A DNA stretch of 37,557 nt. It comes from a virus. Position numbers and translations under genes: made by a program. Below the pieces are notes generated by a model. It did not search any database and was not told the DNA's origin. It was given only the letters and a program-made list of their open reading frames with translations. Below are positions 1 to 37,557 of the stretch, piece by piece; the stretch's first letter is position 1; each line of letters opens with the position of its first letter. Where the stretch lies: positions 1-37,557 of the IMG/VR virus record IMGVR_UViG_3300027971_000110. One strand, written 5' to 3'.

Positions 1-125
1 CTACTAGAGACTATTTCAGCCCAGCAAACATAATAAGATACTAAAGTGTTCACAAAGCCACCAGCACTATCAGAAACGCTTGTTTTGGTGTTAAAGGTTA
101 TTCTATTTCTAAGTTGTCCAATCAT
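1..125 (-). CDS. Head-closure protein, partial duplicate of the right-end gene
   Basis: The ATG is at 125-123 and the reading frame runs off the window edge after about 41 codons. It repeats the first 41 codons of the gene at 37232-37552, apart from Asn41Ser. It exists only because the circular map was cut inside the gene and should be merged with the right-end copy. Its ATG overlaps the TAA of the preceding head-tail connector by one base (TAATG), so translational coupling is likely. Confidence 0.9.
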   Translation of the reverse strand, partial: MIGQLRNRITFNTKTSVSDSAGGFVNTLVSYYVCWAEIVSS

Positions 126-130
126 TAGAT
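1..130. repeat. Left copy of 130-bp terminal repeat (circular overlap)
   Basis: Bases 1-130 match 37428-37557 with one difference (C at 4, T at 37431). Bases 5-130 are identical. This is what a circular or circularly permuted genome looks like when an assembler runs past its own start. It carries a partial copy of the head-closure gene whose full copy is at the right end. The mismatch would change Asn41 to Ser in that protein, so it is either a population variant or an end-of-contig error. Confidence 0.95.
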
Positions 131-670
131 AAATATGTTAATTCTTTTGAATGGCTTCATTAATTCGTAAGCTGTAACTACGTTGCTGTTAGGTTTAGTA
201 GACTCAACACTAGATTCTCTGTATTCGTACAAGTCTGATAGCAATTTGAAAACTGCTGTTCTCATAGAGCTAGGAGGCTCACAATAGCCACAATTATAGG
301 TAAACCTATATTCCATTGAAGGATAATATAAAGTAGATATTTTCTTATAGTTAATACCTATAACAGTATAACTACCATCTTCTAAGGTTACCCAATCTTG
401 GCCATCAAAATACTCTACGCTTAGTATCGTAGAGATAGGCACATAAGGAAGTTCAATTAAATCATCTACATAGGCTATAACTTGTAAAGTTCTTTCAGTC
501 ATAGCAACTCCTGCATATTGCTCTAGTCTAACTCTTGCACTTGTTATTAGGGCCTCTATTAAAGTATCATCTTCTGAGTAATCTACCCTAAGATAGTTCT
601 TCGCTTCAGTAAGTGTTATTGGCTCTGATATAATCTCGGATAAAACCGCCACATCTCTTAGTATCTGCAT
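125..670 (-). CDS. Head-tail connector (HK97 gp6-like adaptor)
   Basis: This 181-residue protein has the layout of the phage gp6-like head-tail connector family. An N-terminal helical block (residues ~17-55: PITLTEAKNYLRVD, then DDTLIEALITSARVRLEQYAG) is followed by a central beta-rich part and a C-terminal helix. Proteins of this family form the ring under the portal to which the head-closure protein and tail attach. The position fits: it lies just after the major capsid gene and its stop overlaps the start of the head-closure gene. It has its own likely promoter (685-713), placed after the terminator that follows the capsid gene. Confidence 0.85.
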   Translation of the reverse strand: MQILRDVAVLSEIISEPITLTEAKNYLRVDYSEDDTLIEALITSARVRLEQYAGVAMTERTLQVIAYVDDLIELPYVPISTILSVEYFDGQDWVTLEDGSYTVIGINYKKISTLYYPSMEYRFTYNCGYCEPPSSMRTAVFKLLSDLYEYRESSVESTKPNSNVVTAYELMKPFKRINIFI

Positions 671-684
671 TATGCTAATTTTTA

Positions 685-713
685 CAAAAATACTTAAAAT
701 TTAATGTAAACAA
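685..713 (-). promoter_or_regulatory. Putative Bacteroidetes-type promoter for the connector/tail genes
   Basis: Read on the minus strand, TTG (713-711), 18 bases, then TATTTTTG (692-685) matches the Bacteroidetes pattern TTG-N17-23-TAnnTTTG. The connector ATG lies 15 bases further on. It sits directly after the hairpin and T-run that end the capsid transcript, so it would restart transcription of the downstream genes. This is motif matching only. Confidence 0.5.
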
Positions 714-741
714 AAAGGGATAGCTTTCTAGGCTATCCCTT
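712..741 (-). terminator. Rho-independent terminator after the major capsid gene
   Basis: On the minus strand a perfect 10-bp stem (bases 741-732 pairing with 724-715) with a 7-nt loop is followed by five T's. It lies 23 bases past the capsid stop codon. It probably limits read-through, so capsid mRNA would be far more abundant than the connector and tail messages. Confidence 0.85.
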
Positions 742-763
742 GTATTGTAAATCTAATTAAAGA

Positions 764-1930
764 TTAAGCAACGTTACCGAAATCACCATATACAAACGCA
801 CCAGCGTAGTAGATAGGGAATGCAATTCTAGCCTCAACACGAACTGTGATTAAGTTCTTAGTGAAGTTATCACCATCCATTTCAGAGAACTGAACAGAGA
901 TACCTTGATTTTGCATAATTTGAGCACCCATAGCCCAGTCACCTACTAAGAACTTATCTACTGCGATTGCAGTTGACTTGTAAAGAGGGATACCAGCGAT
1001 AGATACACTGCCATCAGTAGTAACTACTGTAGAAGCAGGTAAGCTATAAGCAGCGTTAGTGTTCTTAGTGTTCATAATAGCAGCCCAATCTAATGGGTTA
1101 ACTAAGATACCAGTTGCAGAATAGTTAGTTGACTCTAATTGAGCAATAGCTTGTACTAATTGCTCTACGTCTACAGTTGCAGCACCAGTTGCAGCAGTAG
1201 CTACACCAGTAATACCTTGTAAGTTAGGAGCAGTACCGTTACCACTTAATAATTGAGCATCTTCTGCGATTAAATACTTCTCTAATAAACGAGATTGTAA
1301 GAAAGAAGTCATAGCAGGTATATCATCTAACATTTGACGAGAGATACGAACATAACCAGCAATATACTGAGCAGCTGCATCTTTCATTGTGATGTCAAAA
1401 TCAACTTGTGCTTTAGAAGATCCTTGAGTTTGAGCTGCTGGATCACCTTCTCCACCACTTTCGTAAGGGAAAGTAAATAAACCTTGATTGATTGAACCGA
1501 TTGGTAACAAGCTTCTCATATGCACCTTACGAGAAGGAAGAGCATAAACTTGATTAGCGTATTGACGAGTGATGTCACCTGTAAGGTTAACCGCTTCTGT
1601 CATTGTACCAACTGCTTTAGTATCTAAGATAAAGCTTGAACGTTTTTGTTCACCACGAGCTAATTTAGCAATACTATCAGAATTGTTCTCGATAGCATCA
1701 GCAAGGGTAGCGTTAAACCCTTTTACTTCTGTTTGATTCATTTTAACACGATTGTTTTTTGCTTCCATTTTTTCAATTTCATCCTTAACAACTGAGATTG
1801 AAGCTTTAGTAGCTTCTAATTCAGCCTTTACGCTTTCTAATGCACTAGCATTATCAGCCTTTGCACTTTCGATTGCTCCGTTTACTTCGGATTTAATGCC
1901 TTCGAATGCACTTTTAATTTCTTCTACCAT
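764..1930 (-). CDS. Major capsid protein, HK97 fold, with N-terminal scaffold-like region
   Basis: This is a 388-residue HK97-family major capsid protein. Residues ~1-65 are charged and strongly helical (EEIKSAFEGIKSEVNGAIES, then KAELEATK and KDEIEKMEAKN), like the delta scaffold domain that the prohead protease removes. The rest carries the usual sequence of the family, including RKVHMRSLLPIGSINQGLFTF, YIAGYVRISRQMLDD, a NPLDWAAI segment and a C-terminal VEARIAF strand. It follows the prohead protease with a 1-base TAATG overlap. A strong terminator lies downstream, as expected for the most abundant structural protein. Cleavage is probably near residue 100, but the exact site cannot be read. 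Confidence 0.93.
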   Translation of the reverse strand: MVEEIKSAFEGIKSEVNGAIESAKADNASALESVKAELEATKASISVVKDEIEKMEAKNNRVKMNQTEVKGFNATLADAIENNSDSIAKLARGEQKRSSFILDTKAVGTMTEAVNLTGDITRQYANQVYALPSRKVHMRSLLPIGSINQGLFTFPYESGGEGDPAAQTQGSSKAQVDFDITMKDAAAQYIAGYVRISRQMLDDIPAMTSFLQSRLLEKYLIAEDAQLLSGNGTAPNLQGITGVATAATGAATVDVEQLVQAIAQLESTNYSATGILVNPLDWAAIMNTKNTNAAYSLPASTVVTTDGSVSIAGIPLYKSTAIAVDKFLVGDWAMGAQIMQNQGISVQFSEMDGDNFTKNLITVRVEARIAFPIYYAGAFVYGDFGNVA

Positions 1931-2661
1931 TAGTTAAAAATTTTAAATGATTGTAAATATTTGTTTACCTCTAGTTCCATAGAAATCATCGGATCAGCTT
2001 CCTCAGTTGGCAATGCTTCTTCAGCGGTTGGCTCAGGTGTGATTGAATCTACATCTTCTATTTCAGATAGATATTGTTGTAATTGTTTAAGTTTAAGTTC
2101 TAACAGCTCGAATGTTTCGTCAGTAAAGTGTCCATTTCTCAAAGACTTAATGGTCTTACCCATCTCATCTACTAGAGTTGACTTAATTTGACTTTTAACT
2201 CCAACTGTTGGTGTATTAGCGTTTGCACCCCACAATACGGAACTTCCCTCAAACAATTTAATTTCATTGATTTCATTGTATCCTGATTTTGCTTGTGACT
2301 TGATAGTCTGAAATCCGATACTATGTTCTGTGATATGACCATCTTTATACAACTCGTATAGGTCGTTGCCTAAGGTTGTATTAGGTAGTTTAACACTTGC
2401 CTTTAATCCAAAGGCATCTTCGCTAATCTCAAAAGGTTTAGCAATAGGCTTGTCTGTAGAATGGTTCATTAAATGCCACACTCTATTTTTAGCTTGTGGG
2501 CCATTCTCTTTTAAGGTTTTAGTAAAAGCACCTGGTGTAATAATATCACCATCGCTATCTACGTTACCAAATGCAGAATAGTAGACTGTAATAACTCTAC
2601 TATTGTCTTCCATATCTATGGGAGCACCTTCAATCGACTTTTTGTTATAAAAATTACTCAT
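1930..2661 (-). CDS. Prohead protease (HK97 gp4-like, S78/U35 family)
   Basis: This 243-residue serine protease matures the capsid by cutting the scaffold domain of the major capsid protein and itself. The family pattern is visible: YYSAFGNVDSDGDIITPGAF (residues ~28-46), the catalytic-His segment HLMNHSTDKPIAK (His67) and the catalytic-Ser segment EHSIGF (Ser114). The C-terminal ~80 residues are acidic and rich in Glu and Pro, probably a self-cleaved or scaffolding tail. It lies between the gpF-like minor head gene and the capsid gene, the standard order. Confidence 0.92.
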   Translation of the reverse strand: MSNFYNKKSIEGAPIDMEDNSRVITVYYSAFGNVDSDGDIITPGAFTKTLKENGPQAKNRVWHLMNHSTDKPIAKPFEISEDAFGLKASVKLPNTTLGNDLYELYKDGHITEHSIGFQTIKSQAKSGYNEINEIKLFEGSSVLWGANANTPTVGVKSQIKSTLVDEMGKTIKSLRNGHFTDETFELLELKLKQLQQYLSEIEDVDSITPEPTAEEALPTEEADPMISMELEVNKYLQSFKIFN

Positions 2662-2671
2662 ATTTATTTGT

Positions 2672-3502
2672 TTAAGCTACATACACCGTACAACATCGGC
2701 AGTTGCAGTTATTTACTGCTCCACCGTTCTCATCGTGTGCATATTGCATTTCAATTACACCGTATTTAGGAGTGTTTACTAGGAATGGTTGATTCACAGG
2801 TATTCTTACTCCACCGTCATCAGGATTCGTCTGTCTATCTAAGGCTTGATGCCAAGCTCTAGGTAGTGCTACATACTCAGCGTGAACCCATTGTTTAAGC
2901 AAAGGTATATTAATTCCTCTTGTTGCTCCCATCGCACCTGTACTTAAAGCTTGATGAGTTTCTGTTCTTGCGATTAATAAACTCCTTGCGTTATTTATTT
3001 TTCCTTCTCTTAAAGTCTGTATAGCCAAGCTATTTATTTCATCTCTTGATAGGTTGTTATCTTTTCCGTATTGTAATACGGTATTAAGAATCCTTGCTAT
3101 CTCGTTATCCGTTGTGTTCTGTATCCCAAACATCTTAGGGCCACTAATGGCTGTCCAATAGGATAACATAAAAGCTACCCACTCGTCTAAGATATTTAGC
3201 GGATCTATATCTATTGCTTCGTCTTTTTTATACTTGTCAAATATCTTTTGGTACCTCATCGCTGTGTAACCACCTGTACCTTCGTACAAAGTTCGTAAAA
3301 TATTAGAAACTTTGTTATTGTCGAAAAATGTCTTGTTAAAATTAGCCACTTGGTCTGCTCCTAGTTCTTGTACCAACTCTGCTGCTTTATTAAAATCATA
3401 CTGCAATGCTTCCTTTAGTTTAGGAGCAAATTCGTTTATTGATTTTCTAGCAATCTTTTGTTGCAGGTTAAACTGCTGAGAAGGTTGTAAGATTTTGGAC
3501 AC
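2672..3502 (-). CDS. Minor head protein, phage Mu gpF-like
   Basis: This 276-residue protein resembles the Mu gpF / SPP1 gp7 family of portal-associated minor head proteins, which enter the prohead and help package or eject DNA. The C-terminal half has the family signature: ARTETHQALSTGAM (~180-193), then WVHAEYVALPRAWHQALDRQ, and the Cys/His cluster HDENGG..NCNCRCC at the end, which probably binds a metal. It lies between portal and protease, separated from the portal stop by 5 bases. Confidence 0.85.
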   Translation of the reverse strand: MSKILQPSQQFNLQQKIARKSINEFAPKLKEALQYDFNKAAELVQELGADQVANFNKTFFDNNKVSNILRTLYEGTGGYTAMRYQKIFDKYKKDEAIDIDPLNILDEWVAFMLSYWTAISGPKMFGIQNTTDNEIARILNTVLQYGKDNNLSRDEINSLAIQTLREGKINNARSLLIARTETHQALSTGAMGATRGINIPLLKQWVHAEYVALPRAWHQALDRQTNPDDGGVRIPVNQPFLVNTPKYGVIEMQYAHDENGGAVNNCNCRCCTVYVA

Positions 3503-3507
3503 ACATA

Positions 3508-4911
3508 TTATTTTACTGGAGGTAAATTATAATCTCCTTGTTGTTGAGCATTACGAGGATCTTGTAGCATTGTAAGTTCCGCTACTGGTAGATAACCAGC
3601 AGGAATATAAATCTCATTCATCGTATCCTCTTGGATTGTGTCATAACGCATAGCTTGTCTTTTCTCGTTTGGAGTAATCCACCAAGATTGAGATAAGATA
3701 GCAGATAGTTCTTTCATATCCTCTTGTAGCTCTGGGAATACAGTAATATCAAAATCGATATAATAACCTTGTCCTATTTCACCTTCAAAGAATCTATTAA
3801 ACGCATCACGAATTAAAACTAATTCAGGAAGTACTACTTGTGTAAGCATTTCCTTCTTAGCTTCCTTCATATTGTTGTAAGTCTTGTTATCAGGATCGTT
3901 AAACAACGCAGAGTTCACTCCGTACACATTACACAACTCACGAAGCGTAATCTTCTCTGATTCTAGTAATTGCAAATCTACAGGAGATAATCCCATATTT
4001 ACCCAGCCTAACTTGGCACCAGCGATTAAAATTTGTCCTGCGTTTTGAACTATCTTGTTTTTAGTTCCGTACTGATTATAAAAATCTTCTTTCAACTTAC
4101 CAGCTTGTTCAGGGCCGAAGTCATTTGACTCATCTGCATACAAGATACCTTTAGGCCCTTGATTCTGCAACATACCTACAGAGGTATCCTTAGCATCGTT
4201 ACTGCGTTGTACAGTTCGGTAAGCAGCTTGTAAAGGCGACAAACCATATAATTGTTGACCATTAGTGTTAAAGTAAGGGTTAAAGTATTTTAAGTGAATT
4301 ACATCGTTTGCAGCCAACTGATCCCAACCTACTAAGGTAAATGAGTATCCTTCAACCCCATTAATAGTACCATCGCTGATGATAGCTACATATTGCGATG
4401 GAAGCACAACTAGTTCGGCAACCTTACCATTGGACAATCTATTAGCCCAGATATAAGAGTTGCCTGTAATAAGCTTATAGCCTACAATATTTTCTAATAA
4501 CTCTGATAAAGATTGGTATGGGTTTGGTCTTTCTAATAATTTGTTTAATGGGCTATCTGCAATCTCATCTACCGCTTTTACTCTAACTAACTCAGCTTTG
4601 GCTATATCAGCACCACTAGATGCGTTAGCCATCATTGCCTTGTAGGTATTTAGTTCTTTTTTGCTTTTAACCTTGTAAACGTAAAATGGAACTGTAGAAA
4701 TGGTTTTTGATATACGCTTGATGATAGAATAGACTTCGCTATTGTTATCATAGTCTTGTACGAACTTCGCATAATCCAAATTGGGATAGAGGGTTCTACC
4801 GCCAATCAATCCACCAAAATCAGAGAAAGGATTATTAAGAGTTGTTTTTATTTTAGTGGCTGCCTTTTGTTTAAAAGGATTCACCGCACTTAGTATGTCC
4901 GTTAACTTCAC
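3508..4911 (-). CDS. Portal protein (HK97-type)
   Basis: This 467-residue protein forms the dodecameric ring through which DNA is packaged and ejected. Its features match the HK97-type portal family: YAKFVQDYDNNSEVYSIIKRISKTISTVPFYVY near residue 50, the wing with PLNKLLERPNPYQSLSELLE and LITGNSYIWANR, and the LHLKYFNP-like clip/stem region (VIHLKYFNPYF) with YGLSPLQAAYRTVQRSND. It lies between TerL and the gpF-like gene. A TACTTTTG box and T-run lie 16 bases before the ATG, but with no TTG at a suitable distance. Confidence 0.93.
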   Translation of the reverse strand: MKLTDILSAVNPFKQKAATKIKTTLNNPFSDFGGLIGGRTLYPNLDYAKFVQDYDNNSEVYSIIKRISKTISTVPFYVYKVKSKKELNTYKAMMANASSGADIAKAELVRVKAVDEIADSPLNKLLERPNPYQSLSELLENIVGYKLITGNSYIWANRLSNGKVAELVVLPSQYVAIISDGTINGVEGYSFTLVGWDQLAANDVIHLKYFNPYFNTNGQQLYGLSPLQAAYRTVQRSNDAKDTSVGMLQNQGPKGILYADESNDFGPEQAGKLKEDFYNQYGTKNKIVQNAGQILIAGAKLGWVNMGLSPVDLQLLESEKITLRELCNVYGVNSALFNDPDNKTYNNMKEAKKEMLTQVVLPELVLIRDAFNRFFEGEIGQGYYIDFDITVFPELQEDMKELSAILSQSWWITPNEKRQAMRYDTIQEDTMNEIYIPAGYLPVAELTMLQDPRNAQQQGDYNLPPVK

Positions 4912-4969
4912 TATAAGATATTTTTACAAAAGTAACAAATTTTTAGCCTAATTCACATTGCTTTGCAAT

Positions 4970-6106
4970 CTAAACAATCCAACCTCGCTTGGGTTTTGCA
5001 TATTTCGTGTATATAGCATAACGCATAGCATCCATCAAGTGGTCACGAAACTTAACAGGCTCATCCATTGTATTGCCATCGTGATCCGTTTTCCATTTAT
5101 AGTTTTTAATCTCATCTAGTAAATCCAAAGATTCTGATTTTATAAATATCGGAAATGATTTTACCTTGTTCACTCCAGCAAAAACATCTTTAGCTGCTAG
5201 TTTAAGATTAAACCCAGCTTTATTTACCTCAGCTATTGTTTTAGGTTCTGCTGGATCTGCGAATATGTCATCTCTACGAGATAAGCCTAAGGATTTCATT
5301 CTATCAATCAAAAGTGAGGTAGACATCTTAGTATCATATATCATTTGCTCCACATATATGTCACCATCGAAGTTTTTACATCTTACTAGGGCAGTTTGAT
5401 GGTTAAAGCCAAAGTCAAGGCCATAAAACACATCTCCACCCTCAGGGAAGTTTCTTCTTCTTCTCCAATGCGAATAAATCGTTGCTTCACTAATTGCCCT
5501 TTCTCCTAGTCCGTAAACTCTCCAATATTCGTGGTCAGCTTCTCGTAGTCTTTCAATCTCTGCAATAATGGTCTTGTCCAAAAACGGATTGTCTTTGTAA
5601 GTCGTAATCGTAAAGTCAGTATCTTCTCTAGGAATGACTTTATCGTAAATCCAAGAGTAATAATCAGATGGGTTATAGTCTAAAACAATTTTATCAGTAG
5701 TTCTTAGGGCTAATTGCATCCAAGATTCATAATTCACCTCATTTGCCTCGTTAATAAACAAATAATGCCTTTTACGACCTCTAATCTTCTGAGGTTGGTC
5801 GGTAGATACAAATTCTACCGTATTTCCATTTAGGAAATATAAATTCTCTGACTTATTGTGTTTCTCTTCTGAGTATAGTCCATATTTAGACAATATCTCA
5901 ATAAAGTCTCTCATAACGGAACCTTTGATGCTCGGTAGGGATGAACGGCAAATAGTTAAGGTTTTCCCCTTCTCTTGCAACAGCTTTACAATAAACCAGG
6001 TAAGTACGTTGTAAGTTTTACCTGACCTCGTTCCTCCTTGCATCACAGAAATTCTCTTCTTAGATTCGTTCAATATCTGAAAGACGACATTGGTGGTTAC
6101 TTCCAT
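4970..6106 (-). CDS. terL: Terminase large subunit (ATPase and nuclease)
   Basis: This 378-residue packaging motor pumps DNA into the prohead and cuts the concatemer. The ATPase domain has Walker A GGTRSGKT (residues 24-31) and Walker B YLFINE (115-120, Glu120 catalytic). The RNase H-like nuclease has its acidic residues at Asp231 (YGLDFGFN), Asp284 (FADPAE) and Asp359 (HLMDAMRY), matching the Terminase_3 type. It is slightly short for the family but no key motif is missing. It is separated from TerS by an unusual 334-bp non-coding gap, so it may have its own transcriptional control or lie next to a packaging site. Confidence 0.95.
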   Translation of the reverse strand: MEVTTNVVFQILNESKKRISVMQGGTRSGKTYNVLTWFIVKLLQEKGKTLTICRSSLPSIKGSVMRDFIEILSKYGLYSEEKHNKSENLYFLNGNTVEFVSTDQPQKIRGRKRHYLFINEANEVNYESWMQLALRTTDKIVLDYNPSDYYSWIYDKVIPREDTDFTITTYKDNPFLDKTIIAEIERLREADHEYWRVYGLGERAISEATIYSHWRRRRNFPEGGDVFYGLDFGFNHQTALVRCKNFDGDIYVEQMIYDTKMSTSLLIDRMKSLGLSRRDDIFADPAEPKTIAEVNKAGFNLKLAAKDVFAGVNKVKSFPIFIKSESLDLLDEIKNYKWKTDHDGNTMDEPVKFRDHLMDAMRYAIYTKYAKPKRGWIV

Positions 6107-6440
6107 AGAAATAAATTAAAATTTTGGTTTGCTCAAGTCAAAGCTAATACTTTTCGTTTTATAGGAAGGTAGGGGTATCAATCATTAATATCCGATTATA
6201 TACGCATATATCCTTATTTATGAACGATAAATGACACATATTTGATTTATATAAGTCAAAAAGTAAAGTTATTGACTTACTTTGTTATAACACAAGTCAA
6301 GTTATAACTTTACGTAACCAAATTGGTAACATAGCTAAAAAGCAATTAGAAGCGATTTAAGACACTCTGTGTCATTTTGGATAGATAGTACTACTCAAAT
6401 ATAGATAATGGCTAGAATTGTCTTATATTGACAAATAGAG
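6107..6440. promoter_or_regulatory. Non-coding gap between terS and terL with repeated AAGTCAA and GTTATAAC
   Basis: This 334-bp stretch has no convincing reading frame over about 26 codons. It holds AAGTCAA at 6135-6141, 6253-6259 and 6294-6300, with the inverse TTGACTT at 6272-6278. TAAGTCAA (6252-6259) and TTGACTTA (6272-6279) form an 8-bp inverted repeat. The palindrome GTTATAAC occurs at 6284-6291 and 6301-6308. Smaller inverted repeats are ACCAA/TTGGT (6317-6327) and GACAC/GTGTC (6361-6373). Candidates are an operator array for a late regulator or the pac/cos recognition region. Confidence 0.5.
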
Positions 6441-6959
6441 CTATTCTTCGTAATTACCAGCTTCATTCTCTAATTCTACCTCCTTATCATACTCGTAAAG
6501 TGGTATATCTTGTATATTGGCAGCTTCATTAGCAGGAACCACAAAGCCACTATCTTCTAGTTGCATATTCTCATCACCATCTAGCTTAGGAACATCTTCA
6601 ATATGGTTTGCTTTTAAGACATTCACAGTAATCTGCTTCACAACATCACCTTCGTGAGCTACCTCTTGTCTTTCGATGTATCCTCTACGCTTACCTTTTG
6701 TCTTAAGTAAGAACATTGTAGCAAGTGTATCACCTTTAGCAATACGTTCCATCAGTTTGTGTTCCCCAAAGTCTAGCATTATCTCCTCAGGTTCTATTTC
6801 AGCTAGTTTCCTAGCAAACTCAGGATCATTCTTAACCCATACGTTATACGATGACCTAGATACCCCAGCTGATTCACAAGAGATGGTTATGTTACCGAAG
6901 TTCTCCTTGTAAGCTATGATAAAAGCTTCTTTAGTGATGTCTTTAAATTCTGCATTCAT
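6441..6959 (-). CDS. terS: Terminase small subunit (putative)
   Basis: This 172-residue protein is the first gene of the late arm. The N-terminal part (residues ~8-45: TKEAFIIAYKENFGNITISCESAGVS, then RSSYNVWVKNDPEFA) is a helix-turn-helix of the terminase-small-subunit kind, where 'AGVSRSSYNVW' looks like the recognition helix. A helical middle (KLMERIAKGDTLATMFLLKTKGKRRGY) may oligomerise, and the C-terminus is acidic. It would recognise the packaging site and load TerL. The call rests on the HTH and the position before TerL. The sequence around its start codon is duplicated ~50 bp upstream. Confidence 0.8.
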   Translation of the reverse strand: MNAEFKDITKEAFIIAYKENFGNITISCESAGVSRSSYNVWVKNDPEFARKLAEIEPEEIMLDFGEHKLMERIAKGDTLATMFLLKTKGKRRGYIERQEVAHEGDVVKQITVNVLKANHIEDVPKLDGDENMQLEDSGFVVPANEAANIQDIPLYEYDKEVELENEAGNYEE

Positions 6960-7021
6960 AATTATATTGGTTTTGGCATATTACTTCGTAATTTAAACTC
7001 TGCATTCATATTATTGGTTTT
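6942..7021. repeat. Direct duplication covering the terS start region
   Basis: The ~30-bp segment at 6942-6974, which includes the terS ATG and first codons, recurs at 6992-7021 with one substitution and a 4-bp gap. The upstream copy starts a 15-codon minus-strand frame (ATG at 7010) that also begins MNAEFK and then stops before the real start. It could be a decoy start or leader peptide, or simply the scar of a tandem duplication. Confidence 0.8.
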
Positions 7022-7053
7022 TATAATGTGTTATATAGAAAAATAAAAAAAAT

Positions 7054-7082
7054 CAATGTTAAACAATGTTAAGTCAATGTTA
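7054..7082. repeat. Three CAATGTTA direct repeats in helical phase
   Basis: CAATGTTA occurs at 7054-7061, 7064-7071 and 7075-7082, start-to-start 10 and 11 bp, so all three lie on one face of the helix. They lie 95-120 bp upstream of the terS start, a likely site for a late-gene activator or repressor. The cognate protein is unknown. Confidence 0.75.
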
Positions 7083-7334
7083 TAAATCAGAATAATGAAG
7101 GGCCCAAGGCATACGATTGTTTTTTGACACTAAAAAATATGGTAGGGGGTACCTATAGCCCAATATTATTTTTGTGCATACTTAACTAACTGATAATCAA
7201 TAGTCCTTTTGTCTTATAATTACCATTATGTTAAATAGAGGCCTTAAACCTAGGCAAAAGTAATGTAGTTTTATTATATTGATAGTTTACGCAAGCTTAG
7301 GCCAAAAGTAAAAACTACCTATTAATACTTATAA

Positions 7335-7432
7335 TACAATATAGACAACTATACTCTATACAGTAGATAATATAACTTGTATTAATATAATATATACAAT
7401 ATATATTGATTAATGTAACCCTATACAATATA
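7335..7432. repeat. Three TACAATATA copies in AT-rich tract
   Basis: TACAATATA occurs at 7335-7343, 7395-7403 and 7424-7432 inside a tract with almost no G or C. Such a tract could be a DNA-unwinding element or a binding array. With this base composition some repetition is expected by chance. Confidence 0.45.
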
Positions 7433-7462
7433 CCCTTATCTAATGTATACCAATTAGCTTAC

Positions 7463-7483
7463 TTAGTGTACTAAATACACTAA
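7463..7483. promoter_or_regulatory. Perfect palindrome, candidate operator
   Basis: TTAGTGTA (7463-7470) and TACACTAA (7476-7483) are perfect inverse complements around the 5-base spacer CTAAA. The size and symmetry suit a dimeric helix-turn-helix repressor. It lies about 105 bp before the first early reading frame. There is no downstream T-run, so it is not a terminator. Confidence 0.6.
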
Positions 7484-7587
7484 TTTAATTAACATATCCT
7501 TAACAATAATTAGACAAAGTTTAATTTTTTTTCACAATTTAACCCTATCTTTAGTATGCCAATATAAAACCAATTGGCCCTAATATT

Positions 7588-7683
7588 ATGGTATATTTAT
7601 TCATTATTCAAGTAGTTCTATTCTGTTTCTTTATTGCCAATGTAGGTAAGTTATTTATAAACCTTTTAATTGATAAGCAATGA
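7588..7683 (+). CDS. Tiny membrane peptide, 31 aa
   Basis: This 31-codon frame starts MVYLFIIQVVLFCFFIANVG and ends with a basic-polar tail (LLIDKQ). Nearly the whole peptide is one hydrophobic helix. Its TGA overlaps the ATG of the next small frame (ATGA), a standard translational-coupling arrangement, which supports its being real. It opens the early arm. The function is unknown; a host-membrane effector such as superinfection exclusion is possible but unproven. Confidence 0.5.
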   Translation: MVYLFIIQVVLFCFFIANVGKLFINLLIDKQ

Positions 7684-7763
7684 TAACAATACTAGAGCTC
7701 ATTTTATTAGGAGGTTTATTTATCCTCTTATATGCCTTTATTAAAACACTATTAAACAAATAA
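7680..7763 (+). CDS. Tiny membrane peptide, 27 aa
   Basis: This 27-codon frame begins MITILELILLGGLFILLYAF and ends KTLLNK: a single transmembrane helix with a positive C-terminal end. It overlaps the preceding 31-codon frame by 4 bases and ends 18 bases before the next gene. The paired ATGA coupling and hydrophobic composition suggest a two-subunit membrane peptide. No family is recognised. Confidence 0.5.
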   Translation: MITILELILLGGLFILLYAFIKTLLNK

Positions 7764-7781
7764 CCTTTAAACAAACACACA

Positions 7782-8624
7782 ATGAAAAACATTTTTACCA
7801 ATTCAGAATTAGCACATACTTACGCTAATCAATCTCAACAAAGCGGGCGTAATTCAAGCGGTTCATTTTATTTTGACGGCAAAGCAATCTATAGTTATGG
7901 GAGGCACTTTCCTATTGCTAATATAGTAACAAACGATAACGGCAATGAATGTATGTTATTTACTTACCGCTCTTATTCCAATAGCACTAGTAAGCAAGTA
8001 AGTATAGTAAAAAGTGCAACTAGACAATATAAAAAGGTTTTTTGTTATAACCCTAATGGTACACATACCGATAATTTTAATAGGTGGTTGCAATTAGCTG
8101 AAATGGAGGCTTTCAAGCTTAGAAAGGCAAAAAAGCCCGAATTATATCTTAATCAATTAGGCATATTAAATAGAGAGGCTTTAGAATATGCTCAATTTTT
8201 CAACATTGAAATACCAATAACTTTACAGGCTGTTTTGTCTATTAAGGACAAAAAAGAGAATTTAGAGTATATGAGCAAAAAAGATGAGCTTATAAAAATA
8301 GAGGTGGCTAAAAAAATGAAAGCACAAAAGATAGAATATAAAGAGCAGTTAAAAAAGTGGTTTAATTTTGAAACAGGCCGAGTTTATGGCGGTTTCAATT
8401 TTGATTTTTTACGCTTGAATGAAAATAGGGTTGAAACTACTCAAGCCGTGCAAATACCTATAGAATTAGCAAAGAGACTACACAATAAAATAAAAGATAA
8501 TACTCTACAGGTAGGCGAACAGCTTTTAAATTACCGAGTAGACCAAATAGGAGACATTATAAAAATTGGCTGTCATAATTTTAAGCGTTCATATTTATTA
8601 AATTTTGGCTCTAAACTAGCCTAG
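7782..8624 (+). CDS. Conserved early protein of unknown function
   Basis: This 280-residue protein has no catalytic motif I can name. The N-terminal ~100 residues contain SGSFYFDGKAIYSYGRHFPIA (48-residue region), a pattern I associate with uncharacterised phage and plasmid proteins. The middle (~165-195) is a Lys/Glu-rich probable coiled coil. The last 60 residues (VQIPIELAKRLHNKIKD, then VGEQLLNYRV and IIKIGCHNFKRSYLLNFG) look like a small alpha/beta domain ending in an IGCH motif. It starts after the A/C-rich leader AAACAAACACACA. As the first sizeable early gene it may act on the host or on DNA. Confidence 0.7.
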   Translation: MKNIFTNSELAHTYANQSQQSGRNSSGSFYFDGKAIYSYGRHFPIANIVTNDNGNECMLFTYRSYSNSTSKQVSIVKSATRQYKKVFCYNPNGTHTDNFNRWLQLAEMEAFKLRKAKKPELYLNQLGILNREALEYAQFFNIEIPITLQAVLSIKDKKENLEYMSKKDELIKIEVAKKMKAQKIEYKEQLKKWFNFETGRVYGGFNFDFLRLNENRVETTQAVQIPIELAKRLHNKIKDNTLQVGEQLLNYRVDQIGDIIKIGCHNFKRSYLLNFGSKLA

Positions 8625-8654
8625 GTTAACTGATGAGCTATAAATTAGCGAAAT

Positions 8655-8680
8655 AAAGGCCCATTTATTTGGGCTTTTAT
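8655..8680 (+). terminator. Rho-independent terminator
   Basis: GCCCA (8660-8664), a short AT loop and TGGGC (8671-8675) form a GC hairpin followed by TTTT. It lies about 30 bases after the 280-residue protein and ~20 before the next start, and probably attenuates the early transcript. Confidence 0.65.
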
Positions 8681-8700
8681 ATTAACCAAAAATTAAACTA

Positions 8701-8928
8701 ATGTTTACACAGATCAAGAATGACAGCAACGGTAATCCTCGTTATGTAGTCCATTACTTACAATTAGCCGACAATTATGACAGGGCTTTGTATTTAGGTC
8801 GCAAATTAGGGGGCCGAAAATTCCATAATAAACAATATGGAGGCGGAATAGTATTCCAATCTTATAATACTAGAATTTTAGGCGATCAGATTTGCCAAAT
8901 AAAACAGGCTGAATATGAAGCAAAATAA
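8701..8928 (+). CDS. Conserved small early protein of unknown function
   Basis: This 75-residue protein runs NGNPRYVVHYLQLADNYDRA (residues ~10-29), then LGRKLGGRKFHNKQYGGGIV and FQSYN. The Gly/Lys-rich centre, followed by a strand, looks like a compact basic nucleic-acid-binding fold, but that is an impression from composition. It starts right after the leader CCAAAAATTAAACTA and may form a pair with the upstream 280-residue gene, though a terminator lies between them. No family name is offered. Confidence 0.7.
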   Translation: MFTQIKNDSNGNPRYVVHYLQLADNYDRALYLGRKLGGRKFHNKQYGGGIVFQSYNTRILGDQICQIKQAEYEAK

Positions 8929-8940
8929 GACCTTTATATG

Positions 8941-8989
8941 GCCTATATTATTTGGGTGGTAGTTTATACCATTTGCAAATAATATGGGC
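8941..8989 (+). other. Long imperfect hairpin in non-coding patch
   Basis: Bases 8941-8954 pair with 8976-8989 to give about 14 bp (GCCTATATTATTTG against CAAATAATATGGGC, one wobble), and TGGTA/TACCA pairs again near the tip. It begins 12 bases after the 75-residue gene. There is no T-run on the + strand, so it is not an ordinary terminator. It may protect mRNA ends or be part of an origin together with the repeats that follow. Confidence 0.6.
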
Positions 8990-9034
8990 TTAAATCGGCT
9001 CAAAATAAGCTTGTGAAAGCAAAGTAAACCTATG

Positions 9035-9205
9035 CCCAAAAACCTACTAAAAATCCCCTAAAAATACCACAGCCAAAAATCCCCTTGGGCCAAAAATCTT
9101 TTGTATAGGCAAAAATCTTTTATGATTACTTTAACAAAAAACCTGCTAAAAATCCTTAACAATAACAAAAACCCCTTAACTTCGTCAAACAAAACAAAAA
9201 CCCCA
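9035..9205 (+). repeat. Cluster of AAAAA(T)YC short repeats
   Basis: Within about 170 bp the motif A4-5(T)CC or A5TCYYYT recurs about ten times (for example at 9038, 9049, 9075, 9092, 9111, 9135, 9148, 9166 and 9196), always on the same strand and pyrimidine-rich after the A-run. The stretch 8929-9208 otherwise has no gene I would accept: the longer frame from 9101 reads through the repeats and gives low-complexity Lys/Asn. It could be iterons, a leader bound by a regulatory protein, or expanded low-complexity sequence. Confidence 0.55.
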
Positions 9206-9208
9206 TCT

Positions 9209-9427
9209 ATGTCATTTGAATTAATCACAGTCAAGTACGATTGCAGATGCAGTCTAACTGGCAAAAACTTCTCACCTGGTGAGCAAGTCTATTACAACTA
9301 CCAAGCAAAAACTTTCCTTGATCCTGTGTATTATGAGAATATGCAGAGCCAAATCAATTCAAGTGGAGTTCAATCTTATTTCCAGAGGCACCAAAAACTT
9401 AATAAAGTAAACCAAAAAACCCAATAA
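9209..9427 (+). CDS. Small early protein of unknown function, CxC motif
   Basis: From the ATG at 9209 this is a 72-residue protein starting MSFELITVKYDCRCSLTGK, with FSPGEQVYYNYQAKTFLDP after it. The Cys-x-Cys followed by GKNFSPGEQ resembles the start of a small treble-clef or zinc-ribbon-like domain, but no second Cys pair is present. I chose this start over the in-frame TTG at 9101 and ATG at 9122 because the extra codons come entirely from the A-rich repeat cluster. The next gene follows by 1 base. Confidence 0.6.
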   Translation: MSFELITVKYDCRCSLTGKNFSPGEQVYYNYQAKTFLDPVYYENMQSQINSSGVQSYFQRHQKLNKVNQKTQ

Positions 9428-9428
9428 T

Positions 9429-9632
9429 ATGTCTAAATTCGAGTTTATTACAGAAACAAATTGTATCACAGGAGGTGTAAGATACTATACCGAAAAAGAT
9501 GGCGAGTATGTAGATAGTTCAATTAGTGCTGATAAAGATAGTGCCTACGAAAAGTTTATAAAAGCTGCTAGTGGAGTATCTTTAAAGCCTACCAAAGAAG
9601 TAACTGAAACCATTTACTCCATAATTGAATAA
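9429..9632 (+). CDS. Small early protein of unknown function
   Basis: A 67-residue acidic protein (MSKFEFITETNCITGGVRYYTEKDGEYVDSS...). The first half reads as a beta-hairpin of the type often seen in small phage proteins. The second half is helical (DKDSAYEKFIKAA) and ends in ETIYSIIE. It sits 1 base after the preceding gene and 2 before the next, so it is part of a tightly packed early block. No family is recognised. Confidence 0.65.
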   Translation: MSKFEFITETNCITGGVRYYTEKDGEYVDSSISADKDSAYEKFIKAASGVSLKPTKEVTETIYSIIE

Positions 9633-9634
9633 GT

Positions 9635-9877
9635 ATGCACCCTACACCAGCCCAACTAAAACAAAAAGGCCTTAAGGACTATTTTATTATAGTCGTTGAT
9701 GGCGAGAGGATTAAAAAAGATTACATCTATCGTGGTATGTTTATCCATTGGGATAGCAAAAAACCCCTAGATAAGTTCTACTATTGGAGAGCTGATTATT
9801 TTACATCTATTGAAGGAGCTATGCGTTCTATCGATAGACATTACAAACTATATAAAAAACTAAAAGATGCTAATTAG
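9635..9877 (+). CDS. Small early protein of unknown function
   Basis: An 80-residue basic, aromatic-rich protein: LKDYFIIVVDGERIKKDYIYRG, then FYYWRADYFTSIEGAMRSIDRHYKLYKKLK at the C-terminus. The strand-rich first part and the final amphipathic helix suggest a small alpha+beta fold. Its end overlaps the next gene by 11 bases. No function is assigned. Confidence 0.65.
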   Translation: MHPTPAQLKQKGLKDYFIIVVDGERIKKDYIYRGMFIHWDSKKPLDKFYYWRADYFTSIEGAMRSIDRHYKLYKKLKDAN

Positions 9878-10061
9878 AGATTATCGTGCCTTACTTAAGT
9901 ATGGCGATATTAAAAAGATTTGTGAGTTAACAGGCTATACACCCTATAAGGTTCGTACAAGGTTAGCTAAGGCTGATGAGGAGATGATTGAAATTGTAGA
10001 AGCTTTCTATCGTAAGAAGATAGAAGAATTAAAAAACCAAATTTATGATTTCACCGAATAA
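9867..10061 (+). CDS. Small helix-turn-helix-like protein
   Basis: A 64-residue all-helical protein. Residues ~9-35 (KYGDIKKICELTGYTPYKVRTRL) look like a helix-turn-helix, with TGYTPYKVRTRL as recognition helix. The rest is an amphipathic helix rich in Glu and Lys that could dimerise. It precedes and overlaps the DnaA-like gene, so it could regulate early transcription or replication. It is the clearest small DNA-binding candidate for the palindromes in the control region, by inference only. Confidence 0.6.
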   Translation: MLIRDYRALLKYGDIKKICELTGYTPYKVRTRLAKADEEMIEIVEAFYRKKIEELKNQIYDFTE

Positions 10062-10440
10062 AATAAACTACTACACTATGCCAGGAGTAATAAACATCGA
10101 GCAACCTGATAGAGAAGCCATTATTCAGTTTGTTTGTAAAGAAATGAATGTAAGATACAAAGATGCCTTATCTAAAGATAGATCACGCATTCTAGTGCTT
10201 ACTAGGAATATGTGCTATGCCATTCTTAAGACCTATGTAGGGGCCACAGTAGCCTCAATAGGCAGGTTATTTTTTCGTGACCATACAACTGTTCTTCACG
10301 GACTTCGTATGCACAAACAAGACCTAAGCACTAATGACATCTATGCCGAGCAATTTGATGAGATTAGATTCTTACTTAAACTTAATTTACCAACCAAAAA
10401 ACACATAAAGTATGCTAAGTCAATTCGCACTATGGGATGA
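10045..10440 (+). CDS. DnaA domain IV-like DNA-binding protein
   Basis: This 131-residue protein matches the C-terminal DNA-binding domain of DnaA. SRILVLTRNMCYAILKTYVG and ATVASIGRLFFRDHTTVLHG (residues ~47-86) follow the DnaA pattern of a helix, then 'IG..F.RDHTTVLH'. The AAA+ ATPase domain of DnaA is absent. It could bind DnaA boxes on the phage genome to direct replication, or compete with host DnaA. An in-frame ATG at 10078 is an alternative start that avoids the 17-bp overlap with the upstream gene. Three DnaA-box-like sequences at 16-bp intervals lie just downstream (10454-10494). Confidence 0.85.
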   Translation: MISPNKINYYTMPGVINIEQPDREAIIQFVCKEMNVRYKDALSKDRSRILVLTRNMCYAILKTYVGATVASIGRLFFRDHTTVLHGLRMHKQDLSTNDIYAEQFDEIRFLLKLNLPTKKHIKYAKSIRTMG

Positions 10441-10615
10441 TTCTGAAAAGCGATTATTCATCGCTAAGATTATCCACCAAATTAATTATTCACAAGCCAA
10501 TCTTGAGCTAATGGAATCAATCTTGTCTATATGGCAAAAGTATCCAACAAGAGAAGCTTATTATTTTCAAGAAACCCAACCAAAAAATCTAAATTATGGA
10601 ACTGCAAACAACTAG
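10412..10615 (+). CDS. Small early protein of unknown function
   Basis: A 67-residue helical protein (LWDDSEKRLFIAKIIHQINYSQANLELMESILSIWQKYP...) with a polar C-terminal tail. It overlaps the DnaA-like gene by 29 bases and the next gene by 20. It is not recognised. Its first half is encoded by the stretch that carries the three 16-bp-spaced DnaA-box-like sequences, so the DNA here may serve both coding and replication. Confidence 0.6.
   Translation: MLSQFALWDDSEKRLFIAKIIHQINYSQANLELMESILSIWQKYPTREAYYFQETQPKNLNYGTANN
10454..10494 (+). other. Three DnaA-box-like sequences at 16-bp spacing (candidate origin)
   Basis: TTATTCATC (10454-10462), TTATCCACC (10470-10478) and TTATTCACA (10486-10494) start exactly 16 bp apart. 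The third matches the DnaA box TTATNCACA, the second has one mismatch and the first two. They lie directly after the DnaA-like gene. Iterons near or within a replication gene are the arrangement used by lambdoid phages. No separate AT-rich unwinding tract is evident next to them. Confidence 0.45.
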
Positions 10616-11270
10616 TCCTTCTTACGAATTAATTAACAAGGACTCAATGCTACAATTAGCATCTGAACTATCTAAACTCATCAAAGAGAAGGGTTTATCA
10701 TCTAACATTCAAGGCAAACAATTTGTTAATGTGGAGGGATGGCAATTTGCTGGAGCTTCACTAGGATTGATGCCAATTATTACATCTACTCAAGACTTAT
10801 CAAATGAAACTACTATTAAATATATGGCGACTTGTGAAGTTCGCAATATTACTACTGGTTCTGTTGTTGCTGTCGGTATTGCTTTATGTACCAATGCCGA
10901 AAAAACCAAGCGTTATTTTGATGAATACGCTATTCTCTCTATGGCTCAAACTAGGGCTATTGGTAAAGCGTATCGTAATTTGTTAGCCTGGTTAATGAAG
11001 GCTGCTGGATTTGAAGCGACACCTGCTGAAGAGATGGATTTTGCTAAAGAGGAGCCCAAAAAATCTGTCGTACAAGAGGTAGAAGTAGAAGAGATAGCAG
11101 AAGCAGAAGTTGATAGAGTAGAATTAATCAAACAGATTACTGACTGCACAAAAAATAAGGAGCTAGTAGATTTATATTATGGATACAAGCAATACATAGA
11201 TGGCGATAAAGCCTTATTAATGTTGCTTAAGTCTAAAAAAGAATCATTTACAAGTAAAACAAAAAAATAA
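10596..11270 (+). CDS. Phage recombination-associated protein (ERF-like context), unassigned
   Basis: This 224-residue protein has a conserved-looking core: INKDSMLQLASELSKLIKEKGL, then VNVEGWQFAGASLGLMPI and FDEYAILSMAQTRAIGKAYR followed by NLLAWLMKAAGFEATPAEEM (~130-160). The 'MAQTRAIGKAYRNLLAWL...GFEATPAEEM' motif occurs in phage proteins placed with single-strand annealing and recombination genes. The acidic C-terminus (~165-224) is probably flexible. A role in ssDNA binding or annealing is plausible, but no diagnostic catalytic motif is visible, so I do not assign a family. It ends 1 base into the next gene. Confidence 0.6.
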   Translation: MELQTTSPSYELINKDSMLQLASELSKLIKEKGLSSNIQGKQFVNVEGWQFAGASLGLMPIITSTQDLSNETTIKYMATCEVRNITTGSVVAVGIALCTNAEKTKRYFDEYAILSMAQTRAIGKAYRNLLAWLMKAAGFEATPAEEMDFAKEEPKKSVVQEVEVEEIAEAEVDRVELIKQITDCTKNKELVDLYYGYKQYIDGDKALLMLLKSKKESFTSKTKK

Positions 11271-11737
11271 TGAGTACAGAAATATTTTTACCAAAGGTAG
11301 AACTGTCTACCTATGAACCGAGTAAGTTTAACAATGACTTAATCAAAACAACTATCGTCGAGCATTTTAAAGAAACAGGCGATAGTGCACTTGAAACATT
11401 AGTTCGTATGGATGCTATCGCACAACTATTTGATGGTGTTCGTAGTGAGCTTAGAGAAATCGTAGTAGATGAATTAGCTAAGTACCCTGGTGGCAAGGCT
11501 GATGTCTTAGGTAGCGAGGTTACTAAGATTGAATCAGGAGTTAAGTATATCTATGACCAAGATTATGCTTGGACTAAACTTAACAACGAAGTAGAATCTC
11601 TTAAGTATGCTCTTAAAGAAAGAGAGAAGATGCTTAGAACTATTAACACTCCTATGGTTGATCCTGAAACTGGCGAGATGGTACATCCAGCACCTAGAGT
11701 ATCTACAACCACATTTAAAATATCCTTAAAGAAATAA
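11270..11737 (+). CDS. Conserved phage coiled-coil protein, unknown function
   Basis: A 155-residue protein. The first ~80 residues are mixed (IVEHFKETGDSALETLVRMD, then LREIVVDELAKYPGGKADVLG). Next come a strand-like KIESGVKYIYDQDYAW and a helical KLNNEVESLKYALKEREKML, and the tail VDPETGEMVHPAPRVSTTTFK. The 'ES.VKY.YD.D..W..L..E...L...LKERE' pattern recurs in phage proteins next to recombinases. It overlaps the preceding gene by one base (TAATG), so the two probably act together in DNA metabolism. Confidence 0.65.
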   Translation: MSTEIFLPKVELSTYEPSKFNNDLIKTTIVEHFKETGDSALETLVRMDAIAQLFDGVRSELREIVVDELAKYPGGKADVLGSEVTKIESGVKYIYDQDYAWTKLNNEVESLKYALKEREKMLRTINTPMVDPETGEMVHPAPRVSTTTFKISLKK

Positions 11738-11738
11738 A

Positions 11739-11852
11739 ATGAAAGAAACATTAGGGATGTTAAAATTTTTCTTTGTAGCTGTACCAGTTTTTATTCTTGT
11801 TTATTGTTCTGCAATGGCAATAGTAGAAATTAAAGAATTAATAAGAAAATGA
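11739..11852 (+). CDS. Small single-pass membrane protein, 37 aa
   Basis: A 37-codon frame: a short polar start (MKETLGMLK), one hydrophobic helix (FFFVAVPVFILVYCSAMAIV) and a charged end (EIKELIRK). It starts 1 base after the preceding stop and its TGA overlaps the next ATG (ATGA). This tight coupling supports a real gene. The function is unknown. Confidence 0.65.
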   Translation: MKETLGMLKFFFVAVPVFILVYCSAMAIVEIKELIRK

Positions 11853-12154
11853 TTTACCAATTAAAAAATACAATAGATGTTCACACTCCTCTTGGGTACG
11901 GAAAAGCAATCGCCTGGATCGATTACGGATCAGATACAAACACAGTTTGGAAAGTCGTACTATACGACACAGGTATGGTTAGGAACTTTTATGACGATGA
12001 CATTCTCGTATATCCCAATGCAATGGATGGAGGAACCATCGATGAAGAGTTCTTCACCAAAAGAGAGTTTAACATTAGTAACAAACAATTTATAAAAGGG
12101 CTAAAAAACCACTTTAAACCATATGAGTCAAGAGATAAAGGGGATGGAGAATAA
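11849..12154 (+). CDS. Small early protein of unknown function
   Basis: A 101-residue protein. The N-terminal ~60 residues (TPLGYGKAIAWIDYGSDTNTV, WKVVLYDTGMVRNFYDDDILV) read as a small beta-barrel of SH3/Tudor-like character. The C-terminal part has KREFNISNKQFIKGLKNHFK, a basic helix. It overlaps the upstream 37-residue gene by 4 bases and the downstream gene by up to 32. No family is assigned. Confidence 0.65.
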   Translation: MIYQLKNTIDVHTPLGYGKAIAWIDYGSDTNTVWKVVLYDTGMVRNFYDDDILVYPNAMDGGTIDEEFFTKREFNISNKQFIKGLKNHFKPYESRDKGDGE

Positions 12155-12356
12155 CATACCAATTAGGATGGTGTTTATAGATACGAAAGAAGAGATACAT
12201 TTTAAGTCTATAGCATTGGCTTCTAGGAAGGCAAGAGTGCCAGCACAGGCTATTAGAGAGTCATTAAACCCTATAGCTAGGAAGAAGTTTATGGTAAAGC
12301 ACCTAGACAAAGAAAGGGTGGTAGCATTTAGAATAATTTCAAAAAACACACTATGA
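12123..12356 (+). CDS. Small DNA-binding-like protein (NUMOD1-like pattern)
   Basis: A 77-residue basic protein: PIRMVFIDTKEEIHFKSIALASRKARVPAQAIRESLNP, then a strand ending VVAFRIISK. The 'F.SI..A.R...VP...IR.SLN' stretch resembles the short helical DNA-binding motifs (NUMOD1 type) found in homing-endonuclease tails, here alone. An ATG at 12144 is an alternative start that reduces the overlap with the gene before. It ends 4 bases into the methyltransferase gene. Confidence 0.5.
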   Translation: MSQEIKGMENNIPIRMVFIDTKEEIHFKSIALASRKARVPAQAIRESLNPIARKKFMVKHLDKERVVAFRIISKNTL

Positions 12357-13297
12357 TTAATCAAATACACAACGAACCTTGTTTAGAAACATTAAAAAAG
12401 ATGCCAAATGATTTTTTGGATTGCGTAATAAGCTCCCCACCATATTGGCAATTAAGAGATTATGGTTATGATGGCCAATGGGGATTAGAGCCAACATTCC
12501 AACAATATTTAGAGCATTTATGGGAAATGATGGATGAAATTTATAGAGTATTAAAACCAAGTGGGACTTGTTGGATTAATTTAGGAGATACTTATAATAA
12601 TTCTGGATGGGCAGGAGATAAAAAGGATAAATACAATGACCAACCTATTGTAGCATCTGGAACCAAAGCTGGTAGAGGAGGCCAAAAAGGATATCCAGAT
12701 AAATGTCTTGTTTTAATACCACATCGATTTGCTATTGGTTGTATAGATAGGAATTGGATAGTAAGAAATGATATAATATGGGCTAAAAGAAATGGTATGC
12801 CTGAACCTGTAAATGATAGATTTACCAAAAAACACGAGTATATTTTTTTGATGTCTAAATCTAGGAAATATTATTTTAATTTAGATGCTATCAGAGATAA
12901 ACATATATGGGAAAATGATAAACGAAATGATGGTAAAAGACATCAATATGGTGATGATGCTAAAAGTCATAATGACGATAAGGTTGGGGCTAAAGGTGTT
13001 TCTTTTAATCCATTAGGTAAAAATCCAGGTACAGTTTCAGATTTCTGGGATATTAAAACTAAACCTTCTTCAGTAAAGCATTATGCTTCTTATAATGTTG
13101 AATTAATTACTAAACCAATATTAGCTGGATGTCCAGAAGGAGGTTTGATTTACGATCCTTTTATGGGTAGTGGTACTACTGCTATTCACTCAATAATGAA
13201 CAATAGAAACTTTATAGGTAGTGAAATGAGCAAAGAATATTTAGAAATAGCTAATAAAAGGATTTCTGATGTACAATCCCAACCAAAATTGTTTTAG
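12353..13297 (+). CDS. DNA methyltransferase (N4-cytosine/N6-adenine type)
   Basis: A 314-residue amino-methyltransferase using S-adenosylmethionine. The catalytic motif is SPPY (residues 28-31, in DCVISSPPYWQLRDYG) and the SAM-binding motif is near the C-terminus, YDPFMGSGTT (267-276) followed by NFIGSEMSKEYLEIANKRI. Catalytic motif before SAM motif is the beta class. SPPY is common in m4C enzymes but also occurs in m6A ones, so the base is uncertain. There is no restriction endonuclease beside it, so it is an orphan enzyme, likely protecting phage DNA from host restriction. It starts in a 4-base ATGA overlap. Confidence 0.92.
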   Translation: MINQIHNEPCLETLKKMPNDFLDCVISSPPYWQLRDYGYDGQWGLEPTFQQYLEHLWEMMDEIYRVLKPSGTCWINLGDTYNNSGWAGDKKDKYNDQPIVASGTKAGRGGQKGYPDKCLVLIPHRFAIGCIDRNWIVRNDIIWAKRNGMPEPVNDRFTKKHEYIFLMSKSRKYYFNLDAIRDKHIWENDKRNDGKRHQYGDDAKSHNDDKVGAKGVSFNPLGKNPGTVSDFWDIKTKPSSVKHYASYNVELITKPILAGCPEGGLIYDPFMGSGTTAIHSIMNNRNFIGSEMSKEYLEIANKRISDVQSQPKLF

Positions 13298-13396
13298 TAT
13301 ATTTGTTATGTTATGTACGAGATAACAATTAAAACTTTCTGCCCTAGGTGGCGTTAGAACTCGTACTTCTAGCAAAACCGATGGGCTTTTTTTATT
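13298..13396 (+). ncRNA. Candidate structured RNA or attenuator between methyltransferase and replication genes
   Basis: A TATATTTG box (13298-13305) matches the Bacteroidetes -7 element, although no TTG is suitably placed upstream. From about 13313 the RNA contains GTACGAG (13315-13321), GCCC (13341-13344), a 7-bp hairpin (13353-13359 with 13367-13373, one wobble) whose whole 7-base loop CTCGTAC (13360-13366) is the perfect complement of GTACGAG, then GGGC (13383-13386) and seven T's. GCCC/GGGC could close the terminator stem while the loop makes a pseudoknot with the 5' segment. No known RNA family is recognised. Confidence 0.55.
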
Positions 13397-14041
13397 ATGT
13401 ATTACACCACAATAATTCATCCAATTCGCAAATCCCTACATCTATCTTGTAATGAGTATTGTGTATTAGATAGCATTTACAAATTACAAAACAACGAATC
13501 TCATTGGTGCTATAAATCAAGGGAAAATATGGCCAAAGACCTTGACCTATCTAAACAAACTATTATAACAATAATAAAAAATCTTGTTGCTAGGGGCTTA
13601 GTAATGCAAAATGATGTTACAAGACATTTAAGAGCTACTAATGAGATATTTCCAAAGCTATTAAATGACCATAAAACACTAGAATACAACAAGAAAGATA
13701 ATAGCTTTACCATCGGTATAGAAACTTTACCTGATGAGTCAAGAAACTTTACCGAAAGTGGTAAAGAAACTTTACCCTATAATAACATATATATTGATAC
13801 TAATAATACTAATAAAATATATAAGGATAAAGTAGCTTTTATTAATAGTATAGAATCCCATAAAGATAAACTTGGGAACCAATACCAATCTTTTTTAGAC
13901 TACTGGACTGAAGCAGATGCTAAAGGCAAGATGAGATACCAAGACCAAAAATTCTTTGACATAGCTAGAAGAGTAGGAACCTGGATTAAGAATAGTAAAA
14001 ACTTTGAACCTAACACAACAACTAAAATAAAGCTTAAATAA
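13397..14041 (+). CDS. Winged-helix replication protein (helicase-loader or initiator-like)
   Basis: This 214-residue protein has an N-terminal winged helix: SLHLSCNEYCVLDSIYKLQ, then YKSRENMAKDLDLSKQTIIT and IIKNLVARGLV (residues ~12-70). The middle is low-complexity (Thr/Asn-rich). The C-terminal domain (YQSFLDYWTEADAKGKMRYQ, KFFDIARRVGTWIKN) is of the type found at the end of phage replisome-organiser proteins. Its last base is the first base of the DnaB-type helicase gene, so the two are coupled and it probably loads the helicase at the origin. It starts four bases after the T-run of the structured RNA. Confidence 0.75.
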   Translation: MYYTTIIHPIRKSLHLSCNEYCVLDSIYKLQNNESHWCYKSRENMAKDLDLSKQTIITIIKNLVARGLVMQNDVTRHLRATNEIFPKLLNDHKTLEYNKKDNSFTIGIETLPDESRNFTESGKETLPYNNIYIDTNNTNKIYKDKVAFINSIESHKDKLGNQYQSFLDYWTEADAKGKMRYQDQKFFDIARRVGTWIKNSKNFEPNTTTKIKLK

Positions 14042-15381
14042 TGGATGTTATAAACCTACCTAAAAATCTTGAGCTAGAAGAGAATATTCTAGGCTCTATT
14101 CTACTAGATAAAAGAGCTTTGCCTTTAGTAGTGAACTACTTAAACGAAGAAATATTCTACGATTTAAGACACCAACTGATATTTAGAACAATTAAGCAGA
14201 TGTATGATAAGAACATACAAATAGACTTAAGTACTGTGTTCCAACGACTTATAGACAATAAACACTCAGAAGAAGTAGGGGCCTTATACCTATCAAAGAT
14301 TACGAATAGTGTCGTATCTACTGCCCATCTAAACACACACATAGAGGTAGTAATAGAATTATACAAGCGTAGAAAGTTAGCAACCTTGGGCCGACTAATG
14401 GAGGTATCGGCCTTTGATGGTGCTGAATCTACTGATGATACCCTAGCTACGTTTGGTAAACAACTTTTAGGACTGCAAGAGTTTGGTAATATATACGAAA
14501 AGACTATAGACCAAATCATTATGCAGCTAAATGAAGGTCGTGATGCTGCTGTAAGTGGTCAGCTATTAGGCATAAACACAGGTTTTATGGAGCTTAATAA
14601 CACCCTTTGCGGTTGGGTAGATCCTGACTTTGTTATCATAGCTGCTAGACCTGGAATGGGTAAGACTGCCTTTATGCTTTCTAGTATCTATCACATAGCA
14701 ATACAAGGAGGCATCGCTACGGCCATTTTTAGCCTCGAAATGAGCTCCAATCAGCTAGTTGAAAGGTTAGAGTCAATTAGCTCAGAACTGCCCTTAAAAC
14801 GTCTTAGAATGAATTTACTGACCGATAACGAAAAAGTTCACTTAATGCGAACTGACGACAAGATACTTACTTCCCCCATCTACATAGAGGATATGGGCGG
14901 TATTAGTGTAACCCAGCTACGAGCCAAAGCAACTATTCTTAAACAGAAGTATGGCATAAAGATTATCTTTATTGATTACCTTCAACTTATGAGTGGTACT
15001 GGCAAGTCAAACCAAAACCGAGAGCAAGAGGTATCCTACATTAGTAGGAGCCTAAAAGCACTTGCCAAAGAGCTGGAAGTACCTATTATCGCCCTATCCC
15101 AATTATCACGCAGAGTAGAAGAACGAGGTGATAAGATGCCACAGCTATCTGACCTTAGAGAATCAGGATCAATAGAACAAGATGCTGATGCTGTAATAAT
15201 GCTAATGCGACCAGGCTACTATGAGCAAACTGAATCAGTAGAGATTGGTGGTAGAGAATACTCTCCTAGTGATTTAGTAGTTTGTAAAGTAGAGAAGAAT
15301 AGACACGGAGCTACAAAAAACCTAGCATTAAGATTTTTACCTGAAACAATGACCTTCCAAGATTATGTCCAAGGGTTATAG
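14041..15381 (+). CDS. dnaB: Replicative DNA helicase, DnaB family
   Basis: A 446-residue hexameric 5'-3' helicase. The N-terminal domain begins NLELEENILGSILLD (residues ~9-23). The RecA-like C-terminal domain has Walker A GMGKT (205-209, in AARPGMGKTAFM), FSLEMS (230-235), Walker B IIFIDYLQLM (308-317), ALSQLSRRVEER and the SDLRESGSIEQDADAV motif. The length and motif order are normal. It lies between the winged-helix protein (1-base overlap) and a downstream unknown protein (17-base overlap), the core of the phage replisome. No primase or DNA polymerase is visible, so it must recruit host enzymes. Confidence 0.96.
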   Translation: MDVINLPKNLELEENILGSILLDKRALPLVVNYLNEEIFYDLRHQLIFRTIKQMYDKNIQIDLSTVFQRLIDNKHSEEVGALYLSKITNSVVSTAHLNTHIEVVIELYKRRKLATLGRLMEVSAFDGAESTDDTLATFGKQLLGLQEFGNIYEKTIDQIIMQLNEGRDAAVSGQLLGINTGFMELNNTLCGWVDPDFVIIAARPGMGKTAFMLSSIYHIAIQGGIATAIFSLEMSSNQLVERLESISSELPLKRLRMNLLTDNEKVHLMRTDDKILTSPIYIEDMGGISVTQLRAKATILKQKYGIKIIFIDYLQLMSGTGKSNQNREQEVSYISRSLKALAKELEVPIIALSQLSRRVEERGDKMPQLSDLRESGSIEQDADAVIMLMRPGYYEQTESVEIGGREYSPSDLVVCKVEKNRHGATKNLALRFLPETMTFQDYVQGL

Positions 15382-15730
15382 AAATAGAAGAAAGTTTGAA
15401 ATAGAAGCTGCTAAGGCTATAGATGGAACATACCAGGCTATAAGAATATTTGCTAAGAGTACTAAGGTTTTAGTTATACATCAAACAGAAGCTTTAAAGA
15501 AGGGTTATTTTTTGCTAGAGTATGAGAACGATGGTCAGCCTAGTGGTATATCAGATGAAAGAGTAGAGTTCTTTGCTTTTAACTTAGACCTAAGAGATAG
15601 AATAGTATTTATAAGAGCAGAGTTTTTACGAGTAAAGGCTAGAAGATATTGGAGAATAGGTGAGATAAAAGTAAAGGATAAAATAAAATATGTAAAGATG
15701 CCAACCGAAGAATTAATTAGGTGGTATTAA
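15365..15730 (+). CDS. Early protein of unknown function, nuclease-like context
   Basis: A 121-residue basic protein starting MSKGYRNRRKFEIEAAKAID. The centre (VLVIHQTEALKKGYFLLEYE, then VEFFAFNLDLRDRIVFIRAE) has alternating strands and acidic residues like a degenerate PD-(D/E)XK core, and it ends with KYVKMPTEELIRWY. It sits between the DnaB helicase and a clear VRR-NUC-type nuclease. A DNA-processing role is possible, but the catalytic triad is not convincing. Confidence 0.6.
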   Translation: MSKGYRNRRKFEIEAAKAIDGTYQAIRIFAKSTKVLVIHQTEALKKGYFLLEYENDGQPSGISDERVEFFAFNLDLRDRIVFIRAEFLRVKARRYWRIGEIKVKDKIKYVKMPTEELIRWY

Positions 15731-15761
15731 TGTATATTAATATATTATTGTAATTTTGGTG

Positions 15762-16121
15762 ATGGCATACCTATCAGCAAGTAATTTAACAAAAATGATG
15801 TTAGACTTTTTAAAGGATGGTGGTAATGAAGTATGGAGAAATAATAACCTAGCTGTTAGAGGTAGGGCCTTTATAGGTAGAAAAGGAGTACCTGACATTA
15901 TTGGTTACAATAAAAAGTATGGTTACTTTGTTTGTTGTGAGATTAAAGCGATTGGCGATAGAATGTCAGCAGATCAGATGGTTTTTTTAGAAGAGCTATC
16001 AATGGCAGGAGGAACTGCGATGCTATGCCAACAAGTAAGAGATGAAACAATACAAGTAAAAATCTATAAAGATGGCGAAAACGAAGACTGGAGATTCGAG
16101 AAAGGTGAGCTTCGGAAGTAG
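15762..16121 (+). CDS. VRR-NUC-type PD-(D/E)XK endonuclease
   Basis: From the ATG at 15762 this is a 119-residue nuclease. The active-site pattern is clear: GVPDIIGY (Pro44-Asp45) followed by CCEIKAIGDRMSADQ (Glu60-x-Lys62, Gln72), typical of VRR-NUC domain phage nucleases that resolve branched DNA. I prefer this ATG to the TTG six bases upstream. A basic 41-codon frame is embedded out of frame over its last 50 bases. It lies in the replication block, so it probably processes replication or recombination intermediates. Confidence 0.88.
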   Translation: MAYLSASNLTKMMLDFLKDGGNEVWRNNNLAVRGRAFIGRKGVPDIIGYNKKYGYFVCCEIKAIGDRMSADQMVFLEELSMAGGTAMLCQQVRDETIQVKIYKDGENEDWRFEKGELRK

Positions 16122-16197
16122 AAAACGAGGTTCAGCAAAGAAATCATTTAATAAACATAGCCCTAAGCCGAAGGTTTACCGAGGTCAAGGCCGTTAA
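16072..16197 (+). CDS. Highly basic 41-residue protein overlapping the nuclease gene
   Basis: A 41-codon frame begins inside the nuclease gene (+1 frame, ATG at 16072) and ends 76 bases after it. The product starts MAKTKTGDSRKVSFGSRKRG and ends KPKVYRGQGR, with about 14 Lys/Arg and few hydrophobic residues. It accounts for an otherwise empty 87-base gap. The YRGQGR ending and composition suggest a nucleic-acid- or ribosome-binding peptide. A GTG at 16105 is an alternative, shorter start. Confidence 0.55.
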   Translation: MAKTKTGDSRKVSFGSRKRGSAKKSFNKHSPKPKVYRGQGR

Positions 16198-16208
16198 AAC
16201 AAAACAAA

Positions 16209-16406
16209 ATGGAAGAATTAGAATTAGAAAACAAGGAATTGAAAGTGGCTAAAACAGTGAAGAAAAACAAAGATGTTTTCTCACAGGAAACTTTTGACTA
16301 TTTACATCAAGTCTTAGTTGACTTTGCAATAGATATGAAGCATAGGCCTAAGCTAAAAGAAATCTTAGCAGCAGCGAAGCCTGAATCAAAGAGCAATAGT
16401 ATTTAA
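16209..16406 (+). CDS. Small charged early protein
   Basis: A 65-residue protein that is helical throughout: MEELELENKELKVAKTVKKN, then FSQETFDYLHQVLVDFAIDM and a basic tail. It starts after the unstructured leader AAAACAAAACAAA and ends 18 bases before the SSB-tip protein gene. No family is recognised. Its composition would suit a partner of the following ssDNA-type protein. Confidence 0.65.
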   Translation: MEELELENKELKVAKTVKKNKDVFSQETFDYLHQVLVDFAIDMKHRPKLKEILAAAKPESKSNSI

Positions 16407-16424
16407 TAAATAAAACAAAAAACA

Positions 16425-16676
16425 ATGGCAGTAACTAAAGAGAAGATTTTCCTAGGAAGGTCTTTCACAATGAAGACAGCATTTGGGGAGTTTAAGAAAG
16501 TATCTTTCGGCCCTGATGATTTAAAGAAAATGAATGACTTCGCAGCAACTAATAATGGTTGGGCTAACATTCTTATTAAAAACAAAAAGGATGCTAAACC
16601 AGGTGAAGCAGGTTTCTATATCGAGCTAGACACTTGGGTAGCTGACGGTAAGCCAAAAAAGGACTTGCCATTCTAA
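16425..16676 (+). CDS. Small protein with SSB-like C-terminal tip (DLPF)
   Basis: An 83-residue protein: MAVTKEKIFLGRSFTMKTAF, GEFKKVSFGPDDLKKMNDFA, GWANILIKNKKDAKPGEAGF, YIELDTWVADGKPKKDLPF. The strand-rich body is the size of a minimal OB-like fold and the last residues DLPF mimic the conserved C-terminal peptide of bacterial SSB (DDDIPF/DLPF), which docks replication and repair proteins. This suggests an ssDNA-binding or SSB-mimic protein recruiting host factors. The fold is inferred; the tip is seen. Confidence 0.6.
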   Translation: MAVTKEKIFLGRSFTMKTAFGEFKKVSFGPDDLKKMNDFAATNNGWANILIKNKKDAKPGEAGFYIELDTWVADGKPKKDLPF

Positions 16677-16685
16677 ATTATTCTT

Positions 16686-16871
16686 ATGAAAACAAATATC
16701 AAGGAAATTATAATTAATTTATTAGTTTTGTTTGCAGGTGTTTATTTACCATTTGCTTTTATAGTAAATGAGTTTAATCCACTTGTATGGCATTGGGTTA
16801 CTAGAAGTTTATACGTATTAACTTTAGTTGGTATGTTAACTTACGCAATGCAAGAGTTTAAAAAGAAGTAG
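16686..16871 (+). CDS. Two-helix membrane protein, last early gene
   Basis: A 61-residue protein with two hydrophobic helices (IIINLLVLFAGVYLPFAFIV and SLYVLTLVGMLTYAMQ) joined by a short loop (NEFNPLVWHWVTR) and ending in basic FKKK. It is the last gene before the early-arm terminator. Small two-pass proteins like this can be holins, but the late lysis cassette already has two candidates, so a superinfection or membrane-remodelling role is equally possible. Confidence 0.7.
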   Translation: MKTNIKEIIINLLVLFAGVYLPFAFIVNEFNPLVWHWVTRSLYVLTLVGMLTYAMQEFKKK

Positions 16872-16898
16872 TTTGTGTGTTTTTTTGAAATAAAGGTA

Positions 16899-16928
16899 AG
16901 CCTCTCGTTTCTACGAGGGGCTTTTTTA
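16899..16928 (+). terminator. Terminator of the early (+) arm
   Basis: A 9-bp stem (16899-16907 with 16914-16922, one wobble) with a 6-base loop TTTCTA is followed by TTTTTT. It lies 28 bases after the last early gene and faces the late-arm terminator at 16936-16961. Confidence 0.92.
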
Positions 16929-16929
16929 T

Positions 16930-16961
16930 AATAAAACACCCCCAGTTTTTACCTGAGGGTG
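16930..16961 (-). terminator. Terminator of the minus-strand small-gene unit
   Basis: Read on the minus strand, CACCC-x-CAG pairs with CTG-x-GGGTG (16961-16936) with one internal mismatch, and T-rich sequence (TTTTATT) follows. It lies just past the 88-91-residue minus-strand gene, so the two arms converge here. Confidence 0.7.
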
Positions 16962-16993
16962 AAACCAAAAACCACCAACTATGAGAGAGCTTC

Positions 16994-17260
16994 TTAAGTA
17001 TTCCTATTTGTTTTATCGTAGAACCTTGTTATAACGGTTCCGAATAAGGCCTCTTGATATCTTTTGATAAAAGAGTCTGAGCTCTCATTAATATAGAAGA
17101 AGTCTTGGGATTGCATATAGACATAGCATCTGTCTTTGTCTTCATCATCTTCTGTTACTGATTCAACTAAATGAATGTTAATCCAAGCATTACTTTGTTC
17201 GGTACACTCTTCTAAATCATAGCTATCGTCTTCCGTAAGCTGTTCGATTTGCAGTAACAT
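16994..17260 (-). CDS. Small acidic protein of unknown function
   Basis: From the ATG at 17260 this is an 88-residue protein (91 from a GTG at 17269). It is very acidic, with runs such as QLTEDDSYDLEECTEQ, TEDDEDKDRCYVYMQ and INESSDSFIKRYQEALFG. The charge recalls DNA-mimic proteins, but aromatic and hydrophobic strands lie between. It is the last gene of the minus arm, behind a strong hairpin and before its own terminator, so it may be expressed separately from the virion genes. No family is recognised. Confidence 0.6.
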   Translation of the reverse strand: MLLQIEQLTEDDSYDLEECTEQSNAWINIHLVESVTEDDEDKDRCYVYMQSQDFFYINESSDSFIKRYQEALFGTVITRFYDKTNRNT

Positions 17261-17384
17261 CTCTTGCACTCTCTTTAATGATGATTAATCTTAGTTTCAT
17301 TGCTACATCTTTCAGTCTGTCTTCTAATAATTTCTGCTCTAATTTTAGAGCCTTAATTACTTCATCAGGATGTTGTTCGCCCAT
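17223..17384 (-). CDS. Possible 53-residue coiled-coil protein overlapping the acidic-protein gene
   Basis: A minus-strand frame from the ATG at 17384 runs 53 codons: MGEQHPDEVIKALKLEQKLL, then EDRLKDVAMKLRLIIIKESA and a basic end. The helical heptad pattern looks like real protein. It overlaps the acidic-protein start by 38 bases. A TAAATTTG box (17393-17386) lies just before the ATG, which would place a transcription start inside the gene, so the call is uncertain. Confidence 0.45.
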   Translation of the reverse strand: MGEQHPDEVIKALKLEQKLLEDRLKDVAMKLRLIIIKESARDVTANRTAYGRR

Positions 17385-17418
17385 ACAAATTTACGTTTTA
17401 ATTATTACAGAAATAAAA

Positions 17419-17454
17419 AGTGCATACCTTATTGATTATCAATATGATACACAC
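17419..17454 (-). terminator. Strong hairpin terminator after the late virion/lysis genes
   Basis: On the minus strand bases 17454-17438 pair with 17436-17420 for 17 positions with one mismatch (several G-T wobbles), followed by TTTTTATTT. The centre is the 13-bp palindrome ATTGAT-T-ATCAAT. It lies 38 bases after the metallophosphoesterase stop, marking the end of the main late transcript. The palindrome may double as a protein site. Confidence 0.75.
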
Positions 17455-17457
17455 TTA

Positions 17458-17494
17458 TTTGTTAATTGTCTAAAGTGAGTTTGTTAATTGTCTA
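17458..17494. repeat. 15-bp direct repeat at the end of the late arm
   Basis: TTTGTTAATTGTCTA occurs at 17458-17472 and 17480-17494, 22 bp start to start. The second copy includes the stop codon of the metallophosphoesterase gene. It may be a short tandem-duplication scar. Confidence 0.85.
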
Positions 17495-18199
17495 CTTCCT
17501 AGGTAGCCTTATTATCTTGCTACCTAATGGCATAGGCACGAATATAGCAATTCTTCCGTTATCTAAAACAACCCCACATCCTAGTGTTGGTCTTTTGGGG
17601 AAAGGTCGTGAATATTCCATTGCGTAAGCATTAATATCTATACCACAACCGACATTCATACCGAATATCATATCCTTATCTGAGCTACTATAAAGCACAC
17701 CACCGAAGGAGTGTATGTGACCAATGACTGTTGATTGACGAGCATCTCTTGCTCTATTGATGGCACCAGCTTGTCCTGATGATCCTGTTCCGTGCGTATA
17801 TAAAACACCGTCTATTTCCCATTCTAAGGCCCATTTCCAGCCCTTAGGAGCTTCCCAAGCATCTTCATAGGTTTTAATAAAACGTTCTGGTAATCCGTTA
17901 GCTATGGCCTTTCTTTTATGTAGGGCTGAGTGGTTACCTATACAGACTTTTACATTAGGGAAACGCTTATACCAAATGTTAAGCTGTTGCATAGCCATAA
18001 TAGCCTCCTTAGAAGCTGACTCCCCATTAGGGTTAGTCTCGTGAAATGAGATAGCGTGATTGTCTACTTCATCACCGATGTGAACTATTTCAGAACATTG
18101 GAACTTGTTGAATACCTCATAACAAAAGTCAAGGTACTTAGGATGGCAGAAGGGGAAGTGCGTATCACCTATGATACCCACATTTTTGGTTTTAGCCAT
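17492..18199 (-). CDS. Calcineurin-like metallophosphoesterase
   Basis: A 235-residue member of the two-metal phosphoesterase superfamily. All motifs are present: GDTH (Asp12, His14), GDEVDNH (Asp43), GNHS (Asn89, His90), THG (His136) and GHIH (His161, His163). The substrate cannot be read; relatives hydrolyse phosphodiesters including nucleotides and DNA ends. It is the last gene of the late block, 20 bases after the endolysin gene, preceded by the leader GAAAACCAAAACCAACCAAT. Its late position suggests a role in lysis, virion or late nucleotide metabolism rather than early host takeover. Confidence 0.9.
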   Translation of the reverse strand: MAKTKNVGIIGDTHFPFCHPKYLDFCYEVFNKFQCSEIVHIGDEVDNHAISFHETNPNGESASKEAIMAMQQLNIWYKRFPNVKVCIGNHSALHKRKAIANGLPERFIKTYEDAWEAPKGWKWALEWEIDGVLYTHGTGSSGQAGAINRARDARQSTVIGHIHSFGGVLYSSSDKDMIFGMNVGCGIDINAYAMEYSRPFPKRPTLGCGVVLDNGRIAIFVPMPLGSKIIRLPRK

Positions 18200-18218
18200 A
18201 TTGGTTGGTTTTGGTTTT

Positions 18219-18668
18219 CTACTTAATAACCTGGTAAACTGTTTTACCTTTCTCTTTCACAGCTTTTAACACTTGCTTTCTATTAGCACCTTGTCTATAA
18301 CCTACGTGCACCCAAGCGTAATTAAACTCATTTATTAACTGGTCAAACTCTAAGTTATCCTTGATGTAATCAAAGATTTCTTTGTTAGTTACACCTGAAC
18401 CACTATCATCCATATCTATGTCAGCCGCACGGCCTACACAATGATCTGAATTAACCGAACCTCCAATGAAATGGTTGAGCATCTTGCCCCTGTATCCACT
18501 AGAGATATTGATTGAGCCGTAACGTAATCTTATCGGCTCAAGTACCTTTTCACATAGTATCTTTATGTTTTCTAAGTGTTCTGATGTGGGAGTATTATCT
18601 AGCCCTTCCCTTTTGGCTGATTCGCTTCTAGTAAACTCTGATAAGTCAAAGTGAGCTGTTAGTTTCAT
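18219..18668 (-). CDS. Endolysin, peptidase M15 type
   Basis: A 149-residue zinc peptidase of the M15A (D-Ala-D-Ala carboxypeptidase-like) family. Zinc ligands are His76 (SDHCVGRAADID), Asp83 and His121 (WVHVGY), and Glu114 (LINE) is the likely base. It also has FDLSEFTRSESA at the start and SSGYRGKMLNHFIGGSV, both usual for the family. There is no signal peptide, so export should depend on the holins encoded just upstream. It overlaps the previous gene by 4 bases. Confidence 0.93.
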   Translation of the reverse strand: MKLTAHFDLSEFTRSESAKREGLDNTPTSEHLENIKILCEKVLEPIRLRYGSINISSGYRGKMLNHFIGGSVNSDHCVGRAADIDMDDSGSGVTNKEIFDYIKDNLEFDQLINEFNYAWVHVGYRQGANRKQVLKAVKEKGKTVYQVIK

Positions 18669-18874
18669 TTTTTACGTTTTATAACTTTCGTTTTAACGAA
18701 GTTATATATTTGTAATGACAACCATATTATGGATAAAATGTTAACTGCTAATTGAGTAAAAGAACCAACCTTTAAAACATCTATAAAGGATAGCCAAGAT
18801 ATAGCTGTAGAAGCCATACCAACTGAAGTTAATTCAGTAGAATTGTAAATACTATGCATTAGATTTTTTTTCAA
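18665..18874 (-). CDS. Holin-like membrane protein (second)
   Basis: A 69-residue protein (64 if the ATG at 18859 is used, which cuts the overlap with the upstream gene from 23 to 8 bases). It has two hydrophobic stretches, SVGMASTAISWLSFIDVL and FTQLAVNILSIIWLSLQIYN, and a basic tail VKTKVIKRKK, typical of class II holins or antiholins. It lies directly before the M15 endolysin. The assignment rests on topology and neighbours. Confidence 0.7.
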   Translation of the reverse strand: MKKNLMHSIYNSTELTSVGMASTAISWLSFIDVLKVGSFTQLAVNILSIIWLSLQIYNFVKTKVIKRKK

Positions 18875-19067
18875 AGATTTGATTAATTGTTGTTAGACCA
18901 AGTGCGACACCTGAGAAAGTAAGAAGGCCATTAAACGACCATTCTTTAATATCATATTTTACAGATAGGTAAGCTAAAACTACACCATTTACTAATGCAA
19001 AGATTCCTGCTACTCTTTTAGAGGAAACCTCTTTGTCTTCTGAAACCATTTTTCTAAAGAAATTCAT
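18852..19067 (-). CDS. Holin-like membrane protein (first)
   Basis: A 71-residue protein with a charged start (RKMVSEDKEVSSKR) and two hydrophobic helices (VAGIFALVNGVVLAYLSV and SFNGLLTFSGVALGLTTINQ). The pattern 'SSKR..G....' followed by two helices recurs in small phage membrane proteins of Bacteroidetes phages. With the overlapping next gene it could form a holin/antiholin pair. Its start is coupled by 1 base to the end of the envelope-anchored protein. Confidence 0.7.
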   Translation of the reverse strand: MNFFRKMVSEDKEVSSKRVAGIFALVNGVVLAYLSVKYDIKEWSFNGLLTFSGVALGLTTINQIFEKKSNA

Positions 19068-19666
19068 TATTTACCTATTTTAAAGTAGATACTACCAGAG
19101 TACCCAATATTATAATTTTTGTTAATATCTACACTAAAGCCTATTAGAGCCTTATTTTTGACACCTAGCATCAAGGAAGGACTTAGTACTTCCAAGCCAT
19201 TAAGTGGGCTGTATGAGCCTCTAATGCCCCAATAAAGGGTATTAGTCAGTTTCTTAGCGTAGTACTCTCTCGTAATTATGGTCTTTTCAGTTAAATTGGC
19301 TTTAAAACCCCTTGCAATGATCCTATTTTGGCTGATAGTATCATTCACTACAAAGATATTAGAATCTTTTTTAATAGTGTCAGAATAGACTTTGATACGC
19401 ATATAATCGTTTAGTACGTATAAAGTATCGTGTACAGGAATCTGTACAGAGTCAATGATATAGAATGGTATATCATTTCCCTTCTTGTACGTATTAACGT
19501 ACAATGTTTTGTACGTAGTATCGTGTATCTCTACTATCTTTTTATACTGAGAAGTATCGAATTGCTTACCAATTCTAGGTAAGTAGGTAGGTTTTAGTAA
19601 AAAATATAGCCATAACACAAGGAGTATTACGGCTATAAACAAGATGTTGTCTTTAAGGAACTTCAT
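19067..19666 (-). CDS. Membrane-anchored envelope protein in lysis cassette (spanin-like?)
   Basis: A 199-residue protein with an N-terminal transmembrane helix (NILFIAVILLVLWLYFLL, residues ~7-24). A periplasmic part rich in beta strands and Tyr/Asp/Thr repeats follows (HDTTYKTLYVNTYK, HDTLYVLNDYM, VVNDTISQNR). The C-terminal ~60 residues alternate hydrophobic and polar residues like outer-membrane strands (LYWGIRGSYSPL, SPSLMLGVKNKALIGFSVDI, YNIGYSGSIYFKIG). An inner-membrane anchor plus an outer-membrane-like end would let one protein bridge the envelope as spanins do. The function is inferred from topology and neighbours. Confidence 0.55.
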   Translation of the reverse strand: MKFLKDNILFIAVILLVLWLYFLLKPTYLPRIGKQFDTSQYKKIVEIHDTTYKTLYVNTYKKGNDIPFYIIDSVQIPVHDTLYVLNDYMRIKVYSDTIKKDSNIFVVNDTISQNRIIARGFKANLTEKTIITREYYAKKLTNTLYWGIRGSYSPLNGLEVLSPSLMLGVKNKALIGFSVDINKNYNIGYSGSIYFKIGK

Positions 19667-19818
19667 TATCCTTCCACAACTTCTGCTTCAGGAGCTTGTG
19701 GATTCTGCTCCTGGTTTAATTTTCCTAATAATTGTAGGATTGGGTTCGCATATTTAAAAGGAACTTCCAATAGGTAGCTTTCTAAAGCTTTTAAGTTTTC
19801 TTCATTTAAAGTAATCAT
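19666..19818 (-). CDS. Small protein before the lysis cassette, 50 aa
   Basis: A 50-codon frame, MITLNEENLKALESYLLEVP followed by FKYANPILQLLGKLNQEQ and an acidic Pro/Ala-rich end. Its TAA overlaps the next ATG (TAATG), supporting a real coupled gene. A TATATTTG box lies at 19841-19834, 16 bases before the ATG, with no TTG at the usual distance. Unrecognised; helical. Confidence 0.75.
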   Translation of the reverse strand: MITLNEENLKALESYLLEVPFKYANPILQLLGKLNQEQNPQAPEAEVVEG

Positions 19819-19849
19819 AGTAGTTATTTTTTGCAAATATAAGTATTTT

Positions 19850-21322
19850 CTACAACCCTGCTTTGTTTAATCTTTCATTTAATTCTTGAATAGCTTTTAC
19901 TAATACAGGAATTATTTCATTGTATTTCAAGCCTAATGTTTTTTCTTCATTACTTTGTTCTAAAACTACATCAGGTAATACATCTTTTACTTCTTGTGCA
20001 ATAAATCCATAATGCAATCCTTTCATTCCATTATCAGTAATAAATTCCTCATTCCATAAATATGAAACTGACCTTAATTTCATTACAGCATCTAAGCCTT
20101 CGTTAATATCTAAAACATTATTTTTATGTCTAATATCAGATAAAGCACCTGCAGCACCTGTTGCGTATGCAGTTCCATTAACACCTAATTTATAACCTAA
20201 ATCTGTAGAAGTGCCTATAACTACATTACCTGAAGTTGGTTGGAGTGCAGTATATGTCCAAGCACTATCCTTATATGCTGATTCTATATAACCATAACCA
20301 CTTCCATTAGTATCATATCCAATTACAAGTCTTTTGAGATTTGTTGTAGCACCACAAACCATAAATTGACCTGCTGCAATATCGCCATCGTTTGTAATAT
20401 CTTGAGCAACAGATAATTTAATTGATGGTGCAGTTGTTCCAATACCAACATAACCATCACTTGTAATACGCATAGATTCTACAGTAGTTGTACCATTATA
20501 TCTACCAAATACCATTGTACCATATAAACTAGAATAAGCATTAGTAGCATATAAATTAAGCACACCACCACTACCACTTATAAAACCACCTTGGTCTAAT
20601 GTAGATGTTCTTTTAAAATAAATTCCTTCTGCTGTACTTGCTGAACCTGTTCCTATAACAGTAACTAATCCTGCTGCAGATATTCGCATTCTTTCAACAT
20701 CTGTTGTTCTAATAATTATAGCATTGGCAGTTTTAGAACTTAAATAAACTTCACCATCAGCTGCTAATTCTCCAATTACTGCATTAGATGAACCTTTAAC
20801 TGTAAAGTATCCTGCTCCTGTTTTACCATTTACTTCTAAATTAGTTGTTCCATAAGCGGTTGGGCTACTTGTACCAATACCTACATTACCTGCATTAGTA
20901 ACTGTCATTAAAGCAGCAGTATTAGAATTATTTATTATTCTAAAGTTTCCACTATTAGTTAATTTAAAGTCATTATTAAAAGCACTTGTTAATTCTGCTT
21001 GTTCAGCACCTAAACTTAAAATAACTTTTGTAGCACTTACGGTACTTGAAAATGTACCTGCTCCTGCACTTAAACCTGCATAACCATCTGCATCAGTTAA
21101 CATAGAAAAAGTAGTACCTGTATATTCAATCCTTCTGTAACCTGCTATTGAACCAACAGAGAATCCTGTTGCAGCACTTACCTTTAATACCCCAGTAAAA
21201 TTACTTGTACCAGTTACTTCTAATTTATAACTACCACTAGGTGCTGCTCCTATTCCTACGTTGTTAGATGCGTCAGTTAGTATTGCTAAAGGGATAGTAC
21301 CCAATTTCTGTGTAAGTCCCAT
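19850..21322 (-). CDS. Tail fibre/spike with C-terminal S74 chaperone domain (second)
   Basis: A 490-residue fibre. The body has repeated beta-fibre motifs such as NVGIGAAPSGSYKLEVTG, NVGIGTSSPTAYGTTNLEVN, VERMRISAAG and ESMRITSDGYVGIGTTAPS. The last ~110 residues are an intramolecular chaperone (peptidase S74) domain: LSDIRHKNNVLDINEGLDAV, then LHYGFIAQEV and LKYNEIIPVLVKAIQELNER. Such domains trimerise the fibre and cut themselves off at a Ser-Asp site, here probably the SDIRHK serine. It follows the large fibre gene by 1 base and may be a receptor-binding tip. Confidence 0.9.
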   Translation of the reverse strand: MGLTQKLGTIPLAILTDASNNVGIGAAPSGSYKLEVTGTSNFTGVLKVSAATGFSVGSIAGYRRIEYTGTTFSMLTDADGYAGLSAGAGTFSSTVSATKVILSLGAEQAELTSAFNNDFKLTNSGNFRIINNSNTAALMTVTNAGNVGIGTSSPTAYGTTNLEVNGKTGAGYFTVKGSSNAVIGELAADGEVYLSSKTANAIIIRTTDVERMRISAAGLVTVIGTGSASTAEGIYFKRTSTLDQGGFISGSGGVLNLYATNAYSSLYGTMVFGRYNGTTTVESMRITSDGYVGIGTTAPSIKLSVAQDITNDGDIAAGQFMVCGATTNLKRLVIGYDTNGSGYGYIESAYKDSAWTYTALQPTSGNVVIGTSTDLGYKLGVNGTAYATGAAGALSDIRHKNNVLDINEGLDAVMKLRSVSYLWNEEFITDNGMKGLHYGFIAQEVKDVLPDVVLEQSNEEKTLGLKYNEIIPVLVKAIQELNERLNKAGL

Positions 21323-21323
21323 A

Positions 21324-24300
21324 TTATTTGTTTTTTAACTCGTTTATTTGTTCTTGTAATGATGTGATTAATGCTTGTTGCTCTTGCATTGCTTTGGTTA
21401 ACATAGCTATTATACCTCTATCATAAATACCCCATTTATCATCTTCTGTCTTTGGAGTATTTGAAACTTCTTCTCCCAATACTTTATTAATTTCTTGAGC
21501 ATAAAATCCTAATTGTCTTAAATCAGTAGGTAAACCACTTTCTTCTTTCCAATAAAAATATCTAGGAGTTAATTTTAAAACTTTATCTAAAGCATTATCT
21601 ATAAATCCATCTTCTATTTTTAAATTCATATCAGAAGTAACAGATAATACTCCACCTGTTGAAGTAACTGCACCAGTTCCTAAAGCATTAATTGTAACTA
21701 CTCCAGCACTAGTAATAGACATTTTTGTGGAAGCTGCACCTGTTTCAAAAATAAGTCCCATACCACTTTGACGAGTAGAAATATATCCATTAGTTCCATC
21801 GGAAAGCATTATTATTCTAGAAGTACCACTTGTAGCCACTTCAAAGCCTTGATAATTTCCTGTACCATTTACTGTTAACATTGTTCCTGTAAAACCAACA
21901 ATATTAGGGGTACTTGTACCAATACCTACATTACCTGAGTTTTTAAATACTCCTAATTGTGTTGTTCCATCATACCATCTAAAAATATCGTTATTACCAT
22001 TGCTTGTACCTGCTATTAATGCTACTGCTCCTGTTGCTGGTGATTCAGCTGCAACTCTTACTTCTAATCTTGATGCAGGACTTGTAACTCCAATACCTAC
22101 ATTACCTGCTGAGGTTATGGTTAATTTAGGAGTTCCAAAAGAAATTGTAGTTCCTGCACTACCTGATGCAGCACTATAAAATATATGTTGACCATTTACT
22201 TGTCTATATTGAGATGCAAAGTTTGTAGTTATATATTTATTGTTATCAGTAGAATCAACAAAAATATTATTACCTACTATAGCTTCTGTTGCTGGAGCAA
22301 TTATTGATGCAGTATCTCCAATTTGAAATGCTTTTGATGTAGAAATCCACGCACTTGGTGTTACACCTAAGCCTATTGCATTACTACCATTATCATATAT
22401 TAAGCTATTGCCTAACACACCACTTGCAGTAAATTTGCTTACATAGTTTGTAGTACCACTACCACCGATACCACCACCTGTTATCTCTACAACAGCTTGT
22501 AATATGTCATTGACTTGACAAGCCGTAGCTAAAACAAATGTAGTGCCATTAGTTGCAGTAAACTCTGCACTAGCTAGTTTAGAACCATTGTAATAAACTG
22601 CAAGTTGTCCAACTGTGTAACCTCCTGTTACTGTGAAAGTAGTTTGAGCAGCAGTTGCTGTATAGTCTTGAGTAAATGTAGCATTAACACTTGTAGGTAT
22701 AGTCCAAGACCTATCAGCTGATAAATCATAACCTGTGCCATTAATAGTTAAAGTTCTAGTTGTTGGAACACCACCTAAACCAGTTAAGGTATAAGTAGGT
22801 ATGTTTAAAGTATTAGAAACTAAAGAAGAACCACCACTAGATCCTGTAGTAGTTAAAGTAATTGTTCCTTGCTTACCATTGAATGTATTCCAATCTGTAG
22901 AAGTTAATAAACCAGTAGTTGATGTATTTGCTGTAGCAATTATTGTTTGACTAATAGCAGTAACAAGCCCTTTAGCATTAACTGTTACTGTTGGAACGTA
23001 TGTAGAAGAACCAAAAGCACCTACATTACTATTAACTGTTGCTAATGTTAATGTAGTATTAGAACCTGTAGTTCCTGAGCCTGTTACATCACCTATAAAA
23101 TCTAATGCACCTGAAGGAATAGATACAGGAGTTGTTGTTAATGAAGTAATTAAACCTTTAGCGTTTACTGTTATAACTGGTATAGCACTAGAAGAACCAA
23201 AGGTTCCGACATTAGCGTTAACTGTAGCTAAAGTTAAGGTTGAACCTGCACCTATAATAGAACCAGTACCACCTGTAACAGTAATGTCTGTACTTGTTAA
23301 ATTACCTAAAGTTAAAGTTGATTGTTTATTATTAAACGTAGTCCAATCAGTACTTGAAAGCAATCCATTTTGAGATGTTGTTGCAGTTGCAATAGCAATC
23401 GTAATCGTTCCACTTGTTGTTACAGGACTTGAACCTATTGTTACTCCACTTGTTGCAGAAGATAATCCTATACTTGTAACAGTTCCGCCTGTTAGTTGAC
23501 TTGTTAAAGCTATAGTACCTGTTGCATTAGGGAATGTATAAGAATGATTTGCAGTATTACTTGATGTAATAAACTTACTTAAATATAAGTTACCATTTAA
23601 CCAACTTAAATCACCAAGACTATCTGCAAATAAAGATACTTCATTAGCCGATGCAGTTGCATTTGCTGACTGATGCTTTAATCCTAGATGACCATTACCT
23701 GCCGTTCCTTTAACGTGTAAAGATTGAGCATTTATTTTAAACGCACCTAAATCAACATCTTGAGTAGCACCTGTATATGGAACATATCCTGTTAATACAC
23801 TACCATAATTTGGTATATTTAAAACACCACTTACATAAGTAGCTGCACCACTTGTGCCTATTGTTGTTAAACTAATAGCAGCTCTTGCACGAGTATCCGT
23901 AAAGTAAAGGTTAGTACCTTCAGTTACTTGTGATGTTGTATAATCTCCTGTGTTAGCTACTACTGCCCCTGTTCTACCATAAACACTAGAAACACCTGAA
24001 ACAATAGCACTTGTATTGCCATTAAGTTTTTGTATTGCACTTAAGATAGTATCAGCAGATGTGATTGCACCAGCACCACTTGTATAGCCTGTTAATGTAG
24101 AAGCTATTGCTCTAGCATTAGTAAAGTAAAGATTAGAACCTTCGTTAATATTTGATGTAGATAAACTAACTGCACCAGTAAATCCATTTACAGAAACTAC
24201 TGCATCTGTATTATCTACCTTTTCCCATTCGCTACCTTGGTATATAGCCCAATCTCCTACTTGCCAATCAGTAATGCCGTCTAAGTTAGTTGTACCTGCA

Positions 24301-26174
24301 ACAGATACGATATAGTAATTACCAGCAACTCCTACTCCACTCGCTAAAGCTGGAGTATTAGTACTAGCATTCCAAGTTCCTTTGTATATAGATCCACCAA
24401 TTAAACCATTGATTTGATTCTGTACTTTACCAAAAGCAGTTAAGATAGAATCAGTATCTACAACTGTACCACCAGTTATGTTTACACCTGTTAAAACTTT
24501 GCCTATTACCGCTGAGTTAACTAATGTTGGATTAGCGTAAGTGCCACTTAATTCACCTCCAGCAGCTATGCCTGAGATAGTTGTTAAGTAAGTATTATTG
24601 TCATATGAAATAGTAGTGCCTGTTATCTTAACAAACCCTGTTCCGTTTAAAGCAGCTTGCTTTGCGTTAAAAGTATTCCAATCGGTAAAAGAAAGATATC
24701 CGTTAGTTGTAGTATTAGCTTGGCTAATTGCAACGACTCCACTTGTAACACTAATAGGGCTTGTGCCTGTTATGGCTGCTCTTGCTCTTGTATCTGTGTA
24801 ATATAAGTTAGTACCCTCAGTTAAATTAGTTGTTGACTTAGCACCAAATGCACTATCAAATCTTGCTTGTGTATAATATAAGTTTGTACCTTCTACTACT
24901 ACACTAGTATCCAATGTTTGAAATGTCTTATCACCTCTGTAGTATTGTAAAGTAGTTCCAGCAGTAACTGCTCCTTCTTTATTGTTAAAAGTATTCCAAT
25001 CCGTGCTAGTTAAATACCCATTAGTACTTGTTGTTGCTTGAGATATAGTAAATGCACCAGTCGTATTGTTATAACTTAATGGTGTGGTAACACTTAAACT
25101 TGTTAAGGTTATATATGCAGCACCATTAGTTATTTGATTGTTATTGGTAGGGATTGTTATAACCCCTGTTGTGCTATTGTATGCACCTGAACCAGCTACG
25201 AATGAGTTAGAAGCTCTAGCTCTAACATCTGTATAGTAAAGGTTTGCTCCTTCTGCTAAATCAGTTGTTGATTTGGCAGCGAAAGCAGTATTGAACCTTG
25301 CTTGAGTATAGTATAAGTTAGTGCCTTCAGTTACAAGGCTAGTAGTATAGTCACCATTAACTGCTACCACAGCACCAGTTCTACCGAATACCGAAGTAAC
25401 AGGAGCAGTATCATAGTCAGTCCAACTAGCAGTAACAGTTCCACCATCTTGCTGATTTAGGGTTAATGTTTTTGTAGTAACCCCTGTTACTGATGCACTA
25501 ATAATAGAATCATTATAAGCTGTATCCCAGGTTGTTTGTTTAGCAGTTGTAGGTATGCCATATCCACCAGTTGTACTAAACACACCAGTAGTATTTGTAT
25601 AAGTCAAGCCTGTAGCTGTAGAGCTTAAAGCTGTTAAAGGAATATATGCAGTTGGATTAGAAGCTAAATAATAAGTTGAGTTATCATAACTAATTGTAGT
25701 TCCAACAATTTTAACAAAACCAGTACCATTTAAGGCAACTTGTTTAGCATTAAAAGTAGACCAATCAGCAGAGCTTAAGGCCCCACGATTACTAGCACTT
25801 GCAGTAGGAACGTTTAAGGTTATTACTGGAGTTGTAGTGCTGTTAACAACGCTAGATGTTAAATCAGTTCCTGTAGTTCCTAACGTAAGGGCAGCTACAC
25901 TAGTAACAGTACCTACATAAGTTTCCGTATTGTTTACCCAAGAGGTACCATTATACACTAAGGCTTGTCCACTAACTGGACTTGTTATAGTTACCCCTGC
26001 TAATTGAGTTAGGGTATAATCTCCTTCGGCAGCAACAACATTACCTGTTCTACCAAACACACTATAAACACTTGTAGGTAATGGGTAGGCTCCTGAAGGG
26101 GCCTCAATCGTAATTGGATACTCGCTAACATTAATGTCAATCGTAGTACTTGTAATTGTTATTTCTGTGCTCAT
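21324..26174 (-). CDS. Large tail fibre with internal repeats and S74 chaperone domain
   Basis: At 1616 residues this is the largest protein. It is built of recurring trimeric-fibre units: SVFGRTG.VVA..GDYT (four variants), EGTNLYYT.ARA (six variants, in TQARF and TDTRARA forms) and TSTDWNTFN.KQ (five variants). A C-terminal GIGTSTPN-type region follows, then a peptidase S74 chaperone (TSDMNLKIEDGFIDNALDKV, LGFYAQEINKVL, GIIAMLTKAMQEQQALITSL) with a terminal coiled coil. It is probably the long receptor-binding fibre, trimerised and self-cleaved near the TSDMNLK serine. It starts 1 base inside the end of the BppU-like gene. Confidence 0.92.
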   Translation of the reverse strand: MSTEITITSTTIDINVSEYPITIEAPSGAYPLPTSVYSVFGRTGNVVAAEGDYTLTQLAGVTITSPVSGQALVYNGTSWVNNTETYVGTVTSVAALTLGTTGTDLTSSVVNSTTTPVITLNVPTASASNRGALSSADWSTFNAKQVALNGTGFVKIVGTTISYDNSTYYLASNPTAYIPLTALSSTATGLTYTNTTGVFSTTGGYGIPTTAKQTTWDTAYNDSIISASVTGVTTKTLTLNQQDGGTVTASWTDYDTAPVTSVFGRTGAVVAVNGDYTTSLVTEGTNLYYTQARFNTAFAAKSTTDLAEGANLYYTDVRARASNSFVAGSGAYNSTTGVITIPTNNNQITNGAAYITLTSLSVTTPLSYNNTTGAFTISQATTSTNGYLTSTDWNTFNNKEGAVTAGTTLQYYRGDKTFQTLDTSVVVEGTNLYYTQARFDSAFGAKSTTNLTEGTNLYYTDTRARAAITGTSPISVTSGVVAISQANTTTNGYLSFTDWNTFNAKQAALNGTGFVKITGTTISYDNNTYLTTISGIAAGGELSGTYANPTLVNSAVIGKVLTGVNITGGTVVDTDSILTAFGKVQNQINGLIGGSIYKGTWNASTNTPALASGVGVAGNYYIVSVAGTTNLDGITDWQVGDWAIYQGSEWEKVDNTDAVVSVNGFTGAVSLSTSNINEGSNLYFTNARAIASTLTGYTSGAGAITSADTILSAIQKLNGNTSAIVSGVSSVYGRTGAVVANTGDYTTSQVTEGTNLYFTDTRARAAISLTTIGTSGAATYVSGVLNIPNYGSVLTGYVPYTGATQDVDLGAFKINAQSLHVKGTAGNGHLGLKHQSANATASANEVSLFADSLGDLSWLNGNLYLSKFITSSNTANHSYTFPNATGTIALTSQLTGGTVTSIGLSSATSGVTIGSSPVTTSGTITIAIATATTSQNGLLSSTDWTTFNNKQSTLTLGNLTSTDITVTGGTGSIIGAGSTLTLATVNANVGTFGSSSAIPVITVNAKGLITSLTTTPVSIPSGALDFIGDVTGSGTTGSNTTLTLATVNSNVGAFGSSTYVPTVTVNAKGLVTAISQTIIATANTSTTGLLTSTDWNTFNGKQGTITLTTTGSSGGSSLVSNTLNIPTYTLTGLGGVPTTRTLTINGTGYDLSADRSWTIPTSVNATFTQDYTATAAQTTFTVTGGYTVGQLAVYYNGSKLASAEFTATNGTTFVLATACQVNDILQAVVEITGGGIGGSGTTNYVSKFTASGVLGNSLIYDNGSNAIGLGVTPSAWISTSKAFQIGDTASIIAPATEAIVGNNIFVDSTDNNKYITTNFASQYRQVNGQHIFYSAASGSAGTTISFGTPKLTITSAGNVGIGVTSPASRLEVRVAAESPATGAVALIAGTSNGNNDIFRWYDGTTQLGVFKNSGNVGIGTSTPNIVGFTGTMLTVNGTGNYQGFEVATSGTSRIIMLSDGTNGYISTRQSGMGLIFETGAASTKMSITSAGVVTINALGTGAVTSTGGVLSVTSDMNLKIEDGFIDNALDKVLKLTPRYFYWKEESGLPTDLRQLGFYAQEINKVLGEEVSNTPKTEDDKWGIYDRGIIAMLTKAMQEQQALITSLQEQINELKNK

Positions 26175-26542
26175 TATATATTTGTAATATCTTGATAAAC
26201 AATAAAGTTACCCCAGATATATGTTTTTATATTGGTATTAGAAAATTTAACAGCCATATCATACACATAGTTACCAGCTGCTAAGTTGATGTCTTTGTTA
26301 ATGGTAATCATATTGTTATCTACACCACCTACTGTGATGCCACCGCCACCTTCCGTTAAGGTAAGTTCGACAGTAGAAGAAGTAATTGTCTTTCTAATCT
26401 CAATTTCTACTGCTGCTGTACTTAAGTTAATAGGCACAGTATTAGCAGTCAAAAGGAATATCTGACTCCAAGTATTAGTTTTCCAAATAGATATATTGTA
26501 TTGAGCTGGTCTAAAATCAGCATTGGTGCTTATGCAGGACAT
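26174..26542 (-). CDS. Baseplate/fibre-anchoring protein, BppU N-terminus-like
   Basis: A 122-residue protein with FRPAQYNISIWKTNTWSQIF, LLTANTVPINLSTAAVEIEI, VDNNMITINKDINLAAGNYV and YDMAVKFSNTNIKTYIWGNF. This 'force... linear displacement of a dimensionless strand then I.....i.l.aG.Y.Y.' layout matches the beta-sandwich domain found at the start of BppU and other fibre-attachment proteins. It directly precedes the large fibre, so it probably plugs the fibre to the baseplate. A TAAATTTG box and T-run lie 16 bases upstream of the ATG. Confidence 0.65.
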   Translation of the reverse strand: MSCISTNADFRPAQYNISIWKTNTWSQIFLLTANTVPINLSTAAVEIEIRKTITSSTVELTLTEGGGGITVGGVDNNMITINKDINLAAGNYVYDMAVKFSNTNIKTYIWGNFIVYQDITNI

Positions 26543-26566
26543 TCTTTATAATTTTTACAAATTTAA

Positions 26567-27442
26567 TCAATTATTAAATAAGTCTATATAATCCTTGTGA
26601 TTGCCCCAATACTTATGCGTTGCGTAAGTATTTTCCTTGTTATATATAGAGTTATGAGATGTGAAGTGATTGCCGTGATTAATATGGATAGCCTCGTTCT
26701 GACTAGCCCATTGGCTACGTTTTAGCTTATCTGTTTCTATATTGCCACAATTAACCTTCAAGGCATTAGGAAGTATGTTTAGGCAATGCTCAATGGCATC
26801 CTCTAGCCTCATAGTCATTTGATGGAAAGGTTCATCGTTTTGATTTCTATGCTGCCAACCATCTTTATTAATACCCCCATAGTTCATATTCGTTAAGACC
26901 TCACCTTTGGCAAAGTCAGGGTAGTCAAAGTAACCTTCAGGGTACATAACATCGTGTTCTAGGAATGAGACATATTCGTAGTCGCCCATCTCCCTAGCCA
27001 TAAATAGGCATTGCATAATCTGTAAGAGTTGGTTTAAATGGCTTTGTGACTTATACCAGCTAAAAACGCTTAGGAAGGGATTTAAGGGCATATCTTCCCA
27101 TAGGCAAGTGATTATGTCAGCCTTACCCTCAGAGGCGATTTTTATGGTGTCTAATGACTTATAAATGGCATTCCAAATACTATGTTGGTTATTGTTAGAA
27201 TAGAAGATGCCTAAACGCTTATTTCCTGTCTTTGGGATAGAAACTAGGCTACCTTCCTTATAATAGTCTAAATGAACCAAATCATCGTGCTCCCAACTAA
27301 GCTCTAGGCTTTTAACCTGGCCCACACTAGGATCGCCAATAATGTCGTTATTTACCCTTAGCATTAGCTTGTCAAACTTAACCCTTGTACTAACAATATC
27401 CGTACAATCCATTCCTCCATATTTAGCTAATATTATTCTCAT
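26567..27442 (-). CDS. Putative GT-A glycosyltransferase with N-terminal beta domain
   Basis: A 291-residue protein in two parts. Residues ~1-70 form a small beta domain with the pattern YGG..CTDIV, NNDIIGDPSVGQVKSLELSW and YKEGSLVSIP, recalling accessory domains fused to bacterial enzymes. Residues ~75-290 look like a GT-A glycosyltransferase: KRLGIFYSNNN, KADIITCLWEDMP, LLQIMQCLFMAREMGDYEYV and SFLEHDVMYPEGYF. EHDV (Glu162-Val165) stands where the metal/nucleotide-sugar DxD motif is expected, and several His follow near the end. It overlaps the next-upstream glycosyltransferase gene by 4 bases, inside the tail module. The donor and acceptor are unknown. Confidence 0.65.
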   Translation of the reverse strand: MRIILAKYGGMDCTDIVSTRVKFDKLMLRVNNDIIGDPSVGQVKSLELSWEHDDLVHLDYYKEGSLVSIPKTGNKRLGIFYSNNNQHSIWNAIYKSLDTIKIASEGKADIITCLWEDMPLNPFLSVFSWYKSQSHLNQLLQIMQCLFMAREMGDYEYVSFLEHDVMYPEGYFDYPDFAKGEVLTNMNYGGINKDGWQHRNQNDEPFHQMTMRLEDAIEHCLNILPNALKVNCGNIETDKLKRSQWASQNEAIHINHGNHFTSHNSIYNKENTYATHKYWGNHKDYIDLFNN

Positions 27443-28356
27443 AAGACTGTTTTAGTTTGTTGTATTAATTCCCAATATTTAGAACTAGCAAACTCCTTGT
27501 TTATGTTTATAGTTTCACCATAAGGCAACTTGTGTATGTAATCAGATTTAAAGAATAACCCACTAATAGCATCTATAGCTCCAGCATTGTGGTAGATGTT
27601 TAGCTTATCCCAAGACTCTGTCCTTGAAGTAGCCCAAGCAAATTCTAAATCAGGGTGGCATATTGTTTTCTTACCCATCTTCCAACCTCCCCATAATACG
27701 GCCCACATATCTGCACACCATATCTGAAGCTCGTGATAAACTGGATTATCAGCTTTTATACTTGCACTTAGTTCGGTTATCTCTTTATACAGCCTTTCAG
27801 AATCTCTTTCTACCTCATCCCAAAACTGCCATCCTATTCCTTTCATTAGGTATTGTGCACCTATTGAATTACGTTCATTCTCTTTGATTATCTCTTTGTC
27901 TATGCCTACTATCTCGCACATCTTATCTAAGACTTGTTCACCTTTGCTCATTATGTATTCATAGCCTATATAGAATCTAGTATCTGAACCATACCATTTG
28001 TCATCGTATAGAAATTTATACCATTCTACAGGCTTAGTAAATGCTATATCACAATCGTGATAAAAAATAGCATCTTGTTCTAGCTCAGGGAATTTCTTAA
28101 AGTGTTGCTTAAGGATGTTAGGCCTAATAGATGAAACATAGTTTTTAGTTTCTCTAAGGTCATCATAAAAGAAAAATCTAGCTGCATAATTGTTAGCTAG
28201 TTTAGACCATTCTATTGGTACGCTCCCATCTTTCCAACATACTATGTCTATGTTGTTAGGGTTAATACCCATTGTACTAAAGTTGTTAATCATTACCTCT
28301 ACTTGCCACGCATAGTAAAGCGTTGCAGGTTGAGCACAGACAAATCTTATTGTCAT
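27439..28356 (-). CDS. Putative GT-A glycosyltransferase (DxD)
   Basis: A 305-residue protein with a GT-A-like core: IRFVCAQPATLYYAWQVEVM, NNIDIVCWKDG, SIRPNILKQHFKKFPELEQD and AIFYHDCDIAFTKP, where DCD (Asp101-Asp103) is a classic metal-binding DxD. Further on come SIGAQYLMKGIGWQFWDEVE, WCADMWAVLWGGWK and YHNAG (a late His, often the third metal ligand). It should transfer a sugar from a nucleotide donor. It lies directly after the Thr/Ser-rich tail protein (12-base gap) and overlaps the second glycosyltransferase gene by 4 bases, so glycosylation of that tail protein is the natural guess. It is preceded by the leader AAAACCAAAACCA. Confidence 0.75.
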   Translation of the reverse strand: MTIRFVCAQPATLYYAWQVEVMINNFSTMGINPNNIDIVCWKDGSVPIEWSKLANNYAARFFFYDDLRETKNYVSSIRPNILKQHFKKFPELEQDAIFYHDCDIAFTKPVEWYKFLYDDKWYGSDTRFYIGYEYIMSKGEQVLDKMCEIVGIDKEIIKENERNSIGAQYLMKGIGWQFWDEVERDSERLYKEITELSASIKADNPVYHELQIWCADMWAVLWGGWKMGKKTICHPDLEFAWATSRTESWDKLNIYHNAGAIDAISGLFFKSDYIHKLPYGETININKEFASSKYWELIQQTKTVL

Positions 28357-28368
28357 TGGTTTTGGTTT

Positions 28369-30339
28369 TTATCTTAAGTCACCGCAGTACCCATATACTT
28401 GATATAGATGTGCTACAACTACTGTTTGTGTTGCCGAAGTTCTTGATTTTGGTAATGCTCCTGCTCCTGTATTTACATCGTCATATGCAGTACCATTATC
28501 ATTAGAAACTATTTGTCCTCTTTGTGTTGAATTAGCTCTTGCTGTTTGAGTTATTACACAATAAAATGTATCACCTGGATTCATTGTTATTGCAACTGAA
28601 GCTCCATCAAAATTTAAAGTAGTATTTAAACTTCCGTTTCTATATATTGCTAAAGTACCAGTATTGCTAGGATCTAAAGTTAAATAGAACTGAGCATCTG
28701 GAGTACCTATTGTTGTAGTAGTCGTTGTCGTAGTTGTTGTCGTAGTTGTACAAGTAGGAGTAACTGATAAAGCTAATTTGGTTCCGTTGCTATCTTTTAT
28801 AACTGCCCATAGTTGACCTGATACTGCAAATGATTGAGCACCATAAACATTTGAAGTTCCACTTGTATAATTAGTAGTTGTATAAGCATCAGAAGCATAA
28901 TTAAATAATGCATTGCCATAAGAATAACCTCCACTTCCACCAGCAAAAGAGTTGATTGTAACTACTGCATCAGTTCCACTACAAGTATAACTAATGTTAA
29001 ATGACAATGGTGCTAAAGTAGTTGTAGTGGTCGTAGTAGTCGTAGCAGGACATCCTGTAAGTCCTGTAGTAACAATAGACAAATGAGCACCACCAGGATC
29101 AGTTGTTACTTCACTTGTAATTCTAAAAGTTTGCCCTGTAGAAGTTACTCTTTCATTAACTGCGAAATCACCATAAAGATAATTTGTAGATGTAGTAGTT
29201 GCTCCTGTTCCACAATTATATAAGTTATACCACGCAGCTTGTCTAGTTGTGGTAGAAGTAGTCGTAGTAGTAGCACAAGCAGGTGTAACAGAATGAGCCT
29301 TTCTATTTGTAGGGTTTGCTGCATCTCTAACAGCTACCCAATGAATAGTGTCATCTTGATTATAATAAATTTTAGAAGTACCAGCAGTCCAAGCTGTTGC
29401 TGCTAATGCTGCTGACTGAGAAGAGAATACTGCATCTGTATATTCATAGGTTCCACTACCACCAGTATATGCGTTAGATGTTAAATAAGCTGTTCCACCT
29501 GAGCAAGTATAAGTTAATGTAAAATCTACTGGAGGTATAGTAGTAGAAGTTGTGGTTGTAGTAGTCGTAGCTGGGCAACCTGTTAATCCAGTTGTTGCAA
29601 TAGATAATAATGCACCTCCTGGATTAGTATAATAAATAGAATCAATTCTAAATGTCTGTCCTGTAGATGTAACCCTTTCGTTAACCGAAAAAGAACCATT
29701 AGGATAATTAGTAGAAGTGACTGTTACACCAGTAGCGCAATTAAATAAAGCATACCATACAGGAGCCTGTGTCGTTGTTGTGGTAGTAGAAGTCGTTGTA
29801 GATGTTGTTGTACTTGTACTTGTAGTAGAAGTACTCGTAGAAGTTGTAGTGCTCGTAGATGTTGTGCTAGTGCTTGTAGTACTTGTTGTAGTACTTGTAG
29901 TGCTAGTTGTAGTAGTTGGGGTAGCATCTGTATAGTATATTCCAGTACCACTAAAGGATACTGAATAAGGGCTTACACTATTCATACTGCCACTAATAGA
30001 ATAGTTTGAGATAAAGCAATACCCACTTATATACTTAAATACACCCTTATTATCTATAGCGAATCTAATTAAGAATAATGTTCTATTCTTTTGCTCATTA
30101 GCTATGTCATCTACTCCATAGCCGCTTAAAGAAGTTAAGCCATCGCAAGTAACATTCCAATTAGATAAGTCTATCGTAGGAACCTTAAAATAGGCATTAG
30201 TTGGACTAGCCAACTCAACCATATCTGTACTAGAGGAAAATGAGCAACTTGTAGAACAAGCAAATGGGGTTTCAGTTGCAGGAATAGTAGAAGTATCTAT
30301 TTTATATAATATAATATTTTCTCCTAATATTGCTCCCAT
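28369..30339 (-). CDS. Tail decoration protein with tube-like domain and mucin-like Thr/Ser linkers
   Basis: A ~656-residue modular protein. Residues 1-~137 form a tail-tube-like domain (CSFSSSTDMVELASP, WNVTCDGLTSLSGYG, SPYSVSFSGTGIYY), paralogous to the neighbour at 30352. Residues ~141-190 are almost only Thr and Ser. Two kinds of Cys-containing module then alternate, separated by Thr-rich linkers: A1 (~193-255), B1 (~270-354), A2 (~369-430), B2 (~444-530); A copies share NERVTSTGQTFRI and TTGLTGCPA, B copies share YTCSG and GGSG.Y. A different C-terminal domain (~545-656) ends GYCGDLR. It is probably displayed on the tail tip and, with two glycosyltransferase genes directly downstream, may be O-glycosylated. 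Confidence 0.8.
   Translation of the reverse strand: MGAILGENIILYKIDTSTIPATETPFACSTSCSFSSSTDMVELASPTNAYFKVPTIDLSNWNVTCDGLTSLSGYGVDDIANEQKNRTLFLIRFAIDNKGVFKYISGYCFISNYSISGSMNSVSPYSVSFSGTGIYYTDATPTTTTSTTSTTTSTTSTSTTSTSTTTSTSTSTTSTSTTTSTTTSTTTTTTQAPVWYALFNCATGVTVTSTNYPNGSFSVNERVTSTGQTFRIDSIYYTNPGGALLSIATTGLTGCPATTTTTTTSTTIPPVDFTLTYTCSGGTAYLTSNAYTGGSGTYEYTDAVFSSQSAALAATAWTAGTSKIYYNQDDTIHWVAVRDAANPTNRKAHSVTPACATTTTTSTTTRQAAWYNLYNCGTGATTTSTNYLYGDFAVNERVTSTGQTFRITSEVTTDPGGAHLSIVTTGLTGCPATTTTTTTTTLAPLSFNISYTCSGTDAVVTINSFAGGSGGYSYGNALFNYASDAYTTTNYTSGTSNVYGAQSFAVSGQLWAVIKDSNGTKLALSVTPTCTTTTTTTTTTTTTIGTPDAQFYLTLDPSNTGTLAIYRNGSLNTTLNFDGASVAITMNPGDTFYCVITQTARANSTQRGQIVSNDNGTAYDDVNTGAGALPKSRTSATQTVVVAHLYQVYGYCGDLR
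29770..29919 (-). repeat. Low-complexity ACN/TCN tract encoding ~50 Thr/Ser
   Basis: About 50 consecutive codons encode almost only Thr and Ser with mixed third bases. Shorter Thr-only tracts lie at about 29533-29571, 29245-29274, 29014-29046 and 28714-28749. Varied synonymous codons suggest selection for the residues rather than a recent nucleotide repeat expansion. Confidence 0.85.
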
Positions 30340-30351
30340 TTGGCAAATTTA

Positions 30352-31233
30352 CTAAGTTATTGTGTATGCTCCAACTCCAGTTAAACTAACTGCATAAGTA
30401 GAAGTGTTATTATTAGGGCCTGTAATAGATAAAGAATTAATGATAGCATCACCTGTAATAACTACTGGAGTAGTACCATCATCTATTGAGAACTTAACTC
30501 CTATTGTAGATTTAGCTAATTGAGTATCAAGCATATTTTTATATGAGTATCCTGTTAAAGATATTAAGCCATCGCAGTTAACAGTCCATCCAGCTACATC
30601 TATTTTGTATTCTCTAAAATAAGCAGAGGTTTGGCTAGTTACTTCTACTTGGTCTACACTAACATCAAAGGTGCAATTTGTAGAGGCTCCAAATACTTGG
30701 TCATAAGGGATTGTTGTAGTCACTTTTGCAACATTAGCTCCTTGCGTATAAAAATATATATCTCTTGCTCCAACATTACTTGGGAAAACTTCTATTACTA
30801 ATCTTTCAGTTGAACTTAATGCAGTAGCAGGCATACTTATAGTAGAAGTATATAATGTCTTGTTAGTAGATGTTAAAACTACTGGAGAACCTGTTGCTAT
30901 TGTAGTAAAGGTAGTTCCGTTATACTTAGATATTTTAAAATAGAATCCAGGATCATATTGAAGACTATAAGTAATAGATACATAAGAAGTAAATGTCCAA
31001 GTGCCAGCAGCGATTGAATAACCAGGCTTACCGATATCAGTTATAAATCTAGCAATAACAGCATCGTATGCAGAATTAAAATCTACACTACTAGCTACGT
31101 TTTCTGTAGTACTTATTTGAGCATAAGCATTTGAAGCTATTGTGCCTTCTGATATTCCACCATTAAAATAAAAAACACCTACTGGGTTTTTATAATACAA
31201 TATTACATTTTCTCCGTTTACTACACTTGGCAT
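30352..31233 (-). CDS. Tail-tip protein with tail-tube-like domain
   Basis: A 293-residue protein. The first ~170 residues are beta-rich (YYKNPVGVFYFNGGISEGTI, IAAGTWTFTSYVSITYSLQY, DPGFYFKISKYNGTTFTTIA), like a carbohydrate- or head-fibre-like sandwich. The last ~120 residues (CTFDVSVDQVEVTSQTSAYF, WTVNCDGLISLTGYSYKNML, GDAIINSLSITG, YAVSLTGVGAYTIT) align by eye with the N-terminal domain of the Thr-rich protein and with the tail tube protein at 35872. It sits between hub and Thr-rich protein, so it probably builds the tail tip with a tube-fold ring. Confidence 0.7.
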   Translation of the reverse strand: MPSVVNGENVILYYKNPVGVFYFNGGISEGTIASNAYAQISTTENVASSVDFNSAYDAVIARFITDIGKPGYSIAAGTWTFTSYVSITYSLQYDPGFYFKISKYNGTTFTTIATGSPVVLTSTNKTLYTSTISMPATALSSTERLVIEVFPSNVGARDIYFYTQGANVAKVTTTIPYDQVFGASTNCTFDVSVDQVEVTSQTSAYFREYKIDVAGWTVNCDGLISLTGYSYKNMLDTQLAKSTIGVKFSIDDGTTPVVITGDAIINSLSITGPNNNTSTYAVSLTGVGAYTIT

Positions 31234-31242
31234 ATTTTAAAA

Positions 31243-33165
31243 TTAACTTGATTCGTAATAATAATTATTTGTTAAAGTACTAACTATTTCGGTATTTGAT
31301 ATTTGAAGTAGGGTTGAATTAATTTGATTATTTGCATAGGATATTGTAGCATTCCCTAACATATATGAATTACTAGATACATTAATAGGACTAGGGTCAG
31401 TATCAGTAGCTTTTAACAACTTAGATGCGTTTAATATCCCATTAGTTGTAGAATAACTAGATAAATCACAATCAAGATTTATTATATTTTTACCATATAT
31501 GTTAATATATTGCTGAGTTAGTAGTTGCTGTAGGCTAACATACCCCCCAACTGAGCCACCAAACCTTGTCCAATCTACTGCTATATTATCATTAGAAAGA
31601 TATAAGGCCCCAATTTGTATTGGATTTATACTTGAATTAGTAATGCTTTGTGCATAAAATCCATAAGGCACTTCTACTGTATGAATATATTGTTTATTAA
31701 TATCTGTATAAGCAGTATATGTTACTGATTTTAATGTGCTTTTAAAAGAAAGTTGAAAATTACCAACTTGTACTGTATCTATTGTTGTAGAATCTAACCA
31801 AAAAATAAAACTTAATTGGCCATCTATTGGGAATGCTTTTGATGTTACACTAAATTCAAAAGGTGCATAGGATATATTAGTACTAACAATAGCGTTATTA
31901 TTTGAATTTGTAGACCAACTACCATCATAATTCATATAATATACAGAACCACTTGTTGGAGTTATTTTAAATAATACATACCCATTTGAATTACTAGCAC
32001 TTCCTGATTTAAAAGTCATAGAAAAACTTAATGAATCTCCTGCTGCAACTTTAGGTAAACCAGTATTAGCTACTTCTATTCTACTAGTAGGTGTAGTACC
32101 TCTAGTTAATATCCAAGTAGCATAATTATCATCTACATTATCTATTATTGTGTAAGAATTACCCGTGCTTATTGGAGAAACGTTCCAATTATAAGGTATA
32201 TTTGGATTTTGAATTGGTCTTAAATCCCAGTTAGTCATATAATTATCTGGGTAACTAATTGAATTATTAATAACTATTTTATTATACCCTTTCTTTAATA
32301 ATTTCGCTTGAGAATTATTTATAAAATATAAACCACTTGTATTACCTGTATATGCTTGAATAGTACTAAGCGTGTTTAAAGAACTGCCACTAGCAGCAAC
32401 AGTCCCAGTTGATGTATATTCTGTGTACCAATTATTCTGATTAGCAAATTCATTAATAGCTACTACCCACCATTTCCCACCAGCTTGGAATAATCTACAG
32501 CCAAATGTTTTTACAATATTTGATAATATTTGCAAACAATCCTTATATGTTGTAGGATTTTCTAAAAATGTTCTATAAGGAAGATATGTTTGTATAAATG
32601 GTTCATTATATGATTGAACACTTCTATTACTCATCCCACTTGAAAAATAAGAACAAACTATTACAATATTAGGTTGAGTTGCTGGGAATCCTAAAGCATC
32701 AAAACAAGACCTCATAAAATATAAGAGATTGTTTTTATTATTAATGCTAGTTGCAAATGATTGAGGTAAAGCAATATCTTTAAGCATACCAAGACCATCA
32801 ATAGCATTAAAAGACATCTGTCTTCTACCTGTAGAAAATCCTATGCTAACACTATCACTTAATACCCACCCACACCATTCTAATGTAGAGTCTAAAAATA
32901 ATCTAGCAAAATACTTTCTATCATCTAAAGTAACTAGATTAGGAATATTAGCTAAGTTATCGGTAATATCTATTACAACTCCTAACTGACTTGCAAATAT
33001 TGGTTCAAATGGATCATCTGAGTTTGGTAAATATTGTAGATTTAAGTCTACTCCTTGGTATTCTATAACTGTTGGAGCCGAAGCTAAATCTTCTTGTAAA
33101 TACAAATAAGCAGTCTTATTAGCCCTTGTAGCAAACGTAAATTTATATTTGTTATAATATGCCAT
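31243..33165 (-). CDS. Tail hub/baseplate protein
   Basis: A 640-residue structural protein. The N-terminal part (YNKYKFTFATRANKTAYLYL, EYQGVDLNLQYLPNSDDPFE, FARLFLDSTLEWCGWVLSDS, RRQMSFNAIDGLGMLKDI) has the layout of gp27-like tail hub proteins of Bacteroidetes phages: 'F......g..a.l......Y.G....l......PFe.i..S.......f..l...D...F.......L.W.G.l..D......A.DGL..L'. The middle has TTYKDCLQILSNIVKTFGCR, LFQAGGKWWVV, and the rest is beta-rich. It follows the tape measure with a 1-base overlap, the normal place for the distal tail/hub. Confidence 0.8.
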   Translation of the reverse strand: MAYYNKYKFTFATRANKTAYLYLQEDLASAPTVIEYQGVDLNLQYLPNSDDPFEPIFASQLGVVIDITDNLANIPNLVTLDDRKYFARLFLDSTLEWCGWVLSDSVSIGFSTGRRQMSFNAIDGLGMLKDIALPQSFATSINNKNNLLYFMRSCFDALGFPATQPNIVIVCSYFSSGMSNRSVQSYNEPFIQTYLPYRTFLENPTTYKDCLQILSNIVKTFGCRLFQAGGKWWVVAINEFANQNNWYTEYTSTGTVAASGSSLNTLSTIQAYTGNTSGLYFINNSQAKLLKKGYNKIVINNSISYPDNYMTNWDLRPIQNPNIPYNWNVSPISTGNSYTIIDNVDDNYATWILTRGTTPTSRIEVANTGLPKVAAGDSLSFSMTFKSGSASNSNGYVLFKITPTSGSVYYMNYDGSWSTNSNNNAIVSTNISYAPFEFSVTSKAFPIDGQLSFIFWLDSTTIDTVQVGNFQLSFKSTLKSVTYTAYTDINKQYIHTVEVPYGFYAQSITNSSINPIQIGALYLSNDNIAVDWTRFGGSVGGYVSLQQLLTQQYINIYGKNIINLDCDLSSYSTTNGILNASKLLKATDTDPSPINVSSNSYMLGNATISYANNQINSTLLQISNTEIVSTLTNNYYYESS

Positions 33166-35159
33166 TATGAACCTCTTCTTAAGTTTAATGATGTTTCTGA
33201 CCTATTCAAAGCTAATACTAAATCACTTCCTCTAAGTACAAATTGCCCACTACCTCCTCCACCTAGCATATCCTTTAATTTATCTAATGGGGCAACAACC
33301 TCAGGGTTTGATTTAGCACCAGGATATTCTCCTATTAGCCCCATTGTAGGGCCACTAACTATGCCACCATTGGCAAATTTTGATACAGGATTTTTTTGTG
33401 ATACCGAATTTTTTAATGCAGTACCAGCAGCAACCGCAGCAATACCTACAGCAATAGCAATAGGCCAAGTAGCAGGGTCTTTAAATAAAGCATCTACTGC
33501 TGCAAATAAACCTGAAACAATAAGTAAATGTTTACCTATTTCAATTATAGCATCTGCTAACATTGTTATAAAACCATCAAGAGAAAATTCTCCACCAGAT
33601 AGTAAATTACCAATTTGAGTACCAAAATCAACAAGTGTATTAGTGGCTAAATTATTTAAGACATCTGCTAAAGGAGTAAAAGCAGCTGCTGTACCTTCTG
33701 CTGAAGAGTTTAAATTATTTATTTTATCTTGTAATTTATCTATCTCCTCTGCTGTTCTACCAGCCTCCATAGACATTATTAAGTACCCAGCAACAGCCTG
33801 TTTATAATCTTCTCCTTGTTTTAATGGTTCCTTTTTATGGCCTTTTAATTGTGCAGATAATCTATTTTGGATAGCATCCATTTCATTCTGAAACTCTCTA
33901 TCTAAAATCTTTTTCTTTGCTTTTTCATCAGCCTCTAGTAATTGCTCACCTCTCTTTGAACTAGCTTGTCTAATAGCAAATTTTTTATCTTCTACTTGTT
34001 GATGAAAGTTTATGGCTTTTTGTGCGTAAGTTTCTTCTATTTGAGTTAACTCCTCATTTGATGCCTTATTAATTACAGCTTCTTTTAAAGCATTTAATTT
34101 CTCAATATCATTTAATTTATTAAAATAATTTTCAGCCTGGAATAAATTATCCTTATAAAAATTGAATATTGCTCTAGCTAATTCTTCTTCATTTTTTGAA
34201 ACTTTACCTTTAGGCCCTTTTGCAGTTGAACCATCTTTGCCACCACCTAAAGAAACAGCAGTAGATATTTTTTTTATCTTATCTAATAAATCTATTTTCT
34301 TTTGTTGACTATCATTATATTTATTAATATTACCAATTACTTTTTCATCTTTAAGTGTAAGTATTTTAGTCGTATTAATGTTATCTTTTAAAGCTGTATT
34401 ATTAATTTTTAAAAGGTCTGTAGAGCTTTTTAACTCTTTTTGTTTTTGTATTTGTAATGGCTTACCAGTCTTTAATTCAGCTTGTATAATGGCTTCTAAA
34501 TCCTTTTCATATTGCTTTAAAAGTATTACATTTTTTAAGTTTTCTATGTATGTATTGTAATAGGTATTTAAGTCTTTTACTTTATCTCCTTCTAATTTTA
34601 AATCTTTAAAAACATCAGGGTTTATAGACTGTAATTCTTTTATAGCTCTTCTTTTTCTATCTCTAGTTTCGTTTTCATTTTCTAAAACTGCAATTAGTTC
34701 ATTAACCTTTACTGCTTCATTAGAAACACCTTTTACAACCTCATCTTCTTGTTCTTTTAATTTCTTAGCAGAAGCTGTAACTTTTCTATTATGCTCATCC
34801 CAAAAAGTTAAACCTGCAATAATAGCAGAAAAAGCTAGATAAGCAGCACCACCTACACCAGCAATACCACCTAGTAAAGCTGGTAAATTGTTTTGAATAC
34901 CTCTAAATCCATAAGGTAAATCTTGTATAACTAAAGCAAGATTCATCCATTGCTGATTTGTCTTTTTAATAGATCCACCTGATTTATTCATCTTATCAGC
35001 AGTCTTATCTATTTCATTTCCTAAAATCTTTAATTGCACTTGTGCTTCTTTTGAACCAGCTTCTATGCCTTTTAAATATTCAGCAAACTTTTTAGCTGAT
35101 GCAGGAACATTTCCTAAATCAAATTCAAAATCAATTTTAACCATCTGATTATCTGCCAT
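33165..35159 (-). CDS. Tape measure protein
   Basis: A 664-residue protein that sets tail length and sits inside the tube. N-terminal coiled coil (ASAKKFAEYLKGIEAGSKEA, EIDKTADKMNKSGGSIKKTN), then a hydrophobic segment (LPALLGGIAGVGGAAYLAFS AIIAGL broken by a charged turn), long Lys/Glu helices (~120-460) and a second hydrophobic block (ADAIIEIGKHLLIVSGLFAA, PIAIAVGIAAVAAGTAL). The C-terminus has Gly-rich SKFANGGIVSGPTMGLIGEY, common at the end of tape measures. At ~1.5 Å per residue this implies a tail of about 100 nm, hence a siphovirus of moderate tail length. Confidence 0.92.
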   Translation of the reverse strand: MADNQMVKIDFEFDLGNVPASAKKFAEYLKGIEAGSKEAQVQLKILGNEIDKTADKMNKSGGSIKKTNQQWMNLALVIQDLPYGFRGIQNNLPALLGGIAGVGGAAYLAFSAIIAGLTFWDEHNRKVTASAKKLKEQEDEVVKGVSNEAVKVNELIAVLENENETRDRKRRAIKELQSINPDVFKDLKLEGDKVKDLNTYYNTYIENLKNVILLKQYEKDLEAIIQAELKTGKPLQIQKQKELKSSTDLLKINNTALKDNINTTKILTLKDEKVIGNINKYNDSQQKKIDLLDKIKKISTAVSLGGGKDGSTAKGPKGKVSKNEEELARAIFNFYKDNLFQAENYFNKLNDIEKLNALKEAVINKASNEELTQIEETYAQKAINFHQQVEDKKFAIRQASSKRGEQLLEADEKAKKKILDREFQNEMDAIQNRLSAQLKGHKKEPLKQGEDYKQAVAGYLIMSMEAGRTAEEIDKLQDKINNLNSSAEGTAAAFTPLADVLNNLATNTLVDFGTQIGNLLSGGEFSLDGFITMLADAIIEIGKHLLIVSGLFAAVDALFKDPATWPIAIAVGIAAVAAGTALKNSVSQKNPVSKFANGGIVSGPTMGLIGEYPGAKSNPEVVAPLDKLKDMLGGGGSGQFVLRGSDLVLALNRSETSLNLRRGS

Positions 35160-35171
35160 TATCCTATAAGT

Positions 35172-35480
35172 TTATATATGTCCATATTTTTTTAGTACAG
35201 CCTTTAATTCATCTTCTTCCATTATTCTAGGCTTTACAAAGTTACGAGTATCACAGTCTAACTCCATAAGCTCACTAGGTTTAATTTTCTTACCTTTTGG
35301 TAATTGAATATTAATAAGCATTGTTGTCTGCCACCTAGTTCTAATCCATTGTTGCTCTTCCTCGTGTCTATACCCATACCATACAAAATCTAACTCTGCC
35401 ATCGTCATCTCCCAAAACAAATGGGGAAGCACTTTGCACTCCCCCATTGTATATTTCTCTATGTCAATCCACTCTAATTT
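35172..35480 (-). CDS. Tail assembly chaperone, -1 frameshift extension (GT-type)
   Basis: This frame is read as a C-terminal extension of the upstream 123-residue chaperone after a -1 slip on AAAAAAA, giving about 102 residues that start KLEWIDIEKY and include LFWEMTMAELDFVWYGYRHE and WQTTMLINIQL. The joined product is ~224 residues, like lambda gpGT. The T-type domain binds tube subunits and tape measure during tail assembly. An internal ATG at 35447 would allow separate translation, but the frame is open back through the slippery site, which favours frameshifting. Confidence 0.85.
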   Translation of the reverse strand, partial: KLEWIDIEKYTMGECKVLPHLFWEMTMAELDFVWYGYRHEEEQQWIRTRWQTTMLINIQLPKGKKIKPSELMELDCDTRNFVKPRIMEEDELKAVLKKYGHI

Positions 35481-35845
35481 TTTTTTACTCCATCCTTTTT
35501 ATTTGACTTTGTTGGGGCACCTTCTATTCCACTTTGCATACTTTCTGATAATGCTGCCATTACCTCTTGGAATTTTTTACTGCCCATTCCTCCCATATCA
35601 TCTACCCAATCACAAACCTCTATTTCAGTAAAGGAAGGTGTTATACCTTGTGAGTATAATGGATATTCAGCAGCAGCTTTGAGTAAGTTTATAATAGCAT
35701 CTAAAGATGATTGCCCACTTAAAGCCTCTCCTATGTCAGAAGGCCCTATGCCTTGTAATTGACAGAATCTTTTAAGACTCCAAGTACAAAAACGCATCGG
35801 TATCTTCTTTCCATCGGAAAGAGTTAATTCAAATTGTCCTCTCAT
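35474..35845 (-). CDS. Tail assembly chaperone, zero-frame product (G-type)
   Basis: A 123-residue protein between the tail tube and tape measure genes: QFELTLSDGKKIPMRFCTWS, LKRFCQLQGIGPSDIGEALS, AAAEYPLYSQGITPSFTEIE, VCDWVDDMGGMGSKKFQEVM. The 'LKRFC...G......A......AAAEY...G......e.CDWVDDMG' pattern fits tail assembly chaperones. It ends KKDGVKKN at the TAG (35476-35474), and the codons before it, GTA AAA AAA, form the slippery heptamer A-AAA-AAA (35486-35480). Confidence 0.88.
   Translation of the reverse strand: MRGQFELTLSDGKKIPMRFCTWSLKRFCQLQGIGPSDIGEALSGQSSLDAIINLLKAAAEYPLYSQGITPSFTEIEVCDWVDDMGGMGSKKFQEVMAALSESMQSGIEGAPTKSNKKDGVKKN
35478..35486 (-). other. Programmed -1 ribosomal frameshift site
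   Basis: Nine consecutive A's on the coding strand (35486-35478) are read GTA-AAA-AAA-AAT-TAG in zero frame. The heptamer A-AAA-AAA is the strongest type of bacterial -1 slippery site, and the zero-frame stop lies only 4 bases past it. After a -1 slip the frame stays open for 102 codons into the downstream chaperone domain. Confidence 0.85.
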
Positions 35846-35871
35846 TTTGGTTTATTTTTGGTTGGTTATTA

Positions 35872-36324
35872 TTAGTTGGTAGCGATAGTTAATACTCCTG
35901 TTCCTTTGAAAGATACTGAGTAAGTAACTGGATTCTCCATATCAGCAGTCATATCTACACTCTCAATAAATGCTGAACCTGAATAAATCACATCACCTGT
36001 AACTGGAGTTACACCATCTACTGTAGAGTTATTAACTGTAGTAAATTTAACTGTAACAGCAGCTCTTGCTATTGCTAAAGCGTTTAATTCAGCTGTGCTA
36101 ATATAAGTAGCAACCGAACCAGGTACTACTGTAGCTAAACCATCTGTTGTTAAAGACCAAGACCTTTGACCACCAATCTCATCAGCCCATCCTAAACTTT
36201 GTTTAGTAGAAGCATCTGGAGTATCGATAGCTAAACTTAATGAACAAGAAGTAGCATATCCTATTACTTCTGTCCCAATTAGAACTACTAATGAAGTTCC
36301 GTTAAATACACCTGTTGTTGCCAT
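35872..36324 (-). CDS. Major tail tube protein
   Basis: A 150-residue protein of the tail tube (TP901-1-like) family: FNGTSLVVLIGTEVIGYATS, CSLSLAIDTPDASTKQSLGW, GGQRSWSLTTDGLATVVPGS and TADMENPVTYSVSFKGTGVL. 'T.C.LSL..DT.D.ST' and 'W....DGL' followed by 'YS.SF.GTG.L' are typical of tubes in this group. It lies between the tail terminator and the tail chaperone. Two downstream tail-tip proteins carry the same domain. Confidence 0.9.
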   Translation of the reverse strand: MATTGVFNGTSLVVLIGTEVIGYATSCSLSLAIDTPDASTKQSLGWADEIGGQRSWSLTTDGLATVVPGSVATYISTAELNALAIARAAVTVKFTTVNNSTVDGVTPVTGDVIYSGSAFIESVDMTADMENPVTYSVSFKGTGVLTIATN

Positions 36325-36340
36325 TTTATTTTATTTTATA

Positions 36341-36769
36341 TTATGTTAATTGATTCACGAAATGATCCATTGTTATCACCCTTCTGAAAACATAAGCCTC
36401 ATTCACATAGTCAAAGGTAGCAATATTAGAGCTAACTCTTCTAGTGACTATCTTAAAATCAGGTGCTGTATTTGGGTAAAGAGGAGGATTAACCCCTACA
36501 ATGCCTAAAAATTCATTAGTGTAAGTATCAACAGTCTTTTGTCCTACTTCACCTGCTTTAAAAGTCCTATAAACTATGTCAAATTGAATACTAACATCAA
36601 AGGCGAAACTTTGTTTATTACTATTCTCTGCTTGTGTCTGACTACTGATAATCAAATAAGGTGGTTCTACTGTATCAGGTGCTATGGTATCATATGCACT
36701 CAATGAGTAAGAAGCCGAGGTAAGCTTATCTATATAAGCTTTTCTTAATGTATATCCGCAGTCCTTCAT
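36341..36769 (-). CDS. Tail terminator/completion protein (DUF3168-like)
   Basis: A 142-residue protein: LRKAYIDKLTSASYSLSAYD, PPYLIISSQTQAENSNKQSF, FDVSIQFDIVYRTFKAGEVG, TVDTYTNEFLGIVG. The order (N-terminal helix, 'PPYLIIS', strand-rich middle, helix) matches the tail-terminator family that caps the tube and joins it to the head. It sits between the gp10-like and tail tube genes. A TAAATTTG-TAAAAA box lies 7 bases before the ATG. Confidence 0.8.
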   Translation of the reverse strand: MKDCGYTLRKAYIDKLTSASYSLSAYDTIAPDTVEPPYLIISSQTQAENSNKQSFAFDVSIQFDIVYRTFKAGEVGQKTVDTYTNEFLGIVGVNPPLYPNTAPDFKIVTRRVSSNIATFDYVNEAYVFRRVITMDHFVNQLT

Positions 36770-36794
36770 TTTTTACAAATTTAACGAAATATAT

Positions 36795-37232
36795 TTATAT
36801 CCTTATTTTCTTAATCTTGTTAATCATCTTCCCTAAAACCTCGCTATATGAATTAAACATATACGGCCTATAAGGCATCCCCATAACTTTTTTGTTTTTC
36901 TTGAATGTTAAGGCATAAGATTCTAAATCATTCATATTTATATTTGGGTAAACAGGTATTCCAAATTTCTCTCCTGTACCAAATTCAACATAAGCTGCAT
37001 ATCTTGTATCAGCAAAAACTGAGGCTCCAACTCCTTGTATATAATCGCTATATCCAATAGAATTTTTAAGTAAGCCAGTTTTAACTGGGACTTTTACTTT
37101 AGCTGCATTAGCAATTTCCTTAACCGAATCATTTATAATCTTTGTAGATTCTTCAGCTACTTTCTTAGGAGCATTGTTAATCTTCCTAATAATGGCATCA
37201 ACACCAGTTATCTTAGCATTAAAAGTAGCCAT
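36795..37232 (-). CDS. HK97 gp10-like head-tail/tail-completion protein
   Basis: A 145-residue protein with the family pattern: FNAKITGVDAIIRKINNAPK, ANAAKVKVPVKTGLLKNSIG (the conserved 'A....P..TG.L..SI') and ADTRYAAYVEFGTGEKFG (the conserved 'YA.YVEFGTG'). It ends with a basic helix (MINKIKKIRI). Proteins of this family complete the head-tail joint. It starts on the last base of the head-closure gene. Confidence 0.92.
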   Translation of the reverse strand: MATFNAKITGVDAIIRKINNAPKKVAEESTKIINDSVKEIANAAKVKVPVKTGLLKNSIGYSDYIQGVGASVFADTRYAAYVEFGTGEKFGIPVYPNINMNDLESYALTFKKNKKVMGMPYRPYMFNSYSEVLGKMINKIKKIRI

Positions 37233-37552
37233 TACTTAAGAGTTGAACAACCGATTAAATAATATTGGTTTAAATCTCCTTCGTTTATAATGGAGTTAAT
37301 TAGATAAGTTCTTGACTTCCAAGTTATTACAAGAGCCTGAGTAAATGTCTTGCCTGTTGTATATCTAATCCTAAAGGTAATTGCATCACTTAAGCTGTCT
37401 CTACTAGTTATATTATTCTTAGCATCGCTATTAGAGACTATTTCAGCCCAGCAAACATAATAAGATACTAAAGTGTTCACAAAGCCACCAGCACTATCAG
37501 AAACGCTTGTTTTGGTGTTAAAGGTTATTCTATTTCTAAGTTGTCCAATCAT
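37232..37552 (-). CDS. Head-closure protein (SPP1 gp16-like head-tail joining)
   Basis: A 106-residue small beta-barrel protein: MIGQLRNRITFNTKTSVSDS, AGGFVNTLVSYYVCWAEIVS, AITFRIRYTTGKTFTQALVI and TWKSRTYLINSIINEGD. 'G.L..RI.......' followed by 'W A.I', 'FRIRY' and 'Y.I..I' is the head-tail joining family pattern (Phage_H_T_join). It plugs the connector until the tail attaches. Its first 41 codons are repeated at the left edge because the map is circular; in the circle its start overlaps the connector stop by 1 base. Confidence 0.9.
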   Translation of the reverse strand: MIGQLRNRITFNTKTSVSDSAGGFVNTLVSYYVCWAEIVSNSDAKNNITSRDSLSDAITFRIRYTTGKTFTQALVITWKSRTYLINSIINEGDLNQYYLIGCSTLK

Positions 37553-37557
37553 TAGAT
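37428..37557. repeat. Right copy of 130-bp terminal repeat (circular overlap)
   Basis: This matches bases 1-130 except at 37431. Removing one copy gives a circle of 37,427 bp in which the connector gene (125-670) is directly followed by the head-closure gene. Confidence 0.95.

Follow-up and report, generated by a model that had tools for sequence, protein, structure and literature searches.

Three adjoining genes on the minus strand of a viral DNA likely form a phage-encoded, mucin-type virion glycosylation module; we put the probability of this reading at roughly 0.78. The window, which is the whole stretch of DNA analysed, is 37,557 nucleotides long (IMG/VR record IMGVR_UViG_3300027971_000110, positions 1 to 37,557). 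The genes encode a predicted acceptor with dense Thr/Ser tracts and two predicted GT-A glycosyltransferases, GT1 and GT2 (Table 1). The analysis below shows how the enzymes are predicted to fold, which active-site-type residues are invariant, how the genes are ordered, and that GT1 and poly-Thr tracts are coupled in their presence and absence; catalysis and the use of Thr/Ser as acceptor are inferred, with no biochemical or mass-spectrometric evidence.

Table 1 Features of the putative virion glycosylation module and related tail genes in the window.
Feature	Position	Strand	Remarks
GT2, 291 aa, predicted GT-A glycosyltransferase (aa 73-291) with small N-terminal beta domain	26567..27442	minus	
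GT2 EHD motif (162-164)	26951..26959	minus	invariant in 30 sequences
GT2 N-terminal domain (aa 1-72)	27227..27442	minus	SUEL/rhamnose-lectin-like signature ND-x-x-GDP-x-x-G-x-x-K-x-L-E
GT1, 305 aa, predicted GT-A glycosyltransferase, GT8-like fold	27439..28356	minus	phrog_4417, E 1.6e-65
GT1 DxD motif (D101-C-D103)	28048..28056	minus	both Asp invariant in 54 sequences
Predicted acceptor, 656 aa	28369..30339	minus	tube domain aa 1-138; phrog_1407, E 5.6e-15 over residues 1-207
Thr tract of acceptor (aa 531-543)	28711..28749	minus	
Thr tract of acceptor (aa 433-441)	29017..29043	minus	
T/S tract of acceptor (aa 357-365)	29245..29271	minus	
T/S tract of acceptor (aa 258-267)	29539..29568	minus	
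Longest T/S tract of acceptor, 49 residues (aa 142-190)	29770..29916	minus	49/49 T/S
Second tail-tube-fold protein, 293 aa	30352..31233	minus	directly upstream of acceptor; PF06199 2.9e-7; phrog_1407 1.2e-15; synteny
Major tail (tube) protein	35872..36324	minus	no T/S tract; phrog_1407 2.7e-19; usual position before tape measure

An earlier note, made from the sequence alone, had described these three ORFs as a tail-tip protein with a Thr/Ser-only linker of about 50 residues and four further Thr tracts, followed by two GT-A-like enzymes with DCD at residues 101-103 and EHDV at residues 162-165 and a 4-base gene overlap. Its coordinates, strand, motifs, and overlap all held exactly, as did the linker (49 consecutive Thr/Ser residues) and the four further tracts. 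The designation as a tail-tip protein was not established: the N-terminal part of the acceptor matches a major tail protein family, and the acceptor is a third paralogue with the tail-tube fold, whose gene follows that of the tape measure protein. A place at the tail tip is possible but unproven. The second such paralogue has 293 aa here versus 135 aa in most relatives.

After the tube domain, the five tracts of the acceptor set apart repeated globular domains in the order A-B-A-B-C. The Thr codons of the tracts are a mixture of ACA, ACT, ACG, and ACC; therefore, the tracts reflect composition at the protein level and not a DNA microsatellite. No other ORF in the window contained a Thr/Ser run of six or more residues. 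The acceptor sequence thus meets the criterion of dense Thr/Ser tracts for a mucin-type acceptor, and its display on the virion is inferred from the tail-tube domain. Its gene lies in the same block as that of GT1 and ends 12 bases before it.

GT1 matched phrog_4417 over nearly its full length (residues 4-302 of 305) in a profile search, and Bacillota members of the family match the profile at 1e-119 to 1e-156. This family, which has no function in PHROGs, is present in phages of Bacteroidota and Bacillota, and its name, 'prophage pi2 protein 34', had a single text mention in the literature searched. The AlphaFold2 model of GT1 (pLDDT 97.2) resembled glycogenin (Z 14.7 over 209 residues, 3.2 A) and LgtC (Z 13.9), and Foldseek matched it to WbbM (2.9e-7), UGGT, and ABO transferases. 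A GT-A fold is thus predicted with high confidence, and nucleotide-sugar transferase activity is inferred. GT8 enzymes carry a DxD motif and a C-terminal H-x-x-G...K pattern, and D101, D103, H256, G259, and K270 of GT1, which fit both, were invariant in 54 sequences with identity down to ca. 27%. The likeness to CAZy GT8 is one of fold only, and the sequence-profile criterion for the family failed: Pfam GT8 matched none of 48 GT1 members at E 0.1, and there was one weak match to Gly_transf_sug (0.014). Pfam, NCBIfam, and PDB sequence searches yielded no named family for GT1, and matches to Geminin and ENTH were at chance level and were rejected.

The gene of GT2 shares four bases (ATGA) with that of GT1. 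Its AlphaFold2 model (pLDDT 91.1) gave a Z of 15.0 to 6p61_C over residues 72-256 and Foldseek matches to BoGT6a (3.5e-6) and to a capsid-glycosylation glycosyltransferase of PBCV-1 (3.3e-4); a GT-A fold is again predicted with high confidence. These predictions bear out the GT-A-like enzymes claimed in the earlier note, and the structure prediction it had set beforehand as a check was passed for both proteins. Neither enzyme was named a glycosyltransferase by any sequence profile searched, and comparison of the GT1 and GT2 profiles revealed no relation. The N-terminal profile of GT2 matched the rhamnose-binding lectin 5h4s at 5.8e-17 summed over three domains (0.003-0.012 for single domains) and CSL3 at 2.8e-11 summed (best domain, 2.8e-4). 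Pfam SUEL_Lectin matched just one of 30 GT2 members, at 0.15, and the domain is shorter than a SUEL lectin and lacks the cysteine of its motif. Since a plain search of phage records gave no relatives of GT2, these were taken from metagenomic contigs; GT2 was found practically only alongside GT1.

Across hundreds of unrelated phages, GT1 accompanies Thr-tailed virion proteins, and it co-occurs strongly with poly-Thr/Ser tracts on such proteins of unrelated kinds. We counted Thr/Ser runs of eight or more residues around GT1. The gene upstream of GT1 encoded such a run in 34 of 55 non-redundant loci, versus none of 55 for the gene downstream, 19% at position -2, and 0-12% at most other positions. 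Several of these loci are close relatives, and the tract proteins upstream of GT1 are not all of one family. For the major tail protein of the phiFL1A type, a poly-Thr tail was present in 4/4 phages with GT1 and 0/18 without it (Fisher, 1.4e-4), and in 3/3 and 0/17, respectively, after 95% de-duplication (8.8e-4). The major tail protein of the bIL285 type, whose tail in bIL285 (a prophage of L. lactis IL1403, with GT1 as orf45) reads ...KTTTTTTTTTRHD, was tailed in 11/11 phages with GT1 and 0/34 without it (de-duplicated, 1/1 vs 0/14). The combined state of GT1 and tail changed at least four times on the tail-protein tree, and two of these changes are forced by strongly supported branches. In families in which GT1 does not adjoin the tail gene (bIL285 type, Latilactobacillus), the tail is nonetheless present only with GT1. 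Therefore, the link between GT1 and the acceptor rests on more than position. These results agree with two proposals of the earlier note: that relatives should carry the enzyme together with a Thr-rich protein, which held with coupled gain and loss, and that the phage decorates its own virion mucin, which is likely although mass spectrometry evidence is lacking.

In an unbiased sample of Lactobacillales genomes, 13 of 395 carried GT1, and in all 13 a virion-type protein encoded within a few kb ended in a C-terminal poly-Thr tail; in most cases these were recognisable capsid and tail proteins. In the reverse direction, GT1 occurred, usually next door, in 12 of 120 viral-contig stretches drawn solely for 12 Thr codons in a row, compared with 74 of 50,697 phage records. 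Most poly-Thr contigs had no GT1; therefore, Thr tracts also serve other purposes or depend on different enzymes. On ten Bacteroidota-type phage contigs in which GT1 did not adjoin a tract protein, tract proteins were encoded elsewhere on the contig. A search for 8-codon ACN/TCN runs covered 16 GT1 contigs in which no tract protein adjoins GT1; four of them, one of 321 kb and three shorter, had no such run, and AGY serines were outside this search. Its built-in control was unsuitable, as the reversed pattern is also matched by repetitive AC-rich DNA, and the regions were therefore read directly.

GT1 might instead be a catalytically dead sugar-binding or chaperone-like protein that serves the folding or display of poly-Thr proteins. 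This would give co-occurrence too, and GT1 and its partner are often adjacent. However, the DxD, His, Gly, and Lys residues are invariant in all 54 sequences, and the record of phage 1706 lists the neighbours orf11, orf12, and orf17 as structural proteins but not orf14 (GT1), which is weak evidence against a virion component. We regard this explanation as very improbable. Equally hard to sustain is the view that the two enzymes modify a glycan on the host surface, for receptor masking or seroconversion, and that the Thr tracts are mere flexible linkers. In its favour, serotype-changing phage glycosyltransferases are known (cited in PMC12619734), and both enzymes resemble polysaccharide-acting enzymes (WbbM, LgtC, TarP). 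It does not, however, predict poly-Thr tails that come and go with GT1 among close relatives; GT1 is found within the late structural operon of unrelated phages, next to major capsid or tail genes, and no membrane-anchor or flippase gene was seen adjoining it. Glycosylation of phage DNA (hypermodification) is highly improbable. DNA glycosyltransferases are commonly encoded by phages (literature cited in PMC12619734), but the genes here are in a tail operon, the coupling is to a protein feature, and those window genes that were examined gave no sign of a modified-base pathway.

Another possibility is that a different host or phage enzyme glycosylates the Thr tracts and that GT1 acts elsewhere on these virion proteins or at a later step. 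The enzyme order is not known, and other glycosyltransferase families lie beside some poly-Thr genes (five Glycos_transf_2 and one GlcNAc transferase among 60 neighbours). Such families were not significantly enriched, with ca. 6/60 neighbours versus ca. 2/60 distant genes. Against this possibility, which we consider unlikely, GT1 is the common factor and is the sole recognisable glycosyltransferase nearby in Bacillota phages with tails, as judged from annotation and a GT1 profile check only.

The glycosylation module remains the preferred reading, with GT1 and a poly-Thr tail as the minimal unit of a widespread phage family (phrog_4417) and GT2 as an add-on of Bacteroidota phages. GT1 would be a metal-dependent GT-A enzyme that uses a host nucleotide sugar and places the first sugar on Thr/Ser in low-complexity tracts of virion proteins, in this case the 656-aa protein with the tail-tube fold. 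GT2, whose translation is coupled through ATGA, may add a further sugar that extends or completes the glycan, although its order and role are guesses and the identity of the sugars is likewise only inferred. Eukaryotic polypeptide GalNAc-transferases use a lectin domain and, by analogy, the lectin-like domain of GT2 might guide it to the glycosylated tract. The outcome would be stiff, hydrated, glycan-coated linkers that keep the globular repeats at a distance from the tail; this purpose of the coat is also an inference. On a bolder reading, which taken jointly we slightly favour, polypeptide O-glycosylation in a widespread and portable phage mucin system would be initiated by phrog_4417. GT1 would glycosylate poly-Thr tails grafted onto available virion proteins (capsid, tail tube, or tail appendage), with a lectin-guided second transferase as an addition in Bacteroidota phages. 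In Staphylococcus phages of the sextaecvirus type, some of the tail-tube subunits would gain a further mucin tail through a +1 shifty stop (ACT CCC TAA).

If correct, the module would give a testable function to a conserved family of unknown function in phages of Lactobacillus, Enterococcus, Staphylococcus, Lactococcus, and Bacteroidota, and the simple rule of a poly-Thr tail plus GT1 would predict which phages wear glycans. It might also provide a compact bacterial tool for O-Thr glycosylation. Most documentation of virion glycosylation comes from mycobacteriophages, in which it alters antibody recognition. The present module would add a second system that is unrelated, far more widespread, and encodes its own acceptor, and views of the surface, stability, adhesion, and immune recognition of phages would have to change. 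The literature searched held nothing relevant on Thr-rich phage tails with glycosyltransferases; preprints and most subscription papers were outside the search, and an earlier description is not excluded.

In mycobacteriophages Che8, Corndog, and Myrna, phage-encoded glycosyltransferases glycosylate capsid and tail-tube subunits, reportedly at their C-termini (Freeman et al. 2023, as cited in PMC12363180, PMC12619734, and PMC11256854). Che8 gp108-110 were rejected as homologues of GT1 or GT2, with no similarity in profile searches with all filters off. Their genes are far from the structural genes, whereas those of GT1 and GT2 directly follow a tail gene, and, unlike the virion proteins linked to GT1, those of the Che8 capsid and tail lack a terminal Thr tract. 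The earlier note had contended that an acceptor with its own transferase pair would differ in design from the known mycobacteriophage systems, which agrees with the comparison to Che8. GT1 shares its fold (Z 13-15), the position of DxD, and the C-terminal His-x-x-Gly...Lys with the GT8-type enzymes glycogenin and LgtC and the related retaining UGGT and ABO transferases, but identity is only ca. 8-13% and the acceptor differs. GT2 has the GT-A fold in common with BoGT6a and with the PBCV-1 enzyme (2p6w, 2p73), a virus-encoded glycosyltransferase for a major capsid protein; identity to them is ca. 10%, and GT2 differs in its EHD motif and its lectin-like N-terminal part. Eukaryotic mucin-type O-glycosylation is carried out by polypeptide GalNAc-transferases on PTS domains. 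By analogy only, the phage module resembles it in a Thr/Ser-rich, P-spaced acceptor (TTTTTTxPTTTTTT) and in one partner with a lectin-like module, whereas its enzymes are unrelated, it operates without a secretory pathway, and its acceptor is a phage virion.

The window represents a siphovirus-like phage (virus record, 37,557 bases) with recognisable genes for terminase, portal, protease, major head protein, connector, tail tube, tape-measure, and an S74-chaperone fibre. Its last ≥120 bases (37430-37557) recur near the start (1-130), and the head-connector gene order runs on across the ends; on these grounds the record is likely a complete, circularly mapped genome. The coordinates proposed in the earlier note for the Thr/Ser-rich acceptor candidate and the two enzyme genes were all confirmed. 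GT1 starts 12 bases past the end of the acceptor gene, and GT1 and GT2 overlap through ATGA.

Locations of the genes and regions discussed in the text
Feature	Location	Product (aa)	Remark
Acceptor candidate	28369-30339 (-)	656	49-residue Thr/Ser-only run and four further tracts
GT1	27439-28356 (-)	305	phrog_4417
GT2	26567-27442 (-)	291	
Normal tail-tube protein	35872-36324		Before tape measure
Second tail-tube-fold protein	30352-31233	293	
Major tail protein genes with ACT CCC TAA stop	L311:4123-4936, L312:3508-4210, L006:4235-4937, L318:4164-4926		
Lactobacillus prophage region	L423:8001-9600		Capsid gene and GT1
Family-2 glycosyltransferase cases	L237:4243-5067, L240:3895-4731, L307:11612-12436		Poly-Thr genes without GT1

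The acceptor candidate is the only window protein with a run of ≥6 Thr/Ser residues. The Thr codons of its tracts are mixed, and the runs are therefore maintained at the protein level. Residues 1 to ~138 form a phrog_1407 domain of the tail-tube (major tail protein) type, one of three in this phage, and past the long tract, globular domains repeat in the order A-B-A-B-C with a Thr tract between each. Since its gene lies past the tape measure, a distal-tail or decoration role is plausible, as inferred from gene position. The earlier label of "tail tip" was not established. The second tail-tube-fold protein has the same length in the window and in the related locus L008 but is only ~135 aa long in almost every other relative; the ~160 surplus N-terminal residues resemble an inserted domain.

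AlphaFold2 models were built from alignments of 48 (GT1) and 30 (GT2) relatives (pLDDT 97.2 and 91.1, respectively). The GT1 model showed a GT-A fold over its full length, nearest to glycogenin (Z 14.7) and LgtC (Z 13.9); in Foldseek, it matched WbbM, UGGT, and ABO transferases. D101 and D103 (DxD), H256, G259, and K270 were invariant in 54 GT1 sequences, including Bacillota-phage members with ~30% identity. Metal-dependent GT8-like enzymes require such residues. Residues 73-291 of GT2 were also predicted to adopt a GT-A fold (Z 15.0), matching BoGT6a and a PBCV-1 capsid-glycosylating enzyme in Foldseek. Residues 1-72 carry a signature resembling that of rhamnose-binding lectins, and their profile alone retrieved rhamnose-binding lectins from the PDB; Pfam's own lectin model stayed below its threshold on this part. 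Thus, the earlier GT-A-like reading of both enzymes held by confident predicted folds and the invariant GT1 residues, while activity remains inferred.

The GT1 family, which has no assigned function, was present in 74 phage records (from lactobacilli, enterococci, staphylococci, lactococci, Chryseobacterium, and others) and in ≥346 IMG/VR stretches. Window-type phages are inferred to be Bacteroidota phages because their nearest named relative is an isolated Chryseobacterium phage. GT2 was seen only in metagenomic contigs of this kind, accompanied by GT1 in 41 of 42 hits (the exception is a 5.8-kb contig). In one group of larger Bacteroidota-type phage contigs (L038 to L067 type), a ~170-aa gene separates GT1 from GT2, and no Thr/Ser protein adjoins them.

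At 55 non-redundant loci, a Thr/Ser run of ≥8 occurred in the gene preceding GT1 in 34 cases and in the following gene in none. The preceding genes encode several families (capsid, tail, tail-tube paralogues, and proteins without matches). Relatives were first compared within one Enterococcus-prophage major tail protein family: all four GT1-positive loci had tails such as TTTTTTKPTTTTTTTQA on head and tail protein alike, whereas in all 18 GT1-negative loci the protein ended without any Thr run. The tail-protein tree implied at least four changes of the combined GT1/tail state, two of them forced by strongly supported branches. In the bIL285 tail-protein family, poly-Thr tails were found in 11/11 GT1-positive vs 0/34 GT1-negative members, with GT1 ~2 kb from the tail gene, beside the head gene; after de-duplication, a single GT1-positive type remained. 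An unbiased draw of 395 Lactobacillales genomes gave 13 phrog_4417 carriers, all with poly-Thr C-terminal tails on nearby virion-type proteins. Conversely, 12 of 120 contigs picked only for 12 consecutive Thr codons carried GT1, usually next door, against about 0.15% of phage records; these are different collections, allowing only a rough comparison. Where Bacteroidota-type GT1 had no adjoining tract protein, tract proteins lay elsewhere on the contig in 10/10 regions examined. No tract was found in four other GT1 contigs without an adjoining tract protein, the main exceptions to the rule.

Because tract and enzyme are gained or lost together, on various proteins, in various hosts, and adjacent or not, glycosylation of Thr/Ser tracts is the likeliest role of GT1; both catalytic activity and acceptor are inferred, and no activity has been shown. 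GT1 without GT2 is the usual minimal form, so GT1 probably initiates the glycan and GT2 follows, an order that, like the activities, is inferred.

In the lactobacillus prophage L423, the capsid protein is out of frame across the Thr-tail region, and the GT1 gene beside it is broken into two ORFs; either the two partners have decayed together or the sequence contains sequencing errors. Some poly-Thr genes that lack GT1 are followed immediately by a family-2 glycosyltransferase gene, conceivably a non-homologous replacement, though not significant against the control.

In sextaecvirus-type Staphylococcus phages, the major tail protein gene ends ...ACT ACT CCC TAA, with the ACT CCC TAA stop conserved, and the +1 frame past this stop encodes ~60 further mucin-like residues beginning KPTTTTTT..., annotated as a separate hypothetical protein. 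SA2, PT1-4, RQ1, and the Arcanobacterium-labelled TPWB06 share this arrangement; locus L320 has a TAG variant with different sequence behind it. A programmed +1 frameshift giving some tail subunits a longer mucin tail is probable, as inferred from sequence.

Virion glycosylation by phage-encoded enzymes is already known in mycobacteriophages (PMC12363180, PMC12619734, PMC11256854). We found no earlier description of the GT1/poly-Thr system in the literature searched, although coverage was incomplete. The three glycosyltransferases of Che8 have no sequence relation to GT1 or GT2, and their genes are far from the structural genes, whereas GT1 and GT2 lie directly behind the acceptor gene. Che8 head and tail proteins, unlike the acceptor candidate, have no Thr tract. 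The window system would therefore be a distinct variant of phage virion glycosylation, with a predicted enzyme pair unrelated to the Che8 enzymes and a proposed Thr-tract acceptor.
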